Below, piece after piece: positions 1 to 64,000 of a stretch of 64,000 nucleotides of DNA. The stretch lies in assembly GCF_020667835.1 (NCBI RefSeq), contig NZ_JAFMPR010000009.1:56649-120648 (forward strand), given 5' to 3'. Every line of letters starts with the position of its first letter. The first letter of the stretch is position 1. The stretch comes from Roseibaca sp. Y0-43. GTDB taxonomy: Bacteria; Pseudomonadota; Alphaproteobacteria; Rhodobacterales; Rhodobacteraceae. A program made the translations under genes and the position numbers. The notes under the pieces are model-generated. The model saw only the letters and a program-made list of their open reading frames with translations. It was not told the origin of the DNA and ran no database searches.

Positions 1-466
1 CTGCCGGGTGAGCATACATGGCGGCCGCGCTGGCCAGCACGCCGATCAGCGTGCCAAGGGCCAGGCGCACGCGGCCCGGCACACCTTTGACATTGCCCTT
101 CGACACCTTGGCCAAATCATCGGCAAAGCCGATCAGGCCGAAGCCGATCGTGACCAGCAGCACGATCCAGACATAGGGATTGTCCAGCCGCGCCCAAAGC
201 AGGGTCGAAACGGTCAAGGCCGAGAGGATCAGCAAGCCGCCCATGGTGGGCGTGCCGGTCTTGGTCAGAAGGTGGCTTTCCGGTCCGTCTTCGCGGATAG
301 GCTGGCCGTTCGACTGGCGGCGCTTCAGCAGATTGATAAGCGGTCGCCCGAAGAAGAAGCCGAACACAAGCGCGGTGAAGAACGCGGCCCCCGCCCGGAA
401 GGTGATATAGCGAAACAGGTTGAACCCCGGCAGGGTATCGGCGAACTCGGTCAACCAGAAAAACAT
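1..466 (-). CDS. mraY: MraY, phospho-N-acetylmuramoyl-pentapeptide transferase (5' part only)
   Basis: Reading the minus strand from 466 gives a membrane protein beginning [16 protein letters not shown], with the MraY signature [12 protein letters not shown] near residues 70-80 and the aspartate pair GFADDLAK near residue 130. MraY moves phospho-MurNAc-pentapeptide from UDP to undecaprenyl phosphate, forming lipid I at the inner membrane. About 155 of an expected ~360 residues are here; the gene runs off the left edge. Its ATG overlaps the murF stop by one base (TAATG), so translation is probably coupled. It is the last visible gene of the dcw operon. Confidence 0.95.
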
Positions 467-1881
467 TACGACCCCTTTTCCTGCGAGGATGTAGTATCAA
501 GGCCGCGCAGCGCATCGACCACGCGCGATACACGGCTGCCCTTGGACCCTTTGACAAGCACGACATCGCCCGGCGCGACCAGATGATGGGCGTGATCGAC
601 CAGCGCCTCGGCGGTGTCGACCCGTTTGCCGCGCTGGCGGGCGGGAAGCGCTGCGTGCAAGCTGGCCATGCGCGGCCCGACACAATGGACAAGGCGGATT
701 TGCGGCATCGCTGAGTCTTGCGCAAGCGCTTTGTGCATGGCCAGTTCATCGGGGCCAAGCTCCAGCATATCGCCAAGGATCGCGATGCGCCGCCCGCCGG
801 GACCGGGGGTTGCCTGCGCCAGCAGCGCGAGCGCGGCTGTCATCGAGGCGGGGTTGGCGTTGAACGCGTCGTCGATCAGGGTAAAGCGCGCATCCTCGAC
901 CGGGTCGAGCAGGATGTCCTGCCGCAAGCCCCGGCCCGCGGGCGGCTGCCAGCGCCCCAAGGCATGGGCCGCGCGTGCAAGATCCAGCCCCAGCGCATGG
1001 GCCGCGCCGAGGCAGGCCAGCGCGTTGGTCGCGGCATGAACACCAGAATTGACCAGGCGCACAGCCAGCGCCATGCGGCCGACCTTGGCGCGGACGACCA
1101 GCGCGGTTTCGGTCTGGCGGATGTCATGCAGGTGCAGGGGCACATCGCCTGCACCAAAGGGCAGGCAGGTGGCGGCATGGGCTTTGGCGGCGGCATCGAG
1201 GATCGGGCTGGTGGGCAGGTCGGCGGGGTAAATCGCCGTGCCGCCGGGTTCCAGCCCGGCAAAGATACTTGCCTTTTCCTGCGCTATCGCTTCCAGACTG
1301 CCCAAGGATTCAAGGTGCGCGGGCGCTATCGCTGTCACTATTGCAACATTTGGCCGGGCTAGCGTGGTCAGGGGTTCAATCTCGCCCGCATTGCTCATGC
1401 CCATCTCGATCACGGCGAAATCGGCATCTTGCGGCAAGCGTGCCAGCGTGATCGGAACGCCCCAATGGTTATTGAAACTGGCCTCTGCGGCATGGACCTT
1501 ACCGAATTCCGCCAGCATCTCGCGCGCCATGTCCTTGGTCGAGGTCTTGCCGACCGACCCGGTGATCCCGATGACCTTGGCCTTGGACCGCGCGCGGCCC
1601 GCTGCGCCGAGTGCGCGCAGCCCCTCCAGAACGTCGGGCACGACCAGAAGCGGCGCATCATCCGCCACACCTTCGGGTCTGCGCGACACCAACGCCGCGC
1701 CTGCGCCCTTGGAAAGCGCGTCGACCACGAAATCATGCCCGTCACGGGCGGCGGTCAGGGCCACGAACAAATCGCCCGGTTGCAGGCTGCGCGTGTCGAT
1801 GGAAATGCCCGTGACCAGCCAGTCGCCGGTCGCCTTGCCCCCGGTGGCCGCAGCGGCGTCAGGCGCAGTCCAGAGGGTCAT
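466..1881 (-). CDS. murF: MurF, UDP-MurNAc-tripeptide:D-Ala-D-Ala ligase
   Basis: The 471-residue protein is normal length for MurF, the cytoplasmic ATP-dependent ligase that adds D-Ala-D-Ala to UDP-MurNAc-tripeptide. Seen: a short N-terminal substrate domain, the Mur-ligase P-loop [13 protein letters not shown] near residues 105-117, the conserved NNHWG(V/I)P segment near 138-144, and a C-terminal ligase domain with [11 protein letters not shown] near 335-345. The start overlaps the end of murE by four bases (ATGA), and the stop touches the mraY ATG, as expected for coupled dcw genes. No anomaly was seen. Confidence 0.97.
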
Positions 1882-3362
1882 GCCCGTTCCTCCAGCGCGG
1901 CGATGGCCAGCGAGGCCTGTTCCAGATCATCGAACGGATAAACGGTGTCACCCACGATCTGACCCGTCTCATGCCCCTTGCCCGCGATCAGAAGCGCGTC
2001 GCCCGGACCAAGCGCATCGACCCCGCGCAGGATTGCTTCGGCGCGGTCAGCAACTTCGGTCGCATCGGGGCAGGCTTTCAAAATCTCTGCACGGATTGCG
2101 ACAGGTTCCTCGGATCTAGGGTTGTCATCTGTCACAAATACAACATCAGCATGTTCCGCCGCCGCCGCGCCCATCAGCGGGCGTTTGCCCCGGTCGCGGT
2201 CGCCGCCCGCCCCGAACACGACCACCAGCCGCCCCATCACATGCGGGCGAAGCGCCTGAAGGGCCACTGCCAGCGCATCGGGTGTGTGGGCGTAATCGAC
2301 AAAGACGGTCGCGCCGTTCGCACGGGTGCCCGCAAGCTGCATCCGCCCGCGCACCCCGTCCAGCCGAGGCAATTGCGCCGCCGCCTCCGCAGGATCGGCC
2401 CCGCAGGCCAGAACAAGCCCATAGGCCACAAGCACGTTTTCCGCCTGAAAGCCACCGATCAACGGCAAAGTCTGCTGGTAGGTCACGCCGTCATAGCCGA
2501 AACGCAAGACCTGACCAGAGGCATCAAACCGCTGACCCAACAGGCGAATATCGGCATCCGGGTCGCGCCCGACGGTCAGCGTGCCAAGGCCGCGCGCCTC
2601 GGCAATTGCCAACAGGTCCGCCCCCCGCGGGTCATCCATGTTCAGAACCGCGACGCCATCTTCGGGCAGAACGCGCTCGAACAACAGCGCCTTGGCGCGG
2701 AAATAGGCGTCCATCGTCTGGTGATAATCCAGATGGTCCTGCGTGAAATTCGTGAACCCCGCCGCGCGCAGGGTGACGCCGTCCAGACGGCGCTGGTCCA
2801 ACCCATGCGACGACGCCTCCATCGCGCAATGGGTGACGCCCTCGCGCGCCATATCGGCCAGCAGACGGTGCAAGGTCACGCTGTCGGGCGTGGTATGGCC
2901 CAGTGGCGCGCTATAGGCGCCTTCGACCCCGGTTGTGCCCAGATTGGCCGCTTCATGGCCCAGCGCGGCCCAAAGCTGGCGGGTGAAGCTTGCGACCGAA
3001 GTTTTGCCATTGGTGCCCGTAACCGCCGCCATGACGGCGGGCTGCGCGCCGAACCACAAGGCAGCCGCCCCCGACAAGGCCGCGCGCGGGTCTTCGGCCA
3101 GCACGAGCGCCGCGTCGGACGCGGCAAGCGCGTCTGCCGCGATGTCCGCGCCCGCGCGGTCGGTCAGGATGGCGCTTGCGCCGCGCGCCAGGGCGGTCGC
3201 GATATACTCGGCCCCGTGCACGCGGCTGCCGGGAAGCGCTGCGAAAAGCGCGCCCTTGGGGACCGCGCGGCTATCAAGGCTGATACCCGTCACCACCGCG
3301 TTTTCCCCGCGCACGGGGTTCAGGCCAAGCTCTGACAGGGGGCGGGCAGGCAGGTCGGACAC
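1878..3362 (-). CDS. murE: MurE, UDP-MurNAc-L-Ala-D-Glu:meso-diaminopimelate ligase
   Basis: This 494-residue Mur ligase adds meso-diaminopimelate to UDP-MurNAc-L-Ala-D-Glu in the cytoplasm. Seen: P-loop VTGTNGKTSVASF near residues 112-124, TTPDS near 155-160, the carbamylated-lysine region with FRAKALLF near 222, and the DNPRSE motif near 415 that specifies diaminopimelate over lysine. It lies 95 bp downstream of ftsI, the largest gap in this run, and overlaps murF by four bases. The predicted substrate fits a Gram-negative cell wall. Confidence 0.97.
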   Translation of the reverse strand: MSDLPARPLSELGLNPVRGENAVVTGISLDSRAVPKGALFAALPGSRVHGAEYIATALARGASAILTDRAGADIAADALAASDAALVLAEDPRAALSGAAALWFGAQPAVMAAVTGTNGKTSVASFTRQLWAALGHEAANLGTTGVEGAYSAPLGHTTPDSVTLHRLLADMAREGVTHCAMEASSHGLDQRRLDGVTLRAAGFTNFTQDHLDYHQTMDAYFRAKALLFERVLPEDGVAVLNMDDPRGADLLAIAEARGLGTLTVGRDPDADIRLLGQRFDASGQVLRFGYDGVTYQQTLPLIGGFQAENVLVAYGLVLACGADPAEAAAQLPRLDGVRGRMQLAGTRANGATVFVDYAHTPDALAVALQALRPHVMGRLVVVFGAGGDRDRGKRPLMGAAAAEHADVVFVTDDNPRSEEPVAIRAEILKACPDATEVADRAEAILRGVDALGPGDALLIAGKGHETGQIVGDTVYPFDDLEQASLAIAALEERA

Positions 3363-3457
3363 GCGCGGGTTCCTTCAAACAGCCGGGGCATGGGGCGGAT
3401 TGCCGTTCTGTTACCCCGTTTTGGCGCACGGGTTCAATGGCCCGCATGGCGCGGTGG

Positions 3458-5245
3458 TCATTGCGCGCGCAGGTCGGCTTGAAACTTCGCCTCGGCCTCT
3501 GCAAACGACACGGGCCGCAGACCCAGAAGCGGGGCCACGCGGCGCGTGATCTCTGCCGCCGTCGGCACCGCCGTCCAGCCCGCGGTGCGGCGCGGCTCTG
3601 GCCCGGTCGTATCGACGGCCTCGTCCAGCGTCACGATCAGCACGTATTTCGGGTCATGCGACGGAAAGACAGAGGCGAAGGTCGCCAGAACCGCGTCTTC
3701 CTTGTAGCCGCCATTGGGCGCGGGCTTGTCGGCAGAGCCGGTCTTGCCGCCGACCGGATAGCCCGGAATGCGCGCGAAAGACGCCGTGCCCTCGAAAACC
3801 ACGTCATGCAATATCTTGCGCATCTGGGCCGATGTGCGCGCGCTGATGATCTGCGCGCCCTCTTGCGGGGCATCGCGGCGCAAAAGCGTGGGCGTGATCG
3901 CGTAGCCGCCATTGACCAGCGTCGCATAGCCCGCGGCGAGCGCCAGCGGGCTGGTGGTCATGCCATGGCCGTAGGAAATGGTCATGGCCGACAATTCCGA
4001 CCACGGATCGGGCAGCAAGGGGCGCGCACGAGCGGCCTCGGCCAGCTCTATCCGGGCCGAGTCGAGCAGGCCGAAACGCCGCAGAAACGCCTGCTGACGC
4101 TCTGCCCCCATGGCCTGCACCATGCGCGCGGTCCCGATATTCGAGGATTTGACCATCACCTTGGTGACGGACATTTCGTTGCCGTAATCGCGGAAATCGT
4201 CGATCTCGAACCGGCCCCAACGGATCGGGCCACGCGTGTCGATGATCGTGTCGGGCGTGACCGCGCCTTCGTCGAGCGCCTGCGCGACGGCAAAGGCCTT
4301 CATCACGGAACCAAGTTCATAATACCCCTGCACGGCGCGGTTAAACAGCGGGCTGTCAGCCGGTTCGCCCGAGGTGGGCGGCGCGGGGCGGTCGTTGGGG
4401 TCGAAATCGGGCAATGACACAAGGCTCAGCACCTCGCCCGTATAGGCATCCATCAAGACGGCGCTCGCCCCGCGCGCGTTCAGGACCGCCATGCTGCCGG
4501 ACAAGACTTCGGTCACGGTGGCCTGAAGCGGCAGGTCGATGGACAGGCGCAAGGGCTGGTTGGCCTGGGCAGGGTCGCGCAGACGGTCCTCGAAATACAG
4601 CTCCGCGCCTGCGACGCCCAGCAATTCGGCCGCGCGCACCCCTTGTTCGCCATAGCGCGCCCCGCCCAGCACATGCGCGGCCACCCGGCCATTGGGATAG
4701 ACCCGCATCTTGCGCGGGCCGAACATCAGCCCCGGCTCGCCAATGTCATGGACGGCCTGCTTTTGTTCGGGCGAAAGCTGCGTGCGCACCCAGACGAAGC
4801 GGCGGTCGGGGTCGGTGAAGCGGGCGGCCAGGCGATCCACATCCATATCGGGGAAAATGCGGCCCAACTCGCGCGCCGCGCGCAGCGGGTCAACCATGCG
4901 CCGGGTTTCGGCATAAAGCGCGTGGGTGGCAAGGTTCGTGGCCAACACGCGGCCATTTCGGTCGGTGATGTCCGCCCGCGCGCCAGAGATATCTTCCATC
5001 AGGCCCGCGCGCACCTCCAGCGGTTCGGTCGCGGCCAATAGCCCCATCCGCGCGCCCAGCAGCACGAAACCCGACAAGAAGATCAACGCCAGCAGCAACA
5101 GCCGCAATTCGGCCTGCATCCGCCCGGTATCGCGCAGCTCCTGACGGCGCAGGCGCAGGTTTTCCTGTTCGATGTAATCCGGGTTTTCGCCTTGTTCGCG
5201 GGCTTTCAGAATCCGGGCAAGGGGGCGCAGGGGCTTGCGGATCAT
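3458..5245 (-). CDS. ftsI: FtsI (PBP3), septal peptidoglycan transpeptidase
   Basis: This 595-residue class B penicillin-binding protein cross-links septal peptidoglycan with FtsW. Seen: a cytoplasmic N-terminus, a single membrane segment near residues 45-65 (LLLLALIFLSGFVLL), the dimerisation domain, and the transpeptidase domain with the SVMK serine tetrad (ELGSVMKAF, near 310), the SSN triad (VKSSNIGTAR, near 365) and KTGSADK near 498. The start overlaps the ftsL end by four bases (ATGA). Length and motif order are typical. Confidence 0.96.
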   Translation of the reverse strand: MIRKPLRPLARILKAREQGENPDYIEQENLRLRRQELRDTGRMQAELRLLLLALIFLSGFVLLGARMGLLAATEPLEVRAGLMEDISGARADITDRNGRVLATNLATHALYAETRRMVDPLRAARELGRIFPDMDVDRLAARFTDPDRRFVWVRTQLSPEQKQAVHDIGEPGLMFGPRKMRVYPNGRVAAHVLGGARYGEQGVRAAELLGVAGAELYFEDRLRDPAQANQPLRLSIDLPLQATVTEVLSGSMAVLNARGASAVLMDAYTGEVLSLVSLPDFDPNDRPAPPTSGEPADSPLFNRAVQGYYELGSVMKAFAVAQALDEGAVTPDTIIDTRGPIRWGRFEIDDFRDYGNEMSVTKVMVKSSNIGTARMVQAMGAERQQAFLRRFGLLDSARIELAEAARARPLLPDPWSELSAMTISYGHGMTTSPLALAAGYATLVNGGYAITPTLLRRDAPQEGAQIISARTSAQMRKILHDVVFEGTASFARIPGYPVGGKTGSADKPAPNGGYKEDAVLATFASVFPSHDPKYVLIVTLDEAVDTTGPEPRRTAGWTAVPTAAEITRRVAPLLGLRPVSFAEAEAKFQADLRAQ

Positions 5246-5625
5246 GGCTGCTCCTCGGATGCGGGGTCGGTCGTGCCCGACAGGGTTTGCAACGCGCCAA
5301 ACACTTCTATGCCCTCGCCCACCTGCAGATGCGCTTGCGGGGCGGGATAGGCGATGTCGCCGATCTCTCCGAAATGGTCAGCGGTGATGGGCACCAGCCT
5401 GAGCGTGTCGAAATTGAAATCCACAAGCGCGCGCAGCCGGTCGGGGCGGTTCAGATAGGCCCATTCCACCCGCTGCACGGAAATCTCGGCCTCTAGCCGG
5501 GAAATTTCACGCTCCAGGCTCGTGCGCATGTTCATCGCTTGCTGCGTCAGGTGGTTCTCGCGATAGGCCCATGTCGCAAGCCCGATCACGGCCAGCGCGG
5601 TCAATAGATACAGAATGCTTCGCAT
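5242..5625 (-). CDS. ftsL: FtsL, divisome membrane protein
   Basis: A 127-residue bitopic protein: a membrane segment at residues 4-20 (LYLLTALAVIGLATW), then a heptad-rich helix with SLEREISRLEAEISVQR at about 38-54, then a short periplasmic tail. FtsL family members diverge strongly in sequence, so the call rests on this architecture and on the position between rsmH and ftsI. FtsL forms the FtsQLB complex that activates septal FtsWI. It starts three bases after the rsmH stop and overlaps ftsI. Confidence 0.85.
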   Translation of the reverse strand: MRSILYLLTALAVIGLATWAYRENHLTQQAMNMRTSLEREISRLEAEISVQRVEWAYLNRPDRLRALVDFNFDTLRLVPITADHFGEIGDIAYPAPQAHLQVGEGIEVFGALQTLSGTTDPASEEQP

Positions 5626-5628
5626 GGC

Positions 5629-6606
5629 TTACACCTCTGTCATTCGGGGCAGTCCCAGCCCGCTGCGGTCGGCAGGCCCGGCGGGCGCATCGGTGCGCAA
5701 GGCCAGCCGCAACCGGGCCGAGCGCGCGCGCGGGTTCAGCGCCAGTTCCGCGTCATCCGCCGCAATGCCCTTCTTTTCCAATAGCTTGAAGCGCGCCTCT
5801 GTCTGCGGGGCCTCGGGTGCGAAGCGGTTCCCGCCGCCCCCCTGCCCCGCACGCTGCGCGAGGAAGCGCTTCACGATCCGGTCTTCGAGCGAATGAAAGC
5901 TGACCACAGCAAGCTTGCCACCGGGCTTGAGCGCGCGCTCTGCCGCTTCCAGCCCATCGACCAGCGCGTCGAATTCCGCGTTCACGGCAATGCGCAAGCC
6001 CTGAAAGCTGCGCGTGGCCGGGTGGCTTTGACCGGGCTTGGGGCGCGGCAGGCAGGCCGCGACGATCTGCGCCAGCTGGCCAGTGCGCTCGATGGGCGCG
6101 TCTTGCCGGGCTTTCACGATGGCGCGGGCAATGCGGCGGCTGGCACGTTCCTCGCCGTAATGGAACAGGATATCGGCCAGCACTTCCTCCGAGGCGGTGT
6201 TGACGATGTCGCGCGCCGAGCGGCCCGATTGCGACATGCGCATGTCCAGCGGCCCGTCCTTGGAAAAGGAAAACCCCCGCTCGGGCAGGTCCAGCTGCAT
6301 ACTCGACACGCCCAGATCCAGCACGATGCCATCCAACGGCCCGCCTGCATGTTCGTCCAGCTGCGCGAAATTGCCCGCCACAAGGCGCAAACGGTCGCCA
6401 TACTCCGCGCCCCAGTCGCGCGCCATGTCCAGCGCCAGCGGGTCGCGATCCACCCCGATCACCTGCGCCGCGCCCGCCTGCAACAGCGCCCGCGCATAGC
6501 CGCCCGCGCCCAATGTGCCATCCAGCCAGACCCCGGAAATCGGGGCCAGATGCGTCAGGATGGGGGTTAGCAGAACCGGGATATGGGGGCTTGCGTCTTG
6601 CATCAC
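5629..6606 (-). CDS. rsmH: RsmH (MraW), 16S rRNA m4C1402 N4-methyltransferase
   Basis: The 325-residue SAM-dependent methyltransferase carries HIPVLL near residue 8, the SAM-binding [13 protein letters not shown] near 30-42, the [11 protein letters not shown] motif near 105, and the C-terminal [15 protein letters not shown] typical of RsmH. It modifies C1402 in the ribosomal P site. It begins two bases after mraZ ends and is followed three bases later by ftsL, so it is part of the same transcript. Confidence 0.96.
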
Positions 6607-6608
6607 AC

Positions 6609-7175
6609 TTAATTGCGACGAGAGAGCAGGTCACGCAGCAGCGCTTCGGCATCCATATCGGCGGGCCGCTTGGCCTTGCGCGGCGGCAGATGGATACGCG
6701 GGTCGAAATCGGGGTCTTGACCGACAAGGAACACCTCGGTGCGGCGCGATTTGACGGCCGTGAAGGTTTCTTCCTTCCAGATCTGGAAATGGTCGCCCTT
6801 CGCGATGAAGAAGGCGGCCTCGTTTGGCTCCAGCTCCAGCTTGTCGCGCAGGCGTTGCGGCAGCACGATACGCCCGTCCTCGTCAATCTGCGCGTCAAGG
6901 GCGTGACCGTGAAAGGTCAGTTCCAGCATTTCGCGCTCGGGGCTGCCGGGCTGCATGTCGCTGATGCCCTCTTCGATCTCTTCGATCGCGGTCATCGTGT
7001 AGCAATCCAGCCGTTTCTGGCTGTCCATGCCATGCACGATCACAAGATTGGGGCGCAGACCGTCGGTCCAGTCCGGATCGCCCTCTTCGATGACACGCCG
7101 GAAGCTGGCCGGGATGGAAACCCGGCCTTTGCTGTCCACCTTCTGGTGGAAAGAGCCTCTGAACCTGCGTGCCAC
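6609..7175 (-). CDS. mraZ: MraZ, AbrB-fold regulator of the dcw operon
   Basis: Two SpoVT/AbrB-like half domains carry the family DxxxR turns DSKGRVSIP (near residue 13) and DEDGRIVLP (near residue 90). MraZ is a DNA-binding regulator of the division and cell-wall cluster. An ATG at 7274 would also open the frame, but GTG at 7175 is chosen: it gives the conserved start (V/M)[11 protein letters not shown] and has GAAGGA about nine bases upstream. The chosen protein is 188 residues, slightly long for the family because of a charged C-terminal tail. Confidence 0.93.
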
Positions 7176-7709
7176 GTTGGGCGGTCCTTCGTCTGTGCCC
7201 GGCGCCGGTCGGGTGCCGGAAATGAAAACGGCGGATCGAGCTGCTGCCACTGCCCGATCCGCCGACTGTCCCATCGCTGGGTGCCCGGTTGGCGCTCGCT
7301 TCCTTGGGGGGAGGGGATGCTGCTCGCGAGCGCGCCGGATCTGTGTTTTTGCAGATAAAGCGGGGCCTGTATGAACTCTGCCTCTGCGGGGTCTTTGTGC
7401 CCCTGTGATGCCCGTTTATCTTGGAAACAATGATTGCCATGGGATTTCATGGTAATCAATCACCAAGTTGGGAAAACTTGTAAGAATCTCGCCTTCGCGA
7501 CCACCGCAACATACAGAATATAGGCAGGCATTCAGACCCTTTAGACTACATGTTGTGAGAACAAAAACAGATCAACTCTATATGTAAGGTGAATTCGAGG
7601 GAATTCCTGCGCCATGAAAAATGTTCCATGAAATCCCGATAGCTGCAAGCTTTGCCCGGAATTGTGGCGCACCCGCCACAGACTCGCTGAAAACCAGACG
7701 CGAATCCAT
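7176..7709 (-). promoter_or_regulatory. Long mraZ leader and promoter region, with a leader hairpin
   Basis: No gene is supported in these 534 bases. Close to mraZ the minus-strand leader contains a perfect 10-bp inverted repeat, CGGCGGATCG at 7229-7238 against CGATCCGCCG at 7255-7264. Further upstream are two copies of a 12-base word in opposite orientation, GGGATTTCATGG at 7441-7452 and CCATGAAATCCC at 7626-7637. Known: in Rhodobacter sphaeroides the sRNA UpsM is made from the leader upstream of mraZ. The position here matches, but I could not find its terminator, so an UpsM-like RNA is only an inference. Confidence 0.5.
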
Positions 7710-7751
7710 AAAAAAACACGCACGGATCACGGGCGAGTGATTCGTGCGTGT
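7710..7751 (-). terminator. Rho-independent terminator of mrp
   Basis: Arms 7716-7730 (ACACGCACGGATCAC) and 7737-7751 form a 15-bp stem with one G-U pair and a six-base loop. On the minus strand it is followed by seven T (complement of 7710-7716). It lies about 60 bases after the mrp stop. Confidence 0.93.
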
Positions 7752-7811
7752 GGCCTTTCCCGGCGGCTGTGCGCCGATTCCATCAATTCCCGAACGGGTG
7801 CGGCGCGGCGC

Positions 7812-8870
7812 TTACAACTCGGCGATGAGCTTGTCCGCGATCCGTGCATAGGCATTGGCCACGGGGCTGTCAGTTGCCGCAACGGGCACGCCGCCGTCGC
7901 CGGCCAGGCGTACTTCCACGCTCAGCGGCAACTCTCCCAAGAAGGGCAAGCCCTGCTTCGTCGCCTCTTTCCGCACGCCGCCCTCGCCGAAAATATGCTC
8001 TTCATGGCCGCATTGCGGGCAGATGAAGGTCGACATGTTCTCGATCAGGCCCAGAACCGGGGTTTTCAGCGTCTCGAATGCGCGCAGCGCCTTGCGCGCA
8101 TCAAGAAGCGCCACATCCTGCGGGGTCGAGACGACGACCGCGCCTCGAACATCGAATTTGCTGCACAGGGTCAGCTGGATATCGCCGGTGCCTGGCGGCA
8201 TATCGACGATCAACACATCCAGCGCGCCCCATTCCACTTGTGTCAGCAATTGCTGAAGCGCGCCCATCAGCATCGGACCGCGCCAGATCACGGCCTCGTC
8301 GCCTTTCAGCATCAACCCGATAGAGATCATCTTCACGCCATGCGCGTCCAGCGGCAGGATGCGCTTGCCGTCGGGCGATGCGGGCCGCTTGTCGACGCCC
8401 ATCATCTTGGGCTGGCTGGGGCCATATATATCGGCGTCCAGCAGCCCGACCCGCAGCCCCTTGCGCGCCAGCGCCACCGAAAGATTGGCGGCCACGGTCG
8501 ATTTGCCAACGCCGCCCTTGCCAGACCCGACCGCCAGCAGATGGGTCACACCCGGCACAGCCTGACGGCCCTCTTGCGGGGTGGGATGGCGACCGACCTT
8601 CAGGCTGGGCGGCGCTTTCGGCGCCGAATGGGCGGTCAGTGCAACAGAGACCGATTGAACACCGGGCAAGGCCGCGACCACCTTCTCAGCCTGCGCGCGC
8701 ACCTCTCCATAGGTTTTCGCGATCTCTGCCGAGGGCGTCTCGATCACGAAGCGCACGGAATGATCGTCGATCACCAGCGCGCGCACCAGATCGCGCGCGA
8801 CAAGGGTGCCGCCATCGGGCAGCTTGACCGTGTCGAGGGCGGACAGGATTGCTTCGCGCGTCTGGGTCAT
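7812..8870 (-). CDS. mrp: Mrp/ApbC/NBP35-type Fe-S cluster carrier ATPase
   Basis: The protein has an N-terminal DUF59/MIP18-like domain (residues 5-80) and a ParA/MinD-fold ATPase with the deviant Walker A GSGKGGVGKSTVAANL near residue 118, a Walker B-like DVLIVDMPPGTGD near 225, and the CPQC pair (FICPQCGHEEH) near 287-290 used to hold the cluster at the dimer interface. It delivers Fe-S clusters to apoproteins in the cytoplasm. The ATG at 8870 (MTQTREAILSAL) is preferred to the one at 8939 because GGAG lies seven bases upstream; this gives 352 residues. Confidence 0.93.
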   Translation of the reverse strand: MTQTREAILSALDTVKLPDGGTLVARDLVRALVIDDHSVRFVIETPSAEIAKTYGEVRAQAEKVVAALPGVQSVSVALTAHSAPKAPPSLKVGRHPTPQEGRQAVPGVTHLLAVGSGKGGVGKSTVAANLSVALARKGLRVGLLDADIYGPSQPKMMGVDKRPASPDGKRILPLDAHGVKMISIGLMLKGDEAVIWRGPMLMGALQQLLTQVEWGALDVLIVDMPPGTGDIQLTLCSKFDVRGAVVVSTPQDVALLDARKALRAFETLKTPVLGLIENMSTFICPQCGHEEHIFGEGGVRKEATKQGLPFLGELPLSVEVRLAGDGGVPVAATDSPVANAYARIADKLIAEL

Positions 8871-9210
8871 CTTGGGCTCCATCTTGAGGTTGCCCAATAC
8901 ATGGTCACACCACCCCCGGCGGCAAGAGGCAAACGGCACGCATCTGTCAAGAAATCAGCGCATTTCGACCGACGCCCGCGGGGCGTGATCCGGGTCATGG
9001 CTGCGTTGGCTTCACAATTTGCCCTCGCAATCATCGAAATTGCAGAGGGTTGCCCAATCCATAAGCGGCAGGAAAATGACGTAAGGTAAATATGCCAAAA
9101 GTGCATAGCTGCATTGCAGCATCAGCCATTGCGCACCCGCAGCATGCGCCTATCTTTGGTTTCAACGAAGGGCCAAACGGGCCACAACGACATTCCAAAG
9201 GTGCACCAAG
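8871..9210. promoter_or_regulatory. Divergent intergenic region between mrp and the DUF1127 gene
   Basis: 340 bases with no supportable gene. A weak promoter-like pair for the plus strand is TTGCGC at 9129-9134 and CTATCT at 9150-9155 (15-base spacer), about 55 bases before the DUF1127 ATG. Known: the R. sphaeroides counterpart is transcribed by RpoHI/RpoHII. I cannot assign a sigma factor here from sequence alone. Confidence 0.3.
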
Positions 9211-9423
9211 ATGGCACATATCGCTGAAAATATTGGCACGCGCAGCATCCGCCTGCCTTCTTTCGGGCTTCTGGCACGGATCGCTGACGCCTTTGCCCGC
9301 CGCCGGGTCTACAATCGGACCTACGCGGAACTGAACGCGCTGACAACCCGCGAGCTGGACGATCTGGGCATCAGCCGGTCAATGATTTCGCGCCTCGCCT
9401 ACGAGGCAGCATTCGAGAATTGA
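9211..9423 (+). CDS. ccaF1: Small DUF1127 protein (CcaF1-like), leader gene of a CcsR-type sRNA cluster
   Basis: A 70-residue basic protein with a helical N-terminal part and the DUF1127 C-terminal block YAELNALTTRELDDLGISRS at about 42-61. Known: in R. sphaeroides the DUF1127 protein CcaF1 is co-transcribed with the CcsR sRNAs, binds RNA and influences their maturation; transcription is stress-induced. Here too the stop codon is followed within four bases by the first of six CCUCCUCCC hairpins, so the same arrangement is present. The symbol is transferred on arrangement plus domain, not on a full alignment. Confidence 0.85.
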   Translation: MAHIAENIGTRSIRLPSFGLLARIADAFARRRVYNRTYAELNALTTRELDDLGISRSMISRLAYEAAFEN

Positions 9424-9426
9424 GTT

Positions 9427-9455
9427 TCAGGCCCTATCCTCCTCCCAGGGCTTGA
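9427..9455 (+). ncRNA. CcsR-like (cuckoo RNA) hairpin 1
   Basis: TCAGGCCCT (9427-9435) pairs with AGGGCTTGA (9447-9455), nine pairs including one G-U. The 11-base loop ATCCTCCTCCC carries the CCUCCUCCC motif. It begins four bases after the DUF1127 stop, so it is probably cut from the same transcript. Confidence 0.8.
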
Positions 9456-9459
9456 TTAC

Positions 9460-9494
9460 GGCGGCGGCTTTCTCCTCCTCCCTTGGCCGCCGCC
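9460..9494 (+). ncRNA. CcsR-like hairpin 2
   Basis: GGCGGCGGC (9460-9468) pairs perfectly with GCCGCCGCC (9486-9494). The 17-base loop contains CTCCTCCTCCC. Same motif and orientation as hairpin 1, with a different stem sequence. Confidence 0.82.
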
Positions 9495-9535
9495 AGAAAT
9501 ACCGCCCCGGTCGCAAGATCGGCACGCGGAACGGA

Positions 9536-9570
9536 ACGATCGCCTCTATCCTCCTCCCGGGGGCGCTCGT
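9536..9570 (+). ncRNA. CcsR-like hairpin 3
   Basis: CGCCTCT (9541-9547) pairs with GGGGGCG (9559-9565) using two G-U pairs; ACGA (9536-9539) and TCGT (9567-9570) extend the stem past one mismatch. The loop is ATCCTCCTCCC. This is the weakest stem of the six. Confidence 0.72.
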
Positions 9571-9607
9571 AAGGAAGACCGGCCTCCTCCTCCCTGCCGG
9601 TTTCCTT
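9571..9607 (+). ncRNA. CcsR-like hairpin 4
   Basis: ACCGGC (9578-9583) pairs with GCCGGT (9596-9601) and AAGGAA (9571-9576) with TTCCTT (9602-9607), with one bulged G at 9577. The loop is CTCCTCCTCCCT. Confidence 0.82.
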
Positions 9608-9631
9608 CAGGATCGGGCTTCGGCCCATGAC

Positions 9632-9673
9632 ATTGTGGCGGCCCCCCTCCTCCTCCCTGGGGTCGTGCATAAT
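9632..9673 (+). ncRNA. CcsR-like hairpin 5
   Basis: CGGCCCC (9639-9645) pairs with GGGGTCG (9659-9665), and ATTGTG (9632-9637) with CATAAT (9668-9673) after a bulged G at 9667. The loop holds CCTCCTCCTCCC. Confidence 0.75.
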
Positions 9674-9674
9674 C

Positions 9675-9710
9675 GGCGGCAGTCCCCTCCTCCTCCCTGG
9701 GACTGCCGCC
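9675..9710 (+). ncRNA. CcsR-like hairpin 6 (terminal)
   Basis: A perfect 12-bp stem, GGCGGCAGTCCC (9675-9686) with GGGACTGCCGCC (9699-9710), and the loop CTCCTCCTCCCT. It is the strongest of the set and also closes the transcript. Confidence 0.87.
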
Positions 9711-9719
9711 TTTTGCTTT
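9675..9719 (+). terminator. Terminator of the DUF1127-CcsR transcript
   Basis: The stem of hairpin 6 is followed on the plus strand by TTTTGCTTT (9711-9719). The last sRNA hairpin therefore doubles as a Rho-independent terminator. The minus strand has no matching T run, so it does not obviously terminate fliP. Confidence 0.8.
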
Positions 9720-9741
9720 CTGGGGTATCGGGGCCTGCGCG

Positions 9742-10470
9742 CTAGAAGTAACTGCGCACCAGGGCCTCGGAAATCAGCCGCCAGCCGTCCGCGATCACGA
9801 AGAACGACAGCTTAAACGGCAGCGACACGATTGCCGGGGGCACCATCATCATCCCCATCGACATCAGCACCGCCGCGACCACAAGGTCGATGATGAGGAA
9901 GGGCAGAAAGATCAGGAACCCGATCTGGAACGCCCGCGCGATTTCGCTGAGCATGAAAGACGGCACCAATAACGACAGCGGCGCATCGGGGCCAAGCGTG
10001 GCTTGGGCGTCCGGTCGCAAGCTGGCGAGGCTTTCGAAGGTGTCCGGCTCTATCCGGGCTGCCATGAACAGGCGAAACGGTTCTGCCGCGCGCAGGAAGC
10101 CTTCTTCCAGCGACAGGCTCCCGTCGTTGAGTGGCACGATTCCGTTCTGCCAAGCGTCTGTCAGAACCGGTTCCATCACGAAATAGGTCAGGAACAGCGC
10201 GAGCGAGATCATCAACATGTTCGGCGGCGACTGCATCAGGCCCAACGCCTGCCGCAAGATGGCCAGGACCGTAACGATGAAGGGAAAACACGTCACCATG
10301 ACAAGGATGCCGGGCACAAGGCTCAGCAAGGTCAGCAGAACCAGAAGTTGCGTCCCCCGCACCGCGAGCGAGCCACCCTCGCCCAGTTGCAGGCTGAGCT
10401 CTTGCGCCGCGGCAGGCACAAGCGCGGCCAGCCAGATCGCAAGCGCAAGTGTCAGAACGTGCCAGCGCAT
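9742..10470 (-). CDS. fliP: FliP, flagellar type III export gate protein
   Basis: The 242-residue protein has a cleavable signal (ending near VPAAAQE), then four hydrophobic segments with the FliP hallmarks CFPFIVTVLAILRQALG near residue 60 and PPNMLMISLALFLTYFVM near 80-98, and a C-terminal PFLIIDLVVAAVLMSMGMMM block. FliP forms the export-gate core with FliQ and FliR in the inner membrane. It starts three bases after fliN and ends the fliF-fliH-fliN-fliP run, facing the sRNA terminator. Confidence 0.96.
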   Translation of the reverse strand: MRWHVLTLALAIWLAALVPAAAQELSLQLGEGGSLAVRGTQLLVLLTLLSLVPGILVMVTCFPFIVTVLAILRQALGLMQSPPNMLMISLALFLTYFVMEPVLTDAWQNGIVPLNDGSLSLEEGFLRAAEPFRLFMAARIEPDTFESLASLRPDAQATLGPDAPLSLLVPSFMLSEIARAFQIGFLIFLPFLIIDLVVAAVLMSMGMMMVPPAIVSLPFKLSFFVIADGWRLISEALVRSYF

Positions 10471-10473
10471 CGC

Positions 10474-10770
10474 TCAGAGCATCTCGTCAAGATTGGCCAA
10501 TTCGGTCAGGCGCACGCCCAGAAACCCGGCCTGATCGCCCTCCATCTCTTGCAGCTCGCCACGCGCGATCAGTTTGTCGCCGATGTATAGTTCGACCGGA
10601 TCGTCGATGCGCCGATCCAGCGGCAGCACCGCGTCGCGCCGCAGCCGCATCAGGTCGCGCACCACCGGTCGGGCAAAGCCCACCGACACCGTGATCTCTA
10701 TCGGCACTTGGCCCAAAATTGCGCTTCCGTCGCGGTCGGGGGCCGTGGGGGACAGGCTTGTATCATCCAT
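10474..10770 (-). CDS. fliN: FliN, flagellar C-ring switch protein
   Basis: A 98-residue SpoA-fold protein: the block VPIEITVSVGFARPVVRDLM near residues 22-41, then LDRRIDDPVELYIGDKLIARGELQ near 52-75 and the terminal LANLDEML. FliN builds the bottom of the rotor C-ring with FliM and binds export components. It overlaps the upstream fliH-like gene by eight bases, so coupled translation is likely. The length is at the short end of the family, lacking the N-terminal extension of enteric FliN. Confidence 0.93.
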   Translation of the reverse strand: MDDTSLSPTAPDRDGSAILGQVPIEITVSVGFARPVVRDLMRLRRDAVLPLDRRIDDPVELYIGDKLIARGELQEMEGDQAGFLGVRLTELANLDEML

Positions 10771-11356
10771 GAGAGGCTTCCTTGTGATATGTTGGGGCGC
10801 TCAGCCCCTCTGTCAGCGCGGCCAGAACGCCGTCGAGGTCGATCATCCGGGTTGTCTGGTCGATGCGCAGCATGACCTGCGCTTCAGAGAAGCTCGGCTC
10901 GTCCAGCAGCGTCACCTCAAGGCCCGCCACCTGCGCACAGCGTTCGGCCAGCGCGTCGCGCACCGATGGCGCGCAGAGCACTTCCAGCCGACCCGCCAGT
11001 TGCTTCGCCGCCACCGCGCGCAATTCCCGCTCCAGGTGCTCCGGCAAGGCGTCGCGCGCCAGTCCCGGCAAAATGGCTGCGATCATCTGCCCGGCCAGTT
11101 CGATGAAACTGCCCTCCAGCGCCGCCGTCGCCTCTCGGTAGCTGAAGGCGACCGCTTGCAACGCTTCCTCGGCGGCGGAACGTCGCAGGGCGTCCTCGTT
11201 GCGCATCTGCTCCAGCGCGTCGGTCCAGCCGGCGCCATATCCTTCTTCGAACGCGCGGCTGCGCAGGGTCTCCACCTCGTGCGGGGTGACGGGCGTGTCA
11301 TCCAGCGGCGCGCGTTCGCCGTCGAAGCTTTCCAGTCTCAACATCGCGGTCATCAT
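10763..11356 (-). CDS. fliH: FliH-like regulator of the flagellar export ATPase
   Basis: A 197-residue protein with an N-terminal segment rich in charged residues (SRAFEEGYGAGWTDALEQM near residue 33), a long helix, and a C-terminal FliH/HrpE-like part. FliH binds FliI and brings it to the export gate. Primary sequence of this family is weakly conserved, so the call leans on the FxxGYxxG-like helix and on the position between fliF and fliN. It starts with an ATGA overlap on fliF. Confidence 0.75.
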   Translation of the reverse strand: MMTAMLRLESFDGERAPLDDTPVTPHEVETLRSRAFEEGYGAGWTDALEQMRNEDALRRSAAEEALQAVAFSYREATAALEGSFIELAGQMIAAILPGLARDALPEHLERELRAVAAKQLAGRLEVLCAPSVRDALAERCAQVAGLEVTLLDEPSFSEAQVMLRIDQTTRMIDLDGVLAALTEGLSAPTYHKEASHG

Positions 11357-12918
11357 GAACGCTCCTTTCGGTCTTCCATCCAGTGCCGCAGCAATTGGGC
11401 GGATTCGTCCTGCCGCTCTTCGATCATGCGGCGCAGCCGCGCGACCGGGTCGTCCTGCTCGGGCGTTGCTGTGTCAAACCCCTCTGCGCCCAGACGTTGA
11501 ACGCCCTCGCCCGGCGGGAAAGGCCCGTCGAGCGCCAGCAAGCCATCGGGGGCGGCGCTTCGGTCCTGACGGGCGGCCGTCAAGAGCGGGCGCAGCACGA
11601 AGAGGATGAAAATCGCGAGCACCGCCAGCAGGAACGCCCAGCGTAGCAGCGTCATAAGGTCCAGCGCCGAATTGGCGAACAGCCCCGCCCGCGCCTCGGT
11701 GCCAAGCGCGCTCATCGGCTCGAAACGCAGTGATTCCAAGGTGATGATGTCGCCGCGCGCCTCGTCGAAACCGACCGCAGAGGCCACGAGCCCCCGCAGG
11801 GTTTCCAACTCTTCGGCGCTGCGGGGGCGCCATGCCAAGGTGCCGTCGGGCTGCGCTTCTTCCACGCCGTCGATCAGCACCGCCACCGTCATGCGCCGGA
11901 TCGCACCGGGCCCGCGCTGGATTTCGCGCAACGTCTCGGAGATATCGTAATCGGTGTTCGCACGCGTCACCGTTTCCGAGTTTTCAGCCGCGCCGCCCTC
12001 GCCCGCCGCATCGCCATCGGGCAGGTTGGAGGCCACGGTCACACCGGCCGCACGCGAATCGGTGCTGGTGCTGCGCGATTCCTCCGTCTCGGCGCGGATC
12101 GCGATCCGGCTTTCGGGGTCGATCCGGCGCTCGGTTATGGTTTCCACATCGGTGACCGTATCAATCGACAACTCTACCACGGAGCGGCCCGGCCCGACAT
12201 GCGCTTCCAGCAACCGCTCGACATTACGGCGCAACTCGCGGGCACGGTCAGCGGTTTGCGCGGCGGGCTGCTGCGTGTCGTCCGGCCCCAGAACCAGTCC
12301 GTTCGCGCCGTCTATGATGGACACGTCCTGCGGCGTCATTCCCGGCACGGCAGAGGCCACGAGGAAACGCAGCGCCTGCGCCTGCTCGACCGAAATCGCG
12401 CCGCCGCTTGTCGTGACCGAAACAGACGCTGTGGGCGCAATGTCGCGCCGAAACGCGCCGCTGACACCTTGCGAGATATGAACGCGCGCGCTGCGCACAT
12501 GCGGGCTGGCCACGATCGTGCGCGCCAACTCGCCCTCTTTCGCACGCCAATAGGCCGCGTCGAACATCTGCGAGGTGGTGCCGAACCCGGTCAGGGAATC
12601 GAGCAATTCGTAGCCGGTGTGCGAATTCGCGGGCAAGCCCGCCGCCGCCAGCATCAGCCGCAATTCATCGCGCGCGGTGGTGGGCACGTAAATTGCGTCG
12701 CCACGCACCTCATACGCGACCCCGCGCGCTTCCAGCGCCTGGATCACCTCGCCCGCCGCGGCCTCTTCCAGCCCGGCATAAAGCAAGGCCTGCCCCGGCT
12801 TCAGCCCCTGCTGCGCGATGAACAGGATGACCACGACCGCGCCCAGGCCGATCGCGCCTGCCACCAGCCGGCTGCGCATGTCGAGTGTTGTCCAGAGTGC
12901 TTTGACTTGCTGCACCAC
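11353..12918 (-). CDS. fliF: FliF, flagellar MS-ring protein
   Basis: A 521-residue protein with two membrane segments (near residues 20-40, LVAGAIGLGAVVVILFIAQ, and near 430-450, FLLAVLAIFILFVLRPLL) and ring-building domains between them; YVPTTARDELRLMLAAAGLP near 77 and ASVSVTTSGG near 165 are typical of FliF. It forms the MS ring in the inner membrane, the base for rotor and export gate. First gene of the minus-strand flagellar run, opposite fliL. Confidence 0.95.
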   Translation of the reverse strand: MVQQVKALWTTLDMRSRLVAGAIGLGAVVVILFIAQQGLKPGQALLYAGLEEAAAGEVIQALEARGVAYEVRGDAIYVPTTARDELRLMLAAAGLPANSHTGYELLDSLTGFGTTSQMFDAAYWRAKEGELARTIVASPHVRSARVHISQGVSGAFRRDIAPTASVSVTTSGGAISVEQAQALRFLVASAVPGMTPQDVSIIDGANGLVLGPDDTQQPAAQTADRARELRRNVERLLEAHVGPGRSVVELSIDTVTDVETITERRIDPESRIAIRAETEESRSTSTDSRAAGVTVASNLPDGDAAGEGGAAENSETVTRANTDYDISETLREIQRGPGAIRRMTVAVLIDGVEEAQPDGTLAWRPRSAEELETLRGLVASAVGFDEARGDIITLESLRFEPMSALGTEARAGLFANSALDLMTLLRWAFLLAVLAIFILFVLRPLLTAARQDRSAAPDGLLALDGPFPPGEGVQRLGAEGFDTATPEQDDPVARLRRMIEERQDESAQLLRHWMEDRKERS

Positions 12919-12977
12919 GATGCTCCCTTCCAGCGGGCGTTCTGCCCGTTCGACAAGTTCAACATCGCGGCGAGGGT

Positions 12978-12992
12978 TTAAGATTCGGTTAG
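12978..12992. promoter_or_regulatory. CtrA-type box between fliF and fliL
   Basis: TTAA at 12978-12981, seven bases, then TTAG at 12989-12992 matches the CtrA consensus TTAA-N7-TTAA with one mismatch. The spacer contains GATTC (12982-12986), a GANTC methylation site. Known: CtrA activates flagellar genes in Rhodobacterales. Either or both divergent operons could be targets. Confidence 0.55.
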
Positions 12993-13039
12993 TGACCTTG
13001 TGTCAGAAAGGAGAAAATTTCAGAGCCTTGCGAGGATCC

Positions 13040-13534
13040 ATGTCGCAGAACGCAGACACATCGGACACGAACACGGAAAATACGCCTAAAAAGAAGGGGT
13101 TGTTGCCCATTTTGATCGGCGTGGCGGGGGCAGCTTTGCTTGGGGGCGGCGGGTTTTACGCGGTCTATTCGGGGATGATTCTCGGCCACAAGGTGCCCGA
13201 GGCAGAGCACGCCACAGCAGCCCATGCCGCGCCCATGCCAAGCTATATGCCGATCGACCAGCTGACACTGTCGCTGGCCAATCCCGACGGCGCGCAGCAT
13301 CTGCGCATGTCCGCCCAGATAGAGATCGCCGACGGCCGCCTGGCAGAGGCCGAAGGGTATCGCCCGCGCTTCCTTGCGGTGATGAACACCTATCTGCGCG
13401 CCATAGAGCCGCGCGATCTGCAAGACAGCGCCGCCCTGATCCGGCTGCGCGCGCAGATCTTGCGGCGTTTGCAGATGGTCGCGGGCGAAGACCTGGTCGA
13501 CGATTTCCTCATCACCGAATTCATCCTCAATTAA
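13040..13534 (+). CDS. fliL: FliL, flagellar basal-body-associated membrane protein
   Basis: A 164-residue protein with a short charged cytoplasmic tail, one membrane segment at about residues 21-43 (LLPILIGVAGAALLGGGGFYAV) and a periplasmic FliL domain ending in DDFLITEFILN. FliL surrounds the stator near the MS ring and supports torque. The ATG at 13040 is preferred over longer frames because GAGG sits just upstream and it places the lysine-rich tail before the membrane segment. First gene of the plus-strand motility run. Confidence 0.9.
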   Translation: MSQNADTSDTNTENTPKKKGLLPILIGVAGAALLGGGGFYAVYSGMILGHKVPEAEHATAAHAAPMPSYMPIDQLTLSLANPDGAQHLRMSAQIEIADGRLAEAEGYRPRFLAVMNTYLRAIEPRDLQDSAALIRLRAQILRRLQMVAGEDLVDDFLITEFILN

Positions 13535-13546
13535 GGAGCGCGAGAC

Positions 13547-13969
13547 ATGGAGATTCTTGCAGATATCGCAATCGGTTCGGGCGCGCTTCTGGCGGCGGCC
13601 TATTGTCTGCTTCTGTCGCGCCGCCTTCGGGCCTTCACGCGGCTTGACGGCGATGTGGGGCGCGCGATCGCGGTGCTGTCCAGCCAGGTCGACCAGCTGA
13701 CGCGCGCTTTGTCCGCCGCCGAATCAGGGGCGGCGCAGCGCGAAAGCACGCTTGGCCAACAAATTGCAGCAGCGGAACAGGCGGCACGGCGGCTGGAATT
13801 GCTGATGGCCGCCGACCGCCCGAAGGCAGCGCCCGCGGCCCAGACCAGCGCCGTCGCGCCCGATTCTTTCTGGGGGCAAGGCGATGATACCTTCGAACCG
13901 CTGGAGCGCTCGCGCGCGCCCGAACACCGCCTGCGCACCACCCGCGCCCGCGTCGGGAGCCGCACATGA
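13547..13969 (+). CDS. Uncharacterised membrane protein of the flagellar run
   Basis: Not recognised with certainty. The 140-residue protein has an N-terminal membrane segment (residues 3-25), a helical stretch rich in Ala/Gln (about 40-90) likely to form a coiled coil, and a Pro/Ala-rich C-terminal tail. It starts 12 bases after fliL and its last four bases overlap the next gene (ATGA), so it is translated with the motility genes. A structural or assembly role at the flagellar base is inferred from location only. Confidence 0.7.
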   Translation: MEILADIAIGSGALLAAAYCLLLSRRLRAFTRLDGDVGRAIAVLSSQVDQLTRALSAAESGAAQRESTLGQQIAAAEQAARRLELLMAADRPKAAPAAQTSAVAPDSFWGQGDDTFEPLERSRAPEHRLRTTRARVGSRT

Positions 13970-14538
13970 GCCGGAAAACTCATAAGCGCGGCAAGGGATT
14001 GGGCATTGTCCTGACGCTTTTGGCCGGGCTTTTCTTCGCGGCGGGCCTGTCGCGCCTCAGCCTTGGCGTGGTGAGCGCATTGGCGGCAGACGGCCCGGAG
14101 GTCTCTGCGCCCGTCACGCAAACCCCCGCGCAAGACGCCGGCGCCCTGTTCGAAGCCCTGCGATCCCGCGAAGCGCGGCTGGCCGAGCAAGAGAAAGCCC
14201 TAGAAGAAAGGGCCGAACGCCTGCGCACAGCCGAGGACAGCCTGCGCGCGCAAATCGCGGAACTGCAAGCCGCCGAGGAGCGCTTGAGCGCGACGCTGGC
14301 GCTGACCGAAACCGCGGCAGAGACCGACCTGACCCGGTTGACCACGGTGTTCGAACATATGAAACCGCCACAGGCCGCCGCGCTCTTCTCGACTATGGAT
14401 ACAGAATTCGCGGCCGGCTTCATCGCTCGTCTAGACCCGCAATTCGCGGGCGAGGTGATGGCAGAGCTCGATCCGACACTGGCCTATGGAATCAGCGCGG
14501 TCCTTGCGGGCCGCCACGCAAATACGCCACGCAACTGA
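13966..14538 (+). CDS. motE: MotE-like periplasmic protein (MgtE N-domain fold)
   Basis: The 190-residue protein has an N-terminal membrane anchor or signal (about 12-38), a coiled coil (about 60-110, many Glu/Arg/Ala heptads) and a C-terminal MgtE-N-like domain with TTVFEHMKPPQAAALFSTM near 124-142 and FAAGFIARLDPQFAGEVMAE near 146-165. Known: in Sinorhizobium meliloti MotE has this layout and acts as a periplasmic partner of MotC. The symbol is a family-level assignment; FliK-like or other flagellar roles are not excluded. Confidence 0.7.
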   Translation: MSRKTHKRGKGLGIVLTLLAGLFFAAGLSRLSLGVVSALAADGPEVSAPVTQTPAQDAGALFEALRSREARLAEQEKALEERAERLRTAEDSLRAQIAELQAAEERLSATLALTETAAETDLTRLTTVFEHMKPPQAAALFSTMDTEFAAGFIARLDPQFAGEVMAELDPTLAYGISAVLAGRHANTPRN

Positions 14539-14650
14539 TGAAAATTGCTTGGAATTTCCCGGACACGGAAACCGAAACTTAAACCTCGTCCGGGATAGTC
14601 ACTCCAACAGCGACGCAGTCCTTGCGACGATTCACTGACAAGAGGTTCAC

Positions 14651-15520
14651 GTGCTACCGATCATTGGAATTGTGCTCGTCGTCGGTCTGGTCTTCGGCGG
14701 CTATCTTGGGGCCGGCGGGTCCATGACGATCATCCTCAAGGCGCTGCCCTTCGAGATGGTGATGATCTGCGGCGCAGCCCTAGGGGCGTTCGTGCTGGGC
14801 AATGACATGGCCACCATCAAGGGCGTCGGGCGCGATATCGGCAAGGTCTTCAAGGGGCCGAAATGGCACGCCCAGGACTACCGCGACCTGCTGTGCCTGC
14901 TGTTCCAGCTTATCTGGCTTGCCCGTCAGAACCCTGTCGCCGTGGAAGAACATATCGAATCGCCAGAGACTTCGAGCATTTTCGGCGCGTATCCGAAAAT
15001 CCAGAAGGACCATGACGCGATCGAGTTGATCTGCGACACGATGCGCGCGGCCTCTATGAACTATGACGATCCGCATCAGGTCGAGGAAGTACTGGATAAA
15101 CGGCTAGAGGCGCAGCGCCATCATGCCCTGCATACCAGCCACGCCGTGCAGGTGGTCGCCGATGCGCTGCCCGCCTTGGGCATCGTCGCGGCCGTGCTGG
15201 GCATTATCAAGACAATGGGCGCAATCGACGAACCGCCAGAGGTCTTGGGCAAGATGATCGGCGGCGCTTTGACCGGAACTTTTCTGGGCGTGTTCCTCGC
15301 CTATGGCTTCGTTGGGCCGATCGCCAGCCGCATGAGCGCCATCGTCGCCGAAGACGACCATTTCTTCCAGCTTATCAGAGAGGTGCTGATCGCCAATCTG
15401 CATGCGCACCCTGCCAATATCTGCATAGAGGTCGGACGGCAGAACACACCGCACCATGTGCGGCCCGAATTCTCGGACCTGGAAGAGGCGATGCGCGAGT
15501 TGAAAAAGGCGGCAGCTTGA
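14651..15520 (+). CDS. motA: MotA, flagellar stator proton-channel subunit
   Basis: The 289-residue protein has the four membrane segments of MotA, with GYLGAGGSMTIILKALPFEMVMI near the start, a large cytoplasmic loop, and the paired helices ADALPALGIVAAVLGIIKTMGAI near residue 177 and GKMIGGALTGTFLGVFLAYGF near 205 that carry conserved channel prolines and glycines. It pairs with MotB to drive rotation with protons. MotB is not in this window. A 112-base gap upstream may hold its own promoter. Confidence 0.96.
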   Translation: MLPIIGIVLVVGLVFGGYLGAGGSMTIILKALPFEMVMICGAALGAFVLGNDMATIKGVGRDIGKVFKGPKWHAQDYRDLLCLLFQLIWLARQNPVAVEEHIESPETSSIFGAYPKIQKDHDAIELICDTMRAASMNYDDPHQVEEVLDKRLEAQRHHALHTSHAVQVVADALPALGIVAAVLGIIKTMGAIDEPPEVLGKMIGGALTGTFLGVFLAYGFVGPIASRMSAIVAEDDHFFQLIREVLIANLHAHPANICIEVGRQNTPHHVRPEFSDLEEAMRELKKAAA

Positions 15521-15523
15521 GCG

Positions 15524-17674
15524 ATGCGCAGACTGATCCAGACCTTTGCAATGTTGCTGACGCTCTGCTCTGCGCACTCCGCTGCTGGCCAACAAAGCGA
15601 AACCATCCTGCGCGCGGGCGAGCATAGCGATTTCACCCGCCTCGTGCTGACTTTGCCCGACCAGGTTTCGTGGCGGCTGGTCCCGCAGGCGGAGTTTGTC
15701 GACCTTATCATCGACGATGCCTCTGTTTCGATCGACGTGTCCCGCACCTTCGACCGCATCCCCCGCACGCGCCTGAAAGAGGTCGAGGCGATGCCGACGG
15801 GCGTGCGGCTCTATCTTGGCTGCGACTGCCCCTTGCGCGTCGTCGAGGGGTTCGCCAGCCAGATCATCGTCGATATCGTCACTCCGCTTCCCGGCGCTGA
15901 CGACCCCGGCATTTTGCCACGCCCGAAACCCCGGCCCAGCCTGACGGCGCAGATCGCAAAGGACGACCGTGTCGCTGCACGCGCGGGCGTAGCCCTGGCG
16001 CAAGCGTTGCGCGCGCCCGGCATGGCCGAGGTCGCACCGGGTTTCGGCATTCGCGCCGAAGACCAGCTTGCCGCACGACAAGCCCCTCCTGCCCCAATTC
16101 CCGACCCAGAGGTGGAAATTCAGGCCCAGCGGCTTCTGCAAGGGCTGACCAAATCGCTTTCGGGGGCCGTTTCCCGTGGCGTGCTGTCGCCAGACCCGGA
16201 TTTTAGAACGGATACCGCCAGCACCGTCGTGTTACCAGACAGCGCCGCCGCGCATTTGCGTGTGGCACCGGGCCCGAATGCGCCGGCCCGGACCCTTCTG
16301 CCAGAACGCTGCGACCAAACGCCAAGCACTCTGCTTGACGCATGGACAAGCCCTACCGAAGGCGGATTGTTCGGCACGGGCTGGGCCTCTCTCTACGACC
16401 CGCTCGACCGGGTCGACCCCGCCCAGGCCCAATCGCTCGCCGCTGCTTTCCTGAGCGCGGGTTTCGGCGCGGAAGCGCGCGCGATCCTTGGCCTGCTGCC
16501 GGCATCAGGGGCAAGAACGCAGCTGGGAAACCTTAGCTACATCATCGACTTGCAGCCACCGCCCAACCCCGAAGTGTTGCTGAAGGTTGCGACATGTTCT
16601 GACGCCGACACGCTCTGGGCCTTCTTGGCAAACCCGCAAGAAACCCTTGCGCAGCCCGATGCCGAAGCGCGCCTTGTGCGCGCGGTGCAAGCCCTGTCGG
16701 CCCCGATGCGCGCGCATCTTGGCCCAAATATCGTGCAGCAGCTTGTGCGAAATAACGCTGCAGAGGCTGCCACGCTCGTCCAGGCGACCCTGCAAAGAAC
16801 AGCGCCCACGCCGGGAGAAGGCATTGAAAACGCGCGCCCCGCGCTCTTGTCGGCCGATCCCGAAGCGATCGCGGATCTCGATACCGCCGCATGGCACACA
16901 TTGAGCGATGCAGAATTTCTGCTCATGCTCGAACATGCCAACGCCCAAGCCCTGCCGCTGCCTGCGGATGGCTTGACCGCCGCGATGAACCGGCAATTCG
17001 CCTTGCGGCGCAGCGACGAAGGTCGCGCCTTCGCAACTGCCACCGCGCGCGCTTTGGCATATGGTGGCATGTTCCCTGAGGCCTTCGAGATCGCCATCTC
17101 TTCCGAGGCCGATCTTTCTGCGGACACACGCGCCCCGCTTCTGGACCATCTCTATTCGCGGCTGGCATCGGCTGCGAACGATACCGATTTCGTCACAAAC
17201 GTGTTCACCCATAGCCCTTGGGAACATGATCTGATCTCTGCCCCGACACGGTCCGAACTTGCCGAACGCCTGAAAGCGTTGGGCTTCGACCGTGAAGCGC
17301 TGGCGCTCACGGACCCGGTCGCGATGCCGGGCCCGACGCAAGATGTGGCAGACCCCACCGCAGCCCCGCCGCGCGCCGAAAGCACCAACCCACGGCCCAG
17401 CGCGCCCGATGGGGCCGCGCCGCCTGTCGAGATGGCCGCAACCAGTGCTGCACCACCGGAGACGGAAGCACAAGACGCCTTGGGCGCAGCCCTGCAAGAC
17501 CCGGCAACGGCAGCGGAAAATAGCGTGCGCGAAACGGAAACCCTTTCCAGCGAAACCCCGCCCTCACCGGCGCAAGCAGACAGCGGGCTTCTGGCGCAAG
17601 GCCGAACGGAGCTGCGTCAATCCGCAGAACTTCGAGCGCAGCTTGCAGCAATACTGGGCGAACCGAATGAGTGA
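15524..17674 (+). CDS. Large secreted protein of unknown function following motA
   Basis: A 716-residue protein with a signal peptide (cleavage near SAHSAAGQQ, residues 20-24). Residues 25-130 have the alternating pattern of an AMIN-like beta domain (LRAGEHSDFTRLVLTLPD, then VRLYLGCDCPLRVVEGF, IIVDIVTPL). The middle is helical and repetitive, and the last ~100 residues are low-complexity Pro/Ala/Thr/Glu. It starts four bases after the motA stop, so it shares that transcript. A MotC-like periplasmic role is possible by position, but I see no clear MotC motif. The name is left open. Confidence 0.75.
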   Translation: MRRLIQTFAMLLTLCSAHSAAGQQSETILRAGEHSDFTRLVLTLPDQVSWRLVPQAEFVDLIIDDASVSIDVSRTFDRIPRTRLKEVEAMPTGVRLYLGCDCPLRVVEGFASQIIVDIVTPLPGADDPGILPRPKPRPSLTAQIAKDDRVAARAGVALAQALRAPGMAEVAPGFGIRAEDQLAARQAPPAPIPDPEVEIQAQRLLQGLTKSLSGAVSRGVLSPDPDFRTDTASTVVLPDSAAAHLRVAPGPNAPARTLLPERCDQTPSTLLDAWTSPTEGGLFGTGWASLYDPLDRVDPAQAQSLAAAFLSAGFGAEARAILGLLPASGARTQLGNLSYIIDLQPPPNPEVLLKVATCSDADTLWAFLANPQETLAQPDAEARLVRAVQALSAPMRAHLGPNIVQQLVRNNAAEAATLVQATLQRTAPTPGEGIENARPALLSADPEAIADLDTAAWHTLSDAEFLLMLEHANAQALPLPADGLTAAMNRQFALRRSDEGRAFATATARALAYGGMFPEAFEIAISSEADLSADTRAPLLDHLYSRLASAANDTDFVTNVFTHSPWEHDLISAPTRSELAERLKALGFDREALALTDPVAMPGPTQDVADPTAAPPRAESTNPRPSAPDGAAPPVEMAATSAAPPETEAQDALGAALQDPATAAENSVRETETLSSETPPSPAQADSGLLAQGRTELRQSAELRAQLAAILGEPNE

Positions 17675-17699
17675 TACTAACCCCGCCCCGCGACTGCGT

Positions 17700-18461
17700 T
17701 CAGGCGAATTGCTCGCGAATCAAGCGCTCTTCCAAGCCATGGCCGGGGTCGAACAAAAGCTTGTGCACGATGTCGCCACGCGACGCGATATCGACCGCGA
17801 CGACATTACGCACCGACCGGCTGTCGGCATCGGCCATCACCGGGCGTTTGTCGGGCTCGACGACCTCGAAGCGGACCTTGCTGGATTTCGGCAAAAGCGC
17901 CCCGCGCCAGCGCCGGGGCCGAAAGGCCGCGACAGGGGTCAGGGCCATGACGTCGGACCCGACCGGCAAGATCGGGCCATGGGCGGAATAGTTATACGCG
18001 GTCGAGCCGGCCGGCGTGCTGACCATTGCGCCATCGCAGACCAATTCGGACAGCCGCTCTCGCCCGTCGACCAAGATCCGCAACTTTGCCGCCTGCGCCC
18101 CCTGCCGCAGCAAAGACACTTCGTTGATGGCAAGCGCCTGCGAGAAAGAGCCGTCCACCCGTTCCGCCCGCATCTCCAGCGGGTTCAGAAGTGCCATTTC
18201 CGCCTGCGCCAGCCGCTCTTCCAGCCCGTCGCGCGCATAGGCGTTCATCAGGAACCCCACGGTGCCGCGGTTCATGCCATAGACCGGCAGGTCGATCTGC
18301 TGCGTTGCGTGAAGGGTTTGCAGCATGAACCCGTCGCCGCCCAGCGCGACGATCACATCGGCCTGCTCCAGCGGGACGTTGCCATAAAGGGCGGACAACT
18401 CGGCCAGCGCCGCCTGCGGCTCGGCCACCGGACTGGCGACAAAGGCAATTTTCCGGCTCAT
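17700..18461 (-). CDS. nadK: NAD kinase
   Basis: The 253-residue protein carries the NAD kinase motifs ALGGDGFML (GGDG, near residue 41), [11 protein letters not shown] near 63 and the glycine/threonine loop [14 protein letters not shown] near 142. It phosphorylates NAD to NADP in the cytoplasm. A longer frame starts at 18842, but the ATG at 18461 ([12 protein letters not shown]) has AGGAG eight bases upstream and fits the family length. It converges on the motA-linked gene with a 25-base gap. Confidence 0.95.
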
Positions 18462-18660
18462 CAAGGCGCTCCTGCTTTGCGCGGTCACGAAGTTGTGGCC
18501 CGTAACCGGGCACTTTGGCAAGCATTTGCTTGGCCGAACAGCCCGCGCGAAAGCGCGCACCCAGGTCGGGCTTGTGGCGAAATGCGGCGCAAACAAGCCT
18601 TTCCCAGCAGGGCCACATGCTCTAAGGGAACGGCATCCAAACCCTTTGCCGGAGGCCGCA

Positions 18661-19956
18661 ATGGACATCACCACCCGCGACACAGGTTTTTTCACCGAAA
18701 CCCTCGACACCCGCGATGCCGAACTGTTTGCCGCCATGCAGGCCGAACTGGGCCGCCAGCGCGACGAGATCGAACTGATCGCATCCGAGAATATCGTCTC
18801 GGCGGCGGTGATGCAGGCGCAAGGCTCTGTGCTGACCAACAAATACGCCGAGGGCTATCCGGGCCGGCGCTACTATGGCGGTTGCCAGTTTGTCGACATT
18901 GCCGAGAACCTTGCGATCGAACGCGCTTGCAAGCTGTTCGACTGCGGCTTCGCCAATGTGCAGCCCAATTCCGGCAGCCAGGCGAACCAGGGCGTGTTCA
19001 CCGCACTTCTGCAACCGGGCGACACCATTCTGGGCATGAGCCTTGATGCCGGCGGCCACCTGACCCATGGCGCCAAGCCCAACCAGTCGGGCAAATGGTT
19101 CAACGCCGTGCAATATGGCGTGCGCGAGGGTGACTATGCCATCGACTACGACCAGATTCAGGCGCTGGCGAATGAACACAAGCCGAAGATGCTGATCGCC
19201 GGCGGCTCTGCCATTCCGCGCGTGATCGACTTTGCCCGGATGCGCCAGATCGCCGACAGCGTGGGCGCTTACCTTCTGGTGGATATGGCGCATTTCGCCG
19301 GGCTGGTCGCGGCGGGTCTTTATCCGTCGCCCTTCCCGCATGCCCATGTCGCCACCACGACCACCCACAAAACCCTGCGCGGCCCGCGCGGCGGCATGAT
19401 CCTGACCAATGACGAGGCGCTGGCGAAGAAGTTCAACTCGGCCATCTTCCCCGGCATCCAGGGTGGCCCGCTGATGCATGTGATCGCCGCCAAGGCCGTG
19501 GCCTTTGGCGAGGCGCTGCGCCCCGGTTTCCGCGACTACCAAAAGCAGGTTATCGCCAATGCGCAAGCCATGGCCGACCAGCTGGAAAAGGGCGGTCTGG
19601 CCACTGTCACCGGCGGCACCGACACGCATCTGCTGCTGGTGGACCTGCGCCCCAAGGGCGTGAAGGGCAACGCGACCGAAAAGGCTTTGGGCCGCGCGCA
19701 TATCACCTGCAACAAGAACGGCATCCCCTTCGACACTGAAAGCCCGATGGTCACGAGCGGCATTCGCCTTGGCACGCCCGCCGGCACCACCCGCGGCTTT
19801 GGCGAGGCCGAGTTCCGCCAGATCGCGGATTGGATCGTGCAGGTTGTCGACGGTCTTGCCGCCAATGGCGAAGATGGCAACGCAGAGGTCGAGGCCCGCG
19901 TGAAGGCCGAAGTGGCCGCCCTCTGCGCGCGCTTCCCGATCTACCCGCAGCTTTGA
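18661..19956 (+). CDS. glyA: Serine hydroxymethyltransferase
   Basis: 431 residues of PLP-dependent [18 protein letters not shown] near residue 38, [14 protein letters not shown] near 75, and the PLP lysine in [14 protein letters not shown] near 235. It interconverts serine and glycine, charging tetrahydrofolate with one-carbon units. The ATG at 18661 follows CCGGAGG by about six bases; a frame starting further upstream (18493) has no such site. The stop overlaps the next ATG by one base (TGATG). Confidence 0.97.
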
Positions 19957-20723
19957 TGCGGCTCGCGCAGGTCGTTCACGGAAGCGAAGGGGCGGCCCCG
20001 CCCCTGCTGATCGTGCACGGCCTGTTCGGCTCGGCGCGCAACTGGGGGGCGATCGCCAAGCGCCTGTCCTCGGACCGGCAGGTCATAGCCGTCGACATGC
20101 GCAACCATGGCGACAGCCCTTGGACCGACACGCACGACTACCCCGCCATGGCCGCCGATCTGGCCGAAGTCATCGCCGCACATGGCGCACCGATGGACGT
20201 GCTGGGGCATTCCATGGGCGGCAAGGCCACGATGTTGCTGGCGCTGACGCGGCCCGAACTGGTGAACCGCCTGCTTGTCGCCGATATTGCGCCCGTCGCC
20301 TATGGCCATACCCAGCGCCCTCTGGTCGCGGCCATGCAAGGGTTGGATCTGTCCGCGCTCTCGACCCGCGCCAGCGCCGACGCCGCGCTCGCCATCACCG
20401 TGCCGGACCCCGGCGTGCGTGCGTTTCTGCTGCAATCGCTGGATTTGCGGGCCGAACCGCCGCGCTGGCGGCTGAACCTGCCGGTTCTGGACCGCGAGAT
20501 GGACAAGATCATCGGCTGGCCCGACACGGTCGCGGGACAGTTCGATGGCCCGACCCTGTTTCTGAGCGGGGCCAAGTCCGACTACATGCAAGCGGACTAC
20601 CGCCCCGCCATCAAAGCGCTGTTTCCAAACGCCAAATTCGCCAAGATCCCGAATGCGGGCCATTGGCTGCACGCCGAAGCCCCACGCCCGTTCGAGGCAA
20701 GCGTCCGCGCGTGGCTCGACTAG
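19956..20723 (+). CDS. Alpha/beta-fold hydrolase (YbfF-like esterase)
   Basis: 255 residues. Seen: the oxyanion region LLIVHGLFGSARNWGAIA near residues 18-35, DMRNHGDSPW near 53, the nucleophile elbow GHSMGGKATM near 85, and a C-terminal histidine in PNAGHWLHAE near 235. These match small acyl esterases such as YbfF. Its substrate is not predictable. It is translationally coupled to glyA but has no obvious metabolic link with it. Confidence 0.88.
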   Translation: MRLAQVVHGSEGAAPPLLIVHGLFGSARNWGAIAKRLSSDRQVIAVDMRNHGDSPWTDTHDYPAMAADLAEVIAAHGAPMDVLGHSMGGKATMLLALTRPELVNRLLVADIAPVAYGHTQRPLVAAMQGLDLSALSTRASADAALAITVPDPGVRAFLLQSLDLRAEPPRWRLNLPVLDREMDKIIGWPDTVAGQFDGPTLFLSGAKSDYMQADYRPAIKALFPNAKFAKIPNAGHWLHAEAPRPFEASVRAWLD

Positions 20724-20732
20724 GGCCGCAGG

Positions 20733-20930
20733 TCAGGCCGCTTCGTTGGCCAGAATCATCTTGGTAACCACATAGCTGGCAATCAGCCCGACAATGCCGC
20801 CCGCCGCTGCCCAGACCAGAATGGGCGTCAGCGTGTCCTGCCCGATCACCAGCGCGATCACAACGCCGATCCCGGCACAGGTGGCCCCGGCAATGCTGAA
20901 GATAAGCGAAAACAGGCGAAACATCGGCAC
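20733..20930 (-). CDS. Small two-helix membrane protein
   Basis: 65 residues with two hydrophobic segments (about 7-27 and 36-60) joined by a short QDTLTP linker, and a final NEAA. No catalytic or binding motif. An ATG start with a nearby AGGAGTG-type site (complement of about 20932-20938) supports translation. It converges with the hydrolase gene, nine bases apart. Function unknown. Confidence 0.65.
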   Translation of the reverse strand: MPMFRLFSLIFSIAGATCAGIGVVIALVIGQDTLTPILVWAAAGGIVGLIASYVVTKMILANEAA

Positions 20931-21004
20931 ACTCCTCGGTTCGTGAAACTTGCGGCGAAGTTACGGGATTTGACCGGCCCTGTCCTTGATCTGGCGCAAA
21001 TGGC

Positions 21005-21298
21005 TTAATCGTCGCAGTCAAGCCGCGCGCGCAGCACACCGATATCGCCTTCCACGCTGTCCTTGCGCAGATCGCAGCCTGTCGCCTGGCGCATGGCCTG
21101 CATCAGCGTGCCGCGCAGATCGGCCATCCGGTCGCGCCGCACGAAGCCGTGGCGAATGGCCTCGACCCGGTCGCCCGCGCGCCAGACGGTAATGTCATGG
21201 CCGTCCACGGTCAGCCGCGTCGGCTCTGCCCGCCCCAACATGGGCGAGGGGCTGTCACAGGCGGCAAGCGCCAGAAGGGCAACGAGGAGAATACGCAT
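21005..21298 (-). CDS. Small predicted lipoprotein
   Basis: Starting at ATG 21298 gives MRILLVALLALAACDSPSP, a short lipoprotein signal with lipobox LALAAC; the mature part is about 80 residues with one more Cys pair (GCDLRKD, RLDCDD) that could form a disulfide. An upstream ATG at 21319 only lengthens the signal. It lies 54 bases downstream of the Slam-like gene on the same strand and behind a CtrA-like box. Function unknown; a Slam client is one possibility. Confidence 0.72.
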   Translation of the reverse strand: MRILLVALLALAACDSPSPMLGRAEPTRLTVDGHDITVWRAGDRVEAIRHGFVRRDRMADLRGTLMQAMRQATGCDLRKDSVEGDIGVLRARLDCDD

Positions 21299-21322
21299 GA
21301 GGCCAGATTGCCCGCGCATTGG

Positions 21323-21337
21323 TTAACATGACCTTAA
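21323..21337. promoter_or_regulatory. Perfect CtrA-type box TTAA-N7-TTAA
   Basis: TTAA at 21323-21326 and TTAA at 21334-21337 with seven bases between. It sits 25 bases upstream of the lipoprotein start and just past the end of the Slam-like gene. The match to consensus is exact, but binding is unproven. Confidence 0.45.
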
Positions 21338-21351
21338 AATCCGGCCGAGGA

Positions 21352-22686
21352 TCAGAAATTTCGCGTGGCCCCTAGCGACACTTTCAGATTGTTGAAGCTG
21401 CGCATGGGCACATTGCTTTTATGGCGCTGCACCTCGAATTCCACCACCGGGGCAAAGCCGTAAACCGTCAGATCCCGGTGCATCACGGTCGTCGACAGCG
21501 TCGCGCTCCAGTCGCGTTGCGGGCCATATTGGAACAAGAGCGGGTTGGCCTCGACAAAGCGGGTATGGCCAAGGCTGGCTTCCAGCCCGGTCACGAAACC
21601 GCCGGAAAACGCGTATTCCGCGCCGACACCGACCACCGCGTCGCTGCGCCGATGAAACAACGCTTCTGTGCGGTGGTGCGACAGGCTGAGCGAGCCCGAC
21701 AGCCTGAGTTGCGGCGTCAGGATATGCCGCAGCCCCAGCCCGAAGGTCACGCGCGGGCCGTCGAATTGTGGCGCTGTCGGGTAGCGCAACTGGTCGAAAT
21801 TGGCCGTAACGGATAGTTGCGTCTTACGCCCGAACCGGCGCTGGAACGCGGCATAGATGCCCGCCCCCTTCATGATGACCCCTTCGCGCCCGCCCGCGCC
21901 TTGCAGCGTGATCCCCATGCCGAAGCTGCGTCCCAGATCGCCATAGCTGACGAACCCGATTTCGCTGCGCAGATGGCCGCGGTTAAAGGCTTTATCCTCG
22001 AATAGCTGCCCGGTCGCCATGACATGAAACCGCGCGTGCAGGTCGGGGGCAAGGCGGGGAATCCATGTGCCGCCCAACCCCACTTCGACACCCACCGCAC
22101 GCTCGACCGGGGGAAGCGGCAGCAGCAGCACGCCACCGATATCGACAAAGCGCCGCCCCGAGCGGCGCCACGGGTTCGACTGCGGCACGATCGCGATCCG
22201 CGCCTGCCCGCGCCAGCTTTTGCGGGTGTCCATCGCCGTCAGGTATTCCTGCGCGGCATTGATTTCGCCCAGGCTCAGCTCGCCCGACAGCGCGTATTCG
22301 AAATGGTATCGCGCACGGTCATGGTCGTCGGTCTGGTAAAGCGCGCGGGCCAGTTCCAAGCGAAAGCGCCCATTGGCGGGATAGGCCGTAACCAGTTGTT
22401 CCAAAAGCGGAAGCGCCGCGCGCGGGGCACCGTCGCGCATATGCAGCAAAGCCTGCCGCCATGTTGCGACAACGGCCGGATCAGGCGCGGGTCGGCTGGT
22501 CCGAGGCACATCGGCAGGCGCATCTTGGACAGGCGCTTGGGCATACCCCTGCGCTGCGCCCATCAAAAGCGCCAGGCTCACCGCCTGCAAGACTACGACA
22601 ATGCGTCTCAAATTCTGCTCGATCTCTGGTGCGCTCTGTCGGCGCTTTGGGTGACGATGGAAGAAATTAACCATCAAGTCAATCAA
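21352..22686 (-). CDS. Slam-like outer-membrane protein (TPR domain plus DUF560-type barrel)
   Basis: The 444-residue protein has a signal near residues 28-50 (VVLQAVSLALLMGAAQGYAQA), a helical TPR-like part at about 65-150 (PLLEQLVTAYPANGRFRLEL, ALYQTDDHDRARYHFEYAL), and a C-terminal beta-barrel of amphipathic strands ending in ATRNF, with the final Phe of outer-membrane proteins. The pattern SNVPMRSFNNLKVSLG close to the end is typical of surface lipoprotein assembly modifiers. Known: Slam proteins move lipoproteins to the cell surface and are usually encoded beside a client. The small lipoprotein gene downstream is the only nearby candidate. Confidence 0.78.
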   Translation of the reverse strand: MIDLMVNFFHRHPKRRQSAPEIEQNLRRIVVVLQAVSLALLMGAAQGYAQAPVQDAPADVPRTSRPAPDPAVVATWRQALLHMRDGAPRAALPLLEQLVTAYPANGRFRLELARALYQTDDHDRARYHFEYALSGELSLGEINAAQEYLTAMDTRKSWRGQARIAIVPQSNPWRRSGRRFVDIGGVLLLPLPPVERAVGVEVGLGGTWIPRLAPDLHARFHVMATGQLFEDKAFNRGHLRSEIGFVSYGDLGRSFGMGITLQGAGGREGVIMKGAGIYAAFQRRFGRKTQLSVTANFDQLRYPTAPQFDGPRVTFGLGLRHILTPQLRLSGSLSLSHHRTEALFHRRSDAVVGVGAEYAFSGGFVTGLEASLGHTRFVEANPLLFQYGPQRDWSATLSTTVMHRDLTVYGFAPVVEFEVQRHKSNVPMRSFNNLKVSLGATRNF

Positions 22687-22773
22687 TTGGGCCGATCAGA
22701 CCCCGGATTTACCGTTTCTAAACGACGCCCGTGCTGTGCTTGTGGCCAATGGGGCACAGCAACGGGGGGCGTT

Positions 22774-23103
22774 ATGGTCCGCAAAGTCACACGCAGTCGC
22801 AGCTCGGCCATGGTCGGGGTCATCCATCACGACAGGCGAGAGACGGCCTATTTGCGCGATTTCTCGGCAGAGGGGGTCTGTCTGGAGGGGGTGCGCGACG
22901 TGATGGCGGGCGATACGCTCAGCCTGCATTGCAAAGGGGCGCTTGTGCGCGCCGAGGTGCGTTGGGTGCGGGGCCAGCGCATCGGCCTGTGTTTCGCCCC
23001 CGACTGCGAACAGGGCGAAAAGGCACGGTTCCTCAGCAGCATTTCAAGAGGGCAGAAACCGGCGCAAGCGGCGCGCATCTTCGGCTTTTCGGAACTGGCC
23101 TAG
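22774..23103 (+). CDS. PilZ-domain protein
   Basis: A 109-residue single-domain protein. It keeps RRETAYLRDFSAEGVCLEG near residues 21-39, which fits the PilZ D/NxSxxG c-di-GMP motif as DFSAEG, with an upstream HDRRE segment in place of RxxxR. It probably binds c-di-GMP and acts through a partner, perhaps in motility. The ATG at 22774 follows a GGGGGG tract. Its stop overlaps the stop of the LysR gene on the other strand at CTAG (23100-23103). Confidence 0.8.
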   Translation: MVRKVTRSRSSAMVGVIHHDRRETAYLRDFSAEGVCLEGVRDVMAGDTLSLHCKGALVRAEVRWVRGQRIGLCFAPDCEQGEKARFLSSISRGQKPAQAARIFGFSELA

Positions 23104-24008
23104 GGACGGTTCTCTGTCTGTCGCACCGCCTGTTCCAGGCGCGCCACCTCTCGGGCGACCCCGTCGGTCAGGGCTTGGGCAAAGCGGTCCAGGCGGCTGT
23201 TGCGCCGGTCATCGGCATGGCGGATCAGGTAAAAGGCGCGGGTCAGGTGAAATTCGTCGGTCAGCACCCGCCGCAATTCCGGTGCCTGTGGCAAAGCGAA
23301 ATCATGCACCACGCCAAGCCCGGCCCCGTGGCGCAGCAGGTTCAACTGCACGGGCACCGAGTTGGACGCCATCTGCGCGCCTGGCAGGTCGAGCCGCGCC
23401 AAATAATCCAACTCGCTATCGAAGATCATGTCGGGAATATAGCCGACAAGCCTGTGCGCCCGCAGATCGCCCAGATTGCGGATCGGTGGATGCGCGGCAA
23501 GATAAGCGCGCGTGGCGGCGAAATGCAGGTGATACTCCGTGATCTTGCGCACATCCAGCCGCCCGGCCTGCGGGGCAGAGACGCCGATGGCCATATCCGC
23601 CTCGCGCCGCGACAGGTTGAAGACACGCGGCAACGCCACGATCTGCACCTCCAGCGCCGGGTGCGCTTCGCAGATCTGCGCGATGACCTGCGGCAGCAGG
23701 TAATTCGCGCAGCCATCGGGCGCCCCCAGCCGGATCTGACCGCTTATGCCCTGCCCCGGCGCACCCGGCGCGATGGCGGCGCGCAGATGCGCCTGCGCGG
23801 CCTCTATATGCGGCAGCAGGCGCAAGCCGTCTTCGGTCAGCGCATAGCCTTGGTGCGAACGTTGGAACAAACGCCGCGCCAGCCGCGCTTCAAGCCGCGC
23901 GATGCGGCGACCCACGGTGGCCGGGTCCATCTTCAGCGCCTGCCCCGCGCGCCCAAGGCTTTGTGCCCGCGCCAGCGCCAGAAAGACGCGCATATCGTCC
24001 CAATCCAT
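23100..24008 (-). CDS. LysR-family transcriptional regulator, divergent from mmsA
   Basis: 302 residues from ATG 24008 (MDWDDMRVFLALARAQSLG). An N-terminal winged helix covers residues 1-60 (GRAGQALKMDPATVGRRIARLEARL) and a type 2 periplasmic-binding fold follows (SGQIRLGAPDGCANYLLPQV near 93). The family normally controls the divergent neighbour in response to a small ligand. Here that neighbour is mmsA, so control of valine or propionyl-CoA metabolism is inferred. A longer frame to 24062 overlaps the promoter and is less likely. Confidence 0.9.
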   Translation of the reverse strand: MDWDDMRVFLALARAQSLGRAGQALKMDPATVGRRIARLEARLARRLFQRSHQGYALTEDGLRLLPHIEAAQAHLRAAIAPGAPGQGISGQIRLGAPDGCANYLLPQVIAQICEAHPALEVQIVALPRVFNLSRREADMAIGVSAPQAGRLDVRKITEYHLHFAATRAYLAAHPPIRNLGDLRAHRLVGYIPDMIFDSELDYLARLDLPGAQMASNSVPVQLNLLRHGAGLGVVHDFALPQAPELRRVLTDEFHLTRAFYLIRHADDRRNSRLDRFAQALTDGVAREVARLEQAVRQTENRP

Positions 24009-24111
24009 CCGCCCAACCCTTGCAAATTTGCAATGCCGAGATGGGATATTGCCGCTTCCCAAGGCGAAAACGCAAGGCTACTGTGCGCCCGAACAGCGAT
24101 TGGAGGATGGA

Positions 24112-25611
24112 ATGGAAGAGCTTTCCCACTGGATTGACGGCAAACGCGTGGCAGGCACATCTGGCCGCTTCGCCGATGTCTACAACCCCGCCACGGGCGA
24201 CGTGCAGGCGCGCGTGCCGCTGGCCAGCAAAGCCGAACTGGACGACGCCGTGGCCCGCGCCGCGCAAGCCCAGATCGCATGGGGCGCCACCAACCCGCAA
24301 AAACGCGCGCGCGTGATGATGGCCGCCGTAGCCCTCATCAACCGCGACATGGACAAGCTGGCCGAAAAACTGTCCTCCGAGCATGGCAAGACATTCGTCG
24401 ATGCGAAGGGCGACATCCAGCGCGGTCTGGAAGTGATCGAATATTGTATCGGCGCGCCGCAGCTTTTGAAGGGCGAATTCACCGACAGCGCCGGCCCCGG
24501 CATCGACATGTATTCCATGCGCCAGCCCTTGGGCGTGGTCGCGGGCATCACGCCCTTCAACTTCCCGGCCATGATCCCCTTGTGGAAAATGGGCCCGGCG
24601 CTGGCCTGCGGCAACGCGATGATCCTGAAACCGTCCGAGCGCGACCCCTCGGTGCCCTTGATGTTGGCCGAGATTTTCAAGGAAGCGGGCCTGCCCGATG
24701 GCGTGTTGCAGGTCGTCAATGGCGACAAGGACGCGGTCGACGCGATCTTGGACAACGAGACCGTGCAGGCCGTGGGCTTTGTCGGGTCGACCCCCATCGC
24801 GCAATATATCTATGCGCGGGGCTGCGCGAACGGCAAACGCGTGCAGTGCTTCGGCGGCGCGAAGAACCACATGATCATCATGCCCGACGCCGATATGGAC
24901 CAGGCCGCCGACGCGCTGATCGGCGCGGGCTACGGCGCTGCGGGCGAGCGCTGCATGGCGATTTCCGTGGCCGTGCCGGTGGGCGAGGGGACGTCGGACG
25001 CGCTGCGCGAACGCCTTGTTCCCAAGATCGAAGCGCTCAAGGTCGGCCCGTGGACCGCTGGCGATGACGTGGATTACGGCCCCGTCGTGACCGCCGCCGC
25101 CAAGGAAAACATCCTGCGGCTGGTGCAGACCGGCGTAGACCAAGGGGCTGAACTGGTCGTCGACGGGCGCGATTTCAAACTGCAAGGCTATGAGAACGGC
25201 TTTTTCGTGGGCCCGCATCTGTTCGACCATGTCACCACGGATATGGACATCTACCGGCAGGAAATCTTCGGCCCGGTCCTGTCGATGGTGCGCGCCAAGA
25301 CCTATGACGAAGCCATCGGCATGGCGATGGACCACGAATACGGCAACGGCACGGCGATCTTTACCCGCGACGGCGACACCGCCCGCGATTTCGCGCATCG
25401 CATCAATATCGGGATGGTGGGTATCAACGTGCCGATCCCGGTGCCGCTGGCCTATCACACCTTCGGGGGCTGGAAGAAATCGGGCTTTGGCGACCTGAAC
25501 CAGCACGGGCCGGATGCGTTCAAGTTCTACACGCGCACCAAGACCGTGACCTCTCGCTGGCCGAGCGGGATCAAGGAGGGTGCGGCCTTCAACTTCAAGG
25601 CCATGGACTGA
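24112..25611 (+). CDS. mmsA: Methylmalonate-semialdehyde dehydrogenase (CoA-acylating)
   Basis: The 499-residue ALDH-superfamily enzyme has the MmsA-specific FGGAKNHMIIMPDADMD near residue 248 and the catalytic cysteine in GAAGERCMAIS near 280; it lacks the general-base glutamate context of ordinary ALDHs, as expected for a CoA-acylating member. It converts methylmalonate semialdehyde to propionyl-CoA in valine catabolism. ATG 24112 follows TGGAGG by six bases. It leads a probable pathway set with the hydratase/hydrolase and mmsB downstream. Confidence 0.95.
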   Translation: MEELSHWIDGKRVAGTSGRFADVYNPATGDVQARVPLASKAELDDAVARAAQAQIAWGATNPQKRARVMMAAVALINRDMDKLAEKLSSEHGKTFVDAKGDIQRGLEVIEYCIGAPQLLKGEFTDSAGPGIDMYSMRQPLGVVAGITPFNFPAMIPLWKMGPALACGNAMILKPSERDPSVPLMLAEIFKEAGLPDGVLQVVNGDKDAVDAILDNETVQAVGFVGSTPIAQYIYARGCANGKRVQCFGGAKNHMIIMPDADMDQAADALIGAGYGAAGERCMAISVAVPVGEGTSDALRERLVPKIEALKVGPWTAGDDVDYGPVVTAAAKENILRLVQTGVDQGAELVVDGRDFKLQGYENGFFVGPHLFDHVTTDMDIYRQEIFGPVLSMVRAKTYDEAIGMAMDHEYGNGTAIFTRDGDTARDFAHRINIGMVGINVPIPVPLAYHTFGGWKKSGFGDLNQHGPDAFKFYTRTKTVTSRWPSGIKEGAAFNFKAMD

Positions 25612-25619
25612 CGTGGCAC

Positions 25620-25661
25620 GCGGGGGGTTTTGCACCCCCCGCACCCCCCGCAGGATATTTT
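25620..25661 (+). terminator. Terminator-like hairpin after mmsA
   Basis: GCGGGGGG (25620-25627) and CCCCCCGC (25635-25642) form a perfect 8-bp stem, loop TTTTGCA. A second C-rich run and ATATTTTT (25654-25661) follow. G-run hairpins followed by a GGATATTTTT tail recur after genes in Rhodobacterales. Partial readthrough to the hydratase gene 140 bases on is possible. Confidence 0.6.
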
Positions 25662-25800
25662 TACAAGGATGAAGGGGTGGTTTAGCCCAAGCCTTCGTTC
25701 GGAAAACGGGGTTGAAGTCAGGGGCGCGGCCCCACAGGATGAGAACGCTCTGGCCCGTGTTGCCAGGGTGTGTCGAAGGGGCGATGGAGCAAAGCGCGGC

Positions 25801-26847
25801 ATGACCGATCTGCATATTCGCCGCGAGGGCCGCGCCGGGCGGATCACGCTGGACCGTGGCCATGCGCTGAACGCACTGAGCTACGAGATGTGCCTGGCCA
25901 TAGATGCGGCGCTGCGCGATTGGGCCGAGAACGACGCGGTTGCGCTGGTGCTGGTGGATGCGACCGGCGACAAGGCGTTTTGCGCAGGCGGCGATCTGGG
26001 CGAGATGTATGCCACGGGCCGCGCCGGGGATGCGGGCTATGGCCGCCGGTTCTGGGCCGATGAATACCGCATGAACGCGCGGATTGCCGAATACCCCAAG
26101 CCGATCGTCACGCTGATGCAAGGGTATACGCTGGGCGGTGGCGTGGGGCTTGGCTGCCATGCCAGCCACAGGGTGGTGTGCGACACAAGCCGCATCGCCA
26201 TGCCCGAATGCGCCGTGGGGATCGTGCCGGATGTCGGCGGCTCGCGCTTGCTGGCGCGCGCACCGGGGCGCGCGGGGGCGTATCTGGGGCTGACCGGGGC
26301 GCGGATGGGACCGGGCTGCGCGATCTGGGCCGGGTTTGCGGATCATTTCGTGCCGCGCGCCGATTGGGCCGCGCTTGTGGCCGAGCTGGTCGCGACAGGG
26401 GATGTGCGCGCGATCCCGGACCAAAGCGCGCCCGACAGCCCGCTTGCCACGCGCGCGGCGCAGATTGACCGGCTGTTTCAGGGCGCGACCGGCGCCGAGA
26501 TCGTCACCGCCTTGCAGACCGATCGCAGCTCGTTTGCAACCGAGGCGTTGGAGATGCTCGCGCGCGGTTCGCCCTTGGCGCAAGCCTGCGCGCTAGAGGT
26601 GCTGGCCCGCCTTGGCCCCGCGCCCGGCATTCGCAACGCGCTGGCGATGGAATACCGCTTCACCTGGCGCGCGACCGAACAATCAGACTTTCTGGAAGGC
26701 ATCCGCGCCGCGATCATCGACAAGGACCGAACGCCCCACTGGCGGCATTCCAGTTTGGCAGAGGTCAGCGCTGCGGAGGTTGAGGCTATGCTTGCATCGC
26801 TAGGCGCGGCAGAGATGACATTCGAGACAGAGGGAGAGAGGCCATGA
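25801..26847 (+). CDS. 3-hydroxyisobutyryl-CoA hydrolase / enoyl-CoA hydratase family
   Basis: 348 residues of crotonase fold: GRITLDRGHALNALSYEM near residue 12, the oxyanion-hole FCAGGDLGEMY near 60, and GYTLGGGVGLGCHASHRV near 105 followed by PECAVGIVPDVGGS near 135. The C-terminal extension (past residue 260) is the part that separates 3-hydroxyisobutyryl-CoA hydrolases from simple hydratases. Its position between mmsA and mmsB fits the hydrolase step of valine degradation. The ATG at 25801 starts the conserved fold; upstream sequence in frame is not family-like. Confidence 0.88.
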   Translation: MTDLHIRREGRAGRITLDRGHALNALSYEMCLAIDAALRDWAENDAVALVLVDATGDKAFCAGGDLGEMYATGRAGDAGYGRRFWADEYRMNARIAEYPKPIVTLMQGYTLGGGVGLGCHASHRVVCDTSRIAMPECAVGIVPDVGGSRLLARAPGRAGAYLGLTGARMGPGCAIWAGFADHFVPRADWAALVAELVATGDVRAIPDQSAPDSPLATRAAQIDRLFQGATGAEIVTALQTDRSSFATEALEMLARGSPLAQACALEVLARLGPAPGIRNALAMEYRFTWRATEQSDFLEGIRAAIIDKDRTPHWRHSSLAEVSAAEVEAMLASLGAAEMTFETEGERP

Positions 26848-27716
26848 AAATCGGATTTATCGGCTTGGGCAATATGGGCGCGCCGATGGCGGCCAACCTT
26901 GCCAAGGCAGGCCACGCGGTGACGGGGTTCGACCTGACAGCCCCCTGCCCCGATGGCGTGAGCAAGGCCGCAAGCGCGGCAGAGGCCGCGACGGGGGCAG
27001 AGGTCGTTATCACCATGCTGCCCAATGGCGCGATCCTGCGCGATGTGGCGGATACGATCATTCCGGTCATGGCGGCGGGCGCGGTGCTGTGCGACTGCTC
27101 GACCGTCGATGTCGACAGCGCACGCATTGTCGCCGCGCAGGCCGAAGCCGCAGGATTGGGCGCGCTGGATGCGCCTGTCTCTGGCGGGGTGGGCGGTGCG
27201 GCGGCGGGGACGCTGACCTTTATGGTCGGCGGGTCAGACGCTGCGTTTGCGACCGTCCAACCCCTGTTCGAGATCATGGGCCAAAAGGCCGTCCATTGCG
27301 GCGGCGCGGGCGCAGGCCAAGCGGCCAAGATCTGCAACAACATGATCCTTGGTGCAACGATGGCGGTGACCTGCGAAGCCTTTGCGCTGGCCGACAAGCT
27401 GGGGCTGGACCGCGCGCGCATGTTCGACGTGGTCAGCACCTCGTCGGGCTATAGCTGGTCGATGAATGCCTATTGCCCGGCCCCCGGCGTCGGCCCGCAA
27501 AGCCCGGCCGACAACGAGTATAAACCGGGTTTCGCGGCAGAGTTGATGCTGAAAGACCTGCGCCTGTCGCAGCAAGCTGCCGAAGCGGTCGATGCCGACA
27601 CGCCCATGGGTGCCCGCGCCACCACGCTTTACGCGGCTTTCGTCGAGGATGAGGACGGGCGCGGGCGCGATTTCTCGGCGCTGCTTCCACGGTTTGCAGC
27701 GCGCGGGCGCGGCTGA
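26844..27716 (+). CDS. mmsB: 3-hydroxyisobutyrate dehydrogenase
   Basis: 290 residues with the N-terminal NAD-binding GFIGLGNMGAPMAANL at residues 3-18, the substrate loop DAPVSGGVGGAAAGTLTFMVGG near 112-133, and the catalytic lysine in GAGQAAKICNNMILG near 155-169. It oxidises 3-hydroxyisobutyrate to methylmalonate semialdehyde, the substrate of mmsA. It overlaps the hydrolase gene by four bases and the following regulator by one (TGATG). Confidence 0.96.
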   Translation: MKIGFIGLGNMGAPMAANLAKAGHAVTGFDLTAPCPDGVSKAASAAEAATGAEVVITMLPNGAILRDVADTIIPVMAAGAVLCDCSTVDVDSARIVAAQAEAAGLGALDAPVSGGVGGAAAGTLTFMVGGSDAAFATVQPLFEIMGQKAVHCGGAGAGQAAKICNNMILGATMAVTCEAFALADKLGLDRARMFDVVSTSSGYSWSMNAYCPAPGVGPQSPADNEYKPGFAAELMLKDLRLSQQAAEAVDADTPMGARATTLYAAFVEDEDGRGRDFSALLPRFAARGRG

Positions 27717-28351
27717 TGGGCTGGGCGGGCGCGCTTTTGCCGGGGCTGGATGCGGCGTCTATCGCGCGGCTGGATGCCCTGCCCGCCATGGACCTGCCCG
27801 TGGGCCAATGCCTGTTTCGCGCGGGCGACCATGCGCAAGGCTTTGCCATGGTGCTGGAGGGGCGGGTCGAGGTGACACTAACCGCCGCGTCGGGCCGCGA
27901 AATTCTGCTCTATGCCATTGAACCGGGTCAAAGCTGCATCCAGACCACCTTGGGCCTGCTGGGCGACATGCCCTATTCGGGCGAGGCGCGCACCGTCACG
28001 CCCGCCCGCATTGCCATGATCCCGGCAACGGAATTCGCGCGCCTGATCGAAGGGTCGGGCGCCTTCCGGGCCTTTGTCTTTCGCGCCTTCGCCGCGCGCA
28101 TGGGCGAGTTGACGGCGCTTCTGGAACAAGTCGCCTTCACCCGGATCGAGGCGCGGCTGGCCCGCGCGCTTCTGGACCTGGCGGATGGCGCGCAGGTCAC
28201 GGCCACACATGCCGAACTGGCCACCCGGATCGGCAGCGCGCGCGAGGTCGTCTCGCGCCAGTTGGAACGCTGGGTCGGCCAAGAGCTGATCGCGTTGCGG
28301 CGCGGCCAGATCACGATCCGCGACCGCGCGGGGCTGGAACGTATCGGCTAA
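27716..28351 (+). CDS. Crp/Fnr-family transcriptional regulator
   Basis: 211 residues: an N-terminal cyclic-nucleotide-type beta-barrel (residues 10-115) and a C-terminal winged helix with ATHAELATRIGSAREVVSRQLERW near 158-181. No N-terminal cysteine cluster is seen, so it is not an Fe-S FNR; the two cysteines (QCLF, SCIQ) are isolated. It is coupled to mmsB by a one-base overlap, yet the DUF2892 gene immediately downstream looks like its more usual partner. The effector is unknown. Confidence 0.88.
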   Translation: MGWAGALLPGLDAASIARLDALPAMDLPVGQCLFRAGDHAQGFAMVLEGRVEVTLTAASGREILLYAIEPGQSCIQTTLGLLGDMPYSGEARTVTPARIAMIPATEFARLIEGSGAFRAFVFRAFAARMGELTALLEQVAFTRIEARLARALLDLADGAQVTATHAELATRIGSAREVVSRQLERWVGQELIALRRGQITIRDRAGLERIG

Positions 28352-28423
28352 GTGACCTTGTCACAGACTTTGGGCGAACGGGCGCTATGTTGCGTTCATA
28401 TCGCCAAACAAGGAGTCTTTGAC

Positions 28424-28624
28424 ATGCTGGCCAAAAATGTAGGCGGAATTGACCGCATTCTTCGTATCGTCGTGGGCGCGGCCCTGCTTCTGGGCTTCGT
28501 GCTGAACATGGACGGGGCCTATAGCTGGTTGTATCTGATCGGGATCGTGCCGCTGGCAACCGGCCTGATGCGGACCTGCCCGCTCTATTCCATCATCGGG
28601 GTCAACACCTGCTCGACGAAATAA
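28424..28624 (+). CDS. DUF2892 (YgaP-like) inner-membrane protein
   Basis: 66 residues starting MLAKNVGGIDRILRI, the conserved DUF2892 opening, followed by two hydrophobic helices (15-30 and 37-55) and a terminal CPLYSIIGVNTC segment with two cysteines. Similar domains follow rhodanese domains in YgaP and are often linked with sulfur handling. ATG 28424 has AGGAG nine bases upstream. It lies 72 bases after the Crp-like gene, which may regulate it. Confidence 0.87.
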   Translation: MLAKNVGGIDRILRIVVGAALLLGFVLNMDGAYSWLYLIGIVPLATGLMRTCPLYSIIGVNTCSTK

Positions 28625-28630
28625 AGGCTG

Positions 28631-28656
28631 TCGCGCCCCGGAAAAACGAGGCGCGA
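28631..28656 (+). terminator. Possible terminator after the DUF2892 gene
   Basis: TCGCGCC (28631-28637) and GGCGCGA (28650-28656) form a 7-bp stem with a 12-base loop; only a weak T-containing tail (AATTCTT) follows. Confidence 0.4.
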
Positions 28657-28727
28657 AATTCTTGCCGAAAAGGGCGCAGATTGTGCTTGCAGCCAATCTG
28701 CGCCTTGGCTAGAACGCCGCTCACGGT

Positions 28728-28802
28728 TGGGGTGTAGCCAAGCGGTAAGGCAGCGGTTTTTGGTACCGTGTACCGTAGGTTCGAATCCTACCACCCCAGC
28801 CA
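28728..28802 (+). tRNA. tRNA-Gln (anticodon UUG)
   Basis: 75 bases including an encoded CCA. Acceptor TGGGGTG pairs with CACCCCA. The anticodon stem GCGGT/ACCGT encloses the loop TTTTGGT with anticodon TTG, and the T arm reads GTAGGTTCGAATCCTAC. All four stems are intact. Confidence 0.97.
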
Positions 28803-28959
28803 GTCCTTTCCCGCAAATCGCAATGACGCACCGGCGCAGGATGCCGCGCATTCGGCAATTGTGCCCCATGGTGCTTCTTGCTAAGACGGCGCGAACCCTT
28901 CCAAGCCGTCCATAGCGTGGCGATTTGCCCCGGCAGGATCGTCAGCACAGCAACGCGGA

Positions 28960-30132
28960 ATGAACATGGCAAGACAGAACTATATCTTCACCTCAGAGTC
29001 GGTCTCTGAAGGGCATCCGGACAAGGTTTGCGACCGTATCTCGGACGCCGTGCTGGACGCATTGATCGCCGAAGAACCCAATGCCCGCGTGGCTTGCGAA
29101 ACCTTCGCCACCTCTTCGTTGGTGGTCATCGGCGGCGAGGTCGGGCTGTCCGACCCCGAGCGCCTGAAGGATTACATGGGCCGCATCCCGCAAATCGCGC
29201 GCGATTGCATCAAGGATATCGGCTATGAGCAGGACAAGTTCCACTGGAACACCTGCCATGTGCTGAATTTCCTGCACGAACAATCCGCCCATATCAGCCA
29301 GGGCGTGGACCGTGACGGGGCGGGCGACCAAGGCATCATGTTCGGCTACGCGGTGGATGAGACGCCCGAACTGATGCCCGCGCCGATCCAGTACTCGCAC
29401 AAGATTCTGAAGCGTCTGGCGCAGGCGCGCAAATCGGGCGAGGTGCCCAGCCTGCGCCCCGATGCCAAGACGCAGCTTTCGCTGCGCTATGAAAACGGGG
29501 TGCCGGTCGAAGTGACGCAGCTTGTGCTGTCCACGCAGCATGAAAGCGAAAGCCAGACCTCGGACGATATTCGTGCCATCGTCGAACCCTACATTCGCGA
29601 AGTGCTGCCGGCCGAATGGCTGACCGCCAAGACCGAATGGTGGGTCAACCCAACCGGCACCTTTGTCATCGGTGGCCCCGATGGCGATGCGGGCCTGACC
29701 GGTCGCAAGATTATCGTCGACACATATGGCGGCGCGGCCCCGCATGGCGGCGGCGCGTTTTCGGGCAAAGACCCGACCAAGGTGGACCGCTCTGCCGCCT
29801 ATGCCGCGCGCTATCTGGCCAAGAACATCGTGGCCGCTGGCTTTGCCTCGCGGTGCACGCTGCAATTGTCCTATGCGATTGGCGTGGCCAAGCCGCTGTC
29901 GATCTATGTCGACACCCACGGCACGGGCCAAGTCGAGGAAGACGCGATCGAGCGCGCCGTTGCCCGCGCGCTGGATCTGACACCCTCGGGCATTCGCGAC
30001 CATCTGGGCCTGAACCGTCCGATCTACGAGCGCACGGCGGCTTATGGCCATTTCGGGCGCGAGCCCGAAGCGGATGGCGGCTTCTCTTGGGAAAAGACCG
30101 ATCTGGTCGATGTGCTGAAGAAAGAAATCTAA
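28960..30132 (+). CDS. metK: S-adenosylmethionine synthetase
   Basis: 390 residues: [20 protein letters not shown] near the start, [12 protein letters not shown] near 120, the metal/phosphate motif [19 protein letters not shown] near 262-280, and a conserved C-terminal domain. It makes SAM from methionine and ATP. The first ATG (28960) gives [10 protein letters not shown]; the second, at 28966, gives the usual family start MARQNYIF and is equally likely, as neither has a strong ribosome-binding site. I looked for a SAM/SAH riboswitch upstream and could not build one. Confidence 0.96.
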
Positions 30133-30154
30133 GGCCTGTCCCTTGAAGCAGACC

Positions 30155-30190
30155 AAAGGCCGCAATGCGCACCCGCGCGTTGCGGCCTTT
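30155..30190. terminator. Shared terminator between metK and the SDR gene
   Basis: AAAGGCCGCAA (30155-30165) pairs with TTGCGGCCTTT (30180-30190), 11 bp plus several inner pairs. It lies between convergent genes; GTTTT follows on the plus strand, so it serves metK best but could act both ways. Confidence 0.75.
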
Positions 30191-30203
30191 GTTTTCGGCG
30201 ACC

Positions 30204-30941
30204 TTATTTGCCGCCGAAGATACGGTAATAGGCCCAGTCGGGCAGGAAATTGCCGCCCCGGAAGACCAGCGAAAACAGCTTCGGAAAGGCGCGCTGGAAA
30301 CTGTTCGAGCGCATGAGCGTCATCATCTCATCCGCCGCCTGATCCGGCTCCATCAGGAAGGGCATGGTGAAGTTGTTCTTGTCGGTCAGCCGCGTGCGGA
30401 TGAAGCCGGGCACCGCCAGTTGCACATCGACCCCGCTGCCGCGCAGGTCGCAATGCATGGATTCGGCCAAATGCATCAACCCCGCTTTCGACGAGGCATA
30501 GCCGATCGCCCCCGGCAAACCCCGATACCCCGAGAGCGATCCGGTGATGACGATATGCCCCGATTTGCGCGCGACCATCTTAGGCACCACTTGGCCCAGC
30601 ACGCGGGCCGCGCCGGTCAGGTTCACGTCGAACATGGCCTCTGTCTGCTCTGCGTCCCAGTCTTGCGCGGGGAAGGGCCAGTAGACGCCGGCCAGAAACA
30701 CCAGCCCGTCCACCTCTCCAACCTGTTCCGCCGCCGCCACGACCGACGCGCGGTCCGACACATCGCAGGTCACGATCCGCGCGTCACCGGGCAGGCCATC
30801 TGCCAGCGCCTGCAAACTGTCGGCATTGCGTGCGCTTAGGACCAGCGATACGCCCGCTTTCGACAGTTTCTCGGCCAGCGCGCGGCCCAATCCTTCGGAG
30901 GCACCGACCAACCAATAGGTTTTGCCCGACAGTTTCCTCAT
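30204..30941 (-). CDS. Short-chain dehydrogenase of the sigma-E-linked operon
   Basis: 245 residues from ATG 30941 (MRKLSGKTYWLVGASEGLG). Seen: the Rossmann GASEGLGRALA near 13-23, the catalytic Ser in TGSLSGYRG near 136 and YASSK (Tyr/Lys) near 150. Last gene of the five-gene minus-strand run; four-base overlap with the DUF3833 gene. Known: in R. sphaeroides the same order (RSP_1091 to RSP_1087) belongs to the RpoE singlet-oxygen regulon, and part of that set is tied to furan fatty acid formation. The substrate here is unknown. Confidence 0.88.
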   Translation of the reverse strand: MRKLSGKTYWLVGASEGLGRALAEKLSKAGVSLVLSARNADSLQALADGLPGDARIVTCDVSDRASVVAAAEQVGEVDGLVFLAGVYWPFPAQDWDAEQTEAMFDVNLTGAARVLGQVVPKMVARKSGHIVITGSLSGYRGLPGAIGYASSKAGLMHLAESMHCDLRGSGVDVQLAVPGFIRTRLTDKNNFTMPFLMEPDQAADEMMTLMRSNSFQRAFPKLFSLVFRGGNFLPDWAYYRIFGGK

Positions 30942-31498
30942 GGGTCCACCTTGCGCATGGTGGCGACAAGCTCGGCTACCTTGATGCCGAATTTGCGGAA
31001 CTGGCTGCGGTTCACGATGGTTTTGTCGTCGACCAGATACAACCAATCGGTCACGTCCAGCGCGTGCCCGCCCGCGCTTTCAGGCAGGCGGATCGTGTAG
31101 CGCAGTTGCAGCGCGCTGCCCTCGGCGGTGCCTTGGCCGTGGCCCACCAGATCATCTGCCTCGGCCCGGATGCGCCCGTCATTGCCGATGCTCAGCCGCC
31201 ATTCGCGGTCTTGCACGGTGCCGCTGTCGTAGCGGAAATGCTCGGCCAGAACGCCCTTGTTGCCGTCCCAACGCCCCTCCATATCGGCAGTAAAGCGTGA
31301 ACTGACACGCCCCATCGGCCCGTAGATGACGCCCTCGCAGGTCATCGGGCCGCTCAGGTGCTGGCGCAGGTCAAAGCGCGGTTCCTGCCCCGCGTAATCC
31401 TGCGGCTTCTGGGCCTGAAACCCCATGAACCGCTGGGCAAAGGCAAACAGCACAGCCATCGCGGCCATTCCCGCCAGAAATGTCACAGCAATCTCCAT
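30938..31498 (-). CDS. DUF3833 protein
   Basis: 186 residues with an N-terminal membrane segment or signal (AVTFLAGMAAMAVLFAFAQ) and a lipocalin-like beta-rich body: FDLRQHLSGPMTCEGVIYGPMG near 40-62 and FRYDSGTVQDREWRL near 87-101 match DUF3833. The fold suggests binding of a hydrophobic molecule, which would fit an operon acting on membrane fatty acids. It lies one base downstream of the MFS gene and overlaps the SDR gene by four. Confidence 0.85.
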   Translation of the reverse strand: MEIAVTFLAGMAAMAVLFAFAQRFMGFQAQKPQDYAGQEPRFDLRQHLSGPMTCEGVIYGPMGRVSSRFTADMEGRWDGNKGVLAEHFRYDSGTVQDREWRLSIGNDGRIRAEADDLVGHGQGTAEGSALQLRYTIRLPESAGGHALDVTDWLYLVDDKTIVNRSQFRKFGIKVAELVATMRKVDP

Positions 31499-31499
31499 G

Positions 31500-32753
31500 T
31501 CAACTTTCCTTCAATGGGGTCAGCGCCAGCAATGCAAAAGCGCACGCTTTGAGCGCCGTCGGCACTGCGGCATAGAGCAGAATGAGCGCGCTCAGGGCCG
31601 TGTCGCTATTCTCGGCCCCTTGCTCGAACCCGGCCATGTCGAGCGTCGGGAACACGATCAGCGCCGCCAGTGCCAGCGTGGCCTTGGTGACAAAGGCCCA
31701 CAGGCCGAAACCCTGCGCCGCCTCTGGCGACAGCTCTGCCATCCTGCGCGAGAAGATCGCGGGCAAAAGGGTCAGATCCGCGCCCATTCCTGCGCCGGAG
31801 ATAACGCAGATGATTGCGAAGGCAATCACCTGGCCGGGCCCCAATGTCAGCACAAAGGCGAAACTGCCCGCCGCCAGCGCCATGCCCAGCAAAAGCGCCA
31901 GTTTCGCGCCCATGCGCTTGGCCAGCCACGCCCAGCCGGGCGCGCTGGCGGCGGCGGCCAGAAACAGCAGGATCAGAAGCGGCCCCTCTGCCCCGTCGGT
32001 TTGCAGCACGGATTCGGCATAGAACAGAAACAGGGTCGAGGTGATGGCCACAGGCGTTGCATTCACCAGCGCAATGGTCAACAGGCGGCGCGCGGTCGGG
32101 TCGGACAGCACATCGCGCATGGTCGGGCCAGCGGCGGACATGTCGGGTCGAAAGCGCGGCCATTCGGCCCGCATGGCAAAACCCGCAACAAGCGCCACAA
32201 GCAAGAAACCCAGCGCGAAGCCGGTAAACGGCGCGGGCAACACGCCTTCCAACGCGACCGGTGCGGCAGCGGCAAGACACACCCCCACCAGCGCCCCGCT
32301 TTCGCGCCACGCCGCCAGCCGCACATGCCCGCCCTGCCCCAGCGTGGCCCCGCGCGCGGCCCCCGTGGCGTAAAAGCAGATGGTCAGAAAGGAATAGCAG
32401 GTGAACAGAACCGTGATCGCGATGGCGAACCACGCCAGCGGCCAGAACTGCGGTGTGACGGCGAAGAGCATGACCATCGCGCCCGACAAAAGCAGCACGG
32501 CCAAGGCGGTCGCCTGCCCGCGCCATGCGCCAAGACGGGCGGCCAGCCAGCCCAGCGCCGGATCTTGCAAGAAGTCCAGCCCGCGCAACACGAATAACAC
32601 CGTGCCAAGCGCCGCGAGGGAGACGGCATATTCCTCGACATAATAAAACGGCGCGTGAATATAGATCGGCAAGCCCGCCATGGCCAACATGCCGCCATAA
32701 AGCGAATAGCCCCAGAAGCGGGGCGTTTGGCCTATAGCGGCGGCTTGGGTCAC
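31500..32753 (-). CDS. MFS transporter of the GPH-like type
   Basis: 417 residues from the GTG at 32753, which overlaps the stop of the DUF1365 gene (GTGA); a longer frame to 32831 would run into that gene. Twelve hydrophobic helices are visible, with GLDFLQDPALGWLAARLGAW near residue 57, the sugar/cation-symporter type loop. It probably moves a lipid precursor or cation-coupled solute; no substrate can be read from the sequence. Same operon as the FAD oxidase. Confidence 0.85.
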   Translation of the reverse strand: MTQAAAIGQTPRFWGYSLYGGMLAMAGLPIYIHAPFYYVEEYAVSLAALGTVLFVLRGLDFLQDPALGWLAARLGAWRGQATALAVLLLSGAMVMLFAVTPQFWPLAWFAIAITVLFTCYSFLTICFYATGAARGATLGQGGHVRLAAWRESGALVGVCLAAAAPVALEGVLPAPFTGFALGFLLVALVAGFAMRAEWPRFRPDMSAAGPTMRDVLSDPTARRLLTIALVNATPVAITSTLFLFYAESVLQTDGAEGPLLILLFLAAAASAPGWAWLAKRMGAKLALLLGMALAAGSFAFVLTLGPGQVIAFAIICVISGAGMGADLTLLPAIFSRRMAELSPEAAQGFGLWAFVTKATLALAALIVFPTLDMAGFEQGAENSDTALSALILLYAAVPTALKACAFALLALTPLKES

Positions 32754-33520
32754 TGGCTGACCTCTTCCACCGGGGGCGTGGGGCGGTTGCGGAAGCGCGC
32801 GCCTTTCCACCACAGTTTCAGCGCCTGCCAATGGATCAGCGCCAGCACCCGGCGCGAGCCCATGCGCCGCGCCATCGCCCAGACAATCGCCCTATTCCCC
32901 AAGGGTTTGCGCGCGCCCGTCAGCGTGGCGACCAGTCCCGCATTCTCGGCCTCGGCATCTTGGCGGTAGCCGATGCGGATGTTTACCTTCGCTGCCGTCA
33001 CTTCGACATGAAAGCTGTAATCGCCTTCGACCGGCTGGAAGGGCGAGACGTAGAAAATCTTGCGCGCCTGCAATTCATCCGTGGGCTGGATGGCAGAGCG
33101 GTCGGACTTGACACACAGATAGGAATGGCGGTCGCCATAGGTGTTGTTCACCTCGGCGATCATGGCGCGCAGATCGCCGCCCGCGTCATGGCACAGCCAG
33201 AAGCTGACCGGGTTGAACAAATGGCCCAGCACACGCGGTTGCGTCAGCAGCAGCAATTGCCCATCGGTCACACCTTCCAACTGATGCGCCGCCAACACCT
33301 CGCGCACCCAAGCCGCGCCACGGCCCTGCCCCGGCAGGCCGCCATGATCGCGGTCTGACAGGCTGGCCAGATTGCGGCCATTGCGCGACAAAAGTGCCGG
33401 GGTTTGCAGCTCTGCCTCGGCATCGAACAGCACGTAATCCACGGCATAGGTGAAGCGGTTATTCACCGGGCCGCGCCGCCCGTGAAAGGTCTGGCCCGCG
33501 ATATGCTCGACCGCGCTCAT
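32750..33520 (-). CDS. DUF1365 protein
   Basis: 256 residues. DUF1365 marks are present: HGRRGPVNNRFTYAVDYVLFD near residue 14, VLGHLFNPVSFWLCHD near 98 and VSPFQPVEGDYSFHVE near 152. Function unknown; the family travels with FAD amine-oxidase-like proteins and cyclopropane-type fatty acid methyltransferases, suggesting fatty acid modification. It overlaps the FAD gene and the MFS gene by four bases each. Confidence 0.9.
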   Translation of the reverse strand: MSAVEHIAGQTFHGRRGPVNNRFTYAVDYVLFDAEAELQTPALLSRNGRNLASLSDRDHGGLPGQGRGAAWVREVLAAHQLEGVTDGQLLLLTQPRVLGHLFNPVSFWLCHDAGGDLRAMIAEVNNTYGDRHSYLCVKSDRSAIQPTDELQARKIFYVSPFQPVEGDYSFHVEVTAAKVNIRIGYRQDAEAENAGLVATLTGARKPLGNRAIVWAMARRMGSRRVLALIHWQALKLWWKGARFRNRPTPPVEEVSQ

Positions 33521-34818
33521 GCCACGTCTGCCAGCTTGCGCGCGCGGGCCTCCATGGCGCGGGCGACATCGACCGCGGATTTGAACCCGTCCTCGTGAAA
33601 GCCGCTATGCAGCCACGCGCCGCTGAACCATGTGCGGTTCATCCCGTTCATCTTGCGCACCGCGCCCTGCGCGTCCAGCGCCGCCGCGTCATAGACCGGG
33701 TGGGCAAAGCTGTAGGTGTCATAGATACACTCTTCCCGCACCGGGTGGTTCGCGTTCAGCGTCACGAACATCGGGTCATCCTTGGGGATGGGCTGAAGCG
33801 AGTTCATCCAGTAGCTGAGCGAGATGCGCGCGCGGTCTTCCGGCCCGCGTTCGGTATAGGCCCAGCTTGACCATGTCTTGCGCCGCTTGGGCATGAAATC
33901 GGTGTCGCAATGAAGCACCGCGTCATTGCTCTGGTAGCGGACCGCAGACAGCGCGCGGCGCTCGGCCTCTGTCGGGTCGGCCAGCAGACGCAGGGTGATG
34001 TCGGAATGCGTGGCGAAGATCACCTCGTCGAAGCGCTCGGCCTCTGCCCCTTCGGCCTTGATCTGCACACCATCCACCCCGCGCGTCACCGACTGCACAG
34101 GTGTTCCGCTGCGCAGATTGACGCCCGCACGCTCAAGATAAGCCGTCAGGCGGCGCACATACTCGACCGATCCGCCGCGCACGGTATGCCACTGGTGCTG
34201 GCCCGTGGCGCTCAGCAGCGCGTGGTTGCGGAAAAACTCCATCATCGCCACGGCAGGAAAATCGAGGATCTTCGCCGTCGGCGTGGACCAGATCGCCCCG
34301 GAAAACGGCAGGATATAGCGCTCTCGGAACCATTCGCCCGTGCCAAGGCGTTCCAGCAGCCCGCCTATGCTCAGGCTTGGGTCGGCTTGCGCAACCCGCA
34401 GCCCGTGCTTGTTGAAATGCAGAATGTCGCGGATCATCCGCAGATGGCGCGGGTCCAGCGCCGCGCGCCGCGTGGCGAACAACTGATCCAGATTGCCAAG
34501 CCCATATTCATAGCGCCCGCCCTCGAAAGAGGCGCAAAAGCTCATGTCAGAGGGCGCGGTCGGCACCTCTAGCTTCTCGAACAGCGCGGTCAGATTGGGG
34601 TAATTCACATGGTTGAACACGATGAACCCGGTATCGACTGGCTGATCGCCGCGCTTGCCCGCAATCACGGTGCGCGCATGGCCACCAAGGCGCGGCTCCG
34701 CCTCGAACAAGGTCACGCGATGGCGCTGCGACATCAGATAAGCGCCTGCCAGCCCCGAAATGCCCCCGCCGATAATTGCAATGCGCCGCGCAGGCATGTC
34801 GATCATTTCAAAGGGCAT
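33517..34818 (-). CDS. FAD-dependent amine-oxidase-like oxidoreductase
   Basis: 433 residues from ATG 34818, which has GGAG seven bases upstream; the longer frame to 34878 runs through the promoter. Seen: the dinucleotide-binding RRIAIIGGGISGLAGAYLMS near residues 11-30, a second FAD contact with GGHARTV near 45, and a C-terminal FSGAWLHSGFHEDGF near 400. The family is annotated with cyclopropane fatty acid or desaturase-like roles. It is first gene of the operon behind a sigma-E-type promoter (34869-34897). Confidence 0.9.
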   Translation of the reverse strand: MPFEMIDMPARRIAIIGGGISGLAGAYLMSQRHRVTLFEAEPRLGGHARTVIAGKRGDQPVDTGFIVFNHVNYPNLTALFEKLEVPTAPSDMSFCASFEGGRYEYGLGNLDQLFATRRAALDPRHLRMIRDILHFNKHGLRVAQADPSLSIGGLLERLGTGEWFRERYILPFSGAIWSTPTAKILDFPAVAMMEFFRNHALLSATGQHQWHTVRGGSVEYVRRLTAYLERAGVNLRSGTPVQSVTRGVDGVQIKAEGAEAERFDEVIFATHSDITLRLLADPTEAERRALSAVRYQSNDAVLHCDTDFMPKRRKTWSSWAYTERGPEDRARISLSYWMNSLQPIPKDDPMFVTLNANHPVREECIYDTYSFAHPVYDAAALDAQGAVRKMNGMNRTWFSGAWLHSGFHEDGFKSAVDVARAMEARARKLADVA

Positions 34819-34868
34819 GGTGTCTCCGTTTCTTGACAGTGTTGGACGCCCGACCAAGGCATCGAAAG

Positions 34869-34897
34869 TATTACGCAAGGGGGCAACGCCCGGATCA
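34869..34897 (-). promoter_or_regulatory. Sigma-E-type promoter for the FAD oxidase operon
   Basis: On the minus strand TGATCC (complement of 34892-34897), a 17-base spacer, then GTAATA (complement of 34869-34874). It lies about 50 bases before the ATG at 34818. TGATCC is the known -35 of R. sphaeroides RpoE. Confidence 0.75.
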
Positions 34898-34931
34898 AAG
34901 GTAAAAACATCTCATTTCTGTGCATATTTTT

Positions 34932-34960
34932 TGATCCAGCTGTGCGCAAATACCGTATGT
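34932..34960 (+). promoter_or_regulatory. Sigma-E-type autoregulatory promoter of rpoE
   Basis: TGATCC at 34932-34937, a 17-base spacer, then GTATGT at 34955-34960: the same layout as the divergent promoter. The expected transcription start is near 34967. Confidence 0.75.
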
Positions 34961-35014
34961 CAGGTATGATGGACAGTATCCAGCCTCTCATCGTGTCTCG
35001 ACACACGCAGGTCT

Positions 35015-35053
35015 TGCACCATATGGTGCAGGAAAAGCGGCCCTTTTGGGCCG
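35015..35053 (+). promoter_or_regulatory. rpoE leader: perfect palindrome and a second hairpin
   Basis: TGCACCATATGGTGCA (35015-35030) is a perfect 16-bp palindrome. It is followed by CGGCCC-TTTT-GGGCCG at 35038-35053, a hairpin ending two bases before the ATG used here. They could be a protein-binding operator or structures that affect rpoE translation. Confidence 0.5.
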
Positions 35054-35055
35054 TG

Positions 35056-35631
35056 ATGGCAGGGCTGAACAGCGTGAGCAGAAAGACAACCGCAGCAACA
35101 AGCGACACCGATTGGGGCGATATGCTGCGCCGCGTGGCACAGACACAGGATAGCGAGGCATTCGCCGCGCTATTTGCCCATTTCGGGCCGCGGGTGAAGG
35201 GTTACTTGATGAAATCGGGCGCGGATGCCGCAAGCGCCGAGGAATGCGCGCAAGACGTGATGGTGACGGTCTGGCGCAAGGCCGACCAGTTCAACCCGGC
35301 GCGCGCCTCTGCCGCGACATGGATCTTCACCATCGCGCGGAACCGCCGGATCGACATGTTGCGGCGCGACAAGCGCCCCGAACCCGAAGACCTGCCTTGG
35401 GGGCCGGAAGCGGAACCCGACCAGGAGGACGCGATGGCGCTGCAACAGGAAAGCGAACAGCTTGCCGCAGCGCTTCAAGAGCTGCCCGAAGCACAACGCA
35501 GCATGATCGAGCGGGCCTATTTCAACGACCTGTCACATAGCGAGATCGCCGATGCGACGGGCCTGCCCCTTGGCACGATCAAATCCCGGATCCGACTGGC
35601 GCTCGAAAGGCTGCGCCACAGCTTGAACTAG
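35056..35631 (+). CDS. rpoE: RpoE, ECF sigma factor of the ChrR-controlled singlet-oxygen response
   Basis: 191 residues from ATG 35056. Region 2 is AEECAQDVMVTVWRKADQF with ATWIFTIARNRRIDMLRR (about residues 57-114); region 4 is LPEAQRSMIERAYF with the helix-turn-helix HSEIADATGLPLGTIKSR (about 148-180). Directed by ChrR, this sigma transcribes singlet-oxygen defence genes. The frame is open upstream to 34942, across the promoter; ATGs at 34966 and 34969 would make a nearly leaderless, longer product, while GTG 35074 would shorten it. The start is therefore uncertain. Confidence 0.92.
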   Translation: MAGLNSVSRKTTAATSDTDWGDMLRRVAQTQDSEAFAALFAHFGPRVKGYLMKSGADAASAEECAQDVMVTVWRKADQFNPARASAATWIFTIARNRRIDMLRRDKRPEPEDLPWGPEAEPDQEDAMALQQESEQLAAALQELPEAQRSMIERAYFNDLSHSEIADATGLPLGTIKSRIRLALERLRHSLN

Positions 35632-35643
35632 AAAGACACGACC

Positions 35644-36285
35644 ATGATCACGCATCACCTGAACGACAAATTGTTGATGGCCTATTCGGCGGGCAGCCTG
35701 CCCGAGGCCTTCAACCTTGTGGTCGCCACGCATATTTCCATCTGCGACGAGTGCCGCGCGCGGCTTGCCAGCTTCGATGCCATTGGCGGCGCGCTGCTGG
35801 ACCAAGACGACAGCGCAGAGATGGGCGCACAATCGCTTTCGACCGTGATGGCGCGCATCAAGACGGCCGGACCGGTTGCGAAAGAGAAACCGCAAACGCG
35901 CGACGCCGTTCTGCCCGCGCCCTTGGTCGCGGCCATCGGCGGCGGGCTGGACAAGGTGCAATGGCGCGCGGTCGGCGGTGGCGTGCGGCAGGCCATTCTG
36001 AAAACCTCTGACAAGGCCACAGCGCGGCTTTTGCACATCCCCGGCGGCGTCGCGGTGCCCGATCACGGCCACCAGGGGCTGGAGCTGACACTGGTGCTGC
36101 AAGGCGCGTTTCGCGACGAAGACGGACGTTTCGGGCGCGGCGATATAGAGATCGCATCGGAAGAGGTCGAACATACCCCGGTGGCAGAGCCGGGCATGGA
36201 CTGCATTTGCCTGGCCGCGACCGACGCGCCGCTGAAATTCCGCTCTATCCTGCCGCGCCTGGCGCAACCCTTCCTACGGATTTGA
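35644..36285 (+). CDS. chrR: ChrR, zinc-dependent anti-sigma factor with cupin domain
   Basis: 213 residues. The N-terminal anti-sigma domain keeps the zinc ligands His5, His30, Cys34 and Cys37 (HISICDEC), one residue offset from the R. sphaeroides set. The C-terminal cupin has HIPGGVAVPDHGHQGLE near 128-144 with further acidic/His ligands. ChrR holds RpoE inactive until singlet oxygen triggers its loss. It begins 12 bases after rpoE, so it is co-transcribed. Confidence 0.95.
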   Translation: MITHHLNDKLLMAYSAGSLPEAFNLVVATHISICDECRARLASFDAIGGALLDQDDSAEMGAQSLSTVMARIKTAGPVAKEKPQTRDAVLPAPLVAAIGGGLDKVQWRAVGGGVRQAILKTSDKATARLLHIPGGVAVPDHGHQGLELTLVLQGAFRDEDGRFGRGDIEIASEEVEHTPVAEPGMDCICLAATDAPLKFRSILPRLAQPFLRI

Positions 36286-36353
36286 CGCATATCAAGGTCA
36301 TCTATCCGCTTCGGCCCTAGAGACGGAACCTGTATCAACGACAGGACCGTCCC

Positions 36354-36692
36354 ATGAACTATCCCGATTTCATCAACGCAACCCGCGACCAGAGCCGCGC
36401 GTTGTTCAAGACCATCCCTGACACGATGAAAGGCTTTGGCACCTTGTCCAAGGCCGCCAAGGAAAGCCCCGCCATTGGGGTGAAGGAAAAGGAATACGTG
36501 GCGCTGGGTATCGCGGTCGCGGTGCGCTGCGAGCCGTGCATCGCCTTTCATGTCGAAGCGCTGATGAAGGCCGGGGCCACGCGCGAAGAACTGGGCGATG
36601 TGCTGGCCATGTGCATCCAGATGGGCGGCGGGCCTGCCGTGATGTATGCCGGCAAGGCACTCGATTGCTGGGATCAGCTTGCCGCGGCTTGA
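36354..36692 (+). CDS. AhpD-like carboxymuconolactone decarboxylase family protein
   Basis: 112 residues, one CMD domain with the redox motif CEPCIAFHVEAL (Cys-X2-Cys-X3-His) near residues 60-71 and ELGDVLAMCIQMGGGPAV near 82-99. Such proteins are thiol peroxidases or disulfide reductants rather than decarboxylases. It has its own AGGA site seven bases before the ATG. The position just after rpoE-chrR suggests a peroxide or singlet-oxygen role, though a separate promoter is possible in the 68-base gap. Confidence 0.88.
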   Translation: MNYPDFINATRDQSRALFKTIPDTMKGFGTLSKAAKESPAIGVKEKEYVALGIAVAVRCEPCIAFHVEALMKAGATREELGDVLAMCIQMGGGPAVMYAGKALDCWDQLAAA

Positions 36693-36727
36693 CCTGATTG
36701 CGCGGCTGCGCCGCAAGACGATATGTC

Positions 36728-36751
36728 ACGCCCTGCCTTGCGGCAGGGCGT
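36728..36751. terminator. Hairpin between the AhpD-like gene and ggt
   Basis: ACGCCCTGCC (36728-36737) pairs perfectly with GGCAGGGCGT (36742-36751) around TTGC. It lies between converging genes; the T run is weak on both strands. Confidence 0.6.
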
Positions 36752-36771
36752 TCCGGTTTCAGGCACTTGGG

Positions 36772-38346
36772 TCAATAGCCCAAGGCACACCCATCCTTGC
36801 GCGGGTCTGATGCCCCCTCCAGAATCCCGCTGTCATGAATACGAATGGCTTGTGCGCCGCCGCGCGGACCGGGCGACGGGATGATCTGGTGCCCCAGATC
36901 GGCCAGTGCTTGCGCGGTTGCGCTTGGATAACCGGTTTCCAGCGACAATGTGCCATTTTCAGCGAAAGCGCGCGGCGCATCAAGCGCGGCTTGCAGCTCC
37001 ATCCCGTAATCGCGCAGGTTGGTAACGACACGCGCATGGCCCACGGGCTGGTATGGCCCGCCCATAACGCCAAAGGGCATGGTGATGCGCCCGCCCTCGC
37101 CCAGCATGGCCGGAATGATCGTGTGCATGGGTCGCTTGCCGCCCTTCAGCTCGTTCGGGTGCCCTTCGGCCAGGGTAAAGCCCGCGCCCCGGTTCTGGAA
37201 TAGGATGCCGAATCTGTCCGACGCAAGCCCCGCGCCGAAACTGTGAAAGATGGAATAGATCAGCGACACCGCCATGCGGTCCCGGTCGACCACGGTGATA
37301 TAGACGGTATCGCGATGGATGGCTTCGGTCAGGGGGGCCACATCTGGCAAAACGCGGCGCGGGTCGATCAGCGCGGCCAGTTTCGCGGCCGTCTCTGGCG
37401 CCAGCATATGCGCCAGCCGCGTGGTATGGTCCGGATCGCCGATAAAGCGGTTGCGGGCGTCATAGGCAAGTTTCGTCGCCTCTGCTTCCAGATGCGCGCG
37501 CTCCGACCCAAGCGGGTCGAGGCTGCCCAGATCGAAATGTTCCAAAATGTTCAGGATCAAGCTGGCAACCGCCCCGGTTCCATTGGGCGCATGTTCGAAA
37601 AGGTCAAGCCCGCGGTATTGGCTCTGGATCGGGTCGCCATAGGTGCAGCGGGTGGCAGCCAGATCGTCCAGCGTGTGAACACCGCCCATGGCGCGCAGGC
37701 TGTCGATCATGTCTTGGGCGACCTCGCCCTCGTAGAAGCCCGCGCGCCCCTTTTGCGCGACACGGCGCAGCACCTCGGCCTGCCCCGGCGCGCGGAACAG
37801 CTGGCCCATGCGCAAGGGCGTGTCATCGGACATGTAGAAACGGCGCGCGGCACCGCGCACATGGTCGGGCTGGCCCCAGTCATGGGCTACGCGCGGCGCG
37901 ACCGGAATGCCGGTTTCGGCATAATGGATCGCGGGGGCAAGGGTTTGCGCCATGTCCAGCTTGCCCCAATCGGCGCTGAGCGTGCAAAACGCGTCGATCG
38001 CACCGGGCAAGCTGACCGCTTCGGGACCATGCACCGGCACCGAACCCATCCCCCGCGCGCGCAGATCGGCGGCATCCAGCGCCGCCGGCGCGCGGCCAGA
38101 GCCGTTGAGCGTGACGATCCGCTCTTCGCCTGCCGGTTTCAACAAAACAAAGCAATCGCCGCCGATGCCGGTCATCTGCGGCTCACAAAGGCCCAGCAGC
38201 ACGGCGGCACCAATCGCGGCATCGACCGCGTTCCCGCCCTGCTGCAACAGGTCCAGCGCGACCTTGGCGGCCAGCGGGTGCGAGGTGGCACACATGCCTT
38301 CGGTCGCAAAGACCGCCGAGCGGCCCGGTGTTTCAAAATCGCGCAT
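36772..38346 (-). CDS. ggt: Gamma-glutamyltransferase family protein
   Basis: 524 residues of the Ntn-hydrolase GGT family: GGNAVDAAIGAAVLLGLCEPQMTG is spread over residues 37-60, and the predicted autocleavage threonine is in HRDTVYITVVDRDRMAVS near 345. PMHTIIPAM near 425 and VMGGPYQP near 443 are also typical. No signal peptide is seen, so it may be cytoplasmic, which is unusual for a glutathione-degrading GGT and common for related acylases. ATG 38346 follows AGGAGGG. Confidence 0.9.
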   Translation of the reverse strand: MRDFETPGRSAVFATEGMCATSHPLAAKVALDLLQQGGNAVDAAIGAAVLLGLCEPQMTGIGGDCFVLLKPAGEERIVTLNGSGRAPAALDAADLRARGMGSVPVHGPEAVSLPGAIDAFCTLSADWGKLDMAQTLAPAIHYAETGIPVAPRVAHDWGQPDHVRGAARRFYMSDDTPLRMGQLFRAPGQAEVLRRVAQKGRAGFYEGEVAQDMIDSLRAMGGVHTLDDLAATRCTYGDPIQSQYRGLDLFEHAPNGTGAVASLILNILEHFDLGSLDPLGSERAHLEAEATKLAYDARNRFIGDPDHTTRLAHMLAPETAAKLAALIDPRRVLPDVAPLTEAIHRDTVYITVVDRDRMAVSLIYSIFHSFGAGLASDRFGILFQNRGAGFTLAEGHPNELKGGKRPMHTIIPAMLGEGGRITMPFGVMGGPYQPVGHARVVTNLRDYGMELQAALDAPRAFAENGTLSLETGYPSATAQALADLGHQIIPSPGPRGGAQAIRIHDSGILEGASDPRKDGCALGY

Positions 38347-38390
38347 GATCCCTCCTGAATGCTACGCGGAACCTAGCCTGCCCCGCGCAG

Positions 38391-38417
38391 AAAAAAACCC
38401 CGCCTTTTCAGGCGGGG
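38391..38417 (-). terminator. Rho-independent terminator of ccrM
   Basis: On the minus strand CCCCGCC, loop TGAAAA, GGCGGGG, then seven T (complement of 38391-38397). It lies 50 bases after the ccrM stop. Confidence 0.92.
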
Positions 38418-38466
38418 TAGAGTGGGCGCCCCGGCGGGTAACACAGGGCACCGGCGGTAACTGGGA

Positions 38467-39676
<1,210 letters not shown>

Positions 39677-39688
<12 letters not shown>

Positions 39689-40306
39689 CGAACACAAGAT
39701 TTTGCGTATCGGCTTGAAAGAGCGTCTATGCTCTGGGGTTGGGCCCAAATTGGCTATGGCATTTAGGTGACACTTGGTCGGGTATCCGGCGTTCCGTTCC
39801 CATCCATAACCGGGGTAGCTTTGCGCCAGATCGGCCATGATCGCGTCGCGCGCGGTCTTGGCGATGATCGAGGCCGCCGCGATCGACATGCACCGCCCGT
39901 CGCCTTTGACCACGGCCTGCGCCGGGCATGGCAGGTCTTTTGGCAGGCGGTTGCCGTCGATCAGTATATGATCGGGCGGCATCGCAAGCGCATCAATCGC
40001 GCGGCGCATGGCGAGGAACGTCGCTTGCAGGATGTTGATCTGGTCAATCTCTGCCGGGGTGGCATGGCCGATGCCCACATCGGCATGGGCGCGGATATGG
40101 CCAACCAATGCATCGCGCGCGCGGGCGGACAGGCGCTTGGAATCGCGCAACCCCTCGGGCAGATGCGCCGGGTCCAGCCAGACCGCCGCCGCCGTGACGG
40201 GGCCGCAAAGTGGGCCGCGCCCGACCTCGTCCACACCGACAACACGGCGAGCGCCCTGCGACATGGCAAGGCGCTCGAATTCGAAATCCGGGACGGGCGT
40301 GGGCAT
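39677..40306 (-). CDS. rnhB: Ribonuclease HII
   Basis: 209 residues from ATG 40306 ([12 protein letters not shown]). The catalytic motif is [21 protein letters not shown] near residues 20-40, with further metal ligands in DGNRLP near 111 and [21 protein letters not shown] near 128-148. It removes ribonucleotides and RNA primers from DNA. The frame is open to 40420, but the added part is not family-like. No strong ribosome-binding site was found. ccrM follows on the same strand. Confidence 0.94.
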
Positions 40307-40344
40307 GGCAGAGTTAATCCATGACCACAGCCCGATTGCAAGGC

Positions 40345-40773
40345 TTAGCCCCGCACATATCCTTGGCGGCTCAGACAGCGTGCGCCATAGATTGCGCCTT
40401 TCCAGTGGCCAACCACGCATTGGCTAGGCAGATGCGTCAGTCCGGCGCGGTTCAGGCACCGTTCGCGGTAGCCGTTGCGCTCACGGCCCCCAGATTGCAG
40501 CGACACTTCGCACCGATGCGGCAAAACCACAGCCCTGCGATGTCGCGGCGCCTCGGGCCGCGCGTGGCGCGGAGGCTGGTAATGTTGCTGCGGCGCGGGG
40601 CGGTGCTTGCTTTCGGCGTGCACGGCACCCGCTATAATGGCGAGGGCGGCAGCGCCGAACAGAAGCTTCGCGGCATCGTCAGAGGCGCGCGCAGGCGCGG
40701 CGCTGGTCGCAACCAGACCAACGGATAGCGCAACGGCACAGGCGGCAGAGGTGAGACGAGAAAACATGTGCAT
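40345..40773 (-). CDS. Small secreted cysteine- and histidine-rich protein
   Basis: 142 residues from ATG 40773, which has AAGGAG eight bases upstream. A signal peptide ends near APARASDD (about residue 30), a second hydrophobic stretch ([18 protein letters not shown]) follows, then a His/Pro/Arg-rich part and a C-terminal domain with three or four cysteines ([26 protein letters not shown]). Similar short proteins are common in Rhodobacterales with no known function. It lies 38 bases from the rnhB start. Confidence 0.72.
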
Positions 40774-40918
40774 TGTCAGGCTCCTTTCAGGCAAATCCTC
40801 CAACCACGCTCGCCGCACGGGGCTTGGACAAGCAATAGCGGCACCGTGTTATCGGATAGCAGAGGCCCGAAAGCGCAGAGTCATTGCCTAGCAAGGCGGT
40901 CGGTGCGACTGTTGTGGC

Positions 40919-41209
40919 ATGAAACGCATATTGACCCTCTCCGCCGCCCTGTTGCTGGCGCTTGCGACGCAAGCCTCGGCACAATGCTACGCGGATTACA
41001 AAGCCAAACAGGACAATCCGCTGCGGCTGCAATACGGGCTGATCGAATTGCCGGCATCGGCCTGCGGGTCGATTGACGCGGCAACCGCTTATGCCGCGCC
41101 GGTGATCGCAGGTTCGGGCTGGACCTTGTTGCAGATCGAATCCTTCCTGACAGAAGCCCAGTTTAATGCAAGGAGAGCCGATGCCGGTGCCATCCATCTC
41201 CGCCGCTGA
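40919..41209 (+). CDS. Small secreted protein
   Basis: 96 residues: MKRILTLSAALLLALATQASAQ is a clear signal peptide, cleaved near ASAQC. The mature part starts with YADYKAKQDNPLRLQYG and has two cysteines. The family is not recognised. Its last 29 bases overlap the start of the next gene, whose ribosome-binding site lies inside this one, so the two are likely coupled. Confidence 0.72.
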   Translation: MKRILTLSAALLLALATQASAQCYADYKAKQDNPLRLQYGLIELPASACGSIDAATAYAAPVIAGSGWTLLQIESFLTEAQFNARRADAGAIHLRR

Positions 41210-41885
41210 CCTGACACGGCACGGCAGCCGTGCACTGATCCTTGGGATCGGGGCGATCGTCGCGGTGCTGGCGCTGACGGCGGTGCTGCTGTTTCTGAAC
41301 CTGCCCGACGCCAACGCGTTCAACGCGCGGGTCGAACGGGTTTTCGTGGAAAACGCCGATCTGACCACGGGGGCCGAAATCAAGCTGTTGGAGATCCTCG
41401 CCCAGTCGGGCACCGCGTTTTCCGAAACGCTGGTCAGCTACCGGATCGTGATCTTCGTGCTGTTGGTCTTCGCCACGGGCCTGCTGGTGACGTCGCTGTT
41501 CATGGTTGTCACGCTGGTCGTGCTGAACCGCCGGTTGGCGATGGTGGAAAAACAGGGTTTGCAAGTGTCGTCGCTGCTGATTGACCGGGCCACGAATACG
41601 GTAGGGATCAACGATATGGAGTTTCGGCTGACACCCGCAGCGGTCGAAACACTCGCCGTGCTGGCCGAGGCGCGGCTGGATGACGATATGCTGACGGGTG
41701 CGGCCATAGAGGCCGTCATCTCTGGCCGCTCAGAAGCCGATTGCGACGAGGCGGCGGGGGCTACGCGCATCAAGCGCTTGCGCGATGCGCTTGGAAACCA
41801 GCTGATTAGCGAGGTTCTGGTGAAAAACGTCGCGCGCCAAGGCTATATGCTGGCCATTGACGCGCGGGTTATTGATCTGCGTTAG
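41181..41885 (+). CDS. Membrane protein with a C-terminal winged-helix-like domain
   Basis: 234 residues from ATG 41181, which has AAGGAG six bases upstream (an earlier ATG at 41166 lacks one). Two membrane segments (about residues 20-42 and 88-115) flank a short periplasmic loop. The C-terminal cytoplasmic part (LTPAAVETLAVLAEARLDDD, then RIKRLRDALGNQLISEVLVKNVARQGYML) resembles OmpR-type winged-helix effector domains. This suggests a membrane-tethered regulator with its partner secreted protein upstream, by inference only. Confidence 0.7.
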   Translation: MPVPSISAADLTRHGSRALILGIGAIVAVLALTAVLLFLNLPDANAFNARVERVFVENADLTTGAEIKLLEILAQSGTAFSETLVSYRIVIFVLLVFATGLLVTSLFMVVTLVVLNRRLAMVEKQGLQVSSLLIDRATNTVGINDMEFRLTPAAVETLAVLAEARLDDDMLTGAAIEAVISGRSEADCDEAAGATRIKRLRDALGNQLISEVLVKNVARQGYMLAIDARVIDLR

Positions 41886-41895
41886 GCAGGCGGTC

Positions 41896-42552
41896 TTAGA
41901 CCGCCGATGCCTTCACCTTGCGCAGGTAGGGCAGAACCACCTCGACCTCGCCGAATTTCTCGCGGGCAGCGTCGGTGTCCAGCGCCAGACCGACGATCAT
42001 GTCGTCACCGGCTTCCCAGTTCGCGGGGGTGGCCAGCGGCTTGCCCTTGGTCGCGATGATCGCGTCCAGAGCGCGCAGGATCTCGGCAAAGTTGCGGCCC
42101 ACCGACATCGGGTAGATCAGCGCCAGTTCCAGCTTCTTGTCCGGCCCGATGATGAAGGTCGTGCGCACGGTCGCGGAATCGTTCGCGGTGCGGCCATCGG
42201 GCAGGTAGGCATCGGCGGGCAGCATGTCGTAGAGCTTTGCAATTTCCAACTTGTCATCGGCAAAAATCGGGAAATTCAGCGGGCTGCCTGACACTTTCTC
42301 GACATCTGCCTTCCATTGCAGGTGCTCTTCCACCGGGTCGATGGACACACCGGCGATCTTGCAATTGCGCTTGGCGAATTCGCCCGCCATCGCAGCGGCG
42401 GCACCGAATTCGGTCGTGCAAACCGGGGTGAAATCCTTGGGGTGGCTGAACAGAATGGCGTAGCTGTCGCCGATCCACTCGTGGAAATCCAGCGTGCCTT
42501 CGGTGCTGTCCGCGGTGAAGTTGGGCACGATGTCGTTGATGCGCAGTGTCAT
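41896..42552 (-). CDS. 1-Cys peroxiredoxin (Prx6 type)
   Basis: 218 residues: peroxidatic Cys in HPKDFTPVCTTEFG near residues 37-50, a C-terminal extension typical of Prx6 (NWEAGDDMIVGLALDTDAA near 180-198) and no resolving CxxC. It reduces hydrogen and organic peroxides in the cytoplasm. It is divergent from the aldehyde dehydrogenase gene; the shared 153-base region has overlapping dyad symmetry. Confidence 0.95.
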   Translation of the reverse strand: MTLRINDIVPNFTADSTEGTLDFHEWIGDSYAILFSHPKDFTPVCTTEFGAAAAMAGEFAKRNCKIAGVSIDPVEEHLQWKADVEKVSGSPLNFPIFADDKLEIAKLYDMLPADAYLPDGRTANDSATVRTTFIIGPDKKLELALIYPMSVGRNFAEILRALDAIIATKGKPLATPANWEAGDDMIVGLALDTDAAREKFGEVEVVLPYLRKVKASAV

Positions 42553-42612
42553 AGTCTCTCCGATTGCTATCGACGCATGAGTCGCGTCGTTTTAGAACTG
42601 TTCCAAACATCA

Positions 42613-42638
42613 CATTCAAACATCGCATTTTGAATGCG
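42613..42638. promoter_or_regulatory. Overlapping dyads between the peroxiredoxin and aldehyde dehydrogenase genes
   Basis: CATTCAAA (42613-42620) and TTTGAATG (42629-42636) form an 8-bp inverted repeat with an 8-base spacer; CGCATT-TTG-AATGCG (42624-42638) is a second, shorter dyad sharing its right side. A regulator binding site is likely; which regulator is unknown. Confidence 0.45.
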
Positions 42639-42705
42639 ACATTTCGACCACCCTTGCAGGCGGTGCGGCACGGTGCAACAGTGCCGCCAAATACAGGAGG
42701 TTCGG

Positions 42706-44151
42706 ATGCAGGACAAACGGCAATTCTACATCAATGGCGCTTGGGTCGCCCCAAAGGCCGGCACTGATCTGGACGTGATCGACCCCTCGACCGAAGAGGT
42801 CTGCGCCGTCATTTCGCTGGGCGGGCAGGCCGATACTGATGCCGCCGTGGCCGCAGCAAAAGCCGCCCTTCCCGGCTGGATGCACAGCGACCCAGCCCTG
42901 CGCTTGGCGGCGGTCGAGCGCATCCTCGCGCTTTACCAGGACCATGCCGACGCACTTGCCCAAGCGATGAGCCTTGAGATGGGCGCGCCGATGGATCTGG
43001 CACGCGGCTCGCAATATGGCGCGGGCGAATTCCACATTCGCAATTTCATCCGCGCCTTCGAGCAGGTCGAATTCAACGCCCCCTTGGGCGACCACGCCCC
43101 CGACACACGCATCATCCGCGAAGCGGTGGGCGTCTGCGCGCTGATTACACCGTGGAACTGGCCGATGAACCAGATCACCCTGAAGGTGATCCCGGCCCTG
43201 CTGGCAGGCTGCACGATGGTGCTGAAACCGTCGGAAATCGCCCCCCTCTCCGCGCATGTCTGGGCAGAGATCATGGACAAGGCCGACCTGCCGCCGGGCG
43301 TGTTCAACATGGTCAATGGCGACGGGCCGGGCGTGGGCTCTCAGCTATCGGGGCACAGGGATGTGGACATGGTCAGCTTTACCGGGTCAACCCGCGCGGG
43401 CATTGCCATATCCAAGAACGCCGCCGACACGCTGAAGCGTGTGCATCTGGAACTGGGCGGCAAGGGGGCAAATATCATTTTCGCCGATGCCGATGACAAG
43501 GCGGTAAAACGGGGCGTTCAGCATTGCTTCCAGAACACCGGGCAATCCTGCAACGCGCCCACGCGGATGCTGGTTGAGCGCAGCTTTTACGAGCAGGCCG
43601 TCGAACAGGCCGCAGAGGTTGCGCAGGCCACGCAGGTTGGCCCCGCCAGCCAGTCTGGCCGCCATATCGGGCCACTGGTCAGTGCGGCGCAATATGACAA
43701 GGTGCAAGCGCTGATCGAAACCGGCATCTCAGAGGGCGCGCGGCTGGTTGCGGGCGGATTGGGCCGTCCCGAAGGCATCAACCGGGGCTATTTCGTCCGC
43801 CCCACGGTTTTCGCCGATGTGACCCCCGACATGACCATCGCGCGCGAGGAAATCTTTGGCCCGGTTCTGTCGATCATGCCCTTCGACACCGAGGATCAGG
43901 CCATCGCCATCGCAAATGATACCCCTTACGGCCTGACGAACTATGTTCAGAGCCAAGACGGGGCGCGCTGCAACCGCATGGCGCGTCAATTGCGCGCGGG
44001 CATGGTCGAGATGAACGGCAAATCGCGCGGCGCGGGTGCGCCTTTTGGCGGCATGAAGCAATCCGGCAATGGCCGCGAGGGCGGCATCTGGGGGATCGAG
44101 GATTTTCTGGAGATCAAGGCCGTCGCGGGCTGGGATATGTCCGCCGAATAA
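42706..44151 (+). CDS. Aldehyde dehydrogenase family protein
   Basis: 481 residues of NAD(P)-dependent ALDH: ITPWNWPMNQITLKVIPAL near residue 147, the general-base glutamate in HLELGGKGANIIF near 248, the catalytic cysteine in FQNTGQSCNAPTRM near 282, and EEIFGPVLSIMP near 383. The substrate is not evident; sequence features are broad-range. ATG 42706 follows CAGGAGG by six bases. Shares a control region with the peroxiredoxin, so stress-related aldehyde removal is plausible. Confidence 0.93.
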   Translation: MQDKRQFYINGAWVAPKAGTDLDVIDPSTEEVCAVISLGGQADTDAAVAAAKAALPGWMHSDPALRLAAVERILALYQDHADALAQAMSLEMGAPMDLARGSQYGAGEFHIRNFIRAFEQVEFNAPLGDHAPDTRIIREAVGVCALITPWNWPMNQITLKVIPALLAGCTMVLKPSEIAPLSAHVWAEIMDKADLPPGVFNMVNGDGPGVGSQLSGHRDVDMVSFTGSTRAGIAISKNAADTLKRVHLELGGKGANIIFADADDKAVKRGVQHCFQNTGQSCNAPTRMLVERSFYEQAVEQAAEVAQATQVGPASQSGRHIGPLVSAAQYDKVQALIETGISEGARLVAGGLGRPEGINRGYFVRPTVFADVTPDMTIAREEIFGPVLSIMPFDTEDQAIAIANDTPYGLTNYVQSQDGARCNRMARQLRAGMVEMNGKSRGAGAPFGGMKQSGNGREGGIWGIEDFLEIKAVAGWDMSAE

Positions 44152-44191
44152 CCCAGCGGGCCCATGCCCGCCATAACCAGATTGGACGGGC

Positions 44192-45574
44192 ATGAGCACC
44201 GGGCGCACGCGCAACCTGCGAGAGGGGTCGATCCCCGGCCATTTCCGGGCCTTGGCGGTTCCGGCGGCAATAGGGCTGGTGTTTTCCACGCTCTATAACG
44301 TGGTGGACCTATGGTATGCGGGCCGCTTGGGCACCGATGCGCAGGCCGGGCTGGCGATCACCTTTCAGGTCTTCATGCTGCTGATCGCCTTTGGCGTGGG
44401 TTTGGGCAGCGCGATGTCGGCGCTTGTCGGCAACGCCTTGGGCGCGGACGACACCGAGGCCGCGCGCCGTATCGCCACGCAAGGGCTGGTCTTCGGCACG
44501 TTGACCGCGCTCGGTTTGGGCGTGGCGGGCATATGGGGATCGCCCGCGATGCTGGCGCTGGTGTCAGAGCCGGGCGCCTATCGCGACGCGGCCAATGCCT
44601 ATATGAACGTGATCCTGCTTGCGACCGCGCCGTTCCTGCTGGCCTTTGGCGGCAATGGGATCTTGTCGGCACAGGGCGACACGGAATCGATGAAACGCGC
44701 GCAGATCGCCGCGTTCTTTGCCAATCTGGGCCTGAACCCGCTGTTCATCTATGGGATTCCGGGCGTGGTGCCGGGGCTTGGCTTCAACGGGATCGCGCTG
44801 GCCACGCTGGTCAGCCAGTCCGGCGTGATGGCCTATATCCTGTGGCAGGTCATGCGCTCGGAGGTGATGGCGGGACAAAGACAGTGGCGGCCCGACCCGG
44901 CACTCGGCCGCCAGATCGCGGCGCAAGCCCTGCCCGCCACCTTCGCGATGATGATCCTGCTGGTCGCGGGGTTCTTCGTGCAGGTTTTCCTCAAGGGGTT
45001 CGGCCCGCAGGCCTTGGCCGCCTATGGGGTTGGCTTGCGGATAGAGCAGTTGATCTTGCTGCCCGGCTTCGGACTGACCAACGCACTGTTGCCCATCGTC
45101 GCGCAAAACTACGGCGCGGGCCAGCATGACCGCGTGCGCGCGGCGTGGTGGTTCTGCGTCAAGGCGGGGGTGGGGCTAATGCTCTGCGGCTCTGCGCTGC
45201 TATGGCTTGCGGCGGGGCCGATGGTGGGGCTGTTCAGCGACGACCCAGAGGTCATCCGCCTTGGCACCGACTACCTACATGTCGATGCCTGCATCCTGCC
45301 GGTCTACCTGGTTCTGTTCGCGGTCAATTCGGTGCTGCAAGCGCTGAAACGCCCGATGGCAACGGTCTGGATCGGGCTGTGGCGGCAGGGCGTGGCCGTT
45401 GGGCTGTTCTGCTGGCTGTATGTCAGCCTGTTCGACTGGGGCACATGGGGCGTGTGGTTCGGCATTGCCACGGCGGTCGTAACCGGGCTGGCGCTGTCGC
45501 TTTGGGTGGTCGAGCGCGTGGCAAGCGGGGCGATTGGCGGGCTGCTGCTGACCCGGCCCAAAGGTCAGGCATAG
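44192..45574 (+). CDS. MATE-family efflux transporter
   Basis: 460 residues with twelve hydrophobic helices and the MATE repeats: AVPAAIGLVFSTLYNVVDLWYAGRLG spans residues 24-49, and ALPATFAMMILLVAGFF near 246 begins the second half. It exports drugs or metabolites using a sodium or proton gradient. It starts 40 bases after the aldehyde dehydrogenase gene and may be co-transcribed. It ends directly against the histidine kinase gene on the other strand, with no gap. Confidence 0.92.
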   Translation: MSTGRTRNLREGSIPGHFRALAVPAAIGLVFSTLYNVVDLWYAGRLGTDAQAGLAITFQVFMLLIAFGVGLGSAMSALVGNALGADDTEAARRIATQGLVFGTLTALGLGVAGIWGSPAMLALVSEPGAYRDAANAYMNVILLATAPFLLAFGGNGILSAQGDTESMKRAQIAAFFANLGLNPLFIYGIPGVVPGLGFNGIALATLVSQSGVMAYILWQVMRSEVMAGQRQWRPDPALGRQIAAQALPATFAMMILLVAGFFVQVFLKGFGPQALAAYGVGLRIEQLILLPGFGLTNALLPIVAQNYGAGQHDRVRAAWWFCVKAGVGLMLCGSALLWLAAGPMVGLFSDDPEVIRLGTDYLHVDACILPVYLVLFAVNSVLQALKRPMATVWIGLWRQGVAVGLFCWLYVSLFDWGTWGVWFGIATAVVTGLALSLWVVERVASGAIGGLLLTRPKGQA

Positions 45575-46921
45575 CTATCTGTCAGCCGCGCCAGGCAGGT
45601 CGAGGATTGCCGTCAAACCCGACCCGTTCGGGCCGCTTTCCAAACTCAGCGCGCCGCCGCCGGCCTGCGCGATCTCGAACGCGATGGACAGGCCCAAGCC
45701 GGTGCCGGACTCGTCTGCGCGGGCATGGCGGCGCAACAGGGCCGCGCGCTGATCTTCCGCTATGCCGGGGCCGTCATCGCTGATGCCAAGCCGCACGCGC
45801 CCCTGCCCTGCCTCTGCGCCAAGCGTAACGCCCGCGCGCGCGTGACGGGCCGCGTTTTCCAGAAGCGCGCCCATCGCTTCGGCCAGATCGGCCTCATCCA
45901 AGGCCACCGACAGACCGGGCGGAATATTTTGCCGCCAGTGCAGGTCGGCCCCGTCGGGCGTGCGGCGCAGCACCGCGATCAACCGCTCGGCCACCAGCGC
46001 CGGGTCCGCGCGCGCATCACGCGCTTGCACCGCGCGGCGCGCGCGCGCCAGTTCCCGCTCGACCGTGCGCTGCATGGCGCGGGCGGTATCCTCAATCCCT
46101 TCGGCCTGCGCCACCGCGCCCGCAGCGCGCAGGCGCGCGGCCTCGCCCATCAAGGCCTGTAACGGGGTTTTCAGCCCATGCGCCAGATCGGCGGCGCGGG
46201 TGCGGGCGCGCGCCGTTTCCGCGTCGCGCGCGACCAGCAGATCGTCGATTTCCGTGGCCACGGGCCGCAATTCCAGCGGCCAATCCGAGCCCATGCGCCG
46301 CGCCTGCCCGCGGCGCAGCGCGCCAATCCGCGCACCAAGGTCTTGCAGCGGGGCCAGCCCCACCGTCAGCTGCACCCATCCCGCAACGATCAACACCGCC
46401 GCCAAGACAGCCAGATACGGGGCCAGATCGGCCATGAAAGCGCGCTGCGCCGCGACAAGATCGGCACTGTTCATGCCCACTGCCGCACGCAAAGTGCCGC
46501 CGCCCAGCCGCGCGGGCAGCAGGACAGAGCGCTCCATCACCAGAAGCTTTTGACCATCCGGGCCGGGCAGGTCATGCACATGCACCGCCCCGTCGCCAAG
46601 GCGGTCTGAGGGCAAATCCAGCGCCGTGTCCCAAAGCGAGCGCGAGGTCTGCACGCTCTCGCCCTCCTCTATCTGCCAGTAAAGCCCGCCATAGGGCTGC
46701 ACGAAACGCGGATCGGACGGGGCGCGGGCAAGGGTCAAGCCGTCGGCCCCACGCTCCAGCCCCGCGATCACCTGATCAAGCTGGACGGCCATCTCTGCCA
46801 CGGCGCGACGTTCGACATGGGCCGCGAACAGGGCCGCCAGCCCCAACGCGGCCAGCCCCAGCGCGCCAAGGATGGCCACCGCGCCCGCGAGCGCAAGGCG
46901 CAGGCGCAAGCTCAGGGTCAT
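45575..46921 (-). CDS. Sensor histidine kinase (PhoQ/QseC-like)
   Basis: 448 residues: two membrane segments (about 8-30 and 165-185) around a periplasmic sensor, a HAMP-like linker, H-box DLAHGLKTPLQALM near 245 (His phosphorylation site), N-box GALLENAARHA near 355 and G-boxes SDDGPGI and GTGLGLSIAFEI near 388 and 415. It phosphorylates the overlapping response regulator. Four-base overlap with that gene. The signal is unknown; the PepSY neighbours point to an envelope or metal cue. Confidence 0.93.
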   Translation of the reverse strand: MTLSLRLRLALAGAVAILGALGLAALGLAALFAAHVERRAVAEMAVQLDQVIAGLERGADGLTLARAPSDPRFVQPYGGLYWQIEEGESVQTSRSLWDTALDLPSDRLGDGAVHVHDLPGPDGQKLLVMERSVLLPARLGGGTLRAAVGMNSADLVAAQRAFMADLAPYLAVLAAVLIVAGWVQLTVGLAPLQDLGARIGALRRGQARRMGSDWPLELRPVATEIDDLLVARDAETARARTRAADLAHGLKTPLQALMGEAARLRAAGAVAQAEGIEDTARAMQRTVERELARARRAVQARDARADPALVAERLIAVLRRTPDGADLHWRQNIPPGLSVALDEADLAEAMGALLENAARHARAGVTLGAEAGQGRVRLGISDDGPGIAEDQRAALLRRHARADESGTGLGLSIAFEIAQAGGGALSLESGPNGSGLTAILDLPGAADR

Positions 46922-47577
46922 GCCCCCTCCAGGTAGTAGCCAAAGCCGCGCCGCGTGCCGATCACACCGGGGCCAAGCTTGCGGCGCAGACGCGCGATCA
47001 CGGCCTCTAACGCGTTGGCCTCGCGCGCGTCATCGTCACCATACAAGTGTTCCAGCAGTTCCGTCGGCGGCACGGGCCGGTCGCGATGCTGCATCAGGTA
47101 GGCCAGCAGACGGTATTCCAGCGCCGTGACCTGCACCGGCACTCCGCGCAGCGCAACACCCATGCGGTTGGTGTCAAGCGACAGATCGCCCGCCTCTTGC
47201 AAGGCGGCGGCGTGCCCGCCGGCCCGGCGCACGAGCGCGCGGGCACGGGCGACGAGTTCTTCCATGCGGAAGGGCTTGGGCAGGTAGTCATCCGCTCCCG
47301 CCTCGATCCCCTCGACCCGCTCTTGCCATGTGCCGCGCGCGGTCAGCACCAGAACCGGCATGGTGCGGCCATTGGCGCGCCACCGTTTCAGCACCGCCAG
47401 ACCGTCCAGCGCGGGCAGGCCCAGGTCCAGCACGACAAGGTCGAACTCTTCGGTATCCCCCAGAAACCACGCCTCTTCCCCATCGCGGCTATGCTCGACA
47501 CGAAAGCCCGCCGCCGACAGCGCCGCGTGCAGATCTTTCGCGATGCGGGGGTCGTCCTCGACAGCCAGCACGCGCAT
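46918..47577 (-). CDS. OmpR/PhoP-family response regulator
   Basis: 219 residues from ATG 47577: acidic pocket VEDDPR near 6-10, phospho-acceptor Asp in LVVLDLGLPALDG near 51, lysine in LPKPF near 101, and a C-terminal winged helix with ALEAVIARLRRKLG and RRGFGYYLE. The frame is open upstream to 47700, but that would overlap the PepSY gene in full. Tandem 11-base repeats at 47911-47932 suit the binding of this subfamily. Confidence 0.94.
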   Translation of the reverse strand: MRVLAVEDDPRIAKDLHAALSAAGFRVEHSRDGEEAWFLGDTEEFDLVVLDLGLPALDGLAVLKRWRANGRTMPVLVLTARGTWQERVEGIEAGADDYLPKPFRMEELVARARALVRRAGGHAAALQEAGDLSLDTNRMGVALRGVPVQVTALEYRLLAYLMQHRDRPVPPTELLEHLYGDDDAREANALEAVIARLRRKLGPGVIGTRRGFGYYLEGA

Positions 47578-47578
47578 G

Positions 47579-47890
47579 TCAGTCGTCATCCCCGTCGCGC
47601 TCAACCTCCAGCACCATGGCCGTGGCGGCGTCGATTTCGATGTCATACAACTGCCCCTCGGGCGAGACGAGCTCCAACTCATAGACCCAGCGCCCGTCAT
47701 CGCGTTCCAGCTCTATCTCGATCACGCGGCCCGGTTGCACGGCATGGACCGCCGCCAGAATATCCGACAGCGGCAGGATTTCACCGGCATCGAGCGCCCG
47801 GCGCGCGCGGTCATGGTCATCGCGGTCCGCCAGCGCGGGGGCGGCGGCGGCGGCAAGCGACAGAAGCAGGGTTATGGCAAGTCGTTTCAT
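47579..47890 (-). CDS. Secreted PepSY-domain protein, first gene of the two-component operon
   Basis: 103 residues from ATG 47890 (MKRLAITLLLSLAAAAAPALA, signal peptide). The mature part has the PepSY pattern: LPLSDILAAVHAVQPGRVIEIELER, then WVYELELVSPEGQLYDIEIDAATA. PepSY domains are periplasmic inhibitors or sensors. It ends one base from the response regulator start, so the three genes form an operon: PepSY, regulator, kinase. A role in sensing for the kinase is inferred. Confidence 0.88.
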   Translation of the reverse strand: MKRLAITLLLSLAAAAAPALADRDDHDRARRALDAGEILPLSDILAAVHAVQPGRVIEIELERDDGRWVYELELVSPEGQLYDIEIDAATAMVLEVERDGDDD

Positions 47891-47910
47891 GGCCCCAGTC
47901 TGTAGCTTGG

Positions 47911-47932
47911 GCAAGCTGACAGCAAGCTGACA
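47911..47932. promoter_or_regulatory. Tandem 11-bp direct repeat, probable response-regulator site
   Basis: GCAAGCTGACA occurs twice head to tail (47911-47921, 47922-47932), 21 bases upstream of the minus-strand PepSY ATG. An 11-base period is what PhoP/PhoB-type dimers bind. A related GGTCAGG...GGTGTCAGG pair lies just beyond. Confidence 0.6.
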
Positions 47933-48020
47933 ATTCGGGTCAGGCCGGTGTCAGGGCGAATCGTGCACAAGGGGGCATCGGCGGCCAACCCGGCCGTCCT
48001 TGCCATAAAGGAGAGACACC

Positions 48021-48350
48021 ATGAAACGCACCATCCTGTTCACCAGCGCAGTTGCCGCAACCGCAACCCTGTTTGCCCTGGGCGCAAGCGCACAGCAGCA
48101 GATGATGACCACAGACGCCCCGCGCCTGAGCATTGCCGAAATCGCCACCAAGCTGGAATCGCAGGGCTACACCGTTCTGGAAATCGAGCTGGAACGCGGC
48201 CGCTACGATGTCGAGATGATCGACGCCAATGGCATGAAGGTCGAAGCCTATCTGAACCCGACCACCGGCGACGTGCTGCCCTATCGCGGCGATGACGATG
48301 ACCGCCGGGGCCGGTATGATGACGACCGTCGCGACCGCTACGACGACTGA
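48021..48350 (+). CDS. Secreted PepSY-like protein with an acidic/basic repeat tail
   Basis: 109 residues: signal peptide cleaved near GASAQQQ (residue 24), a PepSY-like half-domain (LSIAEIATKLESQGYTVLEI, then RYDVEMIDANGMKVEAYLNP), and a charged tail of DDDRRGRYDDDRRDRYDD. The tail of alternating Asp and Arg is unusual. It diverges from the PepSY-regulator-kinase operon and is probably controlled by the same repeats. Confidence 0.87.
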   Translation: MKRTILFTSAVAATATLFALGASAQQQMMTTDAPRLSIAEIATKLESQGYTVLEIELERGRYDVEMIDANGMKVEAYLNPTTGDVLPYRGDDDDRRGRYDDDRRDRYDD

Positions 48351-48482
48351 TCCCGCGCGACCGCAACACGACCTGACCCGGAGTTTCGCTGGCTCCGGGT
48401 TTCGTCATCGGGCAAGGCCGCGCGCCCTGCTCGAGCTTTCACACCGCAAAGGCGCTGCCAATGGCTATTTCCCTGAAATTCG

Positions 48483-48528
48483 TGGTGCCGCTGAAGGGAC
48501 TCGAACCCCCGACCCCATCATTACGAAT
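48483..48528 (-). repeat. 3' fragment of tRNA-Thr(CGU): attachment site at the island edge
   Basis: On the minus strand the fragment runs from ATTCGTAATGATGGGG through the T arm GTCGGGGGTTCGAGTCCC to CAGCGGC-A-CCA, i.e. from the anticodon CGT to the 3' end of a tRNA-Thr. The matching 5' half (acceptor GCCGCTG and D arm) is absent upstream. A broken tRNA 3' end like this is the usual footprint left where an element integrated into the tRNA gene; the intact tRNA should lie at the other end of the island. Confidence 0.8.
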
Positions 48529-48612
48529 TTTGCCGTCCACGACTTGGACGTGACCTGACAATACCCGCCAGAGCCGTATAACCCACTGCATTTAAAGAAA
48601 TATTTTCAATAG

Positions 48613-48647
48613 CGTTCTTGGGCGGTACCGGACCTAGCCCGAGAACG
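48613..48647. repeat. Inverted repeat near the island edge
   Basis: CGTTCTTGGGC (48613-48623) and GCCCGAGAACG (48637-48647), 11 bases with one G-U. It may be the sbcC terminator or part of the attachment region. Confidence 0.45.
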
Positions 48648-48660
48648 TTTGACGTACATT

Positions 48661-48682
48661 CCCTACTAATCCCCTACTAATC
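48661..48682. repeat. Tandem 11-bp repeat near the tRNA fragment
   Basis: CCCTACTAATC occurs twice head to tail (48661-48671 and 48672-48682), about 135 bases inside the island edge. The place and form suit integrase arm-type sites. The rest of 48351-48763 holds the tRNA fragment and no gene. Confidence 0.5.
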
Positions 48683-48763
48683 GGGCACACACCGCCGCGG
48701 ACGAGGCCGTCCGGCGCGTGAAGAGGCGGCACAGGTTTGTCTTGCGGCAATGCTGGCCATCCG

Positions 48764-51700
48764 TCATCCCAACCCCTTTCTTTCCTCGACCCGGCTACCG
48801 CTCGGCGTCGAACGCACGTAGAAACCTTGCGGAATGGCCTCCTGCACCAGCCCGACATGGGAGATCAGACCCACCGCCCGGCTGCCTTCTGTCAGCGCCG
48901 CAAGAACCTGAATCACCTGGTCCAACGTGCCCGCCCCGTTCTCGGTATCGAGGCTGCCGAAGCCCTCATCGATAAAGATCGTGTCCATCCGGATCTTACC
49001 CGACAGGCTTTCGACCACATCCGCCAGCCCAAGCGCCAGAGCCAGTGCCGCGATAAAGGTCTCGCCCCCGGAAAGGGTCGCCGTCGGGCGCGCCTTGCCG
49101 GTGTTGATGTCGAAGACCTCGATTTCGAGCCCACGCTTGCCGCGCCCGCCAGATGCCTCGAGCCCGCGCGTCAGCCGGTATCGACCACGTGTCATAGGGT
49201 CGAGCCGCATATTCGCCGCCTCGAGAACCTGGTCGAACATTGCACCAATCGCGAAAGTCTCGAGTGTCATCTTGAAGTCGTTCTTGCCGTTGGCCAGCTC
49301 GGCTAGTCCCCGGAGCGGCCCAGTTTCGGACTCAAGCTGCTCGGTTTTGGCCAAGGCCAAAGCCAGCGATTCCTTGAACTTGGTAAGGGACGATACATCC
49401 GTTCTTGCCGCGGAAAGCGCATCGTTGGCGGTGTTCAATACCTGGGTAGCGTTGTCGAGTGCCAGCTGAAGCGGGGCGAGGTCTGGGCGCTCGCGATCCG
49501 CACAGGCAGCCCTGGCGTTCTGCCAAGTCGTGCGCGCCGCGATCAGGCCCTCACGATGATCGGAAACAGTCTTCCGGTCAGCGTCGAGGGTCGAGAAATG
49601 AGCTTTGCAGGCCTCATATCCTGCTTTGTCCAGTCCGACCTCGGCGAGCCGAGCGCCAAAATCAGTTTGCGCCTTTTCCACGCGCTGCGCCTGCGCATCA
49701 CGTGCCCGCTTAGCGGCTTCGAGCTGCTCTTGCGCACGGGTTAGCGCTTCGCTCGCCAGTCTATCACCCTGCGTTGCCAGTTCTAGCGCCTCGGAGAGTT
49801 GACTCTGCTCGCGTTGCAAAGCCTCCCGCCGTGCGACAACCGCCTCAGGTGTACGCAGCCCTTCAGGCAAGGCCTCAACCACTGTATCGCGCTTGGCGCG
49901 AGCCTCGGCTAGTGTCGTCTCAGCCTTTCCTGCGGCTTTGCGCGCCTTAGCCTCGTCAGTCTCAGCCTCGGTCACTTCCCGCTTCAAATCCGCAAGCCGC
50001 CCCGCCATTGCGTCAACATCAATGGCCTCTCCAAGCGCAGCGATGGTGTCTTCCAGCCTAGCGATTTCAGCTTCGAGTTCCGCCAACTTCCGCTCAGGAC
50101 GTTCCTGTTCGTCCAGCGCCCGTTTCTTTTCGTCGAGCCGCGTTCGGCAATTGCCGAGTTCGCTTTCCGCCCGAACCCTCGCTTCGGCTGCGGTTCTTGC
50201 CTGAGCCTGTGCGGTACGAAACGCTTCGGTCAAGCCAGATTGCTCGGGCGTGCCATGGGCCGGGGTAGGATGTTCGTGGGAACCACAGACGGGACAGGGA
50301 GCCCCTTCGGTCAACTTTTCGGCTAGAATGATCGCCTGCGTGCGCGAAAGCCGTGCCTCGGCCTCAGTCAGGGCCACCTCGGCAGCTTGTGCCGCTTCAG
50401 TTTCTGTCGCCAGAACACTCGATGCCTCTTCGACCTTTCGTTCGGCATCGGCGACGGCTCTCTGCGCCTTTGCATGCGCCACCGCCTTGACCTGTTCCCG
50501 GTTTATCTCGGCCAGTTCACCAGTCAGTTTGCCTCGCGCCGCCTCGGTTTTTCGTGCCTGTTCCAGTGCCAGATCGGTCGTATCGCGCCGAGACTGGAGG
50601 CGTTCACGGGCCTCTACAGCCTCGGTCAGCGCCTTCTTAGCTGCAGCTTCTTCCATCGCTGCCGCATCAAACGCTGTCTGTAGCTTCGCTGCCTGCCCGA
50701 CCTGGTTCTCGATCGCCTCTAACCTTGTCAGGTTGGCCTGAACCTGCTGCCGTCGCTCTTCGCCCGACTGCGCATCGATTAGTTTTTGCGCCGCTTGCTT
50801 CTTCACTCCATTGGCGGAGTTAAGCTCTGTCTCAGCGTTGGTAACGGCATCCACCGCAAGTTGATGGTCGTGCTCCGCATTGTGCCAAGCCGTCTCAAGA
50901 TCACGGGCCTGCAAGGCATTGCTGACTGCCTCAACCCGCTTGGCCAGGGCTTCGACCTCACCCGTCTTCGCTTCAAGATCGTCAAGCGCCTGCCGCGCCG
51001 TATCGACGGCAGCAAAAGCCTTCTCGATCTGCTCGCCTTCGGTCAGAGATTTGCGCGCGGCTTCGTTCGCCGCCTCTGCGATCTGCTGAATTCCCTGCTT
51101 CTCCGCGACTTTGGCTTCCGCCGCAGAAATTCCGAGTTCCAGTGCCTCGGCGCTCTCGAAGCTGCGTTCCTCAAGCCGGGCAACATAGAGCGCACGCTGG
51201 TCGCGCAACGCTCGTTCTGCCTCCGAGGCTTCGTCCTTCAGCCGTGCTGCAAGATCGCGATAGATCTTCACGTCAAAGAGATCCCGTAAAATCTCGACCC
51301 GCGCATCGGTCTTTGCGGCTAGGAACGTCTCGAACTTGCCTTGCGGCAAGAGCACGATCTGTCGAAACTGATCTGCACCATAACCCAACAGCGCCTCGAT
51401 ATGTTGCCCGACTAGTGAGACCTTCTTTTCAGCAATGACACGGCCAGACTGGCTCTGACCAAGTGTGTCCACCGGAATCCCGGTGACGTCGAATAGTGAG
51501 GCTTCCGCCGCGTCCTCGGTCGTCCCTTCACCGCGTGCCTTCGGACGTTCCTGCGCCGGACGACGACGGATCAAGTAGGTCTTGGCACCCAGCTCAAAGA
51601 CAAATTCGACTTCGGTGGGCAGATCCGGCGCTGCGTGGTCCGAACGGAGCGAACGTGGTTCCTGATCGGTTCTGGTTGGTGCCCCGAAGAGCGCGAAAGA

Positions 51701-51844
51701 CATCGCCGAAAACAACGTCGACTTCCCAGCCCCTGTCTGGCCGTAGATCCCGAACAGCCCCGTTTCCAGCGCAGAGCGGAAATCCACTACTTCAGTGGTC
51801 GCGAACGGCCCGAAGGCCTGAAGCGATAGGCGAATGGGTCTCAT
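48764..51844 (-). CDS. sbcC: SbcC, Rad50-like ATPase of the SbcCD nuclease
   Basis: 1026 residues: Walker A GQTGAGKST near residue 35-43, two long coiled coils with the zinc hook CPVCGSHEHP near 516-525, ABC signature LSGGETFIAALALALGLADVV near 923 and Walker B IFIDEGFGSLD near 950. SbcCD cuts hairpins and blocked DNA ends. The start overlaps sbcD by four bases. The copy is on an island beside a WYL regulator, so a defence or DNA-processing role specific to this element is possible; whether the genome has a second sbcCD is not visible. Confidence 0.95.
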   Translation of the reverse strand: MRPIRLSLQAFGPFATTEVVDFRSALETGLFGIYGQTGAGKSTLFSAMSFALFGAPTRTDQEPRSLRSDHAAPDLPTEVEFVFELGAKTYLIRRRPAQERPKARGEGTTEDAAEASLFDVTGIPVDTLGQSQSGRVIAEKKVSLVGQHIEALLGYGADQFRQIVLLPQGKFETFLAAKTDARVEILRDLFDVKIYRDLAARLKDEASEAERALRDQRALYVARLEERSFESAEALELGISAAEAKVAEKQGIQQIAEAANEAARKSLTEGEQIEKAFAAVDTARQALDDLEAKTGEVEALAKRVEAVSNALQARDLETAWHNAEHDHQLAVDAVTNAETELNSANGVKKQAAQKLIDAQSGEERRQQVQANLTRLEAIENQVGQAAKLQTAFDAAAMEEAAAKKALTEAVEARERLQSRRDTTDLALEQARKTEAARGKLTGELAEINREQVKAVAHAKAQRAVADAERKVEEASSVLATETEAAQAAEVALTEAEARLSRTQAIILAEKLTEGAPCPVCGSHEHPTPAHGTPEQSGLTEAFRTAQAQARTAAEARVRAESELGNCRTRLDEKKRALDEQERPERKLAELEAEIARLEDTIAALGEAIDVDAMAGRLADLKREVTEAETDEAKARKAAGKAETTLAEARAKRDTVVEALPEGLRTPEAVVARREALQREQSQLSEALELATQGDRLASEALTRAQEQLEAAKRARDAQAQRVEKAQTDFGARLAEVGLDKAGYEACKAHFSTLDADRKTVSDHREGLIAARTTWQNARAACADRERPDLAPLQLALDNATQVLNTANDALSAARTDVSSLTKFKESLALALAKTEQLESETGPLRGLAELANGKNDFKMTLETFAIGAMFDQVLEAANMRLDPMTRGRYRLTRGLEASGGRGKRGLEIEVFDINTGKARPTATLSGGETFIAALALALGLADVVESLSGKIRMDTIFIDEGFGSLDTENGAGTLDQVIQVLAALTEGSRAVGLISHVGLVQEAIPQGFYVRSTPSGSRVEERKGLG

Positions 51845-52977
51845 GTCTGCTCCTCCCCGGAGGCTGCTGCATGGAGCTTGTCCCCTACGATCGCAACTTC
51901 CTCGGCATTGGGCTCCCGGCCACGCACAACCTTTATGAAGTCGTGGATCATCTCGATCGGCGTGGTCGCAGCCCGGCCTGCGCCAAACGCCTTAGCCTCT
52001 GGCGCGCGCGCCTGCCGGGCGTAGGCCAGATGGCAGGCATTGGGGTAGATCGCACGCAGCCGCTTCATCGGATCGATCAGAGGGACCTCATCCGCCAGTA
52101 TGGCCTGGATAAAGTCTTTAGACGGCGTTCCTGCTAAAAGATCGGAGAATGCCCCAGTGAGGGAGCGCACTTGTCGGTTAGGACGGAACGGCACCGTGCG
52201 AATCTCGGCCCCTCCAGCTTTCAGATCGACAACAGTCATGGATTTTTCGCTTCCCGCCTCGTCGAAACCAAACGCGAGAGGTGCGCCGGAGTATCGAATA
52301 TGACGCGCGCCCACGTCCTGCGGCTTATGCAAATGCCCCAGTGCAACGTAATCCGCCCCGTCGAAGACATCGGAGGGAACAGTTTCGATGCTACCGACTC
52401 GCGTTAGGGCGCGCTCTGTCTCGCCGACCGCGCCGCCCGCAACGAAGGCATGGGCCACTACCACCCAACGCGCTCCTTCGGGCACCTGCCCCCTCGCTGC
52501 GGCGATCTGGGCAGCGATGACATCTGCTGGCGCGCTGATACTCTCATCCCCGAACACCTCGCGCGCGGCGTACTCATAGGAAAAGGGCAGCGCGGAAAAC
52601 GCGATCTCGCCATGTTCGTCACGCAGCACAAGCGGAGCTTCTACCGCGTCGGCGATCCCACGCACCAACACTCGCGACGCAGTGGAAAAGACAGACATTG
52701 CCTCGATCCGATCGCCGGAATCGTGGTTGCCCGAGATCATAACTACGGCGGCTTCGCTCTCCTCCGCTACGCGCTTGAGGAAGCGGTTGAACTGCCGGAT
52801 TGACGAATTGGGCGGAGAGGCACGGTCAAAAATGTCTCCTGCGATCACAAGAACATCGGCCCGTTCGACCACTAACGTTTCAAGAATCTGACCGAGGACG
52901 GCCTCGTGATCCTCCTCGAGGCTCAACCCCATAAATTGCCGCCCCAGGTGCAGGTCCGCCGTATGAAGTATGCGCAT
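51841..52977 (-). CDS. sbcD: SbcD, Mre11-like nuclease subunit
   Basis: 378 residues with the metallophosphoesterase motifs DLHLG (8-12), AGDIFDRASPP near 46, ISGNHDSGDR near 82, VVAHAF near 173 and the final GHLHKPQ near 212. It is the nuclease partner of SbcC. The ATG at 52977 lies 17 bases from the palindrome at 52994-53005, so its promoter overlaps that site. Confidence 0.96.
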   Translation of the reverse strand: MRILHTADLHLGRQFMGLSLEEDHEAVLGQILETLVVERADVLVIAGDIFDRASPPNSSIRQFNRFLKRVAEESEAAVVMISGNHDSGDRIEAMSVFSTASRVLVRGIADAVEAPLVLRDEHGEIAFSALPFSYEYAAREVFGDESISAPADVIAAQIAAARGQVPEGARWVVVAHAFVAGGAVGETERALTRVGSIETVPSDVFDGADYVALGHLHKPQDVGARHIRYSGAPLAFGFDEAGSEKSMTVVDLKAGGAEIRTVPFRPNRQVRSLTGAFSDLLAGTPSKDFIQAILADEVPLIDPMKRLRAIYPNACHLAYARQARAPEAKAFGAGRAATTPIEMIHDFIKVVRGREPNAEEVAIVGDKLHAAASGEEQT

Positions 52978-52993
52978 TTGGTCAATCCACTTT

Positions 52994-53005
52994 CTATACG
53001 TATAG
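52994..53005. promoter_or_regulatory. Perfect palindrome between sbcD and the WYL gene
   Basis: CTATACGTATAG, 12 bases, in the 72-base divergent region (sbcD ATG at 52977, WYL ATG at 53050). WYL regulators of the BrxR/CapW type bind inverted repeats in their own promoter, so this is the likely operator. Confidence 0.6.
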
Positions 53006-53049
53006 TAAATGTATGGACTTCCAGCAGGGAGTCAAGTATTGCTTGGCAC

Positions 53050-53841
53050 ATGACTCTGGAAGCCCTCAAACACGCGCAACGTGAGCGAATTTTGTTCCTC
53101 GACCAATGCCTGACCTGGAGAGGTCAGGCGAACCGTCGTGACTTGATGGAACGGTTCGATATCTCGATGGCACAGGCTGCGGTAGACTTTCGAACCTATC
53201 TATCGCTGACAGGTACGCCGCCAGTCTATGATGCCGCTGAGAAGGCCTATTTTTCTAGCGGCGACCATAACCCGTTGACGGATGCTGGCCCGGAGCAAGT
53301 TTTCGAATTGCTCGATCAAGAGACGCCATCGCTGGGCGCGAGCATCCCTCTTCCTAATCGCGTGATGGAACCCACCGTCGTCGCGCAACTCTACCGAGCC
53401 ATGAAGGGCGAACGAGACATCCAGATTACCTACACCTCGATGACGAGCGGTCTCTCCGGACCGCAGTGGATCAGTCCGGTGCGTTTCCATTTCGACGGAG
53501 AGGCAATTTATCTCCGCGCATGGAGCTATAAGCATGAGACCTACCGCGATTATCTCCCGATACGAATAACTAAGCAAACTGAGGCGGCAACGCGGTACCG
53601 GTCGTCTCCCCTACCGGTTGACACGGACTGGCACAAATTTGTGCGCATGTGGATACGTCCGCGTTCAAATCTATCCGATGCACAGGCGCGGGCTGTCCGG
53701 CTGGAGTACGGCTTTGAAGACAGAACGCACATAAAAATTGAAACTCGGAAGGCGCTTGCATTCTATGTCATCAGGCGGTGGCGTCTGAATCAGGAAAAGG
53801 CCCGGCTTGAGTTGGAAACGATTGAAGACGTGGACGTGTGA
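53050..53841 (+). CDS. WYL-domain transcriptional regulator (BrxR/CapW-like)
   Basis: 263 residues from ATG 53050. The N-terminal winged helix has RERILFLDQCLTWRGQANRRDLMERFDIS near residues 10-40 (split by gaps); the WYL domain follows with EPTVVAQLYRAMKGERDIQITYTSM near 113 and FHFDGEAIYLRAWSYKHETYRDYLPIRI near 148-176; a WCX-type end closes it. Known: such proteins repress phage-defence operons until triggered. Here it faces sbcD and probably represses sbcDC and itself. The frame is open to 52906, but that covers the operator. Confidence 0.85.
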   Translation: MTLEALKHAQRERILFLDQCLTWRGQANRRDLMERFDISMAQAAVDFRTYLSLTGTPPVYDAAEKAYFSSGDHNPLTDAGPEQVFELLDQETPSLGASIPLPNRVMEPTVVAQLYRAMKGERDIQITYTSMTSGLSGPQWISPVRFHFDGEAIYLRAWSYKHETYRDYLPIRITKQTEAATRYRSSPLPVDTDWHKFVRMWIRPRSNLSDAQARAVRLEYGFEDRTHIKIETRKALAFYVIRRWRLNQEKARLELETIEDVDV

Positions 53842-54164
53842 TGGCTTGTACGGTCCATATTGGTCGTCCGCTTGGCCTCAGAGGCTGCGATGTGCATAGG
53901 TTCCATTTTGATAACCGCCGGCCGTACAACTTCCTGACTGCGCCAGGCTCTGCAAACCATGTAATCCCTGGCCACCCCACCCCAAGCACGGGCCATTCGC
54001 ACGTGCAGTGGTGGGCCGCTCCCAGGTCACCCTCTCTCACGGGCCATATTGCGCCCAGGTGCGACCAACTCAGAGGCCTGACAAATGGCCGGAAAATGAT
54101 TCATTGCTCCAGGCTGGAAGCACCCTTCATACTCCGAAGACCTCGCCATAGTTGGTATTAGCTA
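53842..54164 (+). other. Gene-free interval before the PLD-helicase gene
   Basis: 323 bases. A 107-codon open frame (53838-54161) looks non-coding: rich in His/Pro/Arg/Trp with no family feature. The interval contains the first copy of a 19-base repeat (53973-53991). No convincing promoter was found. Confidence 0.5.
53973..53991 (+). repeat. 19-bp direct repeat, left copy
   Basis: CACCCCACCCCAAGCACGG. It differs from the copy at 59941-59959 by one base (A for T). The two copies bracket the PLD-helicase, the acidic protein and the hydrolase. Confidence 0.6.
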
Positions 54165-57100
54165 TTGTTTTCACTTCCGAATTGGCTCCGCTCGAAGCCA
54201 CAGACCATTGAAGAGCCCAAGGCCACTGGGTTGGCCGAGACGGACCTTTCGGGTGGGCCGAAGGTCGGGACCAATATCGACCGCCCTGTCATCGACCTCT
54301 ATCGGCCGCACTTCACGTCTGGCGACTGTCTCATCGTGACCGGCTATCAGGACTTCCTGTCGTCGCTCGCCGTCTTGATGAGAGAGGTCAAGGAGCTCAA
54401 AGACCCTGACGCAGACCCTGACATCCGTATTCGGATATCGTTCGGTATCGATACGGCGAACTCTCGACGGTTGGCAAAGCCGAGGCCGGTGACCGAAGAG
54501 ATGAAGCTCTATTGGCTGGAGAAGTCCGGACTGCAGGTCGAGGATGACGACGATCTGCTGGCGGTGCTGGCAAAGCGGGCGATCCAAACACGCAAGATAG
54601 AGCTTCGTGTGTTTGATCCCGTACTGGCCCAGACCCGCCTGGGGATCTGCGGTGATCGTCGGATGCATTCCAAGATCGTGAGTTCGCGGGTGGGCGCGGT
54701 GGCAGGCTCGGCGAACTTTTCGCGCTCTGGCCTCTACAGCAACATTGAGTACGCGGATGGACTCGATACTGGTTCGCACGAGCTGCAGCTTGAGCGCACC
54801 CGAGCGGCTGAACAGATTTGGGAGGTTTCGGCCGACTGGACCGAAGAAGCGCTCGAAATCCTCGATAGGCTGATAAAGCCTGCAACGGCAGAAGACGCCA
54901 TGGCTCGGATGATCTCGGAGCAAAAGGGCTTCGAGCCCTGGCTGACTGGAGGCCGCCAAGAGATCACCGGCCACACACTCTACGAGTACCAACAGGAGCT
55001 GACCTACGAGGCCTGCTCTATCACATACGATCACGGCATCGCCTTCGTGGAGGCGCCTACAGGCTCGGGGAAAACCGAGATCGGATGCCATCTCGCCGAG
55101 GCTCTATCGGAGACATTTTCACGGGTCATTCCGCGCTCCCCCGTGCATGGCGTCGCCAGGAAGAACGCGGCGGTGATAGCGCCACCCAAGGTCATCCCCA
55201 GCTGGGTGAAGCACTCGACCAACTCCCTAGAGGCCATAGCCAACACGAGTCTGTCAAAGAAGCGCCTGCGAGGGGCCGGCGACGATAGCAAATCGGGTCT
55301 GAGACTCGATCAGTTCGGCGTGCTCATAATCGATGAAAGTCATACAGTGACGCCTGGCTTCGAACAGGCATCCCAGATGGCCGCTGCGGTCGAACTCGCG
55401 CCACCCAGCTGGAACATCTGCTTATCTGCGACCCTTCTGGGCAATCGCGACGTCGACTGGCTTGCCCATATGCAGGAGAAGCGCGCCTCAATCTTCATGA
55501 CCCCGGACTACATCCAGGCCATGGGTGAGCTGTTCGAACGTGAGATGCAAAGTTCCCCCGACATCTTCGATCAGAAGGCGCCACTTGCTGTTCTATCCGA
55601 ACCAGAAACCGCTCTGTCCAGGCAGGCACGTACGGAACTGTCCGAGCTGATTTCGCCCTTTTTGGCACGCCGTCAGCGCCGATGTATTGGCGAGGATGAA
55701 GATCGCTCCAAACACAACTACCCGAAGCTGGCCAATCACGGGCGGCCCAATAGGCTGAAGCTCACGAAGCCCCAGAGGGCGCGTCTCGACGAGATCGTTG
55801 CTCTATGTAACGACCTCGCGCCCGGCGGTAGGGTTACGGCCGTCGAGAAAAGCCGCTTCGGTCACGTCAAGACACAGCAGAGCACCCAGGATCAGCTCCA
55901 TATCCGCAACCTGCTGAATATTCTCCGGGTAAGCGCGGCGCAGGCAGCTTGGGAAATGTCCCATGGAGTCATCGGAAAGTGGCTGAGGGAATTTGAACAA
56001 GGGTCCAAGACCAAGCGGAGGGCGCCACACCCTGGCCAGGTCGACATGTTTGCTCTGCTTGGCATCGATGCGTTGGCGGCCCCCGAAAAGTGCGAGGCCC
56101 TGGCCAAGAAGCTCGACTCGCAGCCGCTGCGAGACCTGGATGAGAAGCGATATGAAGCTTGCCTACGCATCCAGCAGCAGAAGGATCGGGTTGTCTTTCT
56201 CGCAGAGCGCACCGACACGCTCGAAATCTTCGCTGAGGCGCTTTCTCGCCGCGGCCACCACACGAACTTCGTTGTTGGGAACCAGACCAAGGGTGATGAT
56301 AGGGCCGTGAAGGCCATCTTCGGCAGCGGACTGGACGGCTTCCGACGGATCACGCATGGCAAGTCGGTAGAGTCCTACTTCCGCCCTGGGGGCAAGAACG
56401 CACCAGATGGACCAGCCTCAGTTTTTCTCACCTACAAAATGGCGGAGGGCATCAACCTTCAGTCAGCCGACACGCTCGTTCTCCTCGGGGTCACGTCGAA
56501 CCTGAAGGAACTTATCCAGGGATTGGGGCGTATCGACCGGATAGATAGTCAGTTTGGAATTGTGAACTACCACCTCGTCGATGTTCCCGTTGGTCAGTTT
56601 GCATCAGACGAGAAAGTGACCAACCGCATCGAGAACTATCGGACACTCGCAGGGGAAGAGCTGATTGACGTTGTGCAAGAGGTCGGCTCCGAGGACACCG
56701 AGGTGATCTTGGAGAGCGTCACGCGCTACCTCGGATCAACTAGGCGGTTCCGAGACAACAACTTCCACGACGTTCTCGCCCGAACCAAAGAAAAGATTTC
56801 CCCGGAGCGTTACAGTCTCATTAGCAAGGCCAGGATCGAAGGGACTTGGGGCGCTGAATTGGCGCTTCTGTCTGCCAGAGAGAGCTTCACCGCCCTACAT
56901 CTGAAGGGCGTCGACAAGCCGACCAGCTTCTTCCCGCCGCGTTTGCTGCTGCTGCGGCCTTCTGAGACAGGTCTGCTGCTGGAACGGGGTCAGTTGGCCT
57001 GTGCCAAAACACTTGAGTCGGCATACGAGAGAACCAAGAGTCTCGGCTTGGAACAGACGAGGATGACCGAGGAAGATCTGGCTAGTGCGCTTGAAACCGT

Positions 57101-57533
57101 ATCTGGGCAGCTTGGACGGCTCACAGAATGGGACCTGCGTCCGGCACGCGTCGAAAGCCTGATGAAGGCGTGCGCTGAGTTCATGAGCCGACGTGGAGAC
57201 GAGGAAACCGATGATCGAGAGATGTTCGGGCACCTGTCCCTACCCGCCATCGAAATGATCTGCGAGTCGTGGAGCAGGCTGCTCGACCCCTACTGGGAAC
57301 AAGCCAAGCAAGAGGTGCGGGACAGCTTTGCCTATGAGGAGCTGCCGAAGGGGTACATCGCGATCCAGGCGATCCTAGAGAAGCTCGAAACCGACCTTCC
57401 GGGCGCCGACGAAGTCCACAAAAAGATGTCCACGGTTATCGAAGAAGCAGAGCTCGTGTCCAGGGATCACGAGCCGGAGATCGGGCGGCGGATTTCGGTC
57501 GTGTTTTTCTCGGGCGGTACGGGCGAGCACTGA
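54165..57533 (+). CDS. PLD-nuclease / SF2 helicase fusion protein
   Basis: 1122 residues. The N-terminal third is a PLD-like domain with MHSKIVSSRVGAVAGSANFS near residues 167-186 (one HxK motif and the GSxNFS strand). A SNF2/SF2 helicase follows: Walker A EAPTGSGKTEIG near 295, DESH (VLIIDESHTV) near 388, SAT (CLSATLLG) near 425, and motif VI QGLGRIDRID near 783. The C-terminus is unassigned. Likely a DNA/RNA remodelling nuclease of a defence system. Odd: a stop codon at 54159-54161 leaves TTG 54165 or TTG 54228 as start, with no good ribosome-binding site, so the true N-terminus may be missing. Confidence 0.85.
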   Translation: MFSLPNWLRSKPQTIEEPKATGLAETDLSGGPKVGTNIDRPVIDLYRPHFTSGDCLIVTGYQDFLSSLAVLMREVKELKDPDADPDIRIRISFGIDTANSRRLAKPRPVTEEMKLYWLEKSGLQVEDDDDLLAVLAKRAIQTRKIELRVFDPVLAQTRLGICGDRRMHSKIVSSRVGAVAGSANFSRSGLYSNIEYADGLDTGSHELQLERTRAAEQIWEVSADWTEEALEILDRLIKPATAEDAMARMISEQKGFEPWLTGGRQEITGHTLYEYQQELTYEACSITYDHGIAFVEAPTGSGKTEIGCHLAEALSETFSRVIPRSPVHGVARKNAAVIAPPKVIPSWVKHSTNSLEAIANTSLSKKRLRGAGDDSKSGLRLDQFGVLIIDESHTVTPGFEQASQMAAAVELAPPSWNICLSATLLGNRDVDWLAHMQEKRASIFMTPDYIQAMGELFEREMQSSPDIFDQKAPLAVLSEPETALSRQARTELSELISPFLARRQRRCIGEDEDRSKHNYPKLANHGRPNRLKLTKPQRARLDEIVALCNDLAPGGRVTAVEKSRFGHVKTQQSTQDQLHIRNLLNILRVSAAQAAWEMSHGVIGKWLREFEQGSKTKRRAPHPGQVDMFALLGIDALAAPEKCEALAKKLDSQPLRDLDEKRYEACLRIQQQKDRVVFLAERTDTLEIFAEALSRRGHHTNFVVGNQTKGDDRAVKAIFGSGLDGFRRITHGKSVESYFRPGGKNAPDGPASVFLTYKMAEGINLQSADTLVLLGVTSNLKELIQGLGRIDRIDSQFGIVNYHLVDVPVGQFASDEKVTNRIENYRTLAGEELIDVVQEVGSEDTEVILESVTRYLGSTRRFRDNNFHDVLARTKEKISPERYSLISKARIEGTWGAELALLSARESFTALHLKGVDKPTSFFPPRLLLLRPSETGLLLERGQLACAKTLESAYERTKSLGLEQTRMTEEDLASALETVSGQLGRLTEWDLRPARVESLMKACAEFMSRRGDEETDDREMFGHLSLPAIEMICESWSRLLDPYWEQAKQEVRDSFAYEELPKGYIAIQAILEKLETDLPGADEVHKKMSTVIEEAELVSRDHEPEIGRRISVVFFSGGTGEH

Positions 57534-57695
57534 TCGATGTGTGTACCTACAAGGTCCATGATGTTCACTTCTGGCGGCAGCAGAATTAAACGTCTAGCCT
57601 ACACTTGGCCCGAAGGAATCAGGTCAAGAGGCAGGCCTTAATGCCACAATATCAGACTTTTATTTGGGAGCCCGATTAGCTCAAAAATACTTGAA

Positions 57696-59105
57696 ATGTC
57701 CGATGCTGAATTTGGTGTTGGGAGCCGAGGAGCAGTCGCGCGTATGCAGGTCGAGACAACAGGAAGTGCGCGTATTCGCCACAAGGTAACGGGCGTGGTC
57801 TATATGATTGACGCCAATGAACTCGATTGGGAAATTGAGTCGACACACGAGCGTGATATGGGGCCGGAGACCGAATGGTCGGCTGTTCTCAATCACGAAG
57901 ACTTGGGCGAGCTCCTCTGGACCTTCTCTGAGTACCCACAGGGATTTGCAAACGAGCTTAGACTTGTGTCGGACGGGCACAAGGTTCTCAGAAACTTCTC
58001 TGTCAGCTTCGAGGATGTGAACGATGAGAACTCGGTAGACTTCGACCCTGAAGCAGCAGCTGAGGAAATGAAGGAATGGTTTTTCGCAAACTACGAGGAT
58101 CCGGCTAATTCACTGCCCTACATCTCAGCAGAAGGTGGATACCAATGGATCCACGGAAGTGCTTCGACAGCACTCGAAGCGTTGGAGGAAATGTTCTCAG
58201 AAGACTACCCTTTCGACTTCATTGAGAAAGTTGCCCAATCAATAACAGATGAAGCTGGCATATTTGATTGGAGCCCGATCCCAGGGCCGGAGTTGTATGA
58301 AGATGCTGATGAAGTCGAGAATGAAATAAGTGAAGCCGAAAAGCTGAGCAAACGGCTCCCCCTCTTTGAAGACCTAGTTTCTGATCCAGAGCGGGGAATA
58401 TTCAGTGTCCGGCCAAGAGAAATCGCCAAGCCGAGACTTCTTGGTGCGGCTCTGTCTCAAGTAGCCGACGCAATCGAGGATGTACTTGCGAACCCTTCTA
58501 ATGGACTTAACTCCAACTCGCTTGAAATCCGGAGGCTACGTCGGACCCTAGAGCGCTATGCGAACGACCCTCAGCGGATAGAGATGGACTTCACGTCCGT
58601 CCACGGAAGCATAGTTGGGAAGATTGCGACGGAGGAACTACCGCCTTCCGATGAAAATAACGCTCTAGTCAGCGCCTTACGGGAGGGCGCTCAAGGTATC
58701 CGTGCGACCCACGCGGAGGTGGCTGAAAACCGGGAGATCCTACAAGAACAAGCGCTGCGCGAATTCACCGACGAAGAAATCGAGCAAGTTGCGGCGGCTG
58801 GCCCCGTAATCGAGGCAATTACTGAAGGTGAACTTCAAGAGCAAATGCGTGAGGACATCCTGTACCTCACTCAAGACATGCGAAGCGGCCCGCCGCGACG
58901 TTTGCCAGGCGTAACGAGAGCTGACGCAATTATCCAAGGCAGCGACGAAGCTGTTAGAGTCTTTGGGCGCTCAGCTCGAATGATGTTGCTTCTTCGTCGC
59001 TTCCCTGAAGTGGTTGATAGGCTTCATGGGAGCACCGGCTACAAGGCCGCTAGCCTCCTGGCTACGCTGGGCACCTTGGTTTCATTGGGATTTCTTCTTT
59101 TCTAG
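57696..59105 (+). CDS. Acidic protein of unknown function with C-terminal membrane anchor
   Basis: Not recognised. 469 residues, strongly acidic, with long Glu/Asp-rich helical stretches (for example EDADEVENEISEAEKLSK near 205). Beta-type strands fill the first 110 residues. The last 19 residues (AASLLATLGTLVSLGFLLF) are a hydrophobic tail after a basic RSARMMLLLRRF segment, so it is probably anchored in the inner membrane with its bulk in the cytoplasm. It follows the helicase by 162 bases on the same strand. A membrane-linked effector is one possible role. Confidence 0.72.
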   Translation: MSDAEFGVGSRGAVARMQVETTGSARIRHKVTGVVYMIDANELDWEIESTHERDMGPETEWSAVLNHEDLGELLWTFSEYPQGFANELRLVSDGHKVLRNFSVSFEDVNDENSVDFDPEAAAEEMKEWFFANYEDPANSLPYISAEGGYQWIHGSASTALEALEEMFSEDYPFDFIEKVAQSITDEAGIFDWSPIPGPELYEDADEVENEISEAEKLSKRLPLFEDLVSDPERGIFSVRPREIAKPRLLGAALSQVADAIEDVLANPSNGLNSNSLEIRRLRRTLERYANDPQRIEMDFTSVHGSIVGKIATEELPPSDENNALVSALREGAQGIRATHAEVAENREILQEQALREFTDEEIEQVAAAGPVIEAITEGELQEQMREDILYLTQDMRSGPPRRLPGVTRADAIIQGSDEAVRVFGRSARMMLLLRRFPEVVDRLHGSTGYKAASLLATLGTLVSLGFLLF

Positions 59106-59221
59106 TTCTGTGAACACAGCGTCAGGCGTCGAAGCGTTCCTGCTAAAAAATGCTGGCTGCGTGCTGCAGGTGGCCCTACCAAACCCGACAAACACGGCAA
59201 ACCCGTCGCGCTGAGTGCTAT

Positions 59222-59863
59222 CTAGCCCACAAGACCTTCGACCCAATCGACAACCGCTACTCCCATGGCCGTAATGTGATCCGCATGTGTGAAGCCTGAG
59301 AGGCGCTTGCGCGGCTTTAAGTCGTGATCGCCGTCTTCAAACCACCTCACCTTGATCGCCGGGGACAGCTCGTACCCGCTGACTTCATCTTTCGAGCCAA
59401 ATTGGTCGCGCGTTCCCTGGCAGATCAGTGCCGGGGTCCGCAGGTGTCGCAGGTGTTCCGTGCGAAGCTTGTCGGGTTTTCCAATCGGGTGAAATGGATA
59501 GCCCACGCAGAGCAACCCAGCGATGCGATCCGCCTCAAAAAGCTCGTCCGCAATCATACTGGCAACACGCCCGCCCATAGATTTCCCGCCGATGATCAGT
59601 GGGCCATCAATTTGCAGCGCTTCGACTGCAGCTAGGTACTCTGAGTTCAGTTTTTCGGCGCGCGGCGGGGGCTTCCTGGTACCCCCAGTTCTGCGATTGG
59701 CCATGTAGGAGAATTCAAACCGAACAACTCTTAGACCCTGTTTGGCCAATGCACCCGCGATTGCTGTCATGGCAGGGGAATCCATCGGCGCACCGGCGCC
59801 ATGTGCAAACAGGATGGTTGCCCTTGCTGCTTCTGGGCCAAGCTCCAAGAATTTGGTTGGCAT
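59222..59863 (-). CDS. Alpha/beta hydrolase of the KANL3/Tex30-like family
   Basis: 213 residues: TILFAHGAGAPMDSPAM near residues 16-32, nucleophile elbow GGKSMGGRVAS near 92-102, an Asp region near GTRDQFG 150 and His in EDGDHDLKPRKR near 178. These fit dienelactone-hydrolase-like esterases. The substrate is unknown. ATG 59863 has AGGAAAAGAG upstream. It is on the opposite strand from the helicase pair, so may be a passenger rather than a functional partner. Confidence 0.87.
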   Translation of the reverse strand: MPTKFLELGPEAARATILFAHGAGAPMDSPAMTAIAGALAKQGLRVVRFEFSYMANRRTGGTRKPPPRAEKLNSEYLAAVEALQIDGPLIIGGKSMGGRVASMIADELFEADRIAGLLCVGYPFHPIGKPDKLRTEHLRHLRTPALICQGTRDQFGSKDEVSGYELSPAIKVRWFEDGDHDLKPRKRLSGFTHADHITAMGVAVVDWVEGLVG

Positions 59864-59940
59864 AGTCTCTTTTCCTATGGAGTTCGCAGTGGTTACTCAA
59901 CGCACATACGCTGCGCCGTAGAGACGGTTCCAAACCGAGC

Positions 59941-59959
59941 ACACCCCACCCCATGCACG
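59941..59959 (+). repeat. 19-bp direct repeat, right copy
   Basis: CACCCCACCCCATGCACGG, 18 of 19 bases equal to 53973-53991 and in the same orientation, 5,968 bases apart. Confidence 0.6.
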
Positions 59960-60012
59960 GCTTTCCTTACCCGAGGGCGCGTGGGCCAGCCTGGTCAACC
60001 GTCTCTTGCGAC

Positions 60013-61956
60013 CTACTTGAGGCGACTATTTTCCAAGCTTGACAGCGTTGCCTTTAGAAGACTGGGATTGCGGCGAACGAACTCAGGAAGGCAAGATCCG
60101 GTGCAGCCCTGAATTGGGCCCTCAGACTTGATTTGCGAAATGCGCCTCTTGCAGCGAGCGCAAGGTACATAAAAGTTTCTCTCTTCTAACTGCCTTGGAG
60201 TGGCAGCCTTACTCCTTGTGTCGAAGTAACTCGGCTGCCACTGCTCTATGAGATCGCCTGGCACGAATTTCCAAAGGTCGCCATGGGACTGGTTTTGCGC
60301 ATCGAACCTCGCGACATTCGTTCTTTGATAGAGGTTGCTGTGCGGCAAAGCTTCAAGTGGACTGTCGGAATCACCCTCACCAGTAACGGAAGGATCGCCC
60401 TGCTTGCGAGTTGGTGAGGCAACATTGGCCAACGAGAGCCCAAATTCGAGGTCGTGGAATTCTTCAGAAGATTGCGCGCCGCGTCCGGTCGACTTCAGAG
60501 TCACTCGAGCAACATAGTCATGGTCAATTTGCAAGTTACATTCGATCCTTTCCAGCAAGGGCTGCGCCTTCGGATCGACCTCGACCTTCGCGACGCATAG
60601 TGATCGTCGCGGATCGTTTGGCGATGCCTTGCCGAGCTTGACTGGCTTTGCCACTTCGACAACCGCGACACCTTCTCGCGGGTCCACACAAAAAAGACGG
60701 GTATTGGCGACATTCTGCGTTTCATTTTCGATTGGCAGCGTCCAACCGGCATCTACGAGAGAGTGGTAAGTCCCCTGCCCAGACGTATCAGCGACGAGAA
60801 TTTCAATCGGCTTTGACAGTGTTAGCCTTAGGCCATCGTTTGCGATCCAGGCTGCGCCCTCAGCGATAATTCGGTCACCGTTTTCAAGCTTTGGCACCCT
60901 GCCCACGAACCGTTCTGTCAGCCCGTCACGAATAGACGGCATATTCACCATGCCGCCGGTAGCAAGGCAAAGCTCAATGTCCTTATAGGTCAATTGCGCT
61001 TGCTCTAGGATTTCATCGATACGGGCGAGACCACGAGCAACAATGCCAGCGCTTAGCTCCTCCAGCTCTGAGCGGGTTACTGAGGCAAGAAGGTTTTTGC
61101 CGGCTCCGTCAGACTTAAGGTAGTTCCTTACGATGACATCTTCAGTTTCCGTTTTTGGATCGGACAAATGGATCTTCAGAATTTCGCACTGGTGTAGGAG
61201 CTTTGCCGCCATTCCCGGTTGTTCGAGGGCTGTAATGTCTTCGATGTTGTGCGCAGAGGAGTGGATTTCCCGAAGGTGGTTCCGCAACCGTTCATCGAAC
61301 TTGTCTCCACCAACTTCGTTGTCACCGAGATTTCTGACCTGCATGATCGCGCCCCCGGATATCCGACAGAGGGTTAGGTCAAGCGTACCTCCACCCCAAT
61401 CGAAAACCAGGATTGACCTACCCTCCAGGCGGGCCAGTTCCCGCCCAAGGTCAGTCTGGGAACGGAGATAGGCATAAAGCGCCGCAACTGGCTCATGGAC
61501 GAATTGCACAACTCCGATGCCGGCCTTTCTGGCCGCTTCGCGAAGAGCTCGACGCTCCGGCCCTGCAAAATCTACCGGGATCGTGAAAACGGCTCGCGCT
61601 AGATCTTGGCCAGGAGCCCCACCACGTGCAGCCTTAGCATCTGATCTCAGATGCTTGAGAACTTCAGCGACAGCATCCGTGGGTTCGATCGGGCGTCCAT
61701 CAACAAAGATTGGGCCTTCACGCCTTAGAGACATCTTAGGAGAGCGAACAAAACCTGGAGGGGCCCCGCTTTCGGTGATGTCCATATTCTGTCGCGCTTC
61801 GCGACCTACAACTATGTCCGAGCCTCGGTACCAGATTACCGAGGGGTGCGGACGCCGGGTGACCTGGTCGACAAGCGCGAGTGCACGCCCTCCAACAGCG
61901 ACTGCGGCGAGACTGTTTGTAGTTCCGAAGTCGACCCCAAAGATTGTCTCGCTCAT
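60013..61956 (-). CDS. Hsp70-family ATPase with a C-terminal four-cysteine zinc-ribbon-like end
   Basis: 647 residues. The ATPase domain is complete: FGVDFGTTNSLAAV near 6-19, IPVDFAGPERRALREAARKAG near 127, ILVFDWGGGTLDLTLCRI near 187 and the adenosine loop LATGGMVNMPSIRDGL near 337. The substrate part is short and unlike DnaK, with a poorly conserved middle. The end has CARC (599-602) and CTGSC (618-622), a C-X2-C-X15-C-X3-C zinc-ribbon-like arrangement absent from housekeeping Hsp70. ATGA overlap with the coiled-coil gene indicates coupled expression. Last gene of the operon. Confidence 0.87.
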   Translation of the reverse strand: MSETIFGVDFGTTNSLAAVAVGGRALALVDQVTRRPHPSVIWYRGSDIVVGREARQNMDITESGAPPGFVRSPKMSLRREGPIFVDGRPIEPTDAVAEVLKHLRSDAKAARGGAPGQDLARAVFTIPVDFAGPERRALREAARKAGIGVVQFVHEPVAALYAYLRSQTDLGRELARLEGRSILVFDWGGGTLDLTLCRISGGAIMQVRNLGDNEVGGDKFDERLRNHLREIHSSAHNIEDITALEQPGMAAKLLHQCEILKIHLSDPKTETEDVIVRNYLKSDGAGKNLLASVTRSELEELSAGIVARGLARIDEILEQAQLTYKDIELCLATGGMVNMPSIRDGLTERFVGRVPKLENGDRIIAEGAAWIANDGLRLTLSKPIEILVADTSGQGTYHSLVDAGWTLPIENETQNVANTRLFCVDPREGVAVVEVAKPVKLGKASPNDPRRSLCVAKVEVDPKAQPLLERIECNLQIDHDYVARVTLKSTGRGAQSSEEFHDLEFGLSLANVASPTRKQGDPSVTGEGDSDSPLEALPHSNLYQRTNVARFDAQNQSHGDLWKFVPGDLIEQWQPSYFDTRSKAATPRQLEERNFYVPCARCKRRISQIKSEGPIQGCTGSCLPEFVRRNPSLLKATLSSLENSRLK

Positions 61957-62978
61957 TCTTTAGCCTCTTCTATCGCCGAAAGCGCTGCTTTGACTCGCCG
62001 AAGTGCAATACCCGGTGCTGGCGGCTCAATCTCTAGGGCATCGATGGCGTCTTCCAGAAGGGGGCCTAAGCGCTCTCCAAGAAGAACCTTCTGTTCAGCT
62101 TTCGTTTCGGTCAGATCGTGTCCCCAATGCTGACGTTCAGTTGCTAGCGTTTCCTCGAGCTTTGAGATTTCTGCCTCGTGATCGGATATCGTACTTTTCG
62201 CGTTAGCAAGCTCGGCGTTGAGCCTCTCCACTTGATCTCGAGTACTGTCCAGCCGGTGCCTCAAGTCGTTGGCGATGTTTCTCTCACGGTTGCGATCTTC
62301 TTCTGCAACCTTGACCAGCTGCTCACCAAGTCCTGCAACAGCTACCGCAAGGCGCAACTCCCCAATTTTCCCTCTTTGAACGGCACGCTTCGCCGCCTTG
62401 GAGGCAGATTTCAAATCAGAGAAAAGAATTGGTTGAAGTTGCTCGGCTACCTGCCAGGTCCTGAGCGACCGCTTTTCCATCAACCAGCAAATGGTGATCC
62501 GAAGTAGCGTCTCAGACCTCTTCCTCTCTTCTTTTTCGTCAGAAGAAAGGGAGGGTGAAATGGTCGCCAAAACCGACCTGAAGATGCGCCCCGCGTCATG
62601 ATCCAGTGGATCGAATGCATCTTTCAAGTGTTCCTTTACGCGGGCCTGAGCGGCGCCCCAGATCCAATCATCGACAGCATCAGGCGGAGTTGATTGCGAC
62701 ATCAACGCCCAAAGCCGCTCACAGTCCCGGTCCTGTCGGCGCATCAATTCTCCGGCTTCTTCTCTATCAGCCGAAAGAAACCGCTTTACCTGATTCTTAC
62801 GAATAACCTTGAAGAATGCGGAAGGCGTCACCCGTGAGTCTTTGAAATATCCCGTCAAAGTTGGATCAACATCGGCCTCAGCTTCGACTTTTACATCAGA
62901 CTGAGATTGGTCGGGCGCACTTGTGGATATTTTCTGTCCTGCCGGGTTGGCCTCCGGCGTCTCTCTCTCTTGAGTCAC
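61953..62978 (-). CDS. Coiled-coil protein of the Hsp70-like operon
   Basis: Not recognised. 341 residues from the GTG at 62978, which makes a GTGA overlap with the upstream gene; ATG 63011 would overlap more and has no ribosome-binding site. The N-terminal 40 residues are disordered, a mixed helical middle follows (VTPSAFFKVIRKNQVKRFL), then a coiled coil of about 70 residues (DRNRERNIANDLRHRLDSTRD onward in heptads) and a helical end. The layout recalls GrpE-like nucleotide-exchange factors, but no GrpE motif is visible. Probably a partner of the Hsp70. Confidence 0.75.
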   Translation of the reverse strand: MTQERETPEANPAGQKISTSAPDQSQSDVKVEAEADVDPTLTGYFKDSRVTPSAFFKVIRKNQVKRFLSADREEAGELMRRQDRDCERLWALMSQSTPPDAVDDWIWGAAQARVKEHLKDAFDPLDHDAGRIFRSVLATISPSLSSDEKEERKRSETLLRITICWLMEKRSLRTWQVAEQLQPILFSDLKSASKAAKRAVQRGKIGELRLAVAVAGLGEQLVKVAEEDRNRERNIANDLRHRLDSTRDQVERLNAELANAKSTISDHEAEISKLEETLATERQHWGHDLTETKAEQKVLLGERLGPLLEDAIDALEIEPPAPGIALRRVKAALSAIEEAKE

Positions 62979-63880
62979 GTCGATACTTGCTCCAGGTATT
63001 TGCCGGCCCATTGGCTGAAAGGGTAGATTCCCGCTATGTGTCTGAGTGGTTCCAGAGCACTATCTCTTGAACTCAGTCTCCAGGCTGAAGCTGCCCAAAT
63101 GGCGAAAGCCTTCTGGTGGTCGCTAACGTCAAGTAGGTCGGAATTTGCCAGCACACGGCACTCATCCTGGAGAATCGGGCTCCACCGCGGCTGTGCCGAC
63201 AGATTTGCAGCCAGTTCGAGCATTCTGCCCGTGCCATGATCGATTGGGCAAACCGCGCGCCTTTCTTTCTCTTCAAACTCGATCTGAGGAGCGATCGAGC
63301 TTGGATCAAGAAGCAGCTGGGTTGCCAAATCAAGCTCCCAATATCCCGTGCGCTTCTGGTCGTCACTAAAGTCGTTCATCGAAAAGCGGATAATTTTCTC
63401 GATAAGATGGGCGAGGGGGCGTTGAATATCCTTAAGAACCTGCAACGCACTGCCATAGAGCTCTCGGTATCGAGAAAGTGGAGTTGTCAGTCTTTCGCCC
63501 TCAGGCCGCTCCTTAAGAAGAATCCCCAGACAATAATCAGCCAGCCCGGACGCATATTCTTTGCCAGCGTCACACGTCCTTGGATCAGCAAGAAATCTAC
63601 TAATTGCTTCGCGAGAAATTGAACTCGACACGAGTATTTCGGTGAATGCCTCTTCAACCGCCTTTAATGCTTCTAGTCCAGCAACTCGGAAAGAAATGCT
63701 GTAGTGAGACAGAACTGGAGCTGCGTGTCTTTCAGAGGCATTAACCAACTTCAATCTAACCTCTGCTTGCCTTACCTTCGCAAGAATGGCCCTGAGCTCC
63801 TCGGCAGAAACTTTCTTTGCCGCCCCACCATCGATGCTTAATTCTGCGTAACTTGCGTTCGCCACAACAACATCTGACAT
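62975..63880 (-). CDS. Unknown protein, first gene of the Hsp70-like operon, 5' region altered by an IS
   Basis: Not recognised. From ATG 63880 the product has 301 residues, MSDVVVANASYAELSIDGGAAKKV then a mostly helical body with no catalytic signature. The frame is open to ATG 63955, but bases from 63906 belong to the end of an IS3-family element, so the first 18 or so codons of the longer form (MTQYPYFWVSGKQG...) are insertion-sequence DNA. The native start is thus either 63880 or lost. Four-base overlap with the coiled-coil gene links all three genes. Confidence 0.7.
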   Translation of the reverse strand: MSDVVVANASYAELSIDGGAAKKVSAEELRAILAKVRQAEVRLKLVNASERHAAPVLSHYSISFRVAGLEALKAVEEAFTEILVSSSISREAISRFLADPRTCDAGKEYASGLADYCLGILLKERPEGERLTTPLSRYRELYGSALQVLKDIQRPLAHLIEKIIRFSMNDFSDDQKRTGYWELDLATQLLLDPSSIAPQIEFEEKERRAVCPIDHGTGRMLELAANLSAQPRWSPILQDECRVLANSDLLDVSDHQKAFAIWAASAWRLSSRDSALEPLRHIAGIYPFSQWAGKYLEQVST

Positions 63881-63905
63881 GCTAATTACGCTGCGAACAA
63901 CATCA

Positions 63906-64000
63906 TGAACCGCCCCTTGTTTGCCGGAGACCCAGAAGTAAGGATACTGGGTCATGGGAAAGATGAAGAACGGAACACGTTATCCAGAGGAACTGCGCGC
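63906..64000 (+). mobile_element. IS3-family insertion sequence, left end (partial)
   Basis: TGAACCGCCCCTTGTTTGCC at 63906-63925, followed by GGAGACC, matches the terminal inverted repeat pattern of IS3-group elements such as IS911 (TGAACCGCCCC...GGAGA). A transposase frame starts 57 bases inside the tip, the usual distance. The element runs off the right edge. Confidence 0.8.
63963..64000 (+). CDS. IS3-family transposase OrfA (first codons only)
   Basis: ATG 63963 opens MKNGTRYPEELR, the typical start of the small OrfA DNA-binding protein of IS3-family elements. Only 12 codons are inside the window. GGGAAAG directly precedes the start. OrfA provides the helix-turn-helix that binds the element ends; the catalytic OrfB would follow. 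Confidence 0.75.
   Translation, partial: MKNGTRYPEELR

Follow-up and report, generated by a model that had tools for sequence, protein, structure and literature searches.

The window analysed here is a stretch of 64,000 nt whose last base is also the end of its contig (G000:C54, 120,648 bases). Three adjoining open reading frames, all of them real genes, are located on the minus strand close to this end, and the last bases of the window belong to an insertion sequence. The features are as follows.

60013..61956, minus strand: gene 3, Hsp70-type ATPase of 647 aa (PF00012 match over the cut-off and catalytic residues)
60091..60162, minus strand: cysteine cluster at the C-terminus of the Hsp70 (residues 599-622), spaced like a zinc ribbon (cysteines compared over 15 sequences)
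61953..62978, minus strand: gene 2, 341 aa from a GTG start (ORF, homologues and AlphaFold model)
62975..63905, minus strand: 3' portion of gene 1, beginning at about codon 74 (profile matches and boundary)
63906..64000, no strand assigned: terminal part of the IS3-family insertion sequence interrupting gene 1 (also present at the starts of contigs C2, C6 and C8 and in plasmid copies)

Gene 1 and gene 2 are joined by a GTGA overlap, with the GTG start of gene 2 at 62978, and gene 2 and the Hsp70 gene by an ATGA overlap. An earlier note on this DNA had described three genes overlapping by four bases each. Both junctions were real, but gene 1 was not intact. The last 95 bases of the window (63906-64000) come from the end of an IS3-family element that has several copies: 93 to 94 of them, 100% identical, begin three other contigs (C2, C6 and C8), and similar copies on plasmids are mostly annotated as IS3 family transposase. 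This element cuts gene 1 after about 73 codons. The start of the gene was found on a different contig of this genome, with codons 1-73 at the end of contig C44, and the gene 1 profile matched at positions 59-382 on C54 and 1-74 on C44. Full-length homologues are about 370-382 aa. The true start of gene 1 is neither 63880, where the earlier note placed its end, nor 63955, the start of the ORF. A complete protein of 326 aa was rejected, because its first residues are translated from the insertion sequence. The fact that gene 1 is split indicates that the cassette in the window's own genome is probably broken and off. Among the 25 cassette records that we collected, gene 1 was split by IS3 elements in three, at three different points.

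The first protein, which had been reported as unrecognised, is an IS-interrupted remnant in this genome. A C2H2-type motif (CxxC-x12-H-x3-5-H) was present in all 24 gene 1 copies checked, and by its sequence gene 1 encodes a C2H2-motif protein and putative zinc finger. In the Pfam scan, zf-Di19 stayed below its cut-off for P0003 and P0073. Weak matches predict an adaptor made of zinc finger, Ig-like and TPR-like folds that may recognise a target.

The Hsp70 scored 177.6 bits against PF00012 (cut-off 20.6), and D9, T12, T13, K74, E155, D186, T191 and D193 were kept in all 15 sequences compared. The score over the cut-off and the catalytic residues aligned to DnaK indicate a genuine ATPase domain of the Hsp70 superfamily. 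As regards a helical lid behind the substrate-binding domain, matches to DnaK chains in the PDB end near residue 498. Four cysteines lie further downstream, at positions 599, 602, 618 and 622. The first three were found in 15/15 sequences and C622 in 11; the four variant-B sequences, which lack C622, have a closer CxC spacing. The cluster is a putative metal site, zinc-ribbon-like by its spacing. The intact ATPase and four-cysteine C-terminus proposed for this protein were thus borne out. The protein is not a DnaK equivalog, as its TIGR02350 score (158 of 822.55 bits) falls far short of the cut-off, and a housekeeping DnaK (913.5 bits) is encoded elsewhere in the same genome.

The AlphaFold model of gene 2 (pLDDT 86.5) consists of a helical domain, one helix of 112 residues and a conserved C-terminal helix. 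Gene 2 had 96 homologues at E <= 0.001, and weak matches predict a HEAT-like coiled-coil scaffold. The suggestion that it could be a nucleotide-exchange factor was dropped. GrpE (PF01025) was absent from the Pfam list of the window protein at E <= 1, and the match of one relative, P0304, was sub-threshold (E 0.054, 13.6 vs 25.8 bits), so a GrpE-like factor is without sequence support. PF28256 was matched by two relatives in one search and was missing when the same two proteins were rescanned.

The trio is one rare conserved cassette, found in the same order in distant and varied bacteria. Gene 2 directly followed gene 1 in all 15 loci L005-L019, and the Hsp70 gene came next in 13 of them. An ATGA or GTGA joined gene 1 to gene 2 in 15/15 of these relatives and gene 2 to the Hsp70 gene in 12 of the 13, which is more than expected by chance. 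The three proteins diverge together, with distance correlations of 0.98, 0.97 and 0.93 over 14 loci and none of 2000 permutations as high. The cassette is rare, being present in 1/385, 1/100 and 2/398 genomes. Locus L016 is a possible decayed copy, with a full-length gene 1, 78 matched residues of gene 2 and no Hsp70 within 10 kb downstream. In L012 the Hsp70 is split over two frames. Phage records gave only partial Hsp70 matches, covering 55-56% of the query, in four entries that lack annotation. L019 and L037, both IMG/VR contigs, look like bacterial islands, with McrB-like and BREX genes aboard.

No family library used gave the trio a name. In PADLOC, the Hsp70 and gene 1 had no family at E <= 1 and gene 2 had coiled-coil matches only (best 0.003), and a literature search, mostly of PMC texts, listed no paper describing the trio. 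The expectation that these are not subunits of a described system, and that the three genes are conserved as a unit, stands.

Recognised restriction or defence genes were located near 18 of the 25 records, in agreement with the defence-like island proposed in the earlier note. The neighbours include BREX, DUF499 systems, McrB, type III R-M, GmrSD and Argonaute. The context was ambiguous in three records (L007, L016 and L018), and four (L013, L015, L036 and L040) had no recognised defence gene. At E <= 1e-40, PADLOC recognised 21/40 neighbour proteins against 1/10 control proteins, the neighbours having been chosen by size and not randomly.

This link to restriction operons, and to BREX in particular, goes beyond the earlier note. 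In five of the 25 records (L032, L037, L046, L047 and L048), four of them mutually related and from one bacterial family, the cassette lies between pglX and pglZ and is encoded within the core operon, as expected of a BREX accessory module. In L037, gene 1 begins 2 bases downstream of pglX and the Hsp70 gene overlaps pglZ by four bases (ATGA). A sister BREX operon, L049, with a BrxL that is 95% identical, carries a DUF262 (GmrSD-family) gene in the same slot and lacks the cassette; both are present in L047 and L048. The cassette does not belong to the BREX core, since it is missing from L049 and is found in records without BREX. The BREX placement and the alternation with a GmrSD-family gene argue that the cassette is an accessory module serving DNA-restriction defence, and the occurrence beside unrelated restriction types speaks against one fixed partner.

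A rare conserved trio located within or next to BREX and other DNA-restriction systems is likely to be a chaperone-based helper of anti-phage defence. The best explanation, which we rate as about equally likely to be right or wrong, is that the cassette serves DNA-restriction defence as an accessory module, its Hsp70 acting as an ATP-driven clamp that remodels a protein of the phage or of the restriction complex after delivery by the C2H2-motif protein. The gene 1 protein would recognise the target and pass it to the Hsp70, with gene 2 as a HEAT-like coiled-coil scaffold. Possible targets would include an anti-restriction protein of the phage and its complexes for replication or packaging. The sequence support consists of gene order, mostly overlapping frames, matched divergence, catalytic residues of the Hsp70, placement in restriction operons and alternation with the GmrSD family. 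Protection against phage by the cassette is our inference, as is its mode of action through protein binding or unfolding and not through nucleic-acid cutting; a nuclease family was recognised in none of the three proteins. Only tentatively do we put forward an undescribed immune machine, in which a dedicated Hsp70, a C2H2 targeting protein and a coiled-coil co-factor plug into BREX or other restriction systems and remodel phage proteins such as anti-restriction DNA mimics and replication complexes, driven by ATP and without cutting nucleic acid.

It is possible, though rather unlikely, that the trio is an anti-phage system in its own right and only happens to occupy the same islands as restriction systems, the C2H2 protein sensing infection and the Hsp70 and coiled-coil protein executing or triggering growth arrest. 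The neighbours of the trio comprise six or more kinds of defence genes, it stands alone in L040 beside a tRNA-Arg and a gene judged by eye to be integrase-like, and the three separate IS3 insertions in gene 1 are what might be seen in a costly gene. However, 12/25 copies share the strand of the restriction genes and lie no more than about 170 bases from them, the overlap with pglZ in L037 is closer still, and no toxin or nuclease family was recognised in the trio. The position within operons of BREX, DUF499, McrB and type III R-M loci would also suit an assembly or quality-control chaperone for large restriction complexes, which would help BREX-like machines to fold or assemble and have no immune action of its own. 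We consider this unlikely in view of the closely similar BREX operons without the cassette (L049), the occurrence within one family of BrxL in 13/121 genomes vs the cassette in 4/171, and the four records that lack a recognised defence gene. An ordinary stress chaperone hitch-hiking on mobile islands would explain the genuine Hsp70 domain, yet the separate housekeeping DnaK, the low equivalog score and the rarity of the cassette make it most improbable.

The closest precedent is the Hsp70-like protein CnuD, which is part of type III CoCoNuT systems (Bell et al. 2024, PMC11090510). In the excerpted text of that paper, CoCoNuTs also contain Hsp70, HEAT-like, coiled-coil and zinc-binding parts and, like the cassette, are found in restriction islands. 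An RNA-directed module, whose Hsp70 binds aberrant or viral RNA as the excerpts propose for CnuD, is nevertheless very unlikely here. CnuD is described there as having degenerate ATPase motifs, whereas the catalytic residues of the cassette Hsp70 are kept in 15/15 sequences. The partners of CnuD are McrB GTPases of the NxD clade; the three McrB neighbours that we read by eye are all NxxD (NTAD in L006 and L010, NIAD in L019), and in most of the 25 records the available stretch contains no McrB. CoCoNuT membership was rejected on these two grounds.

Known BREX accessories offer a second comparison. The phage protection given by the GmrSD enzyme BrxU complements that of the BREX system beside it (Picton et al. 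2021, PMC8565348, in part), and BrxU and GmrSD-family enzymes are carried with type I BREX genes in the excerpts of PMC8565348 and PMC12839542. In the pglX-pglZ slot studied here, a DUF262 gene stands either together with the cassette or in its place. BrxU is a nuclease (PMC8565348, same excerpts), unlike the cassette with no recognised nuclease family. PARIS and other auxiliary nuclease effectors of BREX and BREX-related systems are back-up modules carried, like the cassette, within BREX and DUF499 loci; those listed in the excerpts of a recent survey (PMC12839542) are nucleases or nuclease-ATPase pairs, in contrast to a chaperone cassette, and the main text of the survey names no Hsp70. That a chaperone cassette occupies the operon slot of a type IV restriction gene points to a second kind of back-up for restriction, one that acts on proteins, and may help to explain how restriction systems withstand the inhibitors of phages. 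It is a compact three-gene unit to test, and BREX operons that naturally have or lack it can be compared. The NACHT protein bNACHT25 also ties Hsp70/DnaJ chaperones to phage detection, but it uses the host's own DnaJ (PMC12169576, excerpts), whereas the cassette brings a dedicated Hsp70 in its island.

As read in the window, which covers the right-hand end of contig C54 (assembly size 3.03 Mb), the cassette is made up of three genes on the same strand:

gene 1, ends at 62975, minus strand (read towards lower coordinates), C2H2-motif protein
gene 2, 62978-61953, minus strand, ORF of a coiled-coil protein
gene 3, 61956-60013, minus strand, ORF of an Hsp70-type ATPase

The sequence GTGA covers both the stop of gene 1 and the GTG start of gene 2; ATGA likewise covers the end of gene 2 and the ATG of the Hsp70 gene. 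Both agree with the four-base overlaps described in the earlier note. A separate housekeeping DnaK (913.5 bits) is encoded elsewhere in the genome.

Residues D9, T12, T13, K74, E155, D186, T191 and D193 of the Hsp70 were all kept in 15/15 sequences of both variants, consistent with the intact ATPase proposed earlier. The four-cysteine C-terminus proposed with it was retained in part: cysteines 599, 602 and 618 were present in all 15 sequences and C622 in 11, the four sequences lacking it being of variant B, where the cysteines are more closely spaced. Alignments to DnaK structures in PDB ended near residue 498; therefore the usual lid is not evident from sequence. The motif CxxC-x12-Hx3-5H of gene 1 was found in 24/24 proteins (L042 left out). 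AlphaFold monomer models of both partners were confident. Gene 1, modelled on its Roseovarius copy P0003 (pLDDT 88.3), is predicted to have beta strands over about residues 62-146 followed by helices that span 150-381, and gene 2 (pLDDT 86.5) a helical domain, one 112-residue helix and a C-terminal helix. Fold searches gave no strong match, and fold labels are loose.

Scanned by pattern with the gene-1 alignment, the genome collection (84,980 species) yielded 13 loci and IMG/VR two. Gene 2 followed gene 1 in 15/15 loci and the Hsp70 came next in 13/15, in two of the 13 cut by the contig end; the trio is conserved as a unit. The exceptions were L011, where the contig ends inside gene 2, and L016, where gene 2 is largely lost and the Hsp70 absent. 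ATGA or GTGA joined genes 1 and 2 in all 15 loci and gene 2 and the Hsp70 in 12/13, the overlap in L015 being one base. Distances of the three proteins correlated at 0.98, 0.97 and 0.93 over 14 loci with three full proteins, values reached in 0/2000 permutations.

Relatives whose Hsp70 is about 38-40% identical to that of the window are called variant B. Two Paenarthrobacter plasmids typed conjugative carry it (L031 and L042, which have gene 2 and Hsp70 under the same accessions), as do genomes of other Pseudomonadota (L032, L040, L046, L047, L048) and two IMG/VR contigs (L036, L037). The total is 25 records with the window's genome counted. In variant B only some junctions overlap. Both do so by four bases in L040; L036 has a gap between genes 1 and 2, and L032 a gap of one base before the Hsp70. 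In L031 a fourth gene (15220-16560; 446 aa, hypothetical, long helical stretches by eye) follows the Hsp70; it had no match in any other locus tested.

The cassette is rare. With query genomes included, it was present in 1/385 genomes of the class, 1/100 relatives (0/36 congeners among those listed), 3/390 genomes of the order (with gene 2) and 2/398 of the phylum. The Hsp70-tail alignment search of the variant-B groups gave 2/369, 4/171 and 1/36 genomes.

The order pglX, gene 1, gene 2, Hsp70, pglZ, brxL was found on a single strand in L032, L037, L046, L047 and L048. The pglX-pglZ interval holds an additional DUF262 (GmrSD-family) gene after the cassette in L047 and before it in L048. In L037 two bases separate pglX from gene 1, and the Hsp70 overlaps pglZ via ATGA. 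L049, of the same family as L032 and with a BrxL 95% identical to the one in L032, carries a DUF262 gene in this slot and no cassette. The cassette was present in 4/171 genomes of that family, in 4/4 within BREX, the four copies being mutually related; BrxL was found in 13/121 genomes of a separate draw, two of the 13 being known carriers. The GmrSD enzyme BrxU adds phage protection beside BREX, according to PMC8565348. Placed between pglX and pglZ, the cassette thus fills an accessory position in a defence operon.

These operons also vary elsewhere. Between brxC and pglX, L032 (14156-15868) and L047 (16861-18573) encode a protein of 570 aa that looks Schlafen-like by eye; in L049 an ATPase-like and a PIN-like ORF (by eye) take its place. 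In L046 (83-5859) pglX is in pieces around transposase-like ORFs, as judged by eye, and the cassette is still open.

Recognised restriction or defence genes were near the cassette in 18/25 records, which bears out the defence-island setting suggested earlier:

BREX beside or around the cassette: window, L005, L032, L037, L046, L047, L048
DUF499 systems: L009, L014
McrB: L006, L008, L010, L019
type III restriction enzyme: L011
Argonaute with DrmB: L012
GmrSD-family genes: L017, L031, L042

Three neighbourhoods were ambiguous (L007, L016, L018), and none of the neighbour proteins examined was recognised as defence in L013, L015, L036 and L040. Matches to PADLOC models at E <= 1e-40 were obtained for 21/40 neighbour proteins, a non-random set picked mainly by size; two of the 21 are helicases, RecD2-like in L018 and UvrD/GajB-like in L007, that are not necessarily defence genes. 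In a small control of non-island window proteins, 1/10 matched at this threshold, an orphan methyltransferase.

In 12/25 records the cassette shares its strand with restriction genes, and the gaps do not exceed about 170 bases. The gap is 23 bases from Hsp70 to McrB in L006, L008 and L010, 30 bases from the type III enzyme to gene 1 downstream in L011, and 70 bases from the upstream DUF499 protein to gene 1 in L014. The McrB-like genes after the trio (L006:6704-8959, L008:5365-6378, L010:4915-7170) share about 87-91% identity with that of L010, the one in L008 being in pieces; that of L010 has an EVE-domain match and is followed by McrC.

At the sequence level, an Hsp70 with its catalytic residues, whose frame is coupled to those of two partners, lies in a restriction-operon slot that a GmrSD-family gene can share or take. 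A defence role is suggested by gene neighbourhood. Gene 1 would recognise the target, gene 2 would serve as scaffold or co-factor, and the machine would bind or unfold a protein. Since none of the three proteins matched a recognised nuclease family and most of the partners are DNA-restriction systems, the reading favoured here is that the cassette counters phage proteins which blunt restriction, or disables phage complexes on DNA. The main alternative is that the trio is a stand-alone defence system. The closest precedent, CnuD of CoCoNuTs (PMC11090510), is likewise an Hsp70-like protein of restriction islands; the cassette differs from it both in the motif of McrB and in its ATPase residues. 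The words hsp, dnak, chaperone, tpr and c2h2 are all absent from the main text of a 2026 BREX survey (PMC12839542), and no description of the trio was found in the literature searched.

The island around the window's cassette extends over C54 and C44, another contig of the genome:

C44, upstream of gene 1: tyrosine integrase and Prim-Pol protein
C44, upstream of gene 1: exonuclease-like gene (by eye)
C44, upstream of gene 1: BREX operon brxA, brxB, brxC, pglX, pglZ, brxL (PADLOC E 4.7e-52 to 0)
C44, far end of the island: tRNA-Thr
window, 52906-59105 region, adjoining the trio: helicase of 1122 aa (ResIII/DEAD; weak PLD-like match)
same region: 469-aa protein (HEPN/RES-NTD1-like stretch, just below cut-off)
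same region: WYL-type regulator-like gene (by eye)
window, likewise on the side of the trio away from C44: alpha/beta hydrolase

It is possible that the WYL-like gene, the helicase and the 469-aa protein form a separate defence module.

Gene 1 homologues are about 382 aa long, 56 residues more at the front than the window's ORF. The gene 1 profile matched the genome at two contig ends, positions 59-382 on C54 and 1-74 on C44. The window's final 95 bases (63906-64000) are a repeated segment: three other contigs start with 93-94 of them at 100% identity, the match ending at base 63906. This IS end occurs in 9 records of the plasmid collection, mostly under genes annotated as IS3 family transposase. 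On C44, gene 1 runs from its start through 73 and two-thirds codons, and a similar inverted repeat follows. The split profile, the multi-copy end and the inverted repeat indicate that gene 1 is interrupted by an IS3-family element; a contig break there is what a repeated element usually causes. The first protein as drawn in the earlier note has to be revised, since its start falls inside the element. The window's own copy of the cassette is probably inactive.

IS3-family elements split gene 1 in 3/25 records, at about codon 73 in the window (63906-64000), 220 in L031 (9911-12293) and 110 in L042 (6460-8845). All three IS3 insertions within the trio are in gene 1, which may reflect a cost of gene 1 or merely IS-rich replicons.
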